Source of the DNA: Bacillota bacterium
GTDB lineage: Bacteria; Bacillota; Clostridia; Caldicoprobacterales; DTU083
Reading direction: 5' to 3'
Assembly (NCBI GenBank): GCA_029549985.1
Contig: JAKPIB010000016.1
Span: forward strand, 1-45,976
Length of the DNA stretch: 45,976 nucleotides
Below the pieces are notes generated by a model that saw only the letters and a list, made by a program, of their open reading frames with translations, was not told the origin of the DNA and made no database searches. The stretch's first letter is position 1. Each line of letters starts with the position of its first letter. The position numbers were made by a program, and so were the translations under genes. This document shows positions 1 through 45,976 of the stretch, in pieces.

Positions 1-227
1 GCCTTGACTGCCTCACCATTGACTGCAGCAGGTGCGGGCGCTGGCTGCACGGCCTGCTGTGGTGCAGTGGGTGCCGGCTGCGGTGCAGGAGCAGCCTGCT
101 GAGATGTGGCCGGAGCAGCCTGGGATGATGCCTGGACTGCAGCATTCCCGGCATTGATTATGCTGGCCTGTCCTTGTTCAACTTCTACTTCATATGTTTT
201 ATTGTTAATAGTTACAATGTATCGCAT
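1..227 (-). CDS. Biotin carboxyl carrier protein of a decarboxylase complex (partial, C-terminus off the window)
   Basis: The visible 75 residues begin MRYIVTINNKTYEVEVEQG, the usual N-terminus of biotin carriers of oxaloacetate, methylmalonyl-CoA or glutaconyl-CoA decarboxylases. A long Ala/Pro/Gln linker follows. The biotinyl domain with its MKM lysine should lie beyond base 1. GGAGG sits 9 nt before the ATG at 227. The carrier shuttles carboxybiotin between the carboxyltransferase and the membrane decarboxylase. It directly follows the gamma-type and carboxyltransferase genes, so the three are probably one transcript. The substrate cannot be told from this half. Confidence 0.85.
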   Translation of the reverse strand, partial: MRYIVTINNKTYEVEVEQGQASIINAGNAAVQASSQAAPATSQQAAPAPQPAPTAPQQAVQPAPAPAAVNGEAVK

Positions 228-252
228 TGATTTAACCTCCATTCAAGATCGC

Positions 253-597
253 CTAATATTTCTCATCTATCAGCCTGATGGATTTGAATTGAAGCTCGGA
301 CAAAGGTATATTGGATTCATGGCTGACAATGGCCATTATCATTGCCGCTGTTTTCTCATCCACATTTTTCAATTTTAATGTGCCGGCTGACATATCCTGC
401 CCTGCAGTACCTTCGGCCAAACTGACCGGCTGTGCTGCAGTGCCTGCTGTTTCCGGTGCCGCACTTTCTTCCGGGCTTACCTTTGCCTTGCCTATGGTTT
501 TGGAAAAAGCCAGGATCAGGAAGTACAAGGCGACCAAAACAGCGAACACCAGTGCCATGGAAAAGACTGAAACCAGTAAACTATCTCCGAAAGACAT
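253..597 (-). CDS. oadG: OadG-type sodium pump decarboxylase gamma subunit
   Basis: This small membrane-anchor subunit of a sodium-translocating decarboxylase holds the carboxyltransferase on the membrane beta subunit. The protein is about 114 residues. It has one N-terminal membrane helix (about residues 8-33), a charged and Ala/Pro-rich linker, and a conserved C-terminal segment around MAIVSHESNIPLSEL. I chose the ATG at 597 because AGGGTGG lies 5 nt before it; GTG at 606 is an alternative. The gene lies between the carboxyltransferase and biotin carrier genes. A beta subunit, expected past base 1, would confirm the complex. Family assignment is firm; the symbol is by position and family. 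Confidence 0.8.
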   Translation of the reverse strand: MSFGDSLLVSVFSMALVFAVLVALYFLILAFSKTIGKAKVSPEESAAPETAGTAAQPVSLAEGTAGQDMSAGTLKLKNVDEKTAAMIMAIVSHESNIPLSELQFKSIRLIDEKY

Positions 598-609
598 TGA
601 CACCACCCT

Positions 610-1989
610 TTACTTTTTCACGATTGAATAACTGACTGTTATATATTCTCTTTCTTCCCGTTCCTTGAAGAACTTCTCTGCGATCTGCGGGAAGGCGATG
701 TAGGAAAGTACATCCTCATCAGACCTCGCTACGCCTTTCAGCTCTTCCTTGGTTTTTTCAAACTGTGGTTCCAGGGTGTCTGCAAATCTGGTGGTGATTG
801 GCTCTTCATCTCCCAGTATCTGCTCGATCAATTCGGGCTTGATCTTTCCGGGAGCTTTGCCGTATTCGCCCCTCAAATAGGCCTTTACTTCCTTGGCGAC
901 ACTCTTATAGCGTTCTCCTGCTAAAACGTTCAATACAGCCTGTACACCTACCATCTGGCTCATGGGTGTGACCAGGGGAGGATAACCGAGATCCTCTCTA
1001 ACCCTTGGAGTCTCTTCGAGTACCTCGTCCAATCTATCCAGAGCATTCTGAGCTTTAAGCTGGGCTATGAGGTTGGAGAGCATGCCGCCGGGCACCTGAT
1101 ATACCAGAGCATCTGTTTCTACTCCCATTACGAAGGGATCCATCTGCCCTAACTTGACATATTTCTCTTTTATGGGTTTGAAATGATCATTTATTTGCTT
1201 TAGGATGCTGTCATCCAGGCCGGTTTCATATCCTGCCTGCTTCAATGCATAGTTCATCGTTTCTGTCGGCGGCTGAGATGTGCCGTTCGAGAAGGATGAG
1301 ATGGCACAGTCGATGCCATCGCAGCCGGCTTCGATCGCTTTGAAATAAGTGATCGGGCCCAGGCCGGTAGTGCCGTGGGTATGGAAATATACCGGCACCT
1401 TCACTGTTTCCTTAAGAGCCTTTACTATGTCATAAGCTTCCTGAGGCCCACAGATACCGGCCATGTCCTTGATGCAGATGGAGTGGACTCCCATCTCCTC
1501 CAGCTCTTTGGCCAGCTTTGCATAGTTGTCCAGGGTATGGACAGGGCTGGTGGTATAGCAGATAGCACCCTGCGCATGAGCGTTGCGCTTCAACACTTCA
1601 TCGACTGCCACACGGATATTCCTGAAATCGTTGAGGGCATCAAATATCCTGAAAATATCCATCCCGTTGTCGACTGAACGGGCAACGAACATTCTGACTA
1701 CGTCATCAGGATAGTGTCTGTAGCCTAATATATTCTGACCTCTCAGCAGCATCTGCAGAGGGGTGTTCTTGACCTTATCCTTGATTTTGCGAAGCCTCTC
1801 CCAGGGATCTTCGCTAAGATATCTCAGACAGGAATCAAATGTAGCCCCTCCCCAGCATTCCAATGAATGATAGCCTGCCTTGTCCATAGTTTCCAAGATC
1901 CCTTCGAAATCAGAGAAGGGCATCCGGGTAGCTATCAAAGATTGATTAGCATCTCTTAGCACTGTTTCACTGATACGTACTTTATTCAT
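610..1989 (-). CDS. oadA: Carboxyltransferase subunit of oxaloacetate decarboxylase / pyruvate carboxylase subunit B
   Basis: This DRE-TIM metallolyase-type carboxyltransferase moves CO2 between an oxo-acid (oxaloacetate/pyruvate) and biotin. The N-terminus has the metal and substrate motif RDANQS, then ECWGGATFD, LRGQN and GYRHYPDD. The carbamylated-lysine segment is CIKDMAG and the metal HxH motif is YFHTHGTTG. A conserved C-terminal region follows (GVQAVLNVLAGERYK). At about 459 residues it lacks the fused biotinyl domain; the carrier is the separate gene at 1-227. The ATG at 1989 has AAGGAG 8-9 nt upstream, while the longer reading frame has no such site. A promoter and a structured leader lie at 1990-2176. 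Confidence 0.9.
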   Translation of the reverse strand: MNKVRISETVLRDANQSLIATRMPFSDFEGILETMDKAGYHSLECWGGATFDSCLRYLSEDPWERLRKIKDKVKNTPLQMLLRGQNILGYRHYPDDVVRMFVARSVDNGMDIFRIFDALNDFRNIRVAVDEVLKRNAHAQGAICYTTSPVHTLDNYAKLAKELEEMGVHSICIKDMAGICGPQEAYDIVKALKETVKVPVYFHTHGTTGLGPITYFKAIEAGCDGIDCAISSFSNGTSQPPTETMNYALKQAGYETGLDDSILKQINDHFKPIKEKYVKLGQMDPFVMGVETDALVYQVPGGMLSNLIAQLKAQNALDRLDEVLEETPRVREDLGYPPLVTPMSQMVGVQAVLNVLAGERYKSVAKEVKAYLRGEYGKAPGKIKPELIEQILGDEEPITTRFADTLEPQFEKTKEELKGVARSDEDVLSYIAFPQIAEKFFKEREEREYITVSYSIVKK

Positions 1990-2043
1990 ATATATCAACT
2001 CCTTATATAATAATGACTGATTTTGCAACTATACTTAACACAT

Positions 2044-2110
2044 AAAAAGGGCGGAAAAACTCAAAAATTAAGTTTCCACCCCGGAAACTGTCCAACTCCT
2101 GAAAGCCGCC
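2044..2110 (-). promoter_or_regulatory. Structured leader of the decarboxylase operon (possible attenuator)
   Basis: On the minus strand, GGCGG (2110-2106) can pair with CCGCC (2054-2050), followed at once by CTTTTT. Inside it is a perfect 7-bp hairpin, AGTTTCC/GGAAACT (2089-2083 with 2077-2071), which has its own T-rich tail. Both lie in the leader between the promoter and the oadA start. The layout resembles a transcription attenuator or an unclassified riboswitch. I recognise no known riboswitch class, so regulation is inference. Confidence 0.4.
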
Positions 2111-2148
2111 TGTATATCAAGTATGTCGCATAATAGCTTCCCGCATAT

Positions 2149-2176
2149 ATTATAGCATAAAATATTCGATTGTCGA
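2149..2176 (-). promoter_or_regulatory. Sigma-A-type promoter for the decarboxylase operon
   Basis: On the minus strand, TCGACA (2176-2171) is separated by 16 bp from TATAAT (2154-2149), with TGC before the -10 forming an extended -10. Transcription would start near 2142 and leave about 150 nt of leader before oadA. Confidence 0.6.
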
Positions 2177-2219
2177 TAAATTAACAATATGGGTCCCGCG
2201 ACTTTTTTGATATTTGCGC

Positions 2220-2747
2220 CTAGCCCTGTGCAAACAGCCGGTATGCCAAAATGCCGGTCACGGTCTTGCCATCCTTTATTTTGCCTGCTTCTATGTTATG
2301 CAAAATGGAATCCAGGGGTACTGTCTCAAGGGTGAGGAGCTCATCCTCATCCAGGGACTGCCTGCCTGCAGCCCTAAGGCCCGTCGCCAGGAAAATGTGA
2401 ATTTCCTCATCATGGGCACCGGGGGACATGTACACGGATAGGAGATGCTGCCAGTTGGACGCTTCATACCCTGTCTCCTCCATAAGCTCACGCCTGGCGG
2501 CCTCAAGTGGAGTCTCACCCTCATCCATCAGCCCGGCAGGTATCTCCAACTGCTCCTGTGCTATGGCATACCTGTACTGGCGGACCATCAGGATCTCGTT
2601 TTTGTCATTTACCGCCACCACCGCTGCGGCGTCCCTGTGCCTTACCACTTCCCGTTCGGTCCTAATGCCGTTCTCCAGCAGGACCTGGTCCTTGTACACC
2701 TGTATAATCCTGCCGCTGAATACCTTCTCGCTGGACAACGTCTTCAT
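2220..2747 (-). CDS. Nudix hydrolase, ADP-ribose pyrophosphatase type
   Basis: This enzyme is predicted to hydrolyse ADP-ribose or a similar nucleoside-diphosphate sugar to AMP and a sugar phosphate. About 175 residues carry a complete Nudix box: G-x5-E-x7-REL-x-EE-x-GY, within PAGLMDEGE and RRELMEETGY. It also has the N-terminal beta-strand region (VFSGRIIQVYKDQV) and VRQYRYA typical of the ADPRase (NudF-like) group. I chose the ATG at 2747 because GGAGG lies 9 nt upstream. The longer frame would run into the preceding oxidoreductase gene. It is the last gene of a co-directional run, and I see no clear terminator after it. Confidence 0.85.
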   Translation of the reverse strand: MKTLSSEKVFSGRIIQVYKDQVLLENGIRTEREVVRHRDAAAVVAVNDKNEILMVRQYRYAIAQEQLEIPAGLMDEGETPLEAARRELMEETGYEASNWQHLLSVYMSPGAHDEEIHIFLATGLRAAGRQSLDEDELLTLETVPLDSILHNIEAGKIKDGKTVTGILAYRLFAQG

Positions 2748-2784
2748 CCCTTGTTCCTCCCGGTAATGTTCTTTGTCGATCTTG

Positions 2785-3768
2785 TCAAAAGTCGACTTTA
2801 CGTCCTTCAGAGTAGGACTTATAGGCTCCTTCCATGAGCTGAGTAAGCTGGATCCCATCCTCCAGGCCGAAATGGATCTTTGAGCCGTGCAGGATAGCTT
2901 CCACCCATTGGGTCATTGCCGAAGGCAGAGCCTGCGGCAGGTCCTTTACTACCGTCCATTCGTCCGAACCGGGCCACCTGCGGGATTTTAACTTTACTGC
3001 GTTGTCCCAGCCTCCGACCAGCAATGTCCCCTCCGTGCCGTAAAGCTCCAGTGAAAAGGGGCTGTTGGGAGTTACGAACCCTGTCTCTACGATCCCTATC
3101 GCCTTGTTTTCAAACTCTATGATACTGACTGCATTGTCCTCTACGGGCCTGCCGGTAAAGCTGTTGAACATGGATGTGATGCTCTTGGGTTTGCCAAGTA
3201 GCCAACGGCTCAGATACATGGGGTGGGCACCCAGGTCTATCATGGCGCCACCACCGCAGGTCCTGGCATCGTAGAAGTGGGCAGGCAGCCAGTTGTCCAC
3301 GGCACCGCTGTGGGCATTCCTTACGCGCAGGAGGGTGATGTCTCCAAGCAGGCCTTCCTCCACGGCCTTTTTGGCAAAGAGGTTCGACGGGAAAGTGCGG
3401 TGGGGGAAGGATATGCAAAACAAGACCACGTTTTCTCTGACAGCCTCAGCTATGGCCTCGCACTCCGCCACAGTGGGTGCCATCACCTTTTCGGTGAATA
3501 TGTGCTTGCCCGCCCTGGCTGCGGCGATCATCACCTCTGCATGCAGGCTTGTCGGCGCGTCGACCACGACGGCATCGACATCAGGCCTCCTAAGCAGCGC
3601 TTGCAGGTCTTCTTCAAAAGCTGCTCCCAGTTCCTTGGCCCAGAGACGTCCCCGCTCCGGAAGCTCGTCCCATACAGCAGTGATTTTAACATCCTCCATC
3701 CTTTTAAGCTGGCTTGCATAGTCATCGGCATGGACATGCCACTTGCTCAGCATTGCCACATTCAGCAT
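2785..3768 (-). CDS. Gfo/Idh/MocA family NAD(P)-dependent oxidoreductase
   Basis: This is a cytoplasmic dehydrogenase of the sugar/inositol dehydrogenase family, about 327 residues. The N-terminal Rossmann half carries DAPTSLHAEVMIAAARAGKHIFTEK, whose lysine falls where the family has its EKP motif (here EKV). The C-terminal half has GGGAMIDLGAHPMYLSRW, with the conserved Asp and His near the active site. The ATG at 3768 has GGAGGTAGG just upstream; the ATG at 3783 would place that ribosome site inside the gene. It lies 35 nt after a D-2-hydroxyacid dehydrogenase gene, which suggests a shared sugar-acid pathway. The substrate is unknown. Confidence 0.85.
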   Translation of the reverse strand: MLNVAMLSKWHVHADDYASQLKRMEDVKITAVWDELPERGRLWAKELGAAFEEDLQALLRRPDVDAVVVDAPTSLHAEVMIAAARAGKHIFTEKVMAPTVAECEAIAEAVRENVVLFCISFPHRTFPSNLFAKKAVEEGLLGDITLLRVRNAHSGAVDNWLPAHFYDARTCGGGAMIDLGAHPMYLSRWLLGKPKSITSMFNSFTGRPVEDNAVSIIEFENKAIGIVETGFVTPNSPFSLELYGTEGTLLVGGWDNAVKLKSRRWPGSDEWTVVKDLPQALPSAMTQWVEAILHGSKIHFGLEDGIQLTQLMEGAYKSYSEGRKVDF

Positions 3769-3803
3769 AAACCTACCTCCCATATTTTCATTAAGAGCCG
3801 AGC

Positions 3804-4772
3804 TTACAGCACCTCCGGATTGATCACATTCGCGGTCCTGCGCCCATCCAGCAGATCGATCAAAGCCCGGCAGGCCTCCCGGTTCATAAGGGACCGTGTC
3901 TCATGGGTATTGGTGCCTATGTGGGGTGTCAGCACCACATTGTCAAACGTCAAAAGCTCCGGCGTGATCCTGGGTTCCCATTCGAAAACATCCAGCCCGG
4001 CCCCTGCAAGAGCGCCATCGCACAGCCTGGCAGCAAGTGCCTTTTCATCTATGACGGCTCCTCTTGAGGTGTTTATGATAAAGGCTTCCGGCTTCATAAG
4101 CGAAAGCTCTCGTTCTCCAATAAGGTGGTATGTTTCATCGCTGAGGGGCGTATGGATCGAAACAACGTTGGCGGTCTCAAGCAGCTCATCCAACGGCTTG
4201 TAAGCCGCGCCTAGCTGAGCTTCATCAGCGGGCTCCAACCTCCTGCGGTTGTAGTAGGAAATCCTCATGCCCAGGGCGGCCGCCCTCCTTGCCGTTGCCT
4301 TGCCGATCCGCCCCATGCCTATGATCCCCAGTTCCTTGCCGTACAGGTTGTAGCCCATGTTCCTGTACATGCCCCAGGCAGATTTGGCCTCCTGCCTCAG
4401 CTTCCTGTCGCACTCGGTGATCCGCCTCATGACCGCCAGCATCAGCCCGATGGCCAGCTCTGCAGTGGACTCGGTGACCGTATCGGGTATATTTGCGACC
4501 ACTATCCCATGCTCGGTAGCTGCCTTGATGTCGACGTTATCATAGCCCGCACCATATACACAGATGGCTTTAAGCTTCCCGGCCCTGCTTATTATTTCCC
4601 GGTCGACCCTTATCCCTGCAGCCAGCACTCCGTCATACTCCGGTATTGCAGCGAGTACCTCATCATAGGGCATGGCACCGCGCTGCCACCTGGTCACATC
4701 AAACTCCTCCCTCAGGTCGCAAAGGTCCTCTTCAGGCAGTGAATAAGCTACCAGTACCTTTTTTCTTTCCAT
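3804..4772 (-). CDS. D-isomer-specific 2-hydroxyacid dehydrogenase (phosphoglycerate / hydroxypyruvate reductase-like)
   Basis: This enzyme is predicted to interconvert a D-2-hydroxyacid and its 2-oxoacid with NAD(P). The 322 residues have the family layout: an N-terminal substrate domain, then the dinucleotide fold GMGRIGKATARRA. Catalytic residues are visible in family order: Arg in NTSRGA, Glu in LDVFEWEP and His in TPHIGT. Its length fits glyoxylate/hydroxypyruvate reductases and short SerA proteins, and there is no C-terminal ACT domain. AGGAG precedes the ATG. It is followed 35 nt later by the Gfo/Idh/MocA gene. The exact substrate cannot be settled from motifs. Confidence 0.85.
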   Translation of the reverse strand: MERKKVLVAYSLPEEDLCDLREEFDVTRWQRGAMPYDEVLAAIPEYDGVLAAGIRVDREIISRAGKLKAICVYGAGYDNVDIKAATEHGIVVANIPDTVTESTAELAIGLMLAVMRRITECDRKLRQEAKSAWGMYRNMGYNLYGKELGIIGMGRIGKATARRAAALGMRISYYNRRRLEPADEAQLGAAYKPLDELLETANVVSIHTPLSDETYHLIGERELSLMKPEAFIINTSRGAVIDEKALAARLCDGALAGAGLDVFEWEPRITPELLTFDNVVLTPHIGTNTHETRSLMNREACRALIDLLDGRRTANVINPEVL

Positions 4773-4838
4773 GCTTCGATCTCCTGTTCTCGTTGTTCCC
4801 TGTAATGTATGCTAATACAGCCTTTGCTTGTTACTGCC

Positions 4839-5906
4839 CTAATCGCCGGTCCCGGACGACTGCTTTGCATAAGCGGGGTGGATGGAATAGGCCTGCTCAC
4901 CGAACCCTTTGCTGAAACGCAGCTTTTTATCCTCGGTTATTATCATAACATCTATATTTTCAAGGGATTCAGCCAGCTTGAGGCCTTCCTCGGCACCAAG
5001 GATAAAGATCGATGTGGCCAGGGTATCACAGTCAACGGCACTCGCTCCCTTTACCGTTACGCTGATCGCCCCAGTGTCGGCAGGGTACCCGGTCCTGGGA
5101 TCAAATATATGATGGTAGCGGATGCCCGTCTCCTCGTAAACCCTGATCATATAGCGCTCATAGTCACCTGAGGTCACGATCGTGCCGCCGCTTATGTCAA
5201 ATACGGCTACATGCTGTCTGCCCTCTTCATCCTCGGCTATTCGAGGGTTCTGGATCCCTATCTTCCACGGAGTTCCGTCAGGCTTCGTCCCCAGGGTGAC
5301 TATGTCTCCGCCCAGGTTTATAAGGGCATGCTGGATATTGTGGGCCTTTAATATACGCACCGCCTCATCGCCACAATAGCCCTTGGCGATCCCGCCCAGA
5401 TCGATCATCATGCCCTTTTCCTCCAGGTACACGGTGCTCTCAGCCTCATCCAGCCTCACCTTCCTGTAGTCCACCAGGGCGAGCTTTTCCGATATCTCCT
5501 CCTGAGAAGGTATCCGGGTATTGTCCCCTGATATATTCCACAGCCTTTTCAGCGGCAGGGTGGTTATGTCAAAGACACCGCCGGTCAGCTCGGCATATTC
5601 CAGGGCCTTTTTGATGACATAAAAGGTGTCCGGCTTGACCTTTACAGGCTCGATCCCGGCCTTCTCATTGATCAGGCTTATCTCGCTGCCGGGCTTTGTA
5701 GCGCTCATCCTGTTTTCTATATCCCTTATGCGGCTGATCGCTGCCTTTATGGCGGCATCAGCATTCAGCCTGCCATATACCGTAAAGGTTATGTAGGTAT
5801 CAAGGGCAAAAATATCTATCTTTACAGGTTTTGAACCGTGACTGCATCCGCCCAGGCTGACAGCCGTCAGGACAAGTAACAGCATCCGGGACAGCTTTAT
5901 TTTCAT
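4839..5906 (-). CDS. apbE: FAD:protein FMN transferase (ApbE lipoprotein)
   Basis: ApbE proteins move FMN from FAD onto a threonine of target proteins such as RnfG/RnfD or NqrB/C outside the membrane. The N-terminus is a lipoprotein signal with lipobox SLGGC (Cys near residue 21). The body shows the family motifs TYITFTVYG, MIDLGGIAKGYCGDEA, ALINLGGDI and RYHHIFDPRTGYPA, with SAVDCDTLATSIFILG near the C-terminus. Length 355 is normal. AAGGA precedes the ATG. No flavinylated partner is visible in this window, so the target is unknown. It lies 30 nt after an ABC permease gene. Confidence 0.9.
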   Translation of the reverse strand: MKIKLSRMLLLVLTAVSLGGCSHGSKPVKIDIFALDTYITFTVYGRLNADAAIKAAISRIRDIENRMSATKPGSEISLINEKAGIEPVKVKPDTFYVIKKALEYAELTGGVFDITTLPLKRLWNISGDNTRIPSQEEISEKLALVDYRKVRLDEAESTVYLEEKGMMIDLGGIAKGYCGDEAVRILKAHNIQHALINLGGDIVTLGTKPDGTPWKIGIQNPRIAEDEEGRQHVAVFDISGGTIVTSGDYERYMIRVYEETGIRYHHIFDPRTGYPADTGAISVTVKGASAVDCDTLATSIFILGAEEGLKLAESLENIDVMIITEDKKLRFSKGFGEQAYSIHPAYAKQSSGTGD

Positions 5907-5936
5907 CGGCAGTATCCTTCCAAAACAGTGTAATCA

Positions 5937-7598
5937 TCAGCCGTCAATATTTCCAAACCGCCTTACACCGACAGTCTTAAGGACATTATAGAGCATAAGA
6001 TCCAAGGCCAGGAATGCGCCGCAGAGTATCGGGAGTGTGACCGTTATGCTCCATTTGAAGGCTACAACGGGTATTATGCTGGCTGCGGCAAGCCCCATGC
6101 CGATTATTATGCTGTATAGGACATTGATGTTCTGTTTGACGGCCTTTTGCTCGTTGTCCCAATCCAGCTTGGGGTTGTACAGGTCTATCAGCAGGCCTGA
6201 CAGGCACATGAACAGGACCGGCAGCCATCCGGTAAGCAGGACCAATACCCCTGTTGTGACCGGGATTTTGAACAGGACGATCCCTACGATGACCATGGTA
6301 ACTATAGCGACATAGCTGAGGGTCAATGCCGAGAGCAGCTTGGCGATCAGCTGATCCTTGTAGCTCACAGGCAGGTACTTTTTGACATAGAGCTCCTGGC
6401 CTTCACGGGAAATGGCTGAGGCTGCTATCCCGTTGCTGCCGCTGACAAATAGCGCAAGTGCGAAAAAGACTGCCAGGATAATGCCGCCCGCATCACTTTG
6501 ATTGATGGCTTTACTTATCTCCGCCAGCATATCCACTTCCTCATTTCTTACAAGGAAGGGGAACAGCAGAAAGACCGGCCACAGAAAGTTGATGATCACA
6601 CAGTTCAAGAAATATATCGGCGTCCTGAACAGGAGCTTGAGCTCCACAAGCGTGTAGGTCGTTATGACAGACCCCTTTTCGACCCCTTTGTCGATCTCCT
6701 CAAGCCCATGGCCGCGCCGCCTTGAGCCGGTCTCCGACAGGCCTACTACCCCTTTCAGGTAAATAAGCTGCCCAAGGGCCAGAAGCCCTGCAAACACCGC
6801 AGCTGAAAATCCGATGCAGACCGCAAAGTACATGAGGCCCTTCAAAGACCCGCTGTGAACAAGGGCCTGGCCTGCCCATCCGGCAGTGGGGAATATGCTG
6901 GGCAAAGCTCCGATAAGTGAGTTCTGGCCTTGCTGCAGCAGCTCGGAAAGCTTTTCTGGAGACAGGTTCATAGACATGCTCTGCATCATCATGTTGATGC
7001 CTAGACCAAGGAACATGGCGAACAAGCCCCCGATGATCTTGAAGGCATCCTTATACCTATTGAGGTTGGTAAAGCGCATGATGATCATGCTCAAAAGGGA
7101 TGCCAGGGCAAGGGGCACTATCGGCATCAGGATCAGGAGGACAAGGCCGTAGAGATAATAAAGGGGCCCCATGGAGATCCTTATGCCATAAGTGATCCAG
7201 ATGGGTATGAATATCATTGCTGCGAAGATATATTCAAAAACGGTCACGACCAGGAATTTTGCGCCTACTATCTGCCTGGGCTTGAGCGGCAGGGGGAGCA
7301 GGTATTCCACATCAGATGAGAAGTAAAAGGTGCTTATTATATAAAAGATGCCGAATACAAAAACGGCTGCAGAGGTGATCCCGATACCCCATGTAAGCAC
7401 AAGGCCCTGCTGGCCTATCACCATCAGCGGCTCCATCAGGAACATGGTGAAGGCGCCTACCCCGCCCATCATTGACGGGATAGCGATGGCAAACAGGACG
7501 ATCATCATGACCTTGGTGGCAGTGCTGCTGCCTTTAAAGCCCAGGCCGCTGCCGTTTTTCAATAAAATCATAGCCAGGTTCAAAGTCTTATTTTTCAC
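5937..7598 (-). CDS. ABC exporter permease (ABC-2-like, large)
   Basis: This is the membrane partner of the ATPase just upstream. The 553 residues show a dozen or so hydrophobic segments, with an internal break near residue 290 suggesting two similar halves. The segment YFSSDVEYLLPLPLKPRQIVGAKF resembles the coupling region of 'putative ABC exporter' permeases of Firmicutes. It starts at GTG 7598 and overlaps the ATPase gene by 11 nt, which suggests translational coupling. The cargo is unknown. No accessory immunity or peptide gene is visible. Confidence 0.75.
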   Translation of the reverse strand: MKNKTLNLAMILLKNGSGLGFKGSSTATKVMMIVLFAIAIPSMMGGVGAFTMFLMEPLMVIGQQGLVLTWGIGITSAAVFVFGIFYIISTFYFSSDVEYLLPLPLKPRQIVGAKFLVVTVFEYIFAAMIFIPIWITYGIRISMGPLYYLYGLVLLILMPIVPLALASLLSMIIMRFTNLNRYKDAFKIIGGLFAMFLGLGINMMMQSMSMNLSPEKLSELLQQGQNSLIGALPSIFPTAGWAGQALVHSGSLKGLMYFAVCIGFSAAVFAGLLALGQLIYLKGVVGLSETGSRRRGHGLEEIDKGVEKGSVITTYTLVELKLLFRTPIYFLNCVIINFLWPVFLLFPFLVRNEEVDMLAEISKAINQSDAGGIILAVFFALALFVSGSNGIAASAISREGQELYVKKYLPVSYKDQLIAKLLSALTLSYVAIVTMVIVGIVLFKIPVTTGVLVLLTGWLPVLFMCLSGLLIDLYNPKLDWDNEQKAVKQNINVLYSIIIGMGLAAASIIPVVAFKWSITVTLPILCGAFLALDLMLYNVLKTVGVRRFGNIDG

Positions 7599-8316
7599 TA
7601 TCCGTCAACTCCAAGAACATTTTTTCCAGGGATTCGTTTCTGTTGAAGTGCTCCTTCATCTCCTCGATGGTGCCGTTGAACAATATCCGGCCCTTGTCGA
7701 TGATGGCGACCCTGTCACAGACCTTTTCCGCCACATCCAGCACGTGGGTGGAAAAGAATACGGTGTTGCCCTGGTCAGCGTGCTCCCTCATCATCTCCTT
7801 AAGGATAAAGGAGGACCTGGGGTCAAGCCCTGTCATTGGCTCATCCATGATCCATACCGAGGGATTGTGTATGAGGACGCCCATTATCACTATCTTCTGC
7901 CGCATACCATGGGAGTAGCTCTGTATTTTGTCATGCAGCACATCTGCCATGCCAAAGCGTTCAGCCAGGTATTGGAGCCGTTCCTTTCTGTCTGCCGTCG
8001 ACACGTCATACATATCAGCCATGAAGTTCAAATATTCGATCCCCTTGAGCCTAAGAAACATGTTGGGGGTGTCCGGCACAAAGCCGATGCTGCGCTTTAC
8101 TGCCAGGGGCTCCTCCTTGATGTCGATGCCGTTTACCCTGACGCTGCCGCTGTCAGCGTTAAGTATACCCGTTATGATCTTGATCGTTGTGGTTTTGCCG
8201 GCTCCGTTGGGGCCTAGAAAACCGAATATCTCACCATTGGGTATCACCAGGTTCAGGTTGTCCACAGCTTTGACATTTCCGTTAAAGGTTTTGTTGACGT
8301 TCAGAAGTTCTATCAT
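7588..8316 (-). CDS. ABC transporter ATP-binding protein
   Basis: This cytoplasmic ATPase drives the adjoining permease. It has Walker A GPNGAGKTTT, a Q-loop near GFVPDTPNMFL, signature YSHGMRQK (the YSxGM form common in drug/sodium-type exporters), Walker B VWIMDEPMTGLD and a switch His in FFSTHVLD. The 242-residue length is typical of a single-domain exporter ATPase. AAAGGA precedes the ATG. It is placed between a PH-like membrane protein gene and the permease. Confidence 0.9.
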   Translation of the reverse strand: MIELLNVNKTFNGNVKAVDNLNLVIPNGEIFGFLGPNGAGKTTTIKIITGILNADSGSVRVNGIDIKEEPLAVKRSIGFVPDTPNMFLRLKGIEYLNFMADMYDVSTADRKERLQYLAERFGMADVLHDKIQSYSHGMRQKIVIMGVLIHNPSVWIMDEPMTGLDPRSSFILKEMMREHADQGNTVFFSTHVLDVAEKVCDRVAIIDKGRILFNGTIEEMKEHFNRNESLEKMFLELTDSEK

Positions 8317-8341
8317 GCCATTGGTTCCTTTCTAATCATAT

Positions 8342-8776
8342 TCACCTGTCTTTATATATGACCTCATAGAGCTTGCGGTACAGGCTTTCTGTCTCATCCG
8401 GCGACTTGAAATTTATCACTATCCATTCACTGCCGGCATTAATAAGGATGAAGGGGCCTCCCGTGGAAAATGAGATCATCCGTGCCCGCCCGATGTCCTT
8501 TAGCTGGTAGATCCCTCTCCTGCTCAAGCCAAACAGGTCGATACCGTTCAGCCTGGATATTATCGGGGGCAGCTCATCCGTATGCTTCAGCTCAAGTATG
8601 TCCTCTACTCTTACAGTTACTCCGTAAAGACCATTTATTCTTATGTATTTATCATTTACTGTTATTTGTACCGGTTTTAAAACCAGATATGCAAGAATTG
8701 CTATCAGGATCAAGACCCCGGCTCTGAAGGCGAAACGATAATCCAGTCTGACACGAGAAGTCCAGCTGCTCTTCAT
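8342..8776 (-). CDS. Membrane-anchored protein with a PH-like (bacterial pleckstrin) domain
   Basis: The protein is 144 residues. A single N-terminal membrane helix (about residues 18-36) is followed by a beta-rich domain. The pattern VNDKYIRINGLYGVTVRVEDI, then GRARMISFSTGGPFILINAG and a C-terminal amphipathic helix, resembles bacterial PH/YdbS-type domains. The function is not known. It is the first gene of the ABC operon (25 nt gap), so it may assist the exporter. AAGGGGGA lies upstream of the ATG. The family call is tentative because I matched fold pattern rather than fixed motifs. Confidence 0.55.
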   Translation of the reverse strand: MKSSWTSRVRLDYRFAFRAGVLILIAILAYLVLKPVQITVNDKYIRINGLYGVTVRVEDILELKHTDELPPIISRLNGIDLFGLSRRGIYQLKDIGRARMISFSTGGPFILINAGSEWIVINFKSPDETESLYRKLYEVIYKDR

Positions 8777-8836
8777 TAACAGATCCCCCTTCGGCTTGTT
8801 TGCTATCGGTGCGGTTCGGTCCCCTCAGCTAATCTC

Positions 8837-8842
8837 AGTATA
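8837..8842 (-). promoter_or_regulatory. Extended -10 candidate for the PH/ABC operon
   Basis: Minus strand TGC-TATACT ends at 8837, with a weak TTATTA 17 bp upstream. This is the best promoter I can see in the 167-nt divergent spacer 8777-8943. The plus-strand promoter of the 51-residue gene is not clear. Confidence 0.35.
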
Positions 8843-8943
8843 GCATAAGTCAGGCTCTATAATAAACAATTCTTGCAAACAAACAATTTTTAAAGGCATT
8901 TGGAGATAATAATTTAAACAACAACGAAAGGAGATGTGCATAT

Positions 8944-9099
8944 ATGGATACGAAACGCATCAAAAAAATGATGACCGAGTTTTCGCAGGAGTTGGGGATC
9001 GAAGCGCCAAAGGCAAACAGCATGGGGCGTAAAATGCTTTGGGCAATGGCAGGTCTTGCCGGATTCAGCTTGATCAGGGGCATGATGAAGAAAAAATAA
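8944..9099 (+). CDS. Small hydrophobic protein, 51 residues, unknown
   Basis: I do not recognise this protein. It starts MDTKRIKKMMTEFSQ, has one hydrophobic stretch (MLWAMAGLAGFSLI) near its C-terminus, and ends in a basic tail. AAAGGAGATG lies upstream of the ATG and a strong hairpin terminator directly follows the stop, so it looks like a genuine single-gene unit. It is transcribed away from the PH/ABC operon and convergent with the DUF4867-like gene. The basic N-terminus with a lone membrane-length segment suggests a membrane-associated peptide. No role can be assigned. Confidence 0.65.
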   Translation: MDTKRIKKMMTEFSQELGIEAPKANSMGRKMLWAMAGLAGFSLIRGMMKKK

Positions 9100-9103
9100 A
9101 ACC

Positions 9104-9134
9104 GAGAGGCTGATACCAGCCTCTCAATTGTTTT
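9104..9134 (+). terminator. Bidirectional intrinsic terminator
   Basis: A perfect 9-bp stem, GAGAGGCTG/CAGCCTCTC, has loop ATAC. A T-rich tail follows on the plus strand, and an A-rich run on the other side gives T's on the minus strand. It serves the 51-residue gene and the convergent gene ending at 9133. Confidence 0.85.
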
Positions 9135-9807
9135 ATAGAGTGTTAACAGTGATATTGTCACCAACCAGGCCCACATACTCGCCATTTGCGGCTTCGGGGT
9201 GGACCATGAGCCATTTGTTGACAGCCCAGAGCAGCCTGTTTTCTGCCTTCTTTTCAACAGGATGCTTCAAGGGCTCGTTTGTGCCCCTCGGCAGTACTAT
9301 TACGGCTATGAAGCCCTTCTCGTCATGGACATGGACTGCCGCATAGTGCAGGCACGACTCGTAGAGCTCAAACACCGTCCCGGCCTCTACATAAAAGGCT
9401 TCGACAAGGGATGTATCATAGGTGATCGTTTCTCCGAACCTTATATCCCTGTAATCCCCGAGGAGCAGCACCAGGTCGGTCACGGCCACGGTCAGCTCAT
9501 TGCCCTTGTGATATTCCAGCCCGTTGAGCTTTGTGTTCCAGCCGTAGCACAGCCCTATCTCAATGGGCATTTCACCGTAAACCTTGTTTTGCAGCTCAGC
9601 AACGGTCCTCTCATCCTCCAGCTCAGATATGGATGCTTCATAGGCCACGACCCCATCCGGCATTTTTACATAATCAAGCACATTTTTTACAAGCCTTTCG
9701 GTATCAAGGCCGTAATGGATCTGGCCATACCTTGCAAAGGCAGGATCCGTTACCGGCAGGATATTAAGGTGTGGGTTTTTCTCCCGCAGTTTATTTAAAG
9801 TATCCAT
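9133..9807 (-). CDS. DUF4867-like protein
   Basis: The protein is 224 soluble residues. The opening (LREKNPHLNILPVTDPAFARYGQI) and the internal GLCYGWNTKLNGLEYHKGNEL and HVHDEKGF patterns look like DUF4867, a cupin-like family often beside carbohydrate genes in Clostridia. Candidate metal ligands are H-K-G-N-E and H-V-H. GGAGGTAAAGCC precedes the ATG. A promoter candidate lies about 100 nt upstream. The gene stands alone between a bidirectional terminator and a glycoside hydrolase remnant. The family recall is moderate and no activity is claimed. Confidence 0.65.
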   Translation of the reverse strand: MDTLNKLREKNPHLNILPVTDPAFARYGQIHYGLDTERLVKNVLDYVKMPDGVVAYEASISELEDERTVAELQNKVYGEMPIEIGLCYGWNTKLNGLEYHKGNELTVAVTDLVLLLGDYRDIRFGETITYDTSLVEAFYVEAGTVFELYESCLHYAAVHVHDEKGFIAVIVLPRGTNEPLKHPVEKKAENRLLWAVNKWLMVHPEAANGEYVGLVGDNITVNTL

Positions 9808-9843
9808 GGCTTTACCTCCAAAAACTCTGTTGTACGCTCATAT

Positions 9844-9855
9844 TTGAAATTTCAA
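9844..9855. repeat. Perfect palindrome in the DUF4867 leader
   Basis: TTGAAATTTCAA is a perfect 12-bp palindrome 37 nt before the DUF4867 start. A near copy, TTGAAATTTCAG, lies at 11563-11574 upstream of the TetR gene. It could be an operator; that is inference. Confidence 0.35.
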
Positions 9856-9909
9856 CAGCCCTTGTTCGATTCTCTATCATTTCTTACAAGGTTCTTTGCG
9901 TCAGTTTAT

Positions 9910-9938
9910 ATCTTAGCAAGATATGATCCCCATTTCAA
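9910..9938 (-). promoter_or_regulatory. Promoter candidate for the DUF4867 gene
   Basis: Minus strand TTGAAA (9938-9933), 17-bp spacer ending TGC, then TAAGAT (9915-9910). The rest of 9808-10041 shows no coding signal that I can support. Confidence 0.45.
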
Positions 9939-10041
9939 TACTGCCCTTGCGCATTTATGTCTGTAGGGGCACCGGCATAGCGATTTATTTACCTTTCCCG
10001 CATATGTCACCGGACAAACGCGTAAAGTCCAGCAGCAATAG

Positions 10042-10067
10042 AAAAGCGGGTCATTTTACCCGCTTTG
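10042..10067 (-). terminator. Intrinsic terminator after the glycoside hydrolase remnant
   Basis: A 9-bp perfect stem AAAGCGGGT/ACCCGCTTT (10043-10051 with 10058-10066) lies just past the stop of the remnant. It has a short T-run on the minus strand (TTTTCTATT). It could also work on the plus strand. Confidence 0.6.
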
Positions 10068-10081
10068 TTCTAGAGATAGTA

Positions 10082-10507
10082 TTAGTTTTGAGCAGGATCG
10101 GCAAACTGGTACAAGTCTCCTTTGCCACCGGCAGCCTCATAATAAGCCTTTCCCTTTTCTTTTGGCGTGAACCCGTCAGGGGTTTCACGCATCAAGCCGA
10201 AGTTGGCCTCCTTTTCACCGCCCCAGGTAACCGCTGATTCATCATTGAGCAACCTGAACCAGTGTACTGTCTGCACGAATGGCATGTGCTGCTTGATTGC
10301 TTCTAGCGTGTCTGTCAAATATTTCGCCTGTTCCTTGTCGCTATCAGTATTGCCGTAGTCAGACCAGCCCATTTCAGTAAAGTATACGGGCTTGTCATGC
10401 CCCTCATACTTCTTGATGATTTCATATATCTCTATATTGTGCTGGACCCACTTGTCCGTGATATTCCCCGTCAGGTTGTAAGGGTGCCAATCATCACATC
10501 AGCACAT
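10082..10507 (-). pseudogene. C-terminal remnant of a glycoside hydrolase
   Basis: The frame translates to about 138 residues of the C-terminal part of a TIM-barrel glycoside hydrolase. It contains DDWHPYNLTGN, then KPVYFTEMGWSDYG, whose Glu sits where clan GH-A enzymes have their nucleophile. FVQTVHWFRLLND and a typical final helix ending KGKAYYEAAGG follow. The N-terminal barrel and its acid/base Glu are missing. At the 5' end an AAAGGA site and ATG-TGC-TGA run straight into the fragment, and TGATGTGATGATTGG suggests a small frame change near 10495. Most of the gene was therefore lost while its start region survived. Confidence 0.75.
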
Positions 10508-10561
10508 TTCACTCAATCCTTTCTTTATGAATTTACGGCCATTAGCGCAGTCTCACTTTAT

Positions 10562-10590
10562 TTAACATATCTGTTATACATACCTGTCAA
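10562..10590 (-). promoter_or_regulatory. Former promoter of the glycoside hydrolase remnant
   Basis: Minus strand TTGACA (10590-10585) is a perfect -35. The best -10 is weak (TGTTAA at 17 bp, or TATGTT at 15 bp), consistent with a need for an activator. It lies just downstream of two direct repeats. Confidence 0.45.
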
Positions 10591-10605
10591 CATTTCATAC
10601 TCATA

Positions 10606-10637
10606 TTAGCCATTTTGTATGGTTTTTTAGCCATTTT
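10606..10637. repeat. Two direct repeats spaced 21 bp, activator-site-like
   Basis: TTAGCCATTTT occurs at 10606-10616 and 10627-10637, exactly 21 bp (two helical turns) apart. They begin 15 bp upstream of the minus-strand TTGACA at 10590. This is the geometry of an AraC-family activator site. No AraC gene lies in the window. Confidence 0.5.
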
Positions 10638-10713
10638 CCTAAATTGATGCGTGTGCTGAAGGATGACCACCCAAATAAAAATGAAAATACCAAAGCCAAA
10701 CTATGGTTGACAT

Positions 10714-10730
10714 CAGATTGATATAATCTG
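10714..10730. promoter_or_regulatory. Inverted repeat, operator candidate
   Basis: CAGATT-GATAT-AATCTG is a perfect 6-bp inverted repeat placed directly upstream of the promoter of the following plus-strand gene. Confidence 0.35.
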
Positions 10731-10757
10731 TTGTAAAGTATAGGTATATGCTATAAT
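10731..10757 (+). promoter_or_regulatory. Promoter of the permuted NlpC/P60-like gene
   Basis: TTGTAA (10731-10736), 15-bp spacer, then TGC-TATAAT (10749-10757), a strong extended -10. The coding start is at 10790. Confidence 0.5.
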
Positions 10758-10789
10758 AAACAGTATCCGATATGATAGAAGGAAAGTTT

Positions 10790-11431
10790 ATGAGAGATAT
10801 ATATGTCATATTATCCGCGACACCAACTAAAATAGGCAGAGTCATCAGGGCTGTTACCAGGAGCAGCTATAACCATGCCTCCATAAGCCTGAGCCGCGAC
10901 CTTGGTGAAATGTACTCCTTTGCACGCTACAGGGCGAGCAATGCCCTGGTAGGCGGATTTATTAAGGAATTCCCTGAAAGGCTCACCCTGGGCAAGAATA
11001 AAAGCGTGAATATAAAGGTGTACAGGATACCTGTAAGCGATGAGCAGTATGAACAGGTGAGGTCCTTCATATACGGCATCAGGGACTGTGAGGAAAAGTA
11101 TATATACAACTCCCTGGCCGTGCTGGGACGTCCTTTTGACATCGGGAGCAATACCTACAAGGCTTATGTCTGCTCCGATTTCGTGCTAAGGGCCCTGATG
11201 CAGGCCGGCCTTGAGTTTGAGAGCACAAAGCTTACTCCCGGGCAGATGGAGAAGGTGCTTGAGCCTTTTCTGTACTTCAGCGGGACGTTGCACGACTATG
11301 CTCCGGCTCCGGAAAGCAGCGCGCTGGTCGAGGAGTTTTTCAGAAGATACTCCCTGCGCAGTGAACTGGCCCTGATCGCCTGGCATTTTCACATGCTTAT
11401 AAAAAGAAGCCGCAGAAGGTGCGAAGTCTGA
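10790..11431 (+). CDS. Permuted NlpC/P60 (YiiX/LRAT-like) family protein
   Basis: The protein is about 213 residues, with no signal peptide. It opens RDIYVILSATPTKIGRVIRAVTRSSYNHASISL. The His in YNHAS (residue 29) lies far before the Cys in YVCSDFV (residue 128). This His-then-Cys order marks the circularly permuted papain-like fold, whose members are thiol hydrolases or acyltransferases. Both residues are present, so it may be active. The substrate is unknown. I chose the ATG at 10790, which has AAGGAAA 6-7 nt upstream. It has its own promoter and terminator. Confidence 0.7.
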   Translation: MRDIYVILSATPTKIGRVIRAVTRSSYNHASISLSRDLGEMYSFARYRASNALVGGFIKEFPERLTLGKNKSVNIKVYRIPVSDEQYEQVRSFIYGIRDCEEKYIYNSLAVLGRPFDIGSNTYKAYVCSDFVLRALMQAGLEFESTKLTPGQMEKVLEPFLYFSGTLHDYAPAPESSALVEEFFRRYSLRSELALIAWHFHMLIKRSRRRCEV

Positions 11432-11450
11432 CTATTATATAATACCAGAC

Positions 11451-11482
11451 AGGACCTGCTATACAGGTCCTTGTTATATTTT
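11451..11482 (+). terminator. Intrinsic terminator
   Basis: An 8-bp stem AGGACCTG/CAGGTCCT with loop CTATA is followed by a T-rich tail (TGTTATATTTT), just past the stop at 11431. Confidence 0.75.
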
Positions 11483-11596
11483 AAATGCTGTTCTTCATTC
11501 GTTCAAACTCATTGTTCCTGTTAACAGCACGTCTAATGAAATCTTGAAAGAAACAACCATTCTTGAAATTTCAGTCAATTGAGCAGGCGTTCATTA

Positions 11597-11625
11597 TTGA
11601 TTTTGGATTTTATTGGTGCTATAAT
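11597..11625 (+). promoter_or_regulatory. Promoter of the TetR-MMPL cassette
   Basis: TTGATT (11597-11602), 17-bp spacer ending TGC, then TATAAT (11620-11625). Upstream are two TCTTGAAA copies (11542-11549 and 11561-11568) and a palindrome-like TTGAAATTTCAG, which might bind the regulator. Confidence 0.7.
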
Positions 11626-11659
11626 CATACTGTCATAAAAAATGAACAGGTGTTTAGCG

Positions 11660-12232
11660 ATGCAAGTACAAAAGGATGAAATGAGGAACAAAATACTCGA
11701 GGCTGCCACGGAGGAATTTCTGGTCAACGGCTACAGCCAGTCCTCCCTGCGCAATATAGCAGCCCAGGCAGGGATGACGGTCGGCAATGTCTACTCCTAC
11801 TTCAGCGGCAAGGACGACTTATTCAAAAATGTGGTATTGCCTGCACTGGAACAGATGAACATACTTTTAGGCCTTGAAATGACTGCATATTCAAGCCTTT
11901 CCTCCCCGACCCTGGCACAGATAACGGAGATAATCACCAATGCCTTTATCTGCAACAGGGCACAGTTTTTTATACTGATGAACGGCAGCGCCGGGTCCCA
12001 GTATGAGAACGTCAAGCAGGATATCACCAGGCTTATAAGCAAAAGGCTGATGCTTGAACTGTTTTCCAAAAACAGCATGAGCGACCCCCTTTTGGCCGAT
12101 GCCGTAGCGATATCCTTGCTGGAGGGCATCATTACGATATTCAATGGCTACGGCGGAGACGCAGAAAGGCTGAAATACCTGCTAAAGGAATTCCTCTTCA
12201 TAGTTCTTGGGAACCTGGCTGACGATATCTAA
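11660..12232 (+). CDS. TetR/AcrR family transcriptional regulator
   Basis: The 190-residue regulator has a classic N-terminal helix-turn-helix: KILEAATEEFLVNGYSQSSL, then IAAQAGMTVGNVYSYFSGKDDLF. An all-alpha ligand-binding domain follows. It is the first gene of a four-gene plus-strand run, 21 nt before the MMPL exporter, so it very likely represses its own operon and responds to an exported compound. I chose the ATG at 11660 for the AGGTG site 7 nt before it; the ATG at 11642 has no ribosome site and sits only 17 nt after the -10. Confidence 0.9.
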   Translation: MQVQKDEMRNKILEAATEEFLVNGYSQSSLRNIAAQAGMTVGNVYSYFSGKDDLFKNVVLPALEQMNILLGLEMTAYSSLSSPTLAQITEIITNAFICNRAQFFILMNGSAGSQYENVKQDITRLISKRLMLELFSKNSMSDPLLADAVAISLLEGIITIFNGYGGDAERLKYLLKEFLFIVLGNLADDI

Positions 12233-12253
12233 AGCCATCTGGAGGTAATCAAG

Positions 12254-14323
12254 GTGAAAAGGTTCTTTTCACTTATCTGTCGCCGCAGGGCAGTAGTTTG
12301 CGTCATATTTGCTGCAGCGGTAGTTCTGAGCCTGCTGCTCCTGCCGGGAGTATCCGTAAATTACAACCTGGCCGACTACCTGCCCGACCACTCCGATACA
12401 AAAAGGGCCATCAAGGTTCTGGAGCAGGAGTTCAGCTACCCGGGGACTGTCTATGTGATGCTCGAGGACCGCATGATACCGGAGATACTTGAGACAAAGC
12501 GGGCCCTATCCGGCATCGACGGAGTCCGTTCCGTGCTCTGGCTTGATGACCTTTATGACATAACCCAGCCCTTGAGCCAGATCCCGGAGCCAGCCCTTGA
12601 GAACTGGTACAAGGATGGGGCTGCGCTCTTGCAGGTGGAGTTTGAAGAGAACGACTACAGTGAGAAGACCACTCATGCTATCAAAGAAATAAGGGCTCTC
12701 CTTGGAGACGAGGTTGCGATCAGCGGCCCGGCAGAAAGCAGCAGGTACATGAAAAGCACCCTGGCTGAAGAGATTCTCAGGATCATGCTGATCGTTGTGC
12801 CCCTCTGCCTGCTGATCCTTGTGCTGGCCTCCTCCTCCTGGGTAGAGCCCTTCATCTACCTTGGTATAATTGGCGTTTCCATAGCCATAAACATGGGCAC
12901 CAACGCCTTTTTCAAAAACGTATCCTTTATAACCCATGCCATTTCCGCAGTGCTCCAGCTCGCCATTTCAATGGACTATTCCATATTTCTCATGCACCGT
13001 TACCTTGAAGAGCGCAAGCGCGGCCTGGATGTCATATCCGCAGTAGTCAACGCCGCCCACCAGGCCCTGTCATCCATTGCTGCCAGCGCAGCAACTACGA
13101 TCGCAGGATTTCTTGCCCTCCTCTTCATGAAGTATGGGATAGGCGCAGATATAGGCATAGTACTGGCAAAGGGCATACTCTTGAGCTTCATCACAGTAGT
13201 TGTCCTAATGCCGGTGATGATCATCTATATGAGCAGGATCATTGAAAAAACAAGCCACAAGGTGTTCACACCAAACCTTGAAAGACTGGCCAGGGGGGTT
13301 ATTAAGCTCCGGTATCTGATCATAGCTGTCGTGCTCCTGGTCGCAATACCCTCATACCTGGCCCAGCAAAGCAACCATTTCATATACGGTGAAACAACAG
13401 AAGGAGATACAGACAGCAGGACCATGCAGGATACAAGGAGGATCGAGGAGCGCTTTGGTACCAACAACATAGTCCTCCTGCTTGTGCCATCGGGAGATAT
13501 AGCAAGGGAGATCGCACTGAGCGAGGAGATCGAGGCCCTGGAGTTTGTAAACAGTGTCCATGGGCTGGTCACCCTGGCCGACCCTTCTATACCCAGGGAA
13601 TTCCTGCCCCAGTCTGTGGTGGAAGCCTTTGCAACGGAAAACTACAGCAGGTTCATAATAAACCTGAATGTAAAGGGCGAGGCGCCGGAGACCTTCGCGG
13701 CCATAGAAAGGCTTAAGGAAACGACCCAGAAGCATTTCCCTGACAAATGGCTGATCGGTGGCAACACACCGGCGGTCGCCGATATAAAGTCTACCGTGGA
13801 CAGCGATATTTTCATGGTGAATATGTTCTCGATCGTTGCCGTAGCCCTTATCATAATGCTGACCTTCCGCTCGTTCTCCCTGCCGGTGATCCTGGTAAGT
13901 GCCATCGAGGCATCCGTATGGATCAACATGGGCATACCTTACTTTACCGGAAGCAGCCTTGTATTCATAGGGTATCTGGTGGTCAGCTCCCTGCAGCTGG
14001 GTGCAACCATCGACTATGCCATACTCATCACAAACAGATACATGGAGTTCAGGACAACCATGTCTCCTGCAGATGCAGCCATGTCCGCTGTCAAGACCGC
14101 AGGGAACTCCGTAATTGTATCTGCCCTCATCCTGATGACTGCAGGCTTTGCCGAGGGTGCGGTATCCAGCATAAGCTCGATCAGTGAAATAGGCGTCCTG
14201 CTGGGCAGGGGTGCCCTTTTGAGCGGCCTGATCGTGCTTACCCTCCTCCCCTCCCTCCTCATCCTGCTGGATGGGGTCATACACAGAACCACGCTTTTGA
14301 AAAAGAATATAACAAAGGCCTGA
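12254..14323 (+). CDS. MMPL/RND family exporter (HAE3-like)
   Basis: This proton-driven membrane exporter has 689 residues in two similar halves. Each half is one helix, a large extracytoplasmic loop and five more helices. The Asp-Tyr pairs typical of MmpL proton relays are present in both halves: SMDYSIFLMHRY (Asp 241) and TIDYAILITNRY (Asp 587). GTG at 12254 follows GGAGG by 8 nt. The cassette carries no outer membrane channel, which fits a Gram-positive host. The next gene encodes a secreted X-X-G-repeat protein that may be its extracellular partner. Likely substrates are lipids, lipoglycans or amphiphiles; this is inference from family and neighbours. Confidence 0.88.
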   Translation: MKRFFSLICRRRAVVCVIFAAAVVLSLLLLPGVSVNYNLADYLPDHSDTKRAIKVLEQEFSYPGTVYVMLEDRMIPEILETKRALSGIDGVRSVLWLDDLYDITQPLSQIPEPALENWYKDGAALLQVEFEENDYSEKTTHAIKEIRALLGDEVAISGPAESSRYMKSTLAEEILRIMLIVVPLCLLILVLASSSWVEPFIYLGIIGVSIAINMGTNAFFKNVSFITHAISAVLQLAISMDYSIFLMHRYLEERKRGLDVISAVVNAAHQALSSIAASAATTIAGFLALLFMKYGIGADIGIVLAKGILLSFITVVVLMPVMIIYMSRIIEKTSHKVFTPNLERLARGVIKLRYLIIAVVLLVAIPSYLAQQSNHFIYGETTEGDTDSRTMQDTRRIEERFGTNNIVLLLVPSGDIAREIALSEEIEALEFVNSVHGLVTLADPSIPREFLPQSVVEAFATENYSRFIINLNVKGEAPETFAAIERLKETTQKHFPDKWLIGGNTPAVADIKSTVDSDIFMVNMFSIVAVALIIMLTFRSFSLPVILVSAIEASVWINMGIPYFTGSSLVFIGYLVVSSLQLGATIDYAILITNRYMEFRTTMSPADAAMSAVKTAGNSVIVSALILMTAGFAEGAVSSISSISEIGVLLGRGALLSGLIVLTLLPSLLILLDGVIHRTTLLKKNITKA

Positions 14324-14386
14324 TATATAACTTTTCAGCCACCTTGACTTAACAGGGTGTAGAGCCAATGAAAGGAGTTGATGATC

Positions 14387-15952
14387 ATGAAAAAAGTCCT
14401 GCCTGTATTGCTGGCAGCCGTTTTAAGCCTTATGCCGCTAACCCTTTCTGCATCAGGCCAGACCTTGTCCGGACAGGCTTTCATCAAGCAGGAGCTTTCC
14501 AAGGATGAGACCGTCTATGCCAATCTCGGCTATGATGGCTCCGTGAAGGAAATATATGTAGTGAACCGGATAAACACTCCGGAGGCCGGTCTGTATGAGG
14601 ATTTCGGCCTCTATGAAACGATAGTGAACCTGACTAACAGCATCCAGCCCGTTATTACGGATGAGAGCATCCAGTGGCAGCTCCCGAAGGACCCCAGGGG
14701 CTTCTATTACCAGGGCAAGCTGTACGAGGCCCAGCTCCCATTTCTGATCGATATAAAATACATGCTCGACGGCAGGGAAATGCCCGCAAGGGCCATAGCA
14801 GGCAAGTCCGGGGATATAAGACTCAGGTTCACCGTGACGCCGAACCCTGATGCCGCAGCCTATTTCAAAGAGAATTTCATGCTCCAGCTCCAGATCCCCT
14901 TGAGCCTTGATACCTGCTCCGGGATAAAGGCTCCGGGTTCGTCGATGGTGATAGCGGGCAGGACAGCCACCCTGGCCTATATGGTCCTGCCGGGGACGAT
15001 TGCGGAATTTGAAATATCCTTCTACTCCCCGTATTTTGAGCTCGGATCCATAAGCATGACAGGCATGCCCCTGAATTTGAACAGCTATATGGACAATTTC
15101 ATAGATATGGAGGAGATCAGATCCGGGATAACCCAGCTTTCAGAAGGCGCCGGCCGGCTGGCAGACGGTACGGTAAGGCTCAGGGACGGGCTCAAGGAGC
15201 TCTCCTCAGGCTTGCAGCAGGTCTCGGCCGGTGCAGGGCAGCTTGACGACTCTATGCCGGAGTTTCAGGACGGGATAAAGAAATATACAGGCGGTGTAGA
15301 CGAGCTGGCCAAGGCTGCTGCAGAAATATCAGATAACCTGGAGCTACTGGCCAGGGAAGGAGAAAGGCTCAAGGACGGCTTCAACCAGATCTATGCAGGG
15401 ATAACCATGATAACCGACCCTGTTTCCCAGCTTCCCCTCCTGCCCGAGAGCATAAAAAGCAGGATACTGGAGTTCCAGTCCCAGCTGGGTGAATATAAGG
15501 ACGGGCTCAGCCAGTATATAGACGGAGTGGGGATGATCTCGGACGGCATGAAGGAGTTTACGGCAGGCATGTCGAAATTAGCCTCAAGCAATCAGGAGCT
15601 GCTGGGCGGGCTTGCTTTGATCGTGGACGGCATGGGAGAGCTGGCCAAGGGCCTGGAAAAAACCGCAAAGGAAGTCAAAAAGCTTCCCGGAGAGGTCCAG
15701 AAGCTGGTTGACGGGCAAAAGGAGCTCAAAAGCGGTATCGATAAGGCCAGGACCATATTTGATGAGCTGGGCGGGGAGGAGGCTGAAAAGCCTGAACCGG
15801 TCTCATTTGTATCGGACCGGGTGAAGCCCAATTCGGTGCAGTTTATCCTTAAGACACCTGAGCTAAAGCCTGACAGCGAAAAGAATAACAATACAAGGCC
15901 GGAAGAGGACCAGAAAAGCTTCTGGCAGAGATTGAAGGAGTTGTTCACTTGA
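14387..15952 (+). CDS. Secreted X-X-G-repeat (YhgE/Pip-like repeat) protein
   Basis: The protein is about 521 residues with a clear signal peptide (KKVLPVLLAAVLSLMPLTLSASG). A beta-rich globular region runs to about residue 240. A long helical part follows with many heptad-like repeats of the form (L/I)xxGxxx(L), for example QLSEGAGRLADGTVRLRDGL and GLQQVSAGAGQLDDSM, as in X-X-G repeats of YhgE/Pip-type and MMPL-associated proteins. The last 60 residues are charged and have no anchor. AAAGGAG is 9 nt before the ATG at 14387. The gene lies between the exporter and a coupled GH5 gene. A role as extracellular partner of the exporter is inferred. Confidence 0.75.
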   Translation: MKKVLPVLLAAVLSLMPLTLSASGQTLSGQAFIKQELSKDETVYANLGYDGSVKEIYVVNRINTPEAGLYEDFGLYETIVNLTNSIQPVITDESIQWQLPKDPRGFYYQGKLYEAQLPFLIDIKYMLDGREMPARAIAGKSGDIRLRFTVTPNPDAAAYFKENFMLQLQIPLSLDTCSGIKAPGSSMVIAGRTATLAYMVLPGTIAEFEISFYSPYFELGSISMTGMPLNLNSYMDNFIDMEEIRSGITQLSEGAGRLADGTVRLRDGLKELSSGLQQVSAGAGQLDDSMPEFQDGIKKYTGGVDELAKAAAEISDNLELLAREGERLKDGFNQIYAGITMITDPVSQLPLLPESIKSRILEFQSQLGEYKDGLSQYIDGVGMISDGMKEFTAGMSKLASSNQELLGGLALIVDGMGELAKGLEKTAKEVKKLPGEVQKLVDGQKELKSGIDKARTIFDELGGEEAEKPEPVSFVSDRVKPNSVQFILKTPELKPDSEKNNNTRPEEDQKSFWQRLKELFT

Positions 15953-16956
15953 TGGTAAAGGTATCGGACAGTTCACCCCTGGATAAGGTAAGAGTCAAAG
16001 GCGGCGATTTCTACGCAGGAGGCAAGAAGCTCTGGATCAATGGCACCAACACGCCCTGGAACAGCTGGAACGACTTTGGCGGCAGCTATGATGAGAAGTG
16101 GTGGGATGAGCATTTTGCCCTGCTCCATGCCCACGGCATAAATGCTGTAAGGATATGGATCTCCTGCGACGGCACGGTCGGCATAAACATAGATGATAAC
16201 GGCCTTGTGACCGGCGTGACTGACAAATACTGGTCTGACCTGGATTCGCTCTTTTCTCTGGCTCAAAAGCACCGGCTCTACATCATGGCTACGACCATGT
16301 CCTTTGACCACTGCAAGTATGCCCATGGCAGGTATAAAAGCTGGAGAAACATGATAAAAAGCGAAAAGGCAGTGGACAGCTATATAGAAAACTATCTCCT
16401 GCCTTTGGTTGAACGGTATAAGGGCAACACGGCCCTTTGGTCGATCGACCTTTGCAACGAGCCTGACTGGATAAATGAGAACAAGGAGTGCGGCGAGATC
16501 CCCTGGGATCTCCTTACCAGGCTCTTTGCCAAATCGACCGCTGCCATACACAAGACAAGCGACATCCTGGTCACGGTAGGCATAGCGGTCATAAAAAACA
16601 ATAAATATGTGAATGATGGTTCCATGCTGGCCGCCCTCAATGACAGGGCAGCCTGCCTGGACTTCTATTCCCCCCATCACTATCCCTGGATGATCCCCCA
16701 CTTTGGCATACCCTTTTATACCACACCCGAAAAATACGGGGTAGAGCCAGGAAAGCCTGTAGTGATTGCCGAGTGTCCGCCCCTGGGCACGCCGGGCAGG
16801 TCGCTCACCGAGGACTATGTATCAGCCTTTGAAAACGGCTGGCATGGCATCATGCCCTGGACCTCCAACGGTGTTGATACATGCGGCAGCCTTGAAGATA
16901 TGAAGGAGACCCTGAAGCTGATGCTGGAAAACCACCGGGATGTGATACTCCCCTGA
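15952..16956 (+). CDS. GH5-like glycoside hydrolase, apparently intracellular
   Basis: This 334-residue TIM-barrel hydrolase of clan GH-A is probably an endo-mannanase or cellulase-like family 5 protein. It has NGTNTPWNSWNDFGG near the N-terminus, GINAVRIWI, acid/base Glu in IDLCNEPDW (about residue 170), FYSPHHYPW, nucleophile Glu in VIAECPP (about residue 274) and MPWTSNG. Both catalytic acids are present. There is no signal peptide, unusual for a polymer-degrading enzyme, so the substrate may be an intracellular glycan or glycolipid. The ATG overlaps the preceding stop (TGATG) with AAGGAG upstream, implying translational coupling to the repeat-protein gene. Confidence 0.82.
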   Translation: MVKVSDSSPLDKVRVKGGDFYAGGKKLWINGTNTPWNSWNDFGGSYDEKWWDEHFALLHAHGINAVRIWISCDGTVGINIDDNGLVTGVTDKYWSDLDSLFSLAQKHRLYIMATTMSFDHCKYAHGRYKSWRNMIKSEKAVDSYIENYLLPLVERYKGNTALWSIDLCNEPDWINENKECGEIPWDLLTRLFAKSTAAIHKTSDILVTVGIAVIKNNKYVNDGSMLAALNDRAACLDFYSPHHYPWMIPHFGIPFYTTPEKYGVEPGKPVVIAECPPLGTPGRSLTEDYVSAFENGWHGIMPWTSNGVDTCGSLEDMKETLKLMLENHRDVILP

Positions 16957-16986
16957 TTGATTCACTCAGATAACGAGTCCGGATAT

Positions 16987-17024
16987 GGCATGGTGGATCA
17001 CCTCTTTAGCTGGTTCACCATGCC
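16987..17024. repeat. 9-bp inverted repeat across the flgG stop
   Basis: GGCATGGTG (16987-16995) and CACCATGCC (17016-17024) are perfect complements with a 20-nt loop that holds the flgG stop codon. Neither strand has a T-run, so it is not a standard terminator. It sits where the plus-strand cassette and the flagellar operon converge. Confidence 0.5.
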
Positions 17025-17780
17025 CCACATCTCATCTGCAGCCGTTATGCTCTTTGTATTGAGTTCATAGGCCCGCTGGGTTGCGAGCATGTTTACGAGC
17101 TCTTCCGTCAAATCCACATTGGACTCTTCCAGAAAACCCTGCCGGATAATGCCAAACCCCTCAGTATCCAGATTTGAAGCCACTTCAGTCCCGTTTCGGA
17201 CTGCGAACATGTTACCTCCGATCGCTGTCAGGCTTCCCTTGTCTGCCACACTGAAAAGCCGTATCCTTCCCAGGACTACGTTCACCCCATCTTTATTGGC
17301 GGTAACAAGGCCATCTCCGCTGATGGTGACATCCTCATCATTATATTGGCTGAGCGGAGCATAGGCATCCATTACTACATAGTAGCCATGGCTGTCTGTG
17401 AGCCTTCCCTCGGCATCTACCCTGAAAGCTCCGTCCCGCGTGAGGTAGAAGCCTCCGTTGCCGTCAACCAGACCAAAAAAGCCTTCTCCGTCTATGGCCA
17501 GGTCATATGTATTGTGTGTTTCCTTGAGTATCCCGGGTTCAAAGCTTCTGGCCAAATCCTTCGCCCTGCTGCCGGTGCCGATCTCAAGCTGCCTTTGCCT
17601 TGCTTCCTCCGTCTGGGGCACGCCACGGTCTGCTAACCTGTCATACACAAGATCCTCGAACTCGACCCTTTGGCTTTTGTACCCTGTGGTCTGTGCATTG
17701 GCTATGTTATTGGCTATTGAGTCCATCCTCCGTTGCATGGCGTCCATACTGGTTCTTCCCGTATGCAGGATTTTGAACAT
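16998..17780 (-). CDS. flgG: Flagellar basal-body rod protein FlgG type
   Basis: This is an extracytoplasmic axial protein of the distal rod, exported by the flagellar secretion system. The 260 residues have the N-terminal axial motif SMDAMQRRMDSIANNIANAQTTGYK, mid-domain DLAIDGEGFFGLVDGNGGFYLTRDGAFRVD, and C-terminal GFLEESNVDLTEELVNMLATQRAYELNTKSITAADEM. It is the last gene of the long flagellar operon, 15 nt after flgF. AGGAGG precedes the ATG. FlgF and FlgG are close paralogs in Clostridia, so the exact name rests on order and the strong FlgG-like C-terminus. Confidence 0.85.
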   Translation of the reverse strand: MFKILHTGRTSMDAMQRRMDSIANNIANAQTTGYKSQRVEFEDLVYDRLADRGVPQTEEARQRQLEIGTGSRAKDLARSFEPGILKETHNTYDLAIDGEGFFGLVDGNGGFYLTRDGAFRVDAEGRLTDSHGYYVVMDAYAPLSQYNDEDVTISGDGLVTANKDGVNVVLGRIRLFSVADKGSLTAIGGNMFAVRNGTEVASNLDTEGFGIIRQGFLEESNVDLTEELVNMLATQRAYELNTKSITAADEMWGMVNQLKR

Positions 17781-17795
17781 TTTTTATACCTCCTG

Positions 17796-18551
17796 TTATA
17801 ACCGCCCTATTTCATTTACGGCCTTGTCCAGAGTCTCATCTATGGATTGGATGGCCTTCTGGTTGGATTCAAAGCTGCGGGCTATTTCGATCAGCTTGAC
17901 CAGCTCATCCAGGGGATTGACATTTGATTGCTCCAAAAAGCCCTGCCTTACTACATACTGATCTGCCGGAGCCGGCGCGCCCGCCGCGACGGCATACATG
18001 TTTTCTCCCAGCCTGTGCAATGCCTGCAGGTCCAGGAATGTGACTATATTAAGCTGGACCCTTCGCCCACCCGGCAGGACAATGGTGCCGTCGCCGGTGA
18101 CCTGAAAATCCTCCGTACCGACGGTTATGCTGTTGAGATCTCTGTCCAGCACCAGACAACCGTTCCCGGCAGTCAGCCGTCCCTCACTGTCCAGCCTGAA
18201 GCCTCCGTCCCTCGTGTAGGCATATTCGCCGTTTGGAAGCTGTACCGTAAAAAATCCCTCACCGTCTATGGCCATATCCAGTGGATTGTTCGTTTCCTTC
18301 AGCAGGCCCTGCTCAAAGTCCGTATAAATATCATCCACCATGACTCCCAGTTGCATGGTGCCGATGGGTCTCAGCCTGCCGTCAGGGCTATTTGACCTGT
18401 TGGCGATATTCACATCGTCAAAGGCTCTGGCGATAAGCTCCTGCTTTTTGAATCCGCCGGTTTCGATATTGGCCAGATTGTTCGATACATTTTCCAGCTT
18501 TTTTTGCAGGGTTATCATCCCTGTTGCACTGGTATAGAGTCCACGGATCAT
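17796..18551 (-). CDS. flgF: Flagellar basal-body rod protein FlgF type
   Basis: This proximal/distal rod axial protein has 251 residues. It opens MIRGLYTSATGMITLQKKLENVSNNLANIETGGFKKQ, then NPLDMAIDGEGFFTVQLPNGEYAYTRDGGFRLDSEG. It ends with GFLEQSNVNPLDELVKLIEIARSFESNQKAIQSIDETLDKAVNEIG, where the DExxD ending resembles FlgF/FlhO. The ATG at 18551 overlaps the stop of the small ORF before it (ATGA), with GGAGG 7 nt upstream. It may equally be called FlhO in the Bacillus scheme. Confidence 0.85.
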   Translation of the reverse strand: MIRGLYTSATGMITLQKKLENVSNNLANIETGGFKKQELIARAFDDVNIANRSNSPDGRLRPIGTMQLGVMVDDIYTDFEQGLLKETNNPLDMAIDGEGFFTVQLPNGEYAYTRDGGFRLDSEGRLTAGNGCLVLDRDLNSITVGTEDFQVTGDGTIVLPGGRRVQLNIVTFLDLQALHRLGENMYAVAAGAPAPADQYVVRQGFLEQSNVNPLDELVKLIEIARSFESNQKAIQSIDETLDKAVNEIGRL

Positions 18552-18769
18552 CTGCTGACCTCCCCTTCCTTACCACCTGATATGGCCCTGACCTCATCCT
18601 CATAGATCATGCCCATGTCCCTTGCCATGCTCTCTATCTCCTTGGGCGATGGTTTCCTGCCGGAAAACGGCAGAATGAGGATGCAGGCAAGCACTATGCC
18701 TATTCCTATGCCCAGGACCAGCTCGCCTGTGATCCTGTTCTTTATTTTTGCAATAATCTCTGTATTAAT
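18548..18769 (-). CDS. Small membrane protein with non-standard start (unknown)
   Basis: An open frame of about 73 codons fills the gap between the DUF6115-like gene and flgF and ends in a TGA that overlaps the flgF ATG. It encodes one membrane helix (LVLGIGIGIVLACILILPF), then KPSPKEIESMARDMGMIYEDE, a conserved-looking helix, and a charged tail. The frame has no ATG, GTG or TTG before the membrane helix; the first GTG falls inside it. An ATT at 18769 lies 4 nt after GGTGAGG and overlaps the end of the upstream gene by 28 nt. I recall similar short helix-plus-'KEIE.A..GM.Y' proteins at this spot in other Clostridia, sometimes called MltG-like. The start is uncertain. Confidence 0.55.
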   Translation of the reverse strand: MNTEIIAKIKNRITGELVLGIGIGIVLACILILPFSGRKPSPKEIESMARDMGMIYEDEVRAISGGKEGEVSR

Positions 18770-19170
18770 AGGACCTCACCCTTCCCCATGTTTAATGAAG
18801 TGGCTATCTCATCTACGGACATGTTGCATTTCATCATTTTATCTATTTTGGATACGACATCGCTGTAATCCTGGGCTTCTTCCTGCTCCCTGCCCTTGCT
18901 GCCGTCATCGGGCATGCTGAGCATATTCCCGACACTATGCTGAATGAGGGCAAGATTGTTGATGATCTCCTCAGTCCTTTGCTCTATGAAGCCCACCCTG
19001 TTCAAGAGCTCCTGATTCAAAGCCATCAGTTTTATATATTCACCCTTGTCCCTTTCCTGAACGGACATGACCTCCCTGAAAGCCTGACCGCGCCGCTTTG
19101 TTTCATTTTCCTTAAGCTTGATGCCGGTTATGATCAATATGATACCTATAGCTAAAAGCACATAAATCAA
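18742..19170 (-). CDS. DUF6115-like membrane protein of the flagellar operon
   Basis: The protein is about 142 residues. An N-terminal membrane helix (IYVLLAIGIILIITGIKL) precedes a coiled-coil middle, an acidic linker, and a C-terminal helix-turn-helix-like segment (SVDEIATSLNMGKGEVLLIQRLL). That final segment is the hallmark of the uncharacterised proteins found next to sigD in Firmicutes. I chose TTG at 19170 because GGTGG lies 7 nt before it and the membrane helix starts there; the longer frame from 19209 would overlap sigD. The role is unknown; a membrane-tethered HTH suggests binding of another protein or DNA. Confidence 0.65.
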   Translation of the reverse strand: MIYVLLAIGIILIITGIKLKENETKRRGQAFREVMSVQERDKGEYIKLMALNQELLNRVGFIEQRTEEIINNLALIQHSVGNMLSMPDDGSKGREQEEAQDYSDVVSKIDKMMKCNMSVDEIATSLNMGKGEVLLIQRLLQK

Positions 19171-19186
19171 AGTCTGTCCACCGCCT

Positions 19187-19909
19187 TTACATTGTATCCA
19201 GCAATTCACGGAGCCTGGCTAATACTCTCCCGTGTATCTGGGAGACCCGGGATACGGTGACATTGAGGATCTCACCAATTTCCTTCAAGGTAAGCTCTTC
19301 CTTATAGTATAGGTTCAGGACAAGCCGTTCTTTCTCTGTCAGCTTTTCTATCACCTTCTTCAGCAGTTCCCTTCTTTCCCTGATCAGGGCCTCCTCCTCC
19401 GGTGTCAGCATGTTGGTATCGCTGATGGCATCAGAAAGCCGAAGCTCATCATCCTCTCCGGAAAATAGGATCGCCTCAAGGGAGTACTGGGACAAAAGAT
19501 GTATGCTGCTTTCCACCTTGTATAGCTGATATGGGCTTATTGATAGAAATTTGCAAAGCTCATCATCATCAGGCTCCCTTTGAAGCTCTTGTCTCAGCTT
19601 GCTGCGGGCAGCGCTGATCTCCTTCGATTTCTTCAGCATGTCCCTGGAGATCCTGCTGCTTTTCCTGCATTCATCCAATATGGCACCGTTGATGCGCCAC
19701 TTTGCATATGTCTGGAAGGGGACTCCTTTTGAGGCATCGAACCGGTTGATCGCATCGATTAGGCCCAATACACCGACGCTTATCAGATCTTCCTTGTCAA
19801 AATCAGCGGAATGACCGACATTGATACGGTCTGCGATCCTTCTGACCAGGGGCAGATACTGAATGATCATAGCTTCCATTTCTGATTTGCGATCAGGTAC
19901 CGAACTCAT
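19187..19909 (-). CDS. sigD: Flagellar sigma factor SigD/FliA (sigma-28)
   Basis: This RNA polymerase sigma factor serves late flagellar genes. The 240 residues hold region 2 (DKEDLISVGVLGLIDAINRFDASKGVPFQTYAKWRINGAILDECR), region 3 (ARSKLRQELQREPDDDELCKFLSI) and region 4 (LTEKERLVLNLYYKEELTLKEIGEILNVTVSRVSQIHGRVLARLR). Its targets are visible in this window as two TAAA-N15/16-GCCGATAT promoters before flaG and the flagellins. The ATG overlaps the stop of the PilZ gene (ATGA), with AGGTGA upstream. Its place near the end of the flagellar operon is usual for Firmicutes. No FlgM anti-sigma gene is in the window. Confidence 0.93.
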   Translation of the reverse strand: MSSVPDRKSEMEAMIIQYLPLVRRIADRINVGHSADFDKEDLISVGVLGLIDAINRFDASKGVPFQTYAKWRINGAILDECRKSSRISRDMLKKSKEISAARSKLRQELQREPDDDELCKFLSISPYQLYKVESSIHLLSQYSLEAILFSGEDDELRLSDAISDTNMLTPEEEALIRERRELLKKVIEKLTEKERLVLNLYYKEELTLKEIGEILNVTVSRVSQIHGRVLARLRELLDTM

Positions 19910-20598
19910 AGCATGTCACCTTTTCTGATCATTTCCCTTAGTCTTTCAAAGATAAATCCTATGATTTTATCCCGTCTGGCCTCAGGTATGTCGATGAATT
20001 CTATTCCGGAATGGAAGGCGGGCTGATCTCCGCCCATGTTCTTTATACACCTGACCACCCTGCCCTTAACTGCTATGTTGAGCTCATCTGCCTTCATTAT
20101 CAGTACGAGCAGGGCGCCTGGTGTAACAGGCGTTTTCGTGTTGAGCTTCATCCCGCCGCCGCTAAGGTCCAAGGTGCTGCACCGCAGCCAGGAGCCCCTG
20201 TACAGGGCTTCGACCTCTTCCGGCGTCTTTTCCCTGAGGAGCTTGTCTATATCATCCTGGGCCTCGGTATAAAGAACCGGAACTATCAGGGGCACCCTGA
20301 CATAATTCCTTCTTTGTATCTTGTCATAACTGTCAGGTATGGTTATGCGATACAGAGGTATATTATCCATGACCCGTTCGATCACTTTCAAGGTGAACAT
20401 GTATACCTTGCTGCCTTCACCAAAATAGACACATTCCACTGTCTCTCCCACGGGCAGCATACGCCGTTGGAGACCTTCAAGAGGGACTGTCACGAGCAGG
20501 CTGTCCGGCCTGACATCTTGTATGAGGCTGCTGCACTCGGCATTTCCCTCGAGTATGAATTCTATTTTGTTGTTGATTCGAAAGTCTATCGGTTTCAC
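19906..20598 (-). CDS. YcgR/PilZ-domain flagellar brake protein
   Basis: The 230-residue cyclic-di-GMP receptor is predicted to slow or bias the motor. An N-terminal YcgR-type domain (PIDFRINNKIEFILEG) is followed by a PilZ domain with the c-di-GMP motif RRNYVRVPL (RxxxR) and DLSGGGMKLNT (D-x-S-x-G-G). GTG codons at 20607, 20604 and 20598 compete; 20598 has GAGGTGG 5 nt before it and gives the usual short N-terminus. It overlaps sigD by 4 nt and follows flhG closely. In many relatives the cheB-A-W-C-D block lies between this gene and sigD; here it is absent. Confidence 0.88.
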   Translation of the reverse strand: MKPIDFRINNKIEFILEGNAECSSLIQDVRPDSLLVTVPLEGLQRRMLPVGETVECVYFGEGSKVYMFTLKVIERVMDNIPLYRITIPDSYDKIQRRNYVRVPLIVPVLYTEAQDDIDKLLREKTPEEVEALYRGSWLRCSTLDLSGGGMKLNTKTPVTPGALLVLIMKADELNIAVKGRVVRCIKNMGGDQPAFHSGIEFIDIPEARRDKIIGFIFERLREMIRKGDML

Positions 20599-20608
20599 CC
20601 GCACCACC

Positions 20609-21481
20609 TCAGCTAAATACTTTCACCAGGCGGCTATAAACCTCTTTGATCGATTGGATCCTGCTCCTGCTGCCGGGCATCCCGATGAGCCTGTCAGCGA
20701 TCTCATTGATGCTTCTGCTGGCAGGACACCCGGGATACTGCAACAGAAAGGGCTCCTGGACCATGACCGCCTGTACGACCTTGGGATCATCTGGTATGCA
20801 GCCCAGGCTCTCAAGCCTGGTGTGCAAAAATGTATCCGTTGTTTTATTGAGGTTTTCAAAGGTGGTTCTGGCCAGCTCCAAACTTACACTTCTGTTGACA
20901 ATGACCTTGATGTTTTTCTTCAGCCCGTACTGTGCTAGAACCTTTATGACGCTGTATGCATCGGTTATGGCAGTAGGTTCCGGACTTGTTACCAGGATCA
21001 GCTCATGGGAGAAGGCAATAAAGGACAGGAGGTTTTTCGATATGCCAGCGGCAGTATCTATGAATATGGTATCTATGCCCTCCAGAGTAAGGAACTGCTC
21101 TGAAATGGACTTATGCTGTTCAACATCCAGTGTGGCCAGCTCCATGATCCCTGAACCGCCAGGCAGTATTTTCATATCATACGGGCCTGTCAGTATGGTG
21201 TCTCTGAGCAGACGTCCATGAGCAACAACGTCATATAGCGTATACCTGGGCAGCAAACCCAGCATGACATCCACATTTGCCATGCCCAGGTCCGCATCGA
21301 TGATGAGCACCCTTTTGCCTCTCTGCTGAAGTGCGATAGCCAGGTTTACAGCAACGCTGGTTTTACCGACTCCCCCTTTGCCGCTGGCTATCGTGTAGAT
21401 ACTGATGCTGCGTCCGGGCATTTCTTGAGGCTTGTCCAGCTTCTCCCTGACAAGGGCCCTCAACCTTTCAGCCTGATCCAT
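20609..21481 (-). CDS. flhG: Flagellar site-determining ATPase FlhG (MinD-like)
   Basis: This is a membrane-associated P-loop ATPase that, with FlhF, sets flagellar number and position. The 290 residues have the deviant Walker A GKGGVGKTSVAVNLA, DADLGMANVDVMLG, an IDTAAGISKN switch and a C-terminal helix for membrane binding. About 26 residues precede the P-loop (QAERLRALVREK), the extension that activates the FlhF GTPase and carries the DQA motif; here it begins MDQAERL. It starts right after the flhF stop, with GGGGGTG upstream. Confidence 0.92.
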   Translation of the reverse strand: MDQAERLRALVREKLDKPQEMPGRSISIYTIASGKGGVGKTSVAVNLAIALQQRGKRVLIIDADLGMANVDVMLGLLPRYTLYDVVAHGRLLRDTILTGPYDMKILPGGSGIMELATLDVEQHKSISEQFLTLEGIDTIFIDTAAGISKNLLSFIAFSHELILVTSPEPTAITDAYSVIKVLAQYGLKKNIKVIVNRSVSLELARTTFENLNKTTDTFLHTRLESLGCIPDDPKVVQAVMVQEPFLLQYPGCPASRSINEIADRLIGMPGSRSRIQSIKEVYSRLVKVFS

Positions 21482-22633
21482 TTATGTCCGCACCCCCGTC
21501 AATATATAGTCCAGGAGATCCTCCCTGGTCACCTCCCTGATATCATCCGGAACGACCTGGCCTGTTGTTATATAGCAAATCGGTTTGTCTGAATATTTGC
21601 TGATATTGATGATATTGCCGTAATACTGGGTCTCATCCATCTTGGTGAGTATTATGGAGTCGAATCCAATGGCCTCGTAGTTCTGGACTATCGCTTTCAG
21701 ATCGTTTTTCCTGGTAGCGGCACTGACAGCCAGGATATTCCTTTTATCCTCCACGACATCCAGAAGGTCCCTGGTCTCCAGCAGCTGATCCCTGTTGAGC
21801 GAACTCCTGCCTGTGGAATCGATCATTATGAGATCACAGTGCCCGAGCTTTTCCAGGGCATTTATCAAATCTGCCTTTGTATACACGATCTCCAATGGTA
21901 TGTTCAGAATACCGGCATAGGTCCTAAGCTGTTCCACCGCCCCGATCCTATAGGTATCCAATGTTATAAGGCCGACGCTTTTCTTGTTATAGAGCATTTC
22001 CTGGGCAGCTATCTTGGCAATCGTCGTTGTTTTTCCCACTCCGGTAGGCCCGATCAGTGCCCATACCTTTTCATTCATGCTTCTGCTTGCTATACAGTTG
22101 GACAATATGTTCTCAAAATACCTGGTCACTGCCTCCGGACCGGCATTTGCTTCCGGGGCATTGCCGCATTCCACGGAAAAGCCTTCTATGATCTCCTCAT
22201 CCACATCCATATCCCGGAGGTGATTTATGACCCTTTCTATATAGTCCTTGCTGGCTTCGCCGGTTTGCCCCGCCTGGCTTATCAGCATGGTGACCAGCTG
22301 CTTCAGTTCCTTGAGCTCTTTCTCCAGGCGGCTTTCCGTTTCGTCTGCCTTTTTTGCCTCATCTCCCTGCAGGCCTGCAGCGGTTTGGCCCTTTTCAGCA
22401 GTCTGACTGTCTCCCGCATTCATGATCTTGCCGGCATTGCTTAAGGCAGGGCCTGTATCCTGCCTGTTTTCGACCGCTGCAGTCACCTCAAGGACCTGGG
22501 GCTTGAACAGGCCCAGTATGCCCCTCTGCCTGATCCGCCTGGTACTGACGATTACCGCATTGCTGCCAAGCTCATAACGGATCCGTGTCATTGCTTCGGT
22601 CATGTTGTTCACAAGGTATCTCTTAATTACCAT
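21482..22633 (-). CDS. flhF: Flagellar GTPase FlhF (SRP family)
   Basis: This SRP-type GTPase guides the site of flagellar assembly. The 383 residues have a variable basic/acidic B-domain (about 1-110), an N-domain and a G-domain. Nucleotide motifs are G1 GPTGVGKTTT (near residue 195), GLITLDTYRIGAVEQL, G3 DLIMIDSTGRS and G4 TKMD. GGTGAG lies before the ATG at 22633. The gene overlaps the 3' end of flhA by 11 nt. The B-domain is rich in Ala/Gln/Glu and is the least conserved part, as is usual. Confidence 0.93.
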   Translation of the reverse strand: MVIKRYLVNNMTEAMTRIRYELGSNAVIVSTRRIRQRGILGLFKPQVLEVTAAVENRQDTGPALSNAGKIMNAGDSQTAEKGQTAAGLQGDEAKKADETESRLEKELKELKQLVTMLISQAGQTGEASKDYIERVINHLRDMDVDEEIIEGFSVECGNAPEANAGPEAVTRYFENILSNCIASRSMNEKVWALIGPTGVGKTTTIAKIAAQEMLYNKKSVGLITLDTYRIGAVEQLRTYAGILNIPLEIVYTKADLINALEKLGHCDLIMIDSTGRSSLNRDQLLETRDLLDVVEDKRNILAVSAATRKNDLKAIVQNYEAIGFDSIILTKMDETQYYGNIINISKYSDKPICYITTGQVVPDDIREVTREDLLDYILTGVRT

Positions 22634-24701
22634 CTACGCTCACCATGCCCACTGATTCTATTTCTATGTTGTTGGGTATCTCATTCAATGACAGTACGGC
22701 CAGCTGGGGGAATGCCATTTCGATCAGCCGCTTGAACGGAGCCCTTATCTTTGGCGATGCCAGTATTACAGGATGGATCTGCCTTAAAGCCAGCCTCTCG
22801 GTCTGCTCATGTATGCTCTCCAGTATCCTGGTGTTCAGGCTTGGCTCGATAGCCGGAAATGAGCCCTGGAAGGATTTTTGCAGGTTTTCCGATATGAGCT
22901 TCTCCAACTCCGGATGGATCGTGATCACATTGAGCACCTTGTCGTTATTGAGGTATGGCATGACTATGGTCCGGCCCAATGCAAACCTGACGTATTCCGT
23001 CAAAAGCTCTATATTCTTAGTGCTGGCCGCATAGTCCGCCAGGGTCTCCAGTATGGTCACGAGATCCTTGATCGGCACCCTTTCACGCAGCAGATTCTGC
23101 AGCACCTTTTGCACTTCACCCAGGGACAGGAGATTGGGGATAAGCTCGTCAACGACTGCGCTGTAGTTTTCCTTAAGCCCGTCTATTAGCTTTTTGACCT
23201 CCTGTCTGCTCAAAAGCTCGTAGCTGTGCTCCTTGATGATCTCATTCAAATGCGTTACCATGACGGTCGTTGCGTCAACTACGGTATAGCCTAGGATCTC
23301 CGCCTCTTCCCTTAGCTTTTCCTCTATCCAAAGTGCTGGCAGGCCAAAGGCTGGTTCCACTGCCGATATGCCCTTGAGGTTGATCTCTTCACCGGTAGGA
23401 TTCATCACCAGCAGATGATTGGGCATTACCGTACCTCTTGCGACCTCTATCCCCTTTATCTTGAGCGTATATTCATTGGTGGCTAGCTGAAGGTTGTCCC
23501 TTATTCTTATAGGCTGGATAACGATCCCCATATCCCTGGCACATTGCCTCCTGATCCCGGCGATCCTGTCCAGCAGGTCCCCGCCGTTCCTGTCATCTGC
23601 CAGTGATATGAGCCCATAGCCGATCTCGATCTCCAAGGGTTCAACCTGTACGTAGCTCATAAAGTTTTCAGGCACAGGTGACTCTGCCGCCATATCTGCA
23701 GCTGCAGCCGCTTCTGCTTTCGCCTGATTCAGCTTTTCTTCCTTGCTAAGCAGGTAGGCAGACGTCCCGCAGCCCGCTGCCAATACCAGGAACGGAATTG
23801 TCGGTAGGCCGGGCACGATGCCCAGGGACAGCATTATCACTGCAGCTATGGCCATGACCTTTGGCATGGTGAAGAGCTGCCTGCCTATATCCGTACCTAG
23901 ATTCTCCCTGGAGGCTGACCTGGTCACAAGCACACCGGCTGCAACGGATATCAGCAATGAGGGGACCTGGGTGACCAGCCCGTCACCTATCGTCAACAGC
24001 GCGAACTGTTCTATGGCGTCCATAACAGGCAGTCCGTCCTGAAAAACCGTTATGGCTATACCGCCTATGAAATTGATGAGGGTTATGATTATGCCGGCTA
24101 TGGAATCGCCCTTGACAAACTTCATGGCACCGTCCATGGCACCGTAAAAGTCGGACTCCCTCTGCAGCTTTTCCCTTCTGGCCTTGGCTTCCTCGTCGTT
24201 TATCACGCCCGCATTGAGATCTGCGTCAATGCTCATCTGCTTGCCCGGCATGGCGTCAAGGGTGAACCTGGCGGAGACTTCTGATACCCTGCCGGCACCG
24301 TTGGTGATGACGACAAGCTGGATGACTATGATGATCACGAATATAATTGCACCGACTATGTAGTTGTCCCCTGTTACAAAGCTGCCAAAGGCCTCAACCA
24401 CTTGTCCTGCATACCTCTGGCTCAATATGAGCCTGGTGGATGAGATGTTAAGGCCGAGCCTGAACAGGGTGGTGACAAGAAGCAATGTGGGGAAAACGGA
24501 AAACTGCAGGATCTCCGTAGTGAACATCGATAGCAGCAGGATGATCACTGACAGGGTAATGTTGAAGGACAGCAATATGTCAAGCATGGTAGTATGGATC
24601 GGAAGGATAATGAGCACAACGATACCCAGTACACCGATGGCCGTCAATATGTCCATGTTGTTGGATACTCTGGTCAATGCATTTCCGCTTGGCTTAGACA
24701 T
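22623..24701 (-). CDS. flhA: Flagellar export gate protein FlhA
   Basis: This is the main membrane component of the flagellar type III export gate; it couples proton flow to export and docks chaperone-substrate pairs. The 692 residues have eight predicted N-terminal helices, the FHIPEP-region signature (LFRLGLNISSTRLILSQ), a conserved cytoplasmic loop RFTLDAMPGKQMSIDADLNAG and a large C-terminal cytoplasmic domain ending at a chaperone-binding region. The ATG overlaps the fliR-flhB stop by 8 nt. The length is normal for Clostridia. Confidence 0.96.
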   Translation of the reverse strand: MSKPSGNALTRVSNNMDILTAIGVLGIVVLIILPIHTTMLDILLSFNITLSVIILLLSMFTTEILQFSVFPTLLLVTTLFRLGLNISSTRLILSQRYAGQVVEAFGSFVTGDNYIVGAIIFVIIIVIQLVVITNGAGRVSEVSARFTLDAMPGKQMSIDADLNAGVINDEEAKARREKLQRESDFYGAMDGAMKFVKGDSIAGIIITLINFIGGIAITVFQDGLPVMDAIEQFALLTIGDGLVTQVPSLLISVAAGVLVTRSASRENLGTDIGRQLFTMPKVMAIAAVIMLSLGIVPGLPTIPFLVLAAGCGTSAYLLSKEEKLNQAKAEAAAAADMAAESPVPENFMSYVQVEPLEIEIGYGLISLADDRNGGDLLDRIAGIRRQCARDMGIVIQPIRIRDNLQLATNEYTLKIKGIEVARGTVMPNHLLVMNPTGEEINLKGISAVEPAFGLPALWIEEKLREEAEILGYTVVDATTVMVTHLNEIIKEHSYELLSRQEVKKLIDGLKENYSAVVDELIPNLLSLGEVQKVLQNLLRERVPIKDLVTILETLADYAASTKNIELLTEYVRFALGRTIVMPYLNNDKVLNVITIHPELEKLISENLQKSFQGSFPAIEPSLNTRILESIHEQTERLALRQIHPVILASPKIRAPFKRLIEMAFPQLAVLSLNEIPNNIEIESVGMVSVDGN

Positions 24702-26550
24702 GGGCTCTATATCTTCCTTCCATTCTGTAAACGATTGCGAGGATCTCAGCTACTGCCTGGTACAGCTCCACAGGGATCTCCCGGCCGATGTCCGCATCCT
24801 TGTACAGAGCCTGGGCAAGAGGCTTGTTTTCAATGATCGGTACGCTCGCTTCCCTGGCAATGCTTTTTATCCTCTCAGCAACGAAGTCAGCCCCCTTTGC
24901 CACCACGACCGGGGCCCTGCCGGACGCTTCCTCATACTTGAGCGCTATCGCCAGGTGGGTAGGGTTGGTGACCACGACCGTAGCCTCAGGAACATAGGCC
25001 ATCATCCTACTCATTGCAAGCTGGCGCTGCTTTTGCCTGATCCGCGACCTTATCTGCGGGTCACCCTCCTGCTCCTTCAGCTCCTCCTTGATCTCCTGCT
25101 TGGTCATTTTCAGGCTTTTCCTGAATGCATACCGCTGGTACATGTAATCAATGATCGCAAGGATCACCAGGCCTATCCCGACCTGTATCATCAGGCCCCT
25201 GACCGTCTCCATGAATACCGGCAGGAGCCTTTGGGGATTGTACTGCGGCGAAGCAAGGATATTGCTCAGGTTCTTACTTATATAGGAGTAGGCTATATTG
25301 CCTATTATCACAAGCTTTATCACATTCTTGACCAGCTCTACCAGCGCCCTCTGTGACACTATGTTCCTAAAGCCTTCTATGGGGTTGAGCCTGTTGAGGT
25401 CAGGCTTGATAGGATGGGTGGACCTTATGAACCCTGTCTGCATGATGTTTGCCAGGATACCGGCGATCATAACGATCAGCATGATAGGCAGCGTGATTTT
25501 CATATAGTTGAGCAGATGACCCAGCAATATCTGCCCCGCATTGCCGATATTGACATTGTAGCTGAGGCCACTCTCCAGCGATATGCGGAGGGCATTGAAT
25601 ATCCCCGTATAGGTCGAATCCCCCAGGATGGATATCAGGATCACCAAAAGCACCAGGATAGCAGCAGAGTTCAGGTCATGGCTTTTGGGCACCTGTCCCT
25701 TTTTTCTGGCATCCTCTTTCCGCTTCGGGGTAGGCTCTTCCGTTTTCTCCTCTCCTGCGGCGGCAAACAGCAGCATAGAAGGTATGCTTTGAAAAAACTC
25801 TTCCATCCGGCCTTGCAGGCCGCTTATCGCATTGGCCATCATGTTGCCGATTGCAGGCAGTATCACGGTCAGAGCGAGCATGCCCACCAATATCTTTATC
25901 GGAAGGCTGAGCATGAGTATGTTTATCTGAGGAACAGCCCTTGACAGCAATCCCATGACCACATCGGTCAACAGGAGTACAAATATGACAGGGATCGCTA
26001 TCTGAAAAGCGGTCACGAAGGTCCCCGAGAATATGTCGACGACCGCCCCAAGGTCAATGGTGCCAAGGTCGATGCCGGTGAGCGGAACAAGTTCAAAGCT
26101 CTCAACAAAGGAATATATCAGGATGTGATGGGCGTTCAGCACAAAAAACAGTGTCATGCCTATCCAGTGGTACAGGTTGCCGAAAACCGACACACGGCTG
26201 TTGGTGAGCGGATCATAAAACTCCGCCATGGACAAGCCGATCTGAAAATCGACCATCTGCCCGGCCATCTGCATGCTGACCAATATAAGATTTACTGAGT
26301 ATCCCAGTCCCAGGCCGAACAATACTTCCTTTGCTGCAAGCAGAGCAAATTCCAGCAATGATCCATGCAGCAGCGCAACCTCATGGGGCATAATCAGATA
26401 CAGTATGTATGAAAAAACCAGGCAAAAGCCTATTTTAAGCAGGTTTGGCAGACCTTTGGCGCTTAGCATAGGAGAAGCTGTCATAAAGGCGGTGAGTCTC
26501 ATCAATATAAGAAAGAAAGCCAGAAAATCTTCGAGTGAGAATATCTCCAC
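24694..26550 (-). CDS. fliR-flhB: Fused FliR-FlhB export gate protein
   Basis: One reading frame of 618 codons joins two export-gate subunits. Residues about 1-262 are FliR, with six hydrophobic segments and GLGYSVNLILVSMQMAGQ. From residue 266, GEEKTEEPTPKRKEDARKKG begins a complete FlhB with four helices and the cytoplasmic autocleavage site Asn-Pro-Thr-His at residues 529-532. The fusion is known from Clostridium species. There is no stop or frameshift at the join. GTG at 26550 follows AGGTGA. The gene lies between fliQ and flhA, as separate fliR and flhB do elsewhere. Confidence 0.95.
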   Translation of the reverse strand: MEIFSLEDFLAFFLILMRLTAFMTASPMLSAKGLPNLLKIGFCLVFSYILYLIMPHEVALLHGSLLEFALLAAKEVLFGLGLGYSVNLILVSMQMAGQMVDFQIGLSMAEFYDPLTNSRVSVFGNLYHWIGMTLFFVLNAHHILIYSFVESFELVPLTGIDLGTIDLGAVVDIFSGTFVTAFQIAIPVIFVLLLTDVVMGLLSRAVPQINILMLSLPIKILVGMLALTVILPAIGNMMANAISGLQGRMEEFFQSIPSMLLFAAAGEEKTEEPTPKRKEDARKKGQVPKSHDLNSAAILVLLVILISILGDSTYTGIFNALRISLESGLSYNVNIGNAGQILLGHLLNYMKITLPIMLIVMIAGILANIMQTGFIRSTHPIKPDLNRLNPIEGFRNIVSQRALVELVKNVIKLVIIGNIAYSYISKNLSNILASPQYNPQRLLPVFMETVRGLMIQVGIGLVILAIIDYMYQRYAFRKSLKMTKQEIKEELKEQEGDPQIRSRIRQKQRQLAMSRMMAYVPEATVVVTNPTHLAIALKYEEASGRAPVVVAKGADFVAERIKSIAREASVPIIENKPLAQALYKDADIGREIPVELYQAVAEILAIVYRMEGRYRAHV

Positions 26551-26558
26551 AAAATCAC

Positions 26559-26828
26559 CTAGGATACTATGTTCGATATATAGTCAAATATCCTGTTCGT
26601 AAAGGCAATCAGGGTCTTGAATATAAAGGTGCCAAAGATTATAAGGGAGATAAATACCGCCAATATCTTTGGTACAAAGGTCAAGGTCTGCTCCTGGATC
26701 TGAGTGGTCGCCTGCAGTATGCTTATGACCAGGCCTACCACAAGTGCTATGAGAAGCACCGGAGCTGAAACTGTCAGTGTCGTTTTCAGGGCATCACCGA
26801 TAATGTCGATTGCAACTTCCTGGCTCAT
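26559..26828 (-). CDS. fliQ: Flagellar export protein FliQ
   Basis: This small export-gate subunit spirals with FliP and FliR. The 89 residues form two membrane hairpin helices (TVSAPVLLIALVVGLVISIL and ILAVFISLIIFGTFIF), with the family motif QATTQIQEQTLTFVPKI between them. It lies 35 nt after fliP, with GGTGA before the ATG, and 8 nt before the fliR-flhB start. Confidence 0.95.
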   Translation of the reverse strand: MSQEVAIDIIGDALKTTLTVSAPVLLIALVVGLVISILQATTQIQEQTLTFVPKILAVFISLIIFGTFIFKTLIAFTNRIFDYISNIVS

Positions 26829-26863
26829 ATGTCACCAAACCTCTTCTCCAATACATCAATGAA

Positions 26864-27604
26864 CTATACAAAGCCTTCAACCAGGGACTTGACGATCAGG
26901 TGCCAGCCGTCCACCAGGATAAAGAGCAGCAGCTTGAAGGGCAGGGATATGGTTGCCGGCGGCAGCATGAACATACCCATCGACATCAATATACTGGACA
27001 CAATCAGATCGATCACGATGAAAGGTATATACAACAAAAAGCCTATTATAAATGCAGTTTTCAGTTCACTGATTATAAAGGCCGGTATAACGGTAGTAAG
27101 GGCTACATCCATTCTGTCCTCAGGCAGCTCGTCCTGGGATAACTTCACAAACAAAGCCAGGTCCTTTTCTCTGGTTTGCCTCAGCATGAACTCCTTCAAT
27201 GGCCCGCTGGCGGTCTCAAGGGCCTCCTTCTGGGTTATAGTGCCTTCCAGATAGGGATTGACTGCTTCCCTTGTTATCTGTCCATAGACCGGCGCCATTA
27301 TGAAAAAGGTCAGAAACAGTGCCAGCCCTATCAATACCTGGTTGGGAGGCGTTTGCGGTGTAGAAAGCGCATTTCTCAGAAACGACAGCACTACGACTAT
27401 CCTGGTAAAGGATGTGACCAGCACCAGTATGGAAGGGACCAGTGTCAGAATGGTAAGCAGTATCAGAATATTGATACTGTCAACAAACTGGGCCGGCTCT
27501 TCAGGCTTGCCCACTTCGATGTCGATCAAGGGTGCAGCCTGTACGCTTTGCACAGCAGTTAGGATCAAAAAAGCCAACAGAACAACGAATGCCTTCTTCT
27601 TCAT
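26864..27604 (-). CDS. fliP: Flagellar export protein FliP
   Basis: This core subunit of the export-gate pore has 246 residues. It has a cleavable signal-like N-terminus (FVVLLAFLILTAVQSVQA), then LTLVPSILVLVTSFTRIVVVLSFLRNALSTPQTPPNQVLIGLALFLTFF and, in the C-terminal half, the FliP signature FIISELKTAFIIGFLLYIPFIVIDLIV with SILMSMGMFMLPP. The ATG overlaps the fliO stop (ATGA), showing translational coupling. Confidence 0.96.
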   Translation of the reverse strand: MKKKAFVVLLAFLILTAVQSVQAAPLIDIEVGKPEEPAQFVDSINILILLTILTLVPSILVLVTSFTRIVVVLSFLRNALSTPQTPPNQVLIGLALFLTFFIMAPVYGQITREAVNPYLEGTITQKEALETASGPLKEFMLRQTREKDLALFVKLSQDELPEDRMDVALTTVIPAFIISELKTAFIIGFLLYIPFIVIDLIVSSILMSMGMFMLPPATISLPFKLLLFILVDGWHLIVKSLVEGFV

Positions 27605-27957
27605 GCCTTGAGCTTTCCTTTTAAGAGTTTATTCAGGTTGACACGCAGAGCCGTGGTTATATCAGTTCCGTCCGCCTGTGACATAAGCACTTCAACCTCT
27701 TGTTTATCCAAAGTTTTGATCACCTGCAGGTTGTTTTCACTTACGCCCAGTACCATATATTCATCCAGTACCTTTGCTATACACAGGGACGACTTATTGG
27801 ACAGGGGGACCCTTTCAAGGACTTGGATGTGTTTGTTCTGATTCTGCGTATACAGGTATTTGTTCGTCATGCGCAGGCTGATATATGCCAGCAGTACAAC
27901 TGCCGGCAATGCCAGCAGCAGTTTCAGCACACTTGTGATAATATCAGTGGGTTTCAT
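27601..27957 (-). CDS. fliO: Flagellar biosynthesis protein FliO (FliZ-like)
   Basis: This accessory protein of export-gate assembly helps the FliP ring form. The 118 residues have one N-terminal membrane helix (LLLALPAVVLLAYISLRM) and a small cytoplasmic domain with IQVLERVPLSNKSSLCIAKVLDEYMVLGVSENN, the FliO pattern. It starts only 19 nt after the fliL stop. In most Firmicutes fliM, fliY and cheY lie between fliL and this gene; they are absent here. Confidence 0.85.
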   Translation of the reverse strand: MKPTDIITSVLKLLLALPAVVLLAYISLRMTNKYLYTQNQNKHIQVLERVPLSNKSSLCIAKVLDEYMVLGVSENNLQVIKTLDKQEVEVLMSQADGTDITTALRVNLNKLLKGKLKA

Positions 27958-27976
27958 GATATTTGCCCATCCTTTG

Positions 27977-28417
27977 TCATTGGACCAGGAAGTCGGTTAT
28001 GAACACATCGGTGATAATCTTTTCATCAAAGCACTCATTGACCTTATCCATCAATACGCTCTTCAGCTCATCTGTTTTGTCTGCCTGCATGACCTCATTG
28101 ACGGTTTTGCTTCTTAAAGCGTTGACCAGGGTGTCCCTTATCTGCGCCTCCCTTTTGACTATCAGGCTCAGGTCTTCCTGCAACCCGTAGCCCAGGGCTA
28201 TCGTGGTTTTCAGATAACGCCCCTGATCCCTGAGGTTCACCACTATCTCGTCAAGCCTGTATGTATAGTTGGTAGTTTCAGGCCTTGGCTTCTCCGCGAA
28301 CATAAAGGTCTTTGTGATTTTTGAAAAGGCTAAAAAGGCAGCTGCAAGAGTCAGCAGGACAATGACTATTATTATCAGTCCTATCCTGCCTTTTTTAGGC
28401 CGTTCAATCCTCTCCAT
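27977..28417 (-). CDS. fliL: Flagellar basal body-associated protein FliL
   Basis: This single-pass membrane protein surrounds the stator and supports MotAB. It has about 146 residues: a basic N-terminus (RIERPKKGR), one membrane helix (IGLIIIVIVLLTLAAAFLAF) and an extracytoplasmic domain with YRLDEIVVNLRDQGRYLKTTIALGY. I chose the ATG at 28417, 8 nt after GGGAG; upstream starts overlap motB further. It follows motB as in most Clostridia. Confidence 0.88.
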   Translation of the reverse strand: MERIERPKKGRIGLIIIVIVLLTLAAAFLAFSKITKTFMFAEKPRPETTNYTYRLDEIVVNLRDQGRYLKTTIALGYGLQEDLSLIVKREAQIRDTLVNALRSKTVNEVMQADKTDELKSVLMDKVNECFDEKIITDVFITDFLVQ

Positions 28418-29168
28418 CTGCTTCATCTCCCTGCTCTGATACTTCAATCAGCAAATTCACTCTCCTGTTTAGAGCTCTGTTTTCATCACTGTTATTTGGT
28501 ACGATTGGGTGGTATTCTCCATAGCCGATCGCAGACAGCCTTTCCGGCTCGATACCTTTTTGCTCGTGGTAATAGCGCACGACTGACGTAGCCCTGGCTG
28601 TTGAGAGCTCCCAGTTGGTCGGGTAATCGGGCGATGTCATCGGTACATCATCTGTATGGCCTTCAACTATGATATTGTTGTCAAACGAAACCAGGAGCGG
28701 GACCAGCCTGTCTAGGAATGCTTTGCTGCTCTCCTTCAAAACTGCCTTGCCCGGGTCAAAAAGGACATGCTCGTTTATCTCGATGATCACGCCTCGTTTG
28801 TTTGTATGAAGGCTGATATCCGCGTCAAGACCTTCGTCTTCAATGTAGTCCTTGATAAGCTTATAGAATATTGTTATCCGGCTTTCCCCCCGTTCATCCG
28901 GGTCCTCGTCATCCCCCGGCGTGGGCGTAGGATCTACGATCGGTTTGATCGGTACATCACCGGATGGCTTTTGGTTTTCGAACACAGCAGGCTTGGAATT
29001 CAGGGCCGCCTGCAGCGAAAGTGCAAGACCTCTGAACTTGTCGGCATCCATGCTGGAGAAGGCAAACAGCATCACGAAAAAAGTCAGAAGCAGGGTAACA
29101 AGGTCGGAGTATGTAGTCATCCAACCCGGTGAGCCTGAGCCTTCATTTTTTTGCTTGCGTTTACTCAT
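28404..29168 (-). CDS. motB: Flagellar stator protein MotB
   Basis: This stator subunit anchors to peptidoglycan and supplies the ion-binding Asp. The 254 residues have KNEGSGSPGWMTTYSDLVTLLLTFFVMLFAFSS, with the Asp in TYSDLVTLLLTFFV, then a Pro/acidic linker and an OmpA-type peptidoglycan-binding domain (IIVEGHTDDVPM, NWELSTARATSVVRYY, NRRVNLLIE). It overlaps motA by 8 nt. I did not settle whether it uses protons or sodium. Confidence 0.95.
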   Translation of the reverse strand: MSKRKQKNEGSGSPGWMTTYSDLVTLLLTFFVMLFAFSSMDADKFRGLALSLQAALNSKPAVFENQKPSGDVPIKPIVDPTPTPGDDEDPDERGESRITIFYKLIKDYIEDEGLDADISLHTNKRGVIIEINEHVLFDPGKAVLKESSKAFLDRLVPLLVSFDNNIIVEGHTDDVPMTSPDYPTNWELSTARATSVVRYYHEQKGIEPERLSAIGYGEYHPIVPNNSDENRALNRRVNLLIEVSEQGDEADGED

Positions 29169-29970
29169 TTTCCATCACCACCTGAGGCTGCCGCAGCCTC
29201 TCGGTTTTCTGCAGGCGCTCTTCAGGAGTAAGATAAGCCGAAAGCCTTTCCTCAACCACACGGGGGTTTACGCCTGACTGGATGGCCAATATGCCTTCGA
29301 CCATCATTTCACGGGTATAGAGCTCGTCTTCCTTCTGAGCCTTCAGGTTGTTGGCAAATGGTATGAAAAACAGATTGGCGAACAGTGAACCATAAAAGGT
29401 CGTTATCAGCGCCGTTGCCATTCCTATACCGATCGAGTCCATATCATGAAGGTCAGCCAGCATTATGATAAGGCCGATGAGGGTACCGAGCATGCCAAAG
29501 GCAGGCGCTAGCTCGCCCCAGGAGCGGAATATGCTTTCGCCTTTGGACTTGGTTTCATCGATGGCATCTATCTCCAGCTCCATGATTTCACTGATGGTCT
29601 TCGGCTCCATGCCATCCACTACCATCTGCAGTCCCTTTTTCAAAAACGGATCCTCGATGGCAGCAATATCATCCTCGAGGGATAGCAAGCCCTCCCTTCT
29701 GGCCTTTCGGGCAAGCTCTGAAAACATCTCCACTATCTCCAGTCTTTGACTGGAGGGTTCATTGAATATCTGCTTCAGCAGGGAAGGTATGGTCTTGATA
29801 TACTTGAAGGGATAGCTGATCAATAATGCTGCAAAAGAACCTATTACAGTAATGATCACTGATGACAGGCTCCAGAACATTGCAAATGTACCGCCGTCAG
29901 ACCCTATGGCGTATACGATCAATGAGAAGCCTCCGATTGCAGCAATCAACGGAACAATATTCTTTTTCAT
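29161..29970 (-). CDS. motA: Flagellar stator protein MotA
   Basis: This stator subunit pushes on FliG. The 269 residues have four membrane helices and the long cytoplasmic loop with ARKARREGLLSLEDDIAAIEDPFLKKGLQMVVDG, followed by the paired helices APAFGMLGTLIGLIIMLADL and GIGMATALITTFYGSLFANLFFIPFANNLK. The ATG at 29970 follows GGAGATGA by 4-5 nt and overlaps the flbD stop (TGATG). It sits inside the flagellar operon, so stator and motor are made together. Confidence 0.95.
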   Translation of the reverse strand: MKKNIVPLIAAIGGFSLIVYAIGSDGGTFAMFWSLSSVIITVIGSFAALLISYPFKYIKTIPSLLKQIFNEPSSQRLEIVEMFSELARKARREGLLSLEDDIAAIEDPFLKKGLQMVVDGMEPKTISEIMELEIDAIDETKSKGESIFRSWGELAPAFGMLGTLIGLIIMLADLHDMDSIGIGMATALITTFYGSLFANLFFIPFANNLKAQKEDELYTREMMVEGILAIQSGVNPRVVEERLSAYLTPEERLQKTERLRQPQVVMENE

Positions 29971-30176
29971 CACTTCATCTCCAAATCGAACCCAATGCAA
30001 TGAATAGCCCGTTTATATTCAATGATTTTTTGTACAACCAATTCTGCGCTTTCTCTTACCCTGACAGTTTTGCCGTTTGCCAGAGTAATTACAGTATCAG
30101 GCAGCTCCTCAAGCTTTTCTATCAGATCCGCATTCAGATAAAAGCTGCTACCCTTGATAGTTGTAAGTGTGATCAT
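29970..30176 (-). CDS. flbD: FlbD family protein
   Basis: This small protein (68 residues) is found in Firmicute flagellar operons before motA; its function is unclear, although the name suggests regulation. It shows MITLTTIKGSSFYLNADLIEKLEELPDTVITLANGKTVRVRES, the conserved FlbD core (L-N-x-x-L-I-E; P-D-T-x-I-x-L-x-x-G-K). I chose the ATG at 30176 because AAGGAG lies 9 nt upstream. Its stop overlaps the motA start. Confidence 0.9.
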   Translation of the reverse strand: MITLTTIKGSSFYLNADLIEKLEELPDTVITLANGKTVRVRESAELVVQKIIEYKRAIHCIGFDLEMK

Positions 30177-30209
30177 TATAGGTGGCTCCTTAAGATGTTT
30201 TTGCAGGGG

Positions 30210-30244
30210 CCAGGCAGGCACAAGCGGTCATGTGCTCTGCCTGG
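30210..30244 (-). repeat. Strong hairpin between flgE and flbD
   Basis: On the minus strand, CCAGGCAG-A-GCACA can pair with TGTGC-CTGCCTGG: a 13-bp stem with one bulged A and an 8-9 nt loop. No T-run follows, so simple termination is unlikely. It lies in the longest internal gap of the operon (30177-30293), which holds no gene. Confidence 0.6.
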
Positions 30245-30293
30245 CACCTGATAAAGCACTATGTCATTCACGCTGCCAAATACTTAGCCCGGA

Positions 30294-31196
30294 TCATCTC
30301 TTGAGGTTTACCAGGTCATGCAGCATTTCATCCGAAGTAGTGATGATGCGGGAATTTGCCTGGTATGCCCTGCTGGTGATGATCATCTCGGTAAACTCGT
30401 TGGCAAGGTCTACGTTGGACATTTCAAGGTTGCTCTGGCGTATGATGCCCAGGCCGGCTTGTCCGGGATTGCCAATCTGGGGCATACCTGAGTTGTTGGT
30501 TGCCGCATAAGTGTTGTTACCTAGCTTGGACAGGCCCCCGGGATTGGCGAAGTTGGCAAGGGCCACCCTTCCGAAATAGTATATCTGGCCGTCATCATAC
30601 ACTGCCGAGATGAGGCCCAGTGTGTCAACAGTGAAGCTTTGCAGCCTCAGCTCGACGCCGCCGACATCTATCACATCGGGTATCCTGATCGTGGTCAGTA
30701 CCGGAGTCCCATTGGCATCATTGATCTCATTCATATCTGTAGTGTATATTTCCCCGGTGGGGCTGTTGACGCCAAACCCTACCACTCTAAGGCCCCCTGC
30801 AGTAACCAGGTTGCCGTCATAATCCTTGTAAAATGCGCCATCACGGGTATACCTTATGATCTGGCAATCAGCATCCTCTGACACCAGGAAGAATCCATTT
30901 CCCTCTATGGCAAAGTCCAGATCCCTGCCTGTCGGCTGCAGCGAGCCTTCGTCAAAAATCGTATCGACCGCGCTGATGTTTGCGCCCTGGCCGACCTGCT
31001 TCGGGTTTATGCCGCCGCGCCCGACGTCAGTGGGAGCCTGTGCACCGGCCATGGTGTAACTGAACAGGTCCTCGAATCTGACACGGCTTGATTTGAAAGC
31101 AGTCGTACTTACGTTCGATATGTTATTTGCGATGACATCCATCTTGGTCTGGTTGATCTTCATTCCGCTAACACCCGAATACATAGAGCGTATCAT
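30294..31196 (-). CDS. flgE: Flagellar hook protein FlgE
   Basis: The 300-residue axial protein forms the hook. It opens MIRSMYSGVSGMKINQTKMDVIANNISNVSTTAFKSSRVRFEDLF, then DLDFAIEGNGFFLVSEDADCQIIRYTRDGAFYKDYDGNLV. It ends SNVDLANEFTEMIITSRAYQANSRIITTSDEMLHDLVNLKR. Its position after flgD and the TIGR02530 gene is that of flgE (flgG-like in Bacillus naming). It is short for a hook protein but inside the range of Clostridia. GGAGG precedes the ATG. Confidence 0.88.
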   Translation of the reverse strand: MIRSMYSGVSGMKINQTKMDVIANNISNVSTTAFKSSRVRFEDLFSYTMAGAQAPTDVGRGGINPKQVGQGANISAVDTIFDEGSLQPTGRDLDFAIEGNGFFLVSEDADCQIIRYTRDGAFYKDYDGNLVTAGGLRVVGFGVNSPTGEIYTTDMNEINDANGTPVLTTIRIPDVIDVGGVELRLQSFTVDTLGLISAVYDDGQIYYFGRVALANFANPGGLSKLGNNTYAATNNSGMPQIGNPGQAGLGIIRQSNLEMSNVDLANEFTEMIITSRAYQANSRIITTSDEMLHDLVNLKR

Positions 31197-31241
31197 TGTT
31201 TATCCTCCTCTTTATACTATTGATGTGGTATGCCGCTTCAG

Positions 31242-31676
31242 TCACTCGGCGGCATTTCCGGCCCCCGTATTCGGTCCAGCCGGTTTCTCGACTATTATTG
31301 CGCTGTCGATGTTGGTAAACACATTATCCTTGCTTTCCCTGGGGTCCACCGCAGTTATGAGCGTCCTGTTCCTGACACTGGCTATAAAGGCTATATCCTT
31401 GTACAGCACCAAGGACTCCCTCGCACCCTTCTCCCAGGCCTTGTCGATCGCATCACTTAGTGCCTTTATATCGCTGGCATCCAGTGTAATGCTTCTCTCC
31501 ATCAGCCTGCGGCTCGCATGGCCGGAAATTTTGATGCCGCCTTCGGCCTTGTCCAGATGTCTTTCAAGGATGCTTTGGAAGGTGCCGTCGCCTTGCCTGA
31601 CGGACGGGTCGACCTTTTGCTGCGGGCTGGTATCCTGCAAGGGCTGAATGAATCTTCTATCGATCCTCAAAGCCAA
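31242..31676 (-). CDS. TIGR02530-type flagellar operon protein
   Basis: The protein is 144 residues. It has the family core FQSILERHLDKAEGGIKISGHASRRLMERSITLDASDIKALSDAIDKAWEKGARESLVLYKDIAFIASVRNRTLITAVD. The family is restricted to flagellar operons of Firmicutes and lies between flgD and flgE; its role in hook assembly is not established. TTG at 31676 is the start, with GGAGGTGAA 4-6 nt before it. It overlaps the end of flgD by 10 nt. Confidence 0.85.
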   Translation of the reverse strand: MALRIDRRFIQPLQDTSPQQKVDPSVRQGDGTFQSILERHLDKAEGGIKISGHASRRLMERSITLDASDIKALSDAIDKAWEKGARESLVLYKDIAFIASVRNRTLITAVDPRESKDNVFTNIDSAIIVEKPAGPNTGAGNAAE

Positions 31677-32086
31677 TCATTCACCTCCGTATTCACGATT
31701 TCTGCCACCTGCTCCAGGTCATAGTACACATCGTTTACCAGGATCCTGACATAGCCGTCCTGTATATTGACCTTTTGCACCTGCCCCTGTATGAGCCTGT
31801 CAGGCCCGCGAAGGACTACATGCTTGCCGACGAGCTGGCTCCCGTATTGTACATTCTGATACAGCAGCAGCTTCAGCAAGGTATTGTTCAGGTTCTGCAT
31901 CTGCTCCAGGGCGCTGAGCTGGGCAAGCTGGGCTATGTTCTGTGTCTGATCGGAACCACTGAGGGGATTCTGGTATTTGATCTGGGCTGCAAGGATCTGC
32001 ATGAAATCATTTTTTCCAAGCTGATTTTTCGGGGTCCTCTCGACCTCATCGGCAATCGTAGCTGCCTGTACTCCATATACCTTCAT
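31667..32086 (-). CDS. flgD: Flagellar hook capping protein FlgD
   Basis: This scaffold protein caps the growing hook. It has about 139 residues, with the conserved N-terminal export region (RTPKNQLGKNDFMQILAAQIKYQNPLSGSDQTQNIAQLAQLSALEQMQNLNN) and a short C-terminal segment (QLVGKHVVLRG, DVYYDLEQVAEI). This short form, without the full Ig-like domain, is common in Clostridia. The ATG at 32086 has AAGGAGGTG 6 nt upstream; the longer GTG start would overlap that site. Confidence 0.92.
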   Translation of the reverse strand: MKVYGVQAATIADEVERTPKNQLGKNDFMQILAAQIKYQNPLSGSDQTQNIAQLAQLSALEQMQNLNNTLLKLLLYQNVQYGSQLVGKHVVLRGPDRLIQGQVQKVNIQDGYVRILVNDVYYDLEQVAEIVNTEVNDWL

Positions 32087-32099
32087 GCCTATCACCTCC

Positions 32100-33629
32100 T
32101 TAAGCGATCAGGTTCAATGAAGCTCCCGTATGGTTTGCATGCGGTGAGTTTGACTGAATGCCGGTCTGCTGCATGAACACCGTCTGCCCTTTATGCTGCA
32201 TGGGTGCCCTTTGCTTTGTCTGATGGCTGCCGGTCTCCGTCTGCCTGCCTGAGGGATTGTTGCCCTGCTGCAGGCTTATGTTCAGATCCTTCAGAAAAAC
32301 ATTCTGCTCCTTCAAACGGCCCTTAAGGTTTTCGATCTGGCTCGTAAAAGCATCCTTTGCTGCAATGCTTTCCACCAGGATCTCCCCGGACAGCTCGCCG
32401 CCCTTGAGCCTAAGCTCTATTTCGATCTCACCAAGCTGTTCTGGCTTCAGCTTCACCCGCAGCCTGGCCTGGTCACCTTCCCGCATCAGCCTGGTCTCCC
32501 GAGCCATCACAGCAGCTACATCAGGCATGTTCTGTATCCTCGGTGCAGGCTCCTCTGCAGCATCAGCCATGCTTTCAGGTGCCAGCCTGCCTTCTTGCAC
32601 CGGCTCATACTGACCTGTCAGCTGAGCGCTTTCAGCTTTCCTGCGGCTGATCATCCTGCCTCTGATCTGCTCAAGCCCCTTATCCGTATCAGTGTCAGCT
32701 GCCTTTAGAGCGCCGGGCTTTATTCTGTCCATGCCATAAACCGTCGCATCGTCTGTCCCCGCCTTTGCCAGCCCAGGATCCAGCTCCTGTCCTGGTATCG
32801 CCGCCTGCCCTGTGCCCTGCATTGTATCTTCTGCTGTTCCCTGCACTGCAGCCGGCGCCATGTCCAATGCTGTATTGTCAGTTGCGGCCGGGCCTTTCTC
32901 CTGTAGGGCTGCAGGAAAAGCCCCTTCCGCCCTTGTCTCCATGCCGTCAAGCAGCTCTATGACCCTGCGCTGAACGAACCCTGCCGGGGATCGGGCTCCG
33001 GTATGTACCGGCTGCCTCAACGCCTTCCGGATGCTGCTTTGCTGCTTTGGTTCATCGACGGATACCCGGTGCATGAGCCCCGGCTCATTCATTCCGGGCT
33101 GACTGCCCGTTTTTGGCAGCATCGTCTGCTGTACGTACTGTGATCCTGCCTCGTCAGGGTCTGACCCCGGTAACTCCGTATGGCCGCTCCAAAGCTCCAC
33201 ATGCTGCATCCCGGCTGCCCCGGGCCCATGCTCGACTGAGATACTGCCGGTAAAAGCGCCAGTGCCGTCTGCACCATAGTAGTCTGTCGGCATGCCCGAT
33301 ATGGCCGTAAGTGAGGCCTCTGCTTTTACCTGGCCTGTCCCATCTGCATCCAGGCCTGGCCATGGCATCTGATCCACTGATATCCCTGTAAGTGACGCCA
33401 GGCCTGTCAGCCCTCCGGCAGCCCTGCCCATCGATATGGCTTCAATGCCTCCATTTGAAGCCTGACTGCCTTCACCTCTTGTCTGCACCTGGCCGGGAAC
33501 GGCTGGGCTTAAGGCCAGCAGCTGAGCTATCATCTCTCCGAAGCCCGTTGCTGCGTTATCGTTTACCCTGGGCCTTGTACTCTCCGAATCGACAGCCTGC
33601 TGCAGAAATGCTGAGCTTACTACTCTCAT
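32100..33629 (-). CDS. fliK: Flagellar hook-length control protein FliK
   Basis: This secreted molecular ruler switches the export gate from hook to filament proteins. The 509 residues are mostly low-complexity, rich in Gly/Ala/Gln/Met/Pro. The conserved FliK C-terminal domain is near residues 385-455: LRVKLKPEQLGEIEIELRLKGGELSGEILVE, then ENLKGRLKEQNVFLKDLNISL. Length and composition of the N-terminal ruler are typical. AGAAAGGGGGTGAG precedes the ATG. It stands between fliJ and flgD, the usual place. Confidence 0.88.
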   Translation of the reverse strand: MRVVSSAFLQQAVDSESTRPRVNDNAATGFGEMIAQLLALSPAVPGQVQTRGEGSQASNGGIEAISMGRAAGGLTGLASLTGISVDQMPWPGLDADGTGQVKAEASLTAISGMPTDYYGADGTGAFTGSISVEHGPGAAGMQHVELWSGHTELPGSDPDEAGSQYVQQTMLPKTGSQPGMNEPGLMHRVSVDEPKQQSSIRKALRQPVHTGARSPAGFVQRRVIELLDGMETRAEGAFPAALQEKGPAATDNTALDMAPAAVQGTAEDTMQGTGQAAIPGQELDPGLAKAGTDDATVYGMDRIKPGALKAADTDTDKGLEQIRGRMISRRKAESAQLTGQYEPVQEGRLAPESMADAAEEPAPRIQNMPDVAAVMARETRLMREGDQARLRVKLKPEQLGEIEIELRLKGGELSGEILVESIAAKDAFTSQIENLKGRLKEQNVFLKDLNISLQQGNNPSGRQTETGSHQTKQRAPMQHKGQTVFMQQTGIQSNSPHANHTGASLNLIA

Positions 33630-33664
33630 CCTTGCTCACCCCCTTTCTCAATGATCTCGTATCT

Positions 33665-34099
33665 TTATTTCCTCATATGGGAATATAAAGCCAGCTCATC
33701 GTTGACCTGCTGCTCCGTCCTGTTGAGCTCCTGTGTATATCTTTCCAGGCACCGGTCCTTGTGCTTCTCGATTATCTTCCTGTCCTTCTGCGCCTCAATA
33801 AGCCTTTGGCGCTGAGATTCCATACGGTTGCCCGCCTCCATGACCAGCTGCTGCTGGACCTCCATCTTTTTCTGCAAGAACAGCATGTACTGGTACAGGT
33901 TTTTAAGATCCACTATGCTGGAGGATGGATTGTTCAGCTTGCTGGAAGCAGCCTTATCAAGCTTTTCCTCCAGATCCTCCTGCACTTTTCTTTGCTTCAG
34001 GTATTCATTTTTAAGCTCAGCGAATTTTTGCTTTTCAGTCTGTTCTATGTCCTGCCGGTAGCTAAGAATGTTCTCCATGGAGTACCTAAAAGGCTTCAT
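33665..34099 (-). CDS. fliJ: Flagellar export protein FliJ
   Basis: The 144-residue coiled-coil stalk binds the FliI ATPase and FlhA. It is almost entirely helical, with heptads (SMENILSYRQDIEQTEKQKFAELKNEYLKQRKVQEDLEEKLDKA), and starts with F-R-Y-S-M-E-N-I-L, the FliJ pattern. The ATG at 34099 is preferred; GTG at 34108 overlaps the fliI stop and is the alternative. It directly follows fliI. Confidence 0.9.
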   Translation of the reverse strand: MKPFRYSMENILSYRQDIEQTEKQKFAELKNEYLKQRKVQEDLEEKLDKAASSKLNNPSSSIVDLKNLYQYMLFLQKKMEVQQQLVMEAGNRMESQRQRLIEAQKDRKIIEKHKDRCLERYTQELNRTEQQVNDELALYSHMRK

Positions 34100-34104
34100 C
34101 CCAT

Positions 34105-35433
34105 TCACCCGTCTTGCCCGACTATTTTCCTCATCATGCTTACGACTGTGTCATATTCAACCTTTTCTTCAACACCCTGCTTCAAAAACTCATTTATCGG
34201 TCCATTGAGCTCTATGGCCCTGTCTATCTTAGGATTGCTGCCCTTGGTGTAGGCGCCTATATCGATAAGATCCTCGGACTCCTCATAGGTTGCCATCGCA
34301 TCCCTTATCCGGCCGGCGTATTCGTTCTGCTCCGGGGTTATGATCTCCCTGGCCAGGCGGCTGATGCTTTGCAGCACGTCCACAGCCGGGAAATGGTTTT
34401 TGGCAGCCAGCTTTCTGGACAAAACGATATGTCCGTCCAGAATACCCCTCACGGCATCGGCTATAGGCTCATTCATGTCATCGCCGTCCACCAGCACCGT
34501 ATAGAAAGCTGTGATCGACCCTTTATCGGATGTGCCCGATCTCTCAAGCAGCTTTGGCAGCTCGGCAAATACAGACGGGGTGTAGCCCTTGGTAGCCGGC
34601 GGCTCTCCTATGGTAAGCCCGACCTCCCGCTGGGCCATGGCAAAGCGCGTAACAGAGTCCATCATCAAGACGACCTTTTTGCCCTGGTCTCGGAAATACT
34701 CTGCTATGGTGGTAGCGGTATATGCCCCCTTCAGCCTGATGAGTGCCGGCTGGTCCGAGGTTGCGCATACTACCACTGATTTTTTCAAGCCCTCGGGGCC
34801 CAGGTCCTTTTCTATGAAATCAAGTACCTCCCTGCCCCTCTCACCGATCAGGCCTATAACGTTGACATCAGCCTGACTGTATCTGCCGATCATCCCCAGC
34901 AAGGTACTTTTGCCAACACCGCTGCCGGCAAAGATGCCGATCCTCTGACCCTCTCCGCAGGTCAAAAGTCCGTCCACAACCTTGATCCCTGTGGGCAGTA
35001 TGTTCCTTATCCTGCGCCTTTTCAGCGGGTTTGGCGGTGTCCGCTGTATGGAATAGGTGTGAGGTAGCGCATCAACCGCAGCATTGTCGCTCATCGGCCT
35101 TCCGAGGCCGTCCAGGACCTTCCCGAGGAGCTGGTCGCCCACCTTGATCGAAAGGATACGGCCTGTCGGCAATACCCTGCAGCCTGGTCCTATGCCGCTT
35201 AGGTCACCCAGAGACATAAGAAGCGCCTGATTGTTTTTAAATCCAACGACCTCGGCCATGACCCATTCCTCCTGCCCCTCCGGCAGGATCTTGCAGACCT
35301 CGCCTACAAAGCTTTTGATGCCCTCGACCATCACCATGAGGCCTATCACCTGGGTGACCTTGCCCATGACCGTGTAAAAGCTGCTGTTTTGCAGGTATTC
35401 CCTGCACCTGCTAAAGGGATAGTCAAACTCCAT
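34105..35433 (-). CDS. fliI: Flagellum-specific ATPase FliI
   Basis: This hexameric export ATPase is related to F1-beta. It has about 442 residues. It shows the T3SS-type linker IRNILPTGIKVVDGLLTCGEGQRIGIFAGSGVGKSTLL, with Walker A GSGVGKST, then GLIGERGREV, the Walker B region VVLMMDSVTRFAMAQREVGL, and PPATKGYTPSVFAELPKLLERSG. The ATG at 35433 has GGTGAGG only 3 nt upstream and GTG at 35442 remains possible. It overlaps fliH by 11 nt. Confidence 0.95.
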   Translation of the reverse strand: MEFDYPFSRCREYLQNSSFYTVMGKVTQVIGLMVMVEGIKSFVGEVCKILPEGQEEWVMAEVVGFKNNQALLMSLGDLSGIGPGCRVLPTGRILSIKVGDQLLGKVLDGLGRPMSDNAAVDALPHTYSIQRTPPNPLKRRRIRNILPTGIKVVDGLLTCGEGQRIGIFAGSGVGKSTLLGMIGRYSQADVNVIGLIGERGREVLDFIEKDLGPEGLKKSVVVCATSDQPALIRLKGAYTATTIAEYFRDQGKKVVLMMDSVTRFAMAQREVGLTIGEPPATKGYTPSVFAELPKLLERSGTSDKGSITAFYTVLVDGDDMNEPIADAVRGILDGHIVLSRKLAAKNHFPAVDVLQSISRLAREIITPEQNEYAGRIRDAMATYEESEDLIDIGAYTKGSNPKIDRAIELNGPINEFLKQGVEEKVEYDTVVSMMRKIVGQDG

Positions 35434-36193
35434 TATCCTCACCTATGCCCTTTAGTGCAGCGATCACATTATCCAACTGCCTATCTATTTCAAGGTTTAT
35501 CACCTGATCCTCGCTTTCTATGATACAGCCCAGCCTGGATATCCCTTTGTCCTCCAGAAAGCTGAAGGCTGCATATGGGCATACCTTTCTGAAATGGTGC
35601 TCATTGGCCCTAATGACCGGCAGCGCCTCAGGCGAGCACCTGAACAGTATCATTTTCTTTTCTTCGGCCTGCTGGAGGGCTTTCTTGACCATTTCAACTA
35701 TGCTCTCGTCCCTGGTGTCGATGCTGAACCGGATTATGCTCTCAGCGATCAAAGCCGCCAGCTCGGTGATTTCATCCCGGGTTTTCCGTATATACTCCCT
35801 GGATTCCCTGTGGGCAGCGATCAGCATTTCCTTTGCCTGCCGCAGCATGGCTTCATATTTCGCTTCCGCTTCAGCGCTGCCGGCATCCCAGCCTTCCTGC
35901 CTGCCCTGCTCAAATCCGCTGTTGAAGCCCTCTTCCCTGGCCTTGGCCATGATTGCTGTGGCTTCACTCTCTGCCCTCTTTAGGATTTGATCAGCCTGGG
36001 CCCTGGCCTGCTCTAAAATCAAGGCAGCCTGAGACTCTGCATAGTATATGTCACTTTCAGTCCCATCCTCTGCAGACTCCTTGCCGCCCCTGGGTATCGC
36101 AATGTCATCCAGGGCCGATAAGGGGATTTCATATTTTTCCGCCCCCACATCGACCTGGCTGTTTTTCACAAGCCTATACAACAATGATGTCAT
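35423..36193 (-). CDS. fliH: Flagellar assembly protein FliH
   Basis: This regulator and stator-like partner of FliI has 256 residues. The Ala/Glu-rich helical N-terminal half (AALILEQARAQADQILKRAESEATAIMAKAREEGFNSGFEQGRQEGW) includes the glycine-containing motif typical of FliH and V-type E subunits. The C-terminal domain (RVDEEVINLEIDRQLDN-like ending) matches the family. It overlaps the fliG 3' end by 20 nt. Confidence 0.92.
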   Translation of the reverse strand: MTSLLYRLVKNSQVDVGAEKYEIPLSALDDIAIPRGGKESAEDGTESDIYYAESQAALILEQARAQADQILKRAESEATAIMAKAREEGFNSGFEQGRQEGWDAGSAEAEAKYEAMLRQAKEMLIAAHRESREYIRKTRDEITELAALIAESIIRFSIDTRDESIVEMVKKALQQAEEKKMILFRCSPEALPVIRANEHHFRKVCPYAAFSFLEDKGISRLGCIIESEDQVINLEIDRQLDNVIAALKGIGEDNGV

Positions 36194-37187
36194 CCCCGCC
36201 TCTTGCTATGATAATCTCTCCGGCATCATCGAGCGCGCGGATTATGCTGACGATCTTTTTCTGGGCCTCCTCAACCTGCACCAGCTTGACCGGCCCTATA
36301 AAGTCGATATCCTCCCTGAGGGCATCGGCCGCACGCTTGGACAAGTTCTTGAATACTGCCGAAGCGACTTCCTCGGAAGAGCCCTTTAGTGCCAGCGCCA
36401 GGTCTGATTTATCAACCTCTCGGATAACTCTCTGCAATGACAGGCTGTCAAGATGCACGATGTCCTCAAACACAAAGAGGCCCTCTCTGATCTGCTCCGC
36501 CAGTTCAGGCTGCTCGTGCTCCATTTCTTCCAGTATGTTCTTTTCCGTGCCCCTGTCTGCGGCATTCAGTATCTCAACGAGCGTTCCTACACCGCCTATG
36601 CTGGTATAATCGTTGCCTATGACCGAGGAGAGCTTTTTATCGAGGACCTTCTCTACCTGTTTGATGATCATAGGTGATGTACCGTTCATAGTCGCTATCC
36701 TGTATGCAACATCCATCTGCATCTCCTGGGGCAGGCCCGACAATATGGTGGCGGCCTTATCAGGCTGCAGGTAACACAGGATCAACGCTATCGTCTGTGG
36801 ATGCTCCTTGGAAATCGTGTTGAACAAATGCTGAACGTCAGCCTTCCTGGCAGTGGCAAAGGGCTGGTTTTGCTGTGTGATCTGTGACAGTGAATCGATG
36901 ATCTCCTTTGACTTTTGGGCTCCGAGAGCCTTGGTCAACAGGTTTTTGGCATATTCCAGCCCGCCTTCGAGTATGTAGTCATGAGCCAGGCTCATGGTTT
37001 CAAACTCCTTGAGCACCTCATTCTTCTGTTGGGCTGAAACCCTTACGGTATTGGCGATCTCGTAGGTTATTTTTTCGATTACATGCTCGGGAAATCTTTT
37101 CAGGATATTGGATGAAATGTCCGGACCTAAAGCTATCATAAGAATAGCAGTCTTCTGCAAGCCGGTCAGCTTTTTTGCCTGAGCCAT
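36174..37187 (-). CDS. fliG: Flagellar motor switch protein FliG
   Basis: This rotor protein touches the stator. It has about 337 residues: an N-domain (TGLQKTAILMIALGPDISSNILKRFPEHVIEKITYEIA), a middle domain (EHPQTIALILCYLQPDKAATILSGLPQEMQMDVAYRIATM), and a C-domain with the charged torque helix (LVQVEEAQKKIVSIIRALDDAGEIIIARGG). The ATG at 37187 follows GAGGTGA; it begins just inside the fliF stop region. FliG normally binds FliM, but no fliM gene is in the window. Confidence 0.95.
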   Translation of the reverse strand: MAQAKKLTGLQKTAILMIALGPDISSNILKRFPEHVIEKITYEIANTVRVSAQQKNEVLKEFETMSLAHDYILEGGLEYAKNLLTKALGAQKSKEIIDSLSQITQQNQPFATARKADVQHLFNTISKEHPQTIALILCYLQPDKAATILSGLPQEMQMDVAYRIATMNGTSPMIIKQVEKVLDKKLSSVIGNDYTSIGGVGTLVEILNAADRGTEKNILEEMEHEQPELAEQIREGLFVFEDIVHLDSLSLQRVIREVDKSDLALALKGSSEEVASAVFKNLSKRAADALREDIDFIGPVKLVQVEEAQKKIVSIIRALDDAGEIIIARGGDDIIVV

Positions 37188-37192
37188 AGGTG

Positions 37193-38782
37193 TCACCTCT
37201 CATCCTCCAGAATCCAGGCTCGTATCAGGTCGGTCATCTTGTCAGGATTGTTCTTGGCAAAATTCTTTATCTTGATCTCCGGGTCCTCTGCGGCTTTATC
37301 CTCCGATACCTTTTTCATTATATCCTCAACCGGCAATGGCTCATCTATCGTAGCAGCAAACATCGAAGTCACTTCATTTGCCCTCATGCTACCCTTCCTG
37401 CTTTGCATGATGAATAAGAGGATGATGGATAAAAGAACTGCTCCGCTTATGCCTGAGCCGCCATAGATAAGTGTCCGCCTAAGACGGGCCGCTTCTGCGG
37501 CCTGGAGGGCCTTGCGCTCCTCTTCTTCCTTGGCGATGAGCTTTGCTATCTCATCCTTTAGCGACGTGTCAAAGGATACACCTTCAACGTTGATCAGGTC
37601 TCCTCGCTTATCGTCAAAGCCCGTGGCGGCCATAACGATATTTGTGATCGCCTGCTTCATGTTATCGTCAAGCTTGCCGTCATAGACGACGGAGGTGCAG
37701 ATCCGTTTCACTTCACCGGGCGCTTTCTTTGTATATGTAGTTTTTTCTCCTATCTCATAGTTCTTTGTGGTTTCATGGGAGCTGCTGCCGCCGGTCACCG
37801 GATTGCCATTCTCATCGATCACATTGGAGTTTTCATCAATGGGGCTGCCACCGCTCCCTGTCGGCAGGCCGCCGTTATATATGATCCTGGTCTGCTCGCT
37901 TCGAACCACGCCCTGGGGGTCGTAGGTGATGATGGTACTTTCCTCGGAATCGAAATCAAGGTCAGCATTTACATTCACGACCACCTTGCCTGCCCCGAAG
38001 ACCTGCTCCAGCATCTTTCTCAGGTCCTCCTTCAGACCGAGCTCGAATTGATTCTCAAGCTCCATGAGACGGCCTGTGTTCTGCTCTCCCCAGAAATCAT
38101 CGCCCAGGCCGATGATGCCTTCGCTTAATAGGTTGGCCTTGGAATCCACCACCCTGACATTTTCCTCGGGCAGATCCTTGACTGCGCCGGATACCAGGGA
38201 GATGATGCCGAGTATCTGCTTGGGGGCAAGAGACCTGCCCTGCTTCAACGTCAGGATGATCGATGCCGTAGCAGGCTTTTTGTCCTTTATGAATATCGAG
38301 TCCTCAGCCAGCGCAATATGGACCCTGGCCCTTTCCACTTCCTCGAGGGACTCTATGGAACGCTCCAGCTCTCCTTCCAGCGCCCTCTGGTACAGAATCT
38401 TCCTGTCAGAGTCGGTCATGGTTACCGAAGCATTGTCGAACAGCTCAAAGCCGGTGCCCTTGTCCGGAAGTATGCCGTCAATAGCCAGGTCAAGGCGCAG
38501 CCTGTCCACCTGATCGGCTTTCACCAGTATGGTCGATCCACCGTCCTCAAGCTTGTAGTTGGTTATCTTTCTATCCTCCAGCGCTTCTACTATCAGCGCC
38601 GAGTCCTTGATATCGAGCTTGGTAAATATGGGCACATACTCTGTTTTGCCTACTGTCAAGCGAAATACAAGGACTGCCACTACCAGTGAGCATAAAATTA
38701 TTATGATGCTCGTCCTTGCAGAACCGGACAGCTTGGACCAGCCGTTTTTTATCGTGCTGAAAACACTCTTCAATTGACCCAT
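37193..38782 (-). CDS. fliF: Flagellar MS-ring protein FliF
   Basis: FliF builds the inner-membrane MS ring on which the flagellum assembles. The 529 residues have two membrane helices (residues about 24-44 and 442-463), with ring-building motifs between them: YVPIFTKLDIKDSALIVEALEDRKI, ARVHIALAEDSIFIKDKKPATASIILTLKQGRSL, and FGAGKVVVNVNADLDFDS. The C-terminus (DPEIKIKNFAKNNPDKMTDLIRAWILEDE) is the FliG-binding end. AAAGGAG precedes the ATG. Confidence 0.96.
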   Translation of the reverse strand: MGQLKSVFSTIKNGWSKLSGSARTSIIIILCSLVVAVLVFRLTVGKTEYVPIFTKLDIKDSALIVEALEDRKITNYKLEDGGSTILVKADQVDRLRLDLAIDGILPDKGTGFELFDNASVTMTDSDRKILYQRALEGELERSIESLEEVERARVHIALAEDSIFIKDKKPATASIILTLKQGRSLAPKQILGIISLVSGAVKDLPEENVRVVDSKANLLSEGIIGLGDDFWGEQNTGRLMELENQFELGLKEDLRKMLEQVFGAGKVVVNVNADLDFDSEESTIITYDPQGVVRSEQTRIIYNGGLPTGSGGSPIDENSNVIDENGNPVTGGSSSHETTKNYEIGEKTTYTKKAPGEVKRICTSVVYDGKLDDNMKQAITNIVMAATGFDDKRGDLINVEGVSFDTSLKDEIAKLIAKEEEERKALQAAEAARLRRTLIYGGSGISGAVLLSIILLFIMQSRKGSMRANEVTSMFAATIDEPLPVEDIMKKVSEDKAAEDPEIKIKNFAKNNPDKMTDLIRAWILEDER

Positions 38783-38817
38783 ATAAAGCTCTCCTTTTGA
38801 ATATGCACTTTATATGA

Positions 38818-39111
38818 TTATATCTGCATCCTCGTAATTTCCTGGTAGGATTCCACCAGCTTGTTGCGCACCTGGACAGCCATCTCCAGGGCAAGCCTTG
38901 CTTCTTCGGCCGCCAGCATCACTGCATGGATATCTTCGGCTTCGCCTGTTATCAGCTGCCTGGCGGCTTCATCCGCCTTCAACTGCAGCTCATTGATCCT
39001 GTTGAGCTCGTTTTTCAATATTTCACTGAAATCTGTTTTGCTGCCCGGGTCCGCTCCGATGGATTCACGGGTTTTTGATATATATGCCTGTACAGCAGGA
39101 TTTACCTTCAT
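38818..39111 (-). CDS. fliE: Flagellar hook-basal body protein FliE
   Basis: FliE joins the MS ring to the rod. The 97 residues show FSEILKNELNRINELQLKADEAARQLITGEAEDIHAVMLAAEEARLALEMAVQVRNKLVESYQEITRMQI, the complete FliE C-terminal core. AAGGAGG precedes the ATG. It lies between flgC and fliF, as expected. Confidence 0.95.
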   Translation of the reverse strand: MKVNPAVQAYISKTRESIGADPGSKTDFSEILKNELNRINELQLKADEAARQLITGEAEDIHAVMLAAEEARLALEMAVQVRNKLVESYQEITRMQI

Positions 39112-39122
39112 GTTGACCCTCC

Positions 39123-39557
39123 TTATCGTTTGCCGATCTCCAGGGCCTTGAGCATCATGCTTTTTGTCGCATTTATCGCAGTGACATTGGCCTCATAGGT
39201 TCTGGTGGCAGCTATCATGTCCACCATCTCGTTGAGTATGTTGACATTGGGCATAAGCACATAGCCTTCCTCATCGGCGTCAGGATGGCCCGGGTCGTAT
39301 ACCCTTTGCAGGGGACTTTGATCTTCAACGATGCCGACCGCCTTTACGCCGCTGACAGCTTTTCTCGCAGCGCCAGTCTGCCTGTCTATTTCCGTTCTGA
39401 GCTCCTCCTGGAAAACAGCGATCTTTCTCCTGTAAGGGCCCCCATCCTCTGTGCGTGTCGTCGTTGCATTGGCGATATTGGAGGTTATGGTGTCCATACG
39501 GAGCCGCTCTGCCGAAAGGCCTGAAGCGCTTATCCTCATGGTATCAAATATCTTCAT
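39123..39557 (-). CDS. flgC: Flagellar basal-body rod protein FlgC
   Basis: This proximal rod protein has about 144 residues. It shows the axial N-terminus [39 protein letters not shown], then the FlgC-type [55 protein letters not shown]. The ATG at 39557 is 6 nt after AAAGG; a TTG at 39563 is less likely. It follows flgB with a 4-nt coding overlap at most. Confidence 0.95.
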
Positions 39558-39559
39558 GA

Positions 39560-39973
39560 TCAACCTTTCCCTTCATGGATAACATAGCGCATTATGCTGA
39601 GCTTGTTGTTGGTCTGCTGGACAAGGGCATTGTACAGCAGCTGGTTGGCCGCAAGGTTGGCCATCTCAAGATCTATGTCCACATTGTTGCCATCGGTTCG
39701 CATCGAGGTGCCCGTATCCTTGACGATCTCTGGCTCTATGCCTGTTGGACCGCTTTGAAGCGGTATATGCTTTTCATTGGTCGTTTTCAGTCTGATATTC
39801 TCCCCGGACATGGAATTTCTGAGCTTCTCCTCGAAAAGCACACGATTTGCCTTGTAGTTGGGAGTGTTGATGTTGGCTATATTGCCCGTTATTGCTCTGT
39901 GCCTCAGGCTTGAAGCATCAAGCGCTTTTTTCAGCAAGCTATATGTCATATCTCTTCCCAATATACCGGACAT
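39560..39973 (-). CDS. flgB: Flagellar basal-body rod protein FlgB
   Basis: This proximal rod protein, 137 residues, is the first gene of the long operon. It has [38 protein letters not shown] and [42 protein letters not shown] lies 6 nt before the ATG. A sigma-H-like promoter lies about 40-65 bp upstream and a terminator separates it from fliS. Confidence 0.95.
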
Positions 39974-40011
39974 GACAACCCCCCATATATGTATAGAAAT
40001 TTTTGAAAACT

Positions 40012-40037
40012 ATTCGACAATATCTCAATATATTCCT
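40012..40037 (-). promoter_or_regulatory. Sigma-H-like promoter of the flgB operon
   Basis: Minus strand AGGAATA (40037-40031), a 12-bp spacer, then GTCGAAT (40018-40012). This fits the sigma-H consensus AGGAWWW-N11-12-RNNGAAT. Transcription would begin near 40004, leaving a leader of about 30 nt that holds the GGGGGG ribosome site. I see no convincing sigma-A pair in the same spacer. Confidence 0.65.
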
Positions 40038-40058
40038 TCTTTTTTGCCATAAAATAAT

Positions 40059-40095
40059 AAAATACTTGGCTTTATTGTAGAAATCCAAGTATTTT
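40059..40095. terminator. Bidirectional intrinsic terminator after fliS
   Basis: An 11-bp perfect stem AAAATACTTGG/CCAAGTATTTT has a 15-nt loop. T-rich tails are present on both strands. On the minus strand it ends the flaG-fliD-fliT-fliS transcript before the flgB promoter. Confidence 0.75.
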
Positions 40096-40144
40096 TGCAA
40101 AATTTTGTTATATTATGTCATATTTTAGTTTTCATTATGTATGG

Positions 40145-40510
40145 CTATATGATGCTTTCCCATGTATCCCTGAGCTCCTGGAGCATGGAATATATATGGT
40201 CCACCTTTTCTATATCTTTATGTATGTTGGCATCCACCATCTCTCTGTAGATATAGTCATAAAGGCTGTAAAGGCTATGCGCGATCTCCCCGGCATCGAA
40301 GTTCAAGGTCTGCATCAGCTCTACTATGATATTTTCAGCCTTTATCATGTTCTCATTCGCCCTTGGTATATCCTTCTGCTCCATGGCAGCCTTTGCAAGC
40401 TTGAGAAACTTAAGCGCCCCATCGTACAGTATAAGCAGCAGTCTGCCCCTGGATGCCGTATTTACCTGATTGCTTGCATATACCTGATAAGCATTTGAAC
40501 TCTGGTACAT
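40145..40510 (-). CDS. fliS: Flagellin export chaperone FliS
   Basis: FliS binds flagellin in the cytoplasm and delivers it to FlhA; it also links FliW to flagellin. It has about 121 residues: YQSSNAYQVYASNQVNTASRGRLLLILYDGALKFLKLAKAAMEQKD, then AENIIVELMQTLNFDAGEIAHSLYSLYDYIYREMVDANI, the FliS four-helix pattern. The ATG at 40510 is 8-9 nt after AAGGAG. It is last in the flaG transcript. Confidence 0.95.
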   Translation of the reverse strand: MYQSSNAYQVYASNQVNTASRGRLLLILYDGALKFLKLAKAAMEQKDIPRANENMIKAENIIVELMQTLNFDAGEIAHSLYSLYDYIYREMVDANIHKDIEKVDHIYSMLQELRDTWESII

Positions 40511-40535
40511 ATTCAAACTCTCCTTTTATCCGTGT

Positions 40536-41006
40536 TTATTTTAAGGTGCTCAGGATTATCGGCTGCCCGGATGGGCCCTTGCCATACGCATTTGCCGCCT
40601 CCCTGCTGCGATTGATGCTTAAGATCCCATCCTTGTACTTTTTCAGCAGTGCCTCGGCCATTTCCATATTCAGCTTGTCCGTCTCGGATATTTCCCGGTA
40701 TATATCCGCAGTTTCAGCTTCTATGGCCTTCAGTCTGTTGACGATCGGATATTTCTCAGCATCGACGTCCCGGATATCACTGACCGGATACTTTTTGTAC
40801 AGTACCTGCTTATGCTTTTCCATCATCTCCCTGGTGGCTTCAGCTTCATCGATCCATTTCTGCCTCAGCTCAAGGGCTCCGTTCAGCTCATACATGGATT
40901 CGCTCTCCAGGCACTTTTTGATCTCCAGGGTGGCATCGGAGATCTGCCTGGCTATGTGCAAACCTTTATTGGCCAAACGGGCAATATTATCGAGTATGGT
41001 ATCCAT
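40536..41006 (-). CDS. FliT/FlgN-like flagellar export chaperone (tentative)
   Basis: The protein is 156 residues, wholly helical and soluble. I see no firm family motif. Position between fliD and fliS is that of fliT, and the long helices with ALELRQKWIDEAEATREMMEKHK resemble FliT/FlgN chaperones, so a role as FliD or hook-associated protein chaperone is likely. It starts at the ATG at 41006, with AAAGG about 10 nt upstream. The C-terminus ends in a short flexible tail. Confidence 0.55.
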   Translation of the reverse strand: MDTILDNIARLANKGLHIARQISDATLEIKKCLESESMYELNGALELRQKWIDEAEATREMMEKHKQVLYKKYPVSDIRDVDAEKYPIVNRLKAIEAETADIYREISETDKLNMEMAEALLKKYKDGILSINRSREAANAYGKGPSGQPIILSTLK

Positions 41007-41028
41007 TGATGCCCAACCTTTCAAATGC

Positions 41029-42774
41029 TTACTTCATGCCAAGCTGCTGAGCCAGCCATAGGCTCTGGGAGTACATTTTATCCAAGGCCTTCTCCATAGC
41101 GGTGAACTGTTTCCAGTAGCTGTTTTCCTTTTCGATCAACCTGGCCTGCAGCTTATAGATGCTTTTCTCATAGTCCAATATGCTCTTATCTAGCAGGCTG
41201 ATGCCGCTCTGTTGTGTTACAAAGTCAAGGAGCATCGTGGTATCTATGTTTCTGAACAACTGCCTGTCGTCTCCGGGGCCGGCCTTTGCAATTACCTGCT
41301 TCATGCCTGTTACCATGTCACTGTAAAGCCTGCCCACCAGGCCTGTGTTCTGCCTTTTTTCATTCTTATCTGTTATACCGGCCGGCGGCTCCTTAAAGAG
41401 CAGCTCAAGCACCCCGTTTACATCATTCCTTATGGCCTGGCGCAGCTTATCCTCATCAACCTTAAGCTTTCCGCCCATTGAGCCGCTTACATAGGTTTCG
41501 GTCTCGATACCTATCTCAGTGATGTGGTCAAACAGGCCTTCGACGCCTTTTACATTTTCATATAGACCGGTTCGTGCCCTCTGCATAATGCCGGTTAATA
41601 TATCATCATTGCGAAGAAGACCGCTCTTGGCCTTTTCCTCCCACAGCTCAATCTCCTTTTCGGACATGGCCTCCTTTTGTTCCTTGGTTAGCGGCGCATA
41701 ATCCTTATATCTGTTCTGGCCTGTGACCTTGCTGATTTTGTCCACAAGCTCGTTGTATTTATTTACAAACTCCTTTACCTTGGCTATGATTCCATTCTCA
41801 TCGGTTTCAACTTTAACTACAGTCTCACCGACTGCCTTCAGGCTGAAGTTCATATTGTTCACTGTGAACTGGTTGGAGGAATTGGTTATCCCCGTGGCAG
41901 CGCCGTAGTCTATTAAGGCATCTATTCCCTTGTATTCTGTTCCGGCCGAAAAGCTTTCCATGCTGCCGTTAACACTATGCTTAAGCTTCAGCTTGTCTAT
42001 GAAATTATCATCGGTTAATAAGCCTGTATCGTCATGGATAGAACTTAAATCGTCTATTTGAAGGGTATTTTTTTCTCCTGTTTCATTGGTCTGAAGGAAA
42101 AACCGGTCAACAGCCTGATCATATAAGGCTGTAACACCAATTTTCGCTTTATTAATCTGGTCTGCAAGCTCTTTAAGCGATATACTGGATAAGCTTTTAC
42201 CTTCAAGGACTACTTTGGTTTCTTCGCCCTTTGCGTTTGTTATACTTATATATGCTTCACTGCTGTCTATATAAATCGTTGCCTTCTGCTCCTGGCTGTT
42301 TTCATTCCTTGTAGTTATAGTAAGGTCTATGACATCACTCTCTGATAAACCAAACTGAGCCAAAAGATTTGACTTGTCGTTTGAGCCGGATATATTCTCG
42401 GCACTTGCTGCTGAAAAGTTCTCTGCCAGCCGGTGAACCTTTATATTGTAGCTGCCGTTAACCGTATTGGCTCTGGTTGAAATGTCAGCAATACTGTCAT
42501 CTGCAATATATGCTTTTTTCACCCAGGAGAGGCTGCTCACAGACTTGTTTAGTATTGATCCCGTAGCAGTACTTGTAAGCCCCAGGGCTTCACGGGAGCT
42601 TAGCACAAATTCTGCAAGCATCTTGTTTACTTCAATATAGCTATCCCTGGTCCACTCAACCAAGGTTTTGTTCTGCTCCACCTTGTCGACACGCATGCGC
42701 TCTACCTTCATAAGGTCGCTGACAATGCTGTCTATATCCATTCCCGATGCCATGCCGCCTAATCTGATTGGCAT
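41029..42774 (-). CDS. fliD: Flagellar filament cap protein FliD
   Basis: FliD caps the filament and folds incoming flagellin. The 581 residues have the N-terminal FliD domain (RLGGMASGMDIDSIVSDLMKVERMRVDKVEQNKTLVEWTRDSYIEVNKML), a variable middle, and the C-terminal domain (NELVDKISKVTGQNRYKDYAPLTKEQKEAMSEKEIELWEEKAKSGLLRNDDIL). A coiled-coil end follows (LEKSIYKLQARLIEKENSYWKQFTAMEKALDKM-like). GGAGG lies 8 nt before the ATG. It is the second gene of the sigma-D transcript. Confidence 0.95.
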   Translation of the reverse strand: MPIRLGGMASGMDIDSIVSDLMKVERMRVDKVEQNKTLVEWTRDSYIEVNKMLAEFVLSSREALGLTSTATGSILNKSVSSLSWVKKAYIADDSIADISTRANTVNGSYNIKVHRLAENFSAASAENISGSNDKSNLLAQFGLSESDVIDLTITTRNENSQEQKATIYIDSSEAYISITNAKGEETKVVLEGKSLSSISLKELADQINKAKIGVTALYDQAVDRFFLQTNETGEKNTLQIDDLSSIHDDTGLLTDDNFIDKLKLKHSVNGSMESFSAGTEYKGIDALIDYGAATGITNSSNQFTVNNMNFSLKAVGETVVKVETDENGIIAKVKEFVNKYNELVDKISKVTGQNRYKDYAPLTKEQKEAMSEKEIELWEEKAKSGLLRNDDILTGIMQRARTGLYENVKGVEGLFDHITEIGIETETYVSGSMGGKLKVDEDKLRQAIRNDVNGVLELLFKEPPAGITDKNEKRQNTGLVGRLYSDMVTGMKQVIAKAGPGDDRQLFRNIDTTMLLDFVTQQSGISLLDKSILDYEKSIYKLQARLIEKENSYWKQFTAMEKALDKMYSQSLWLAQQLGMK

Positions 42775-42804
42775 ATTTCAATACCTCCGTAATGCGTGAA
42801 TTAA

Positions 42805-43140
42805 CTATGCCCTTTCATTGACCAAGAGTCCCGCCTGCTCAAGCATACTGGCTATCAGGTCAATTATTTTCCTGGGAGGGATTTCCCTTATTACCTCGTT
42901 GGTTTCCAGGTCCAGCACCTTTATCATTATGTCCCCGGTTTTTTTATGCACAGAAAACTCCAGCTTGCTGTTATATACCTGCAGTTTGGAATTAGCTGTA
43001 TCTACTGCTTTCGCCAGCTCCTTACCCAGGTGTATGTATTCATCTGTCAGCTGGGCTTCAGCTTGATTATTTGGTGTAATGTCTGTCCTGCTGCCATTGC
43101 TGACATTCAAATTAACCGGGTTACTCCTCTCTATACGCAT
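42805..43140 (-). CDS. flaG: FlaG protein
   Basis: The FlaG family is linked to filament length control. The 111 residues have a variable N-terminus and the family core LQVYNSKLEFSVHKKTGDIMIKVLDLETNEVIREIPPRKIIDLIASMLEQAGLLVNE. GGGGAG lies 7 nt before the ATG. It is the first gene behind a sigma-D promoter. Confidence 0.92.
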   Translation of the reverse strand: MRIERSNPVNLNVSNGSRTDITPNNQAEAQLTDEYIHLGKELAKAVDTANSKLQVYNSKLEFSVHKKTGDIMIKVLDLETNEVIREIPPRKIIDLIASMLEQAGLLVNERA

Positions 43141-43158
43141 CGTTAACTCCCCTTACCA

Positions 43159-43174
43159 AATCTATATATAGATT
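43159..43174. repeat. 16-bp perfect palindrome in the flaG leader
   Basis: AATCTATATATAGATT lies directly downstream of the sigma-D -10. It would form a hairpin at the very 5' end of the flaG mRNA. Confidence 0.5.
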
Positions 43175-43201
43175 ATATCGGCGAAAACCGTAAAAACTTT
43201 A
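43175..43201 (-). promoter_or_regulatory. Sigma-D promoter of flaG-fliD-fliT-fliS
   Basis: Minus strand TAAA (43201-43198), 15-bp spacer, GCCGATAT (43182-43175): a near-perfect sigma-28 promoter. Its -35 abuts the tail of the flagellin terminator. Confidence 0.88.
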
Positions 43202-43203
43202 GT

Positions 43204-43242
43204 AAAAAAAGAGCCGGGGGATTAAAATCCCTCGACCCTTTT
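43204..43242 (-). terminator. Intrinsic terminator after the flagellin genes
   Basis: On the minus strand, AAAAGGGTCGAGGGAT pairs with ATCCCCCGGCTCTTTT through G-C and some G-U pairs, with loop TTTA and a run of T's (TTTTTTT). Confidence 0.75.
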
Positions 43243-43260
43243 GTGAATCCAGCATTAATA

Positions 43261-44733
43261 TTATCTGAGCAGCTGCAGAACTCCCTGAGGAGCCTGGTTG
43301 GCCTGAGCCAGCATTGCTGTAGCTGCCTGCTGCAGGATGTTGTTCTTTGTGAACTCCATCATTTCCTTTGCCATGTCTACGTCTCTGATACGTGATTCAG
43401 CGGCAGACAGGTTTTCAGCAGCATTGTCAACATTGTTGATGGTATGGTCCAGACGGTTCTGCAGAGCACCAAGCTGTGAACGCTGTGCGGAAACTAATCC
43501 TATAGCGTTGTCTACCAATGCCAATTGCGCGTCAAACGCACCTGGTGTAGTACTAAATGTGGTAACATTAATTCCACTAACATTTAAGCCCGAAGCAGTA
43601 GCACTCATATTATCAATAGTCAAGCTCACCTGCTGGCCTCCATTTGCTCCAATTTGAAGCTTGATATCAGTTAGGGTTCCATCCAGGAGTGCTTTTCCGT
43701 TGAACTGAGTACGGTCAGAAATACCCTTGCTCCCTGCAGGAGCCAGCGTTTGGCCTGAAATGCTGAAGCTATCAGCTGAAGCTCCTTCCGTAGGTGTTCC
43801 TGTAATAGTTAACCCACCGTAGGTTTTGCTTGCTGAGCCAGCCTGTACAGTAATTGTTCCGTCTACATTTACATCAAATGTGGTAGCGTCATCTCCGGTA
43901 CCAATTACAATGGTTCCGCCATATGTATCTGCGCCATCCTGATCAAAAACGATTGGTGCTGATTCAACACCGGCTGTCAATCCTGCAGAAACAGCATCGA
44001 AAGTAAATGTTTCATTTGTAACGGAATTTGTTAATGTAAGAACACCAGCATTATTTTCCGTTACACTCCAATTTGTCGCAGATGCTCCAGTGATATCAAA
44101 CTGGGTTGTAGCTTCTGTCGTTATATCATCGCTTCCACTGTTGTTCCATTTAACTCTAATATCAGCATAAGTATTATTTAAAGTTCCTGTTACATTGGAG
44201 TTCAAACTTGTGACATTTCCATAAACAATTACACCTGTGGTATCTATAACAACATCTGCAGCATCAGGGCCATCATATGATCCTAAATGGATTGTTAATC
44301 CAGCCGCTTGGCCTGTAGGTTGAGTAATAGTTCCGCCAGAATAGATTGGGGTGTCAGAATAGGTTCCGCCTATTTCTTCAATCAACGCACTAATTTCTTT
44401 TTGTATAGCAGCCAAATCCTCTGCATTATTTGTTCCATTACCAGCCTGAACTACCAGTTCTCTCATTCTCTGCAGAATAGCATGAGTCTCACTCAGTGCA
44501 CCTTCTGCAGTCTGGATTAATGATATGCCATCCTGAGCATTTCTTGATGCTTGAGTTAAACCTCTGATCTGGCCTCTCATTTTTTCTGATATAGACAGAC
44601 CTGCGGCGTCATCACCGGCTTTATTAATTCTCAGGCCAGATGAGAGCTTTTCCATTGATCTTGCACCTTTTGTGCTGGCAGCATTGAGCTGGCGATAGGT
44701 GTTCATAGCCATTAGGTTATTATTAATTCTCAT
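43261..44733 (-). CDS. Flagellin, long form with central insert
   Basis: This filament protein has 490 residues from the ATG at 44733 (AAGGAGG 9 nt upstream). The N-terminal D0/D1 part ([20 protein letters not shown]) and C-terminal D1/D0 part (ending [10 protein letters not shown]) are nearly the same as in the neighbouring flagellin. Between residues about 124 and 335 it has some 210 extra residues rich in Thr/Gly/Asn/Asp, giving a surface domain. A CsrA-like hairpin lies upstream. It follows the shorter flagellin by 51 nt with no promoter of its own, so both are on one transcript. Confidence 0.95.
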
Positions 44734-44760
44734 ATAAGTCATCCTCCTTGAATTCCACAT

Positions 44761-44772
44761 GACATCCTTGTC
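44761..44772 (-). promoter_or_regulatory. CsrA-site-like hairpin before the long flagellin
   Basis: Minus strand GACA-AGGA-TGTC is a perfect stem with AGGA in the loop and contains ACAAGGATGT, the preferred CsrA RNA sequence. The SD (AAGGAGG) with a second GGA lies 17 nt further on. Confidence 0.6.
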
Positions 44773-44784
44773 TAATCTGTTAGA

Positions 44785-45618
44785 TTACCTTAATAGCTGG
44801 AGTACTCCCTGAGGTGCCTGGTTGGCCTGGGCTAACATTGCTGTAGCTGCCTGCTGCAGGATGCTGTTCTTAGTGAACTCCATCATTTCCTTGGCCATAT
44901 CTACGTCTCTTATACGGGATTCAGCTGCAGACAGGTTTTCAGCAGCGTTGTCAACGTTGTTGATGGTGTGATCCAGACGGTTCTGTAATGCACCAAGCTT
45001 GGAACGTTCTGAGGAAACTGTCTCTATAGCAGTGTCGACTAACCCTAACTGAGTATCAAAATCAACTCCAGCAAAGTTCTCTACGTCAATTGTATTGACT
45101 CCTAGTCCTTCAGCACTCATATCGCCAATGGTTAAAGTTACCTGCTGACCTCCATTAGATCCGATTTGTAATTTAACATTCAGTGTTCCGTCAAGAAGGG
45201 CTTTGCCATTAAATTCGGTACGGTCCGAAATACCTTTGCTAGCATCTTCCCCACCAATTTCTTCGATTAAAGCGTCAATCTCATTCTGTATGGCTTGTAA
45301 GTCCTCGTCGCTGTTAGTTCCATTACCAGCCTGTACAACAAGCTCTCTCATTCTCTGCAGAATAGCATGAGTCTCATTCAGAGCACCTTCTGCTGTCTGG
45401 ATTAATGAAATACCATCCTGAGCATTCCTTGAAGCCTGAGTCAAACCACGGATCTGACCTCTCATCTTTTCAGATATTGACAGACCAGCTGCATCGTCTC
45501 CGGCCTTGTTGATTCTCAGACCTGAAGAGAGCTTTTCCATTGATCTTGCGCCTTTTGTGCTGGCGGCGTTGAGCTGACGATAGGTGTTCATCGCCATAAG
45601 GTTGTTGTTAATACGCAT
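44785..45618 (-). CDS. hag: Flagellin, short form
   Basis: This is the main-type filament protein, 277 residues, with only D0/D1 domains. The N-terminus is [20 protein letters not shown], and the C-terminal part is [73 protein letters not shown] chose the ATG at 45618, with GGGAGGA 7 nt upstream; the longer frame would include that site. It lies behind a sigma-D promoter and a leader with CsrA-like sites. It is about the size of Bacillus Hag. Confidence 0.95.
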   Translation of the reverse strand: MRINNNLMAMNTYRQLNAASTKGARSMEKLSSGLRINKAGDDAAGLSISEKMRGQIRGLTQASRNAQDGISLIQTAEGALNETHAILQRMRELVVQAGNGTNSDEDLQAIQNEIDALIEEIGGEDASKGISDRTEFNGKALLDGTLNVKLQIGSNGGQQVTLTIGDMSAEGLGVNTIDVENFAGVDFDTQLGLVDTAIETVSSERSKLGALQNRLDHTINNVDNAAENLSAAESRIRDVDMAKEMMEFTKNSILQQAATAMLAQANQAPQGVLQLLR

Positions 45619-45625
45619 ATTATGT

Positions 45626-45632
45626 TCCTCCC
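45626..45632 (-). promoter_or_regulatory. Ribosome site of hag, second CsrA-type GGA site
   Basis: GGGAGGA is both the SD and a GGA motif, 14 nt after the hairpin at 45647-45658. This two-site arrangement is that of the Bacillus hag leader, where CsrA bound at both sites blocks translation. Confidence 0.5.
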
Positions 45633-45646
45633 TGATTTTTATATTT

Positions 45647-45658
45647 GGCATCCTTGCC
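45647..45658 (-). promoter_or_regulatory. CsrA-site-like hairpin in the hag leader
   Basis: Minus strand GGCA-AGGA-TGCC is a perfect 4-bp stem with AGGA in the loop, close to the CsrA consensus ACARGGAUGU. Confidence 0.6.
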
Positions 45659-45707
45659 ATCTGGTAAAAACCCCGGCGGCCGCCATAGGATTTTTCCTTT
45701 ACTTAAT

Positions 45708-45735
45708 ATATCGGCTGTTTGAATGGATAAGTTTA
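45708..45735 (-). promoter_or_regulatory. Sigma-D promoter of the flagellin genes
   Basis: Minus strand TAAA (45735-45732), 16-bp spacer, GCCGATAT (45715-45708). It gives a leader of about 85 nt before hag. Confidence 0.88.
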
Positions 45736-45747
45736 GCACTTGATATA

Positions 45748-45783
45748 AAAAAAGATAACATGCGCTCAGCATATTATCTTTTA
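45748..45783 (-). terminator. Intrinsic terminator after csrA
   Basis: On the minus strand, AAGATAATATGC and GCATGTTATCTT pair over 12 positions with one G-T wobble, loop about 5 nt, then TTTTTTT. It separates csrA from hag. Confidence 0.75.
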
Positions 45784-45786
45784 AGC

Positions 45787-45976
45787 TTATTTTTTATCCG
45801 GCAATACTGACAATAGATTTATATCTGCAAGTGCTGCCTGCTTGTTCTCCTGTTTGACTGCCTCATATATTTCATCCCGGTATACCTTCACGCTTTTTGG
45901 CGCTTCTATGCCCAGCCTTACCTTGCCATCCTCAACGCCCAAAACTACGACTCTGATATCACCGTTTATGACGATG
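45787..45976 (-). CDS. csrA: Carbon storage regulator CsrA (partial, N-terminus off the window)
   Basis: This RNA-binding dimer blocks ribosome binding at GGA-containing sites. The visible 62 residues read IVINGDIRVVVLGVEDGKVRLGIEAPKSVKVYRDEIYEAVKQENKQAA, the body of CsrA lacking only about 10-12 N-terminal residues (normally MLVLTRKxGE). The critical Arg after YRDE is not separate here; RLGIEAP and VYRDEI match the family. It lies just before hag and probably belongs to a fliW-csrA unit beyond base 45976. Its likely targets are the two flagellin leaders. Confidence 0.93.
   Translation of the reverse strand, partial: IVINGDIRVVVLGVEDGKVRLGIEAPKSVKVYRDEIYEAVKQENKQAALADINLLSVLPDKK

Follow-up and report, generated by a model that had tools for sequence, protein, structure and literature searches.

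A gene order in which a transcriptional regulator, a membrane exporter, a secreted repeat protein and a glycoside hydrolase follow one another on one strand raises the question of whether the four proteins work as one system or whether the last gene travels with an exporter that functions without it. Such a locus is found in the window, meaning here the whole analysed stretch of 45,976 nucleotides from a Bacillota bacterium (assembly GCA_029549985.1, contig JAKPIB010000016.1). The preliminary description of this DNA had suggested that the locus makes, trims and exports a glycolipid or cell-envelope glycan as a self-contained system under TetR control. The features on which the following analysis is based are:

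11580–11593, no strand assigned: putative TetR operator O1, TGAGCAGGCGTTCA, just 5' of the -35 element, with 2 mismatches to TGAACAGSTGTTYA
11597–11625, plus strand: sigma-70-like promoter, TTGATT-17-TATAAT with an extended TG; TATAAT invariant in three genomes
11643–11656, no strand assigned: putative TetR operator O2, TGAACAGGTGTTTA; similar sequence at the equal position in L001, L036, L061 and L062
11660–12232, plus strand: TetR-family regulator (TetR; PF00440 TetR_N, 1.9e-13), with a 66% ortholog in genome G002
12254–14323, plus strand: MMPL/RND-type exporter of 689 aa (MMPL; PF03176, 9.4e-54)
14387–15952, plus strand: exported XXXLXXG protein (XXG; TIGR03057, 2e-17)
15952–16956, plus strand: GH5 hydrolase of 334 aa (GH5; PF00150, 2.3e-7)

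Layout and probable control of the likely four-gene operon

In the ORF reading, TetR, MMPL, XXG and GH5 are all encoded on the plus strand in this order, with spacings of 21, 63 and -1 nt, and the ORFs are confirmed where the preliminary description had placed them. The TetR end at 12232 is separated by 21 nt from the MMPL GTG start at 12254, 63 nt lie between the MMPL end at 14323 and the XXG ATG at 14387, and the GH5 ATG at 15952 overlaps the XXG stop at 15950–15952 in a TGATG (-1). A terminator-like hairpin at 11451–11471 sets the operon apart from the upstream gene, while GH5 is followed on its 3' side by a convergent gene (16998–17780, minus strand), named from its translation as flagellar basal-body rod-type. 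One promoter shared by all four genes had also been proposed; its TATAAT is conserved in relatives, and from the spacing the four genes probably form one operon with a single transcript. The identical four-gene order and the identical overlap are present in the sister species G001 at a dS of about 0.4–0.5, and the arrangement is therefore no assembly artefact. Comparing the window genome with G001, dN/dS is 0.05–0.14 for each of the four genes, all of which are therefore under purifying selection. That the XXG-GH5 overlap has been kept between two species at this distance may indicate that the coupling is useful.

Taken alone, the promoter at 11597–11625 is not significant, as a promoter scan found 7 sites against 6.8 expected by chance. 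In the alignment of the upstream regions, its TATAAT at 11620–11625 and the flanking palindromes are conserved in two relatives, and the two palindromes bracket the promoter in three genomes. The O1 position is occupied by the perfect palindrome TGAACAGCTGTTCA in G002 (L036) and by TAAACAGGTGTTCA in L001, and in another family (L061, L062) an O2-like TAAACAGGGGTTTA precedes the gene for a TetR of 31% identity. Among the matches listed for the window genome (G000), O2 is the sole site fitting the operator pattern with zero mismatches. A regulon search with this pattern in the window genome gave no clear second target; with 1–2 mismatches, the same genome holds 103 sites against 28 for a reversed-pattern control, an excess that may reflect either regulation or sequence bias.

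The TetR ORF can be read from ATG 11642 or ATG 11660. The latter is the more likely start, because the relative in L061 begins at the corresponding site and because the palindrome TGAACAGGTGTTTA covers 11643–11656. Besides the ortholog in G002, TetR relatives of about 31% identity are found in G099 and G072. TetR combines a TetR_N domain with conserved palindromes at 11580 and 11643 by its own promoter, as expected of an autoregulator; autoregulation is likely, and the TetR control assumed in the preliminary description is probable. TetR would bind the two palindromes flanking the promoter and repress the operon there until released by a small ligand.

The predicted exporter, its proposed secreted partner and their distribution

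MMPL matches PF03176 with 183 bits (gathering cutoff 20.5), and its role as an exporter, already suggested in the preliminary description, is predicted from its sequence. D241-Y242 and D587-Y588 are conserved without exception among the 36 sequences compared. We take these Asp-Tyr pairs to be a proton relay like that of MmpL3, and their presence in both transmembrane halves would fit proton-driven transport. Among its relatives, structures have been solved for MmpL4, MmpL5 and MmpL3, the similarity being confined to parts of the protein. In this picture, the proton gradient, acting through the two pairs, would power MMPL in extracting from the membrane a substrate that is amphiphilic or hydrophobic.

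XXG matches TIGR03057 with 62.5 bits (cutoff 18.6) and, as had been described, is a secreted X-X-G protein with helical repeats, its signal peptide being recognised by eye. The signal peptide is followed by a beta domain (about residues 32–228), helical repeats (about 231–461) and a conserved tail; this order is taken from a low-confidence AlphaFold2 model (mean pLDDT 48.5, from 2 sequences) that is read for layout only. The L..G periodicity in the helices is above chance, with a value of 16 where shuffled sequences average 8.2, and 0 of 2000 shuffles exceeded 16. At the C-terminus, the motif SFxS...VQF(I/V)(M/L)(K/R)T and a terminal amphipathic helix (FWxRLLxLF) are common to many families. 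The tail is possibly a docking or membrane element. For MmpL5, use of a coiled-coil tube in the periplasm is reported (PMC12501195), and by analogy it is proposed that XXG, with its beta domain, helical-repeat stalk and amphipathic tail, could serve as the extracytoplasmic partner of the MMPL pump.

The two families are widespread, with MMPL matches in 54 and XXG matches in 41 of the 196 sampled genomes of the class. The neighbourhoods of 40 MMPL loci were inspected, 34 of which encode a short MMPL (about 690 aa) and 6 a long one (806–839 aa). An XXG gene is found directly 3' of the short MMPL gene and on the same strand in 34/34 loci, with gaps of about -38 to 172 nt as judged by mechanical ORF starts. 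Often a regulator-sized gene, either co-directional or divergent, is located 5' of the pair; those checked encode TetR (L041, L061 and L038) or MarR (L047). The genes 3' of XXG vary by locus and include those for a histidine phosphatase, a hydantoinase and others. The preliminary description had proposed a neighbourhood search for MMPL, X-X-G and GH5 in other genomes, and this search returned no case outside the window genus: a GH5 relative is beside 0 of the 34 other short-MMPL/XXG pairs (BLAST on the fetched stretches). MMPL, XXG and GH5 are together in one genus only and do not form a unit conserved across lineages. A plasmid search gave no match. A literature search for MMPL and XXG pairs found, among the papers it covered, no functional study of the pair, and the function of these pairs in Firmicutes appears to be largely uncharacterised. 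The long proteins (L050–L055) represent a second MMPL subfamily of 806–839 aa, and several of these loci then encode a protein of about 800–1200 aa.

The GH5 hydrolase and the YiiX-ung interval

GH5 matches PF00150 with 31 bits (gathering cutoff 23.5). Three orthologs all retain the acid/base E170 (in NEP) and the nucleophile E274 (in IAE), and the enzyme shows no evident signal peptide. The best sequence matches in the PDB are 5y6t, 3vup, 2c0h and 4oou; these are also the top Foldseek matches, aligned at about 20% identity, of a weak AlphaFold model that gives fold hints only (mean pLDDT 52.7, from 3 sequences). With subfamilies as defined in PMC3526467, these best PDB matches are GH5_10-type beta-1,4-mannanases, and GH5 may belong to GH5_10. 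The enzyme is probably an intracellular, GH5_10-like hydrolase acting on beta-mannan-type oligosaccharides, as far as a substrate can be read from sequence. Its role need not equal that of the characterised GH5_10/17 enzymes, because these are all reported as extracellular (PMC3526467) and GH5 is without an evident signal peptide.

Relatives of GH5 (E<=1e-20) are rare, being found in 3 of 391 sampled genomes of the class (the window genome, G006 and G108) and, in a draw of 398 genomes from the phylum, in the window genome only. The relative in G108 (L057:4318-6284) shows a TGA/frame break followed by a CBM35 module and lies in a polysaccharidase context. GH5 adjoins an MMPL/XXG pair only in the window genus, that is, in the window genome and in G001 (90% identical). 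The preliminary description had named a pairing confined to this strain, which would imply chance placement, as a refutation of its proposal; the pairing is indeed restricted, but at the level of the genus rather than the strain.

Elsewhere in the family, GH5 and the trio of TetR, MMPL and XXG are found apart. In G006, where the trio is absent from the locus, the GH5 ortholog (63%) comes with a leader of its own. An arabinofuranosidase gene of GH51 type flanks it on one side and ung on the other, and GH10, GH43 and GH94 genes come next. In G002, the trio (66/57/43% identical) is found downstream of the YiiX gene with a GH78-type rhamnosidase gene between, and GH5 is absent from this locus, while in G003 the YiiX-ung interval contains an amidase only. 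In the window, the gene at 10772–11431, which has no Pfam match, is presumably YiiX-like. In the window genome, contig C34 carries ung and the hydantoinase gene, with the GH10/GH43/GH94 group still near ung, and the locus of this genome has therefore been split after GH5. The interval between YiiX and ung is a variable slot, and among the genomes seen GH5 meets the trio there only in the window genus. Either the family ancestor had GH5 as well as the trio and losses followed, or the two met later.

A gain of GH5 by the window strain alone is ruled out, as the sister species shares the gene and G006 carries an ortholog in the corresponding interval between YiiX and ung. Listed by genus, the contents of the slot (window 10772–11431; L001, L002, L036 and L082) are an amidase, GH51 with GH5, GH78 with the trio, and the trio with GH5. 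At the rearrangement breakpoint that separates GH5 from ung in the window genome (16957–17000; L084), flagellar rod-type genes come after GH5, and ung is accompanied by FliM/FliN-type genes on C34. Further upstream, a truncated ORF at 10082–10372 (minus strand; no Pfam match) resembles by eye the end of a glycoside hydrolase and is a possible remnant, and a small plus-strand ORF of about 50 aa at 8945–9100 has a good ribosome-binding site (MDTKRIKKMMTEF...).

Interpretation and comparison with known systems

The locus is very probably a widespread TetR-MMPL-XXG exporter module to which a genus-specific passenger, GH5, has been added. The passenger would have come from, or been shared with, the neighbouring hemicellulose-utilisation cluster and, joined to the operon end by TGATG in the window genus, it probably shares the operon transcript and is coupled in translation, while standing outside the exporter mechanism. 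For GH5 and the trio, shared regulation is possible and a shared mechanism unlikely; a link of the exporter substrate to mannosylated material is conceivable. Compatible with this explanation, the trio may mainly be an efflux pump for drugs or toxic amphiphiles rather than an exporter of envelope lipids. TetR control and the similarity to MmpL4/5 point this way, as does the export of bedaquiline and siderophores by MmpS5L5 (PMC12501195), yet MMPL relatives move lipids too, and such a role is quite possible while still somewhat doubtful.

As a refinement of the passenger explanation, and not exclusive with it, it could be speculated that GH5 was captured for its regulation. The presence of mannan oligosaccharides would then be signalled by the growth state or by the ligand of TetR, such as amphiphiles of plant origin released together with hemicellulose, giving a link in timing and not in mechanism. 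The coupling kept across two species, the hemicellulase genes of the family and the GH78 rhamnosidase adjoining the trio in G002 are consistent with this idea; however, that GH78 gene is on the opposite strand and deletion of the spacer between the genes alone would produce the same arrangement, leaving regulatory capture rather unlikely.

The make-trim-export system of the preliminary description is not upheld, as the locus has no biosynthetic gene and GH5 is mannanase-like, with an ortholog in a hemicellulase cluster that lacks the trio. Put as one functional system of four genes, in which GH5 trims a lipid-linked or mannosylated glycan exported by the MMPL/XXG pair, this proposal could draw on the probable translational coupling, which two species retain while purifying selection acts on the genes, and on the glycolipid export by mycobacterial MMPL relatives (PMC12507525). 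It is nonetheless very improbable, given that GH5 and the trio occur apart within the same family (G006, G002), that the 34 other pairs lack a GH5 relative, that the GH5 ortholog sits among hemicellulases and that the cassette has neither a glycosyltransferase nor a lipid-synthesis gene. Even less probable is a genus-specific variant in which the pump exports a beta-mannose-containing glycolipid, which GH5, as a coupled enzyme of the cytoplasm, would edit or recycle.

With GH5 read as a passenger, the locus illustrates that an operon gene coupled by TGATG can be lineage-specific. For the MMPL/XXG pair itself, both the operator-like sites and the XXG tail are conserved and offer handles on function.

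Among known systems, the mycobacterial MmpS5-MmpL5 and MmpS4-MmpL4 likewise combine an MMPL-family exporter with an operon partner under the control of a repressor. In the window locus, by contrast, the helical element belongs to XXG, an exported protein of its own; an MmpS-like gene was not found in the window operon, and sequence similarity extends to parts only. The closest counterparts are the Firmicute MMPL and XXXLXXG (TIGR03057) pairs, which have the same gene order, families and upstream regulator; the window locus is one of them, with an extra downstream GH5. This enzyme resembles the GH5_10 and GH5_17 endo-beta-1,4-mannanases (2c0h, 5y6t, 3vup and 4oou), its best sequence and fold matches, in the catalytic Glu pair, whereas neither a signal peptide nor a binding module is evident in it. 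Finally, intracellular hemicellulose-utilisation clusters (GH51/GH10/GH43/GH94) correspond to the surroundings of the G006 ortholog of GH5 and to the GH10/GH43/GH94 genes on C34, while in the window genus GH5 is instead joined to the exporter operon.
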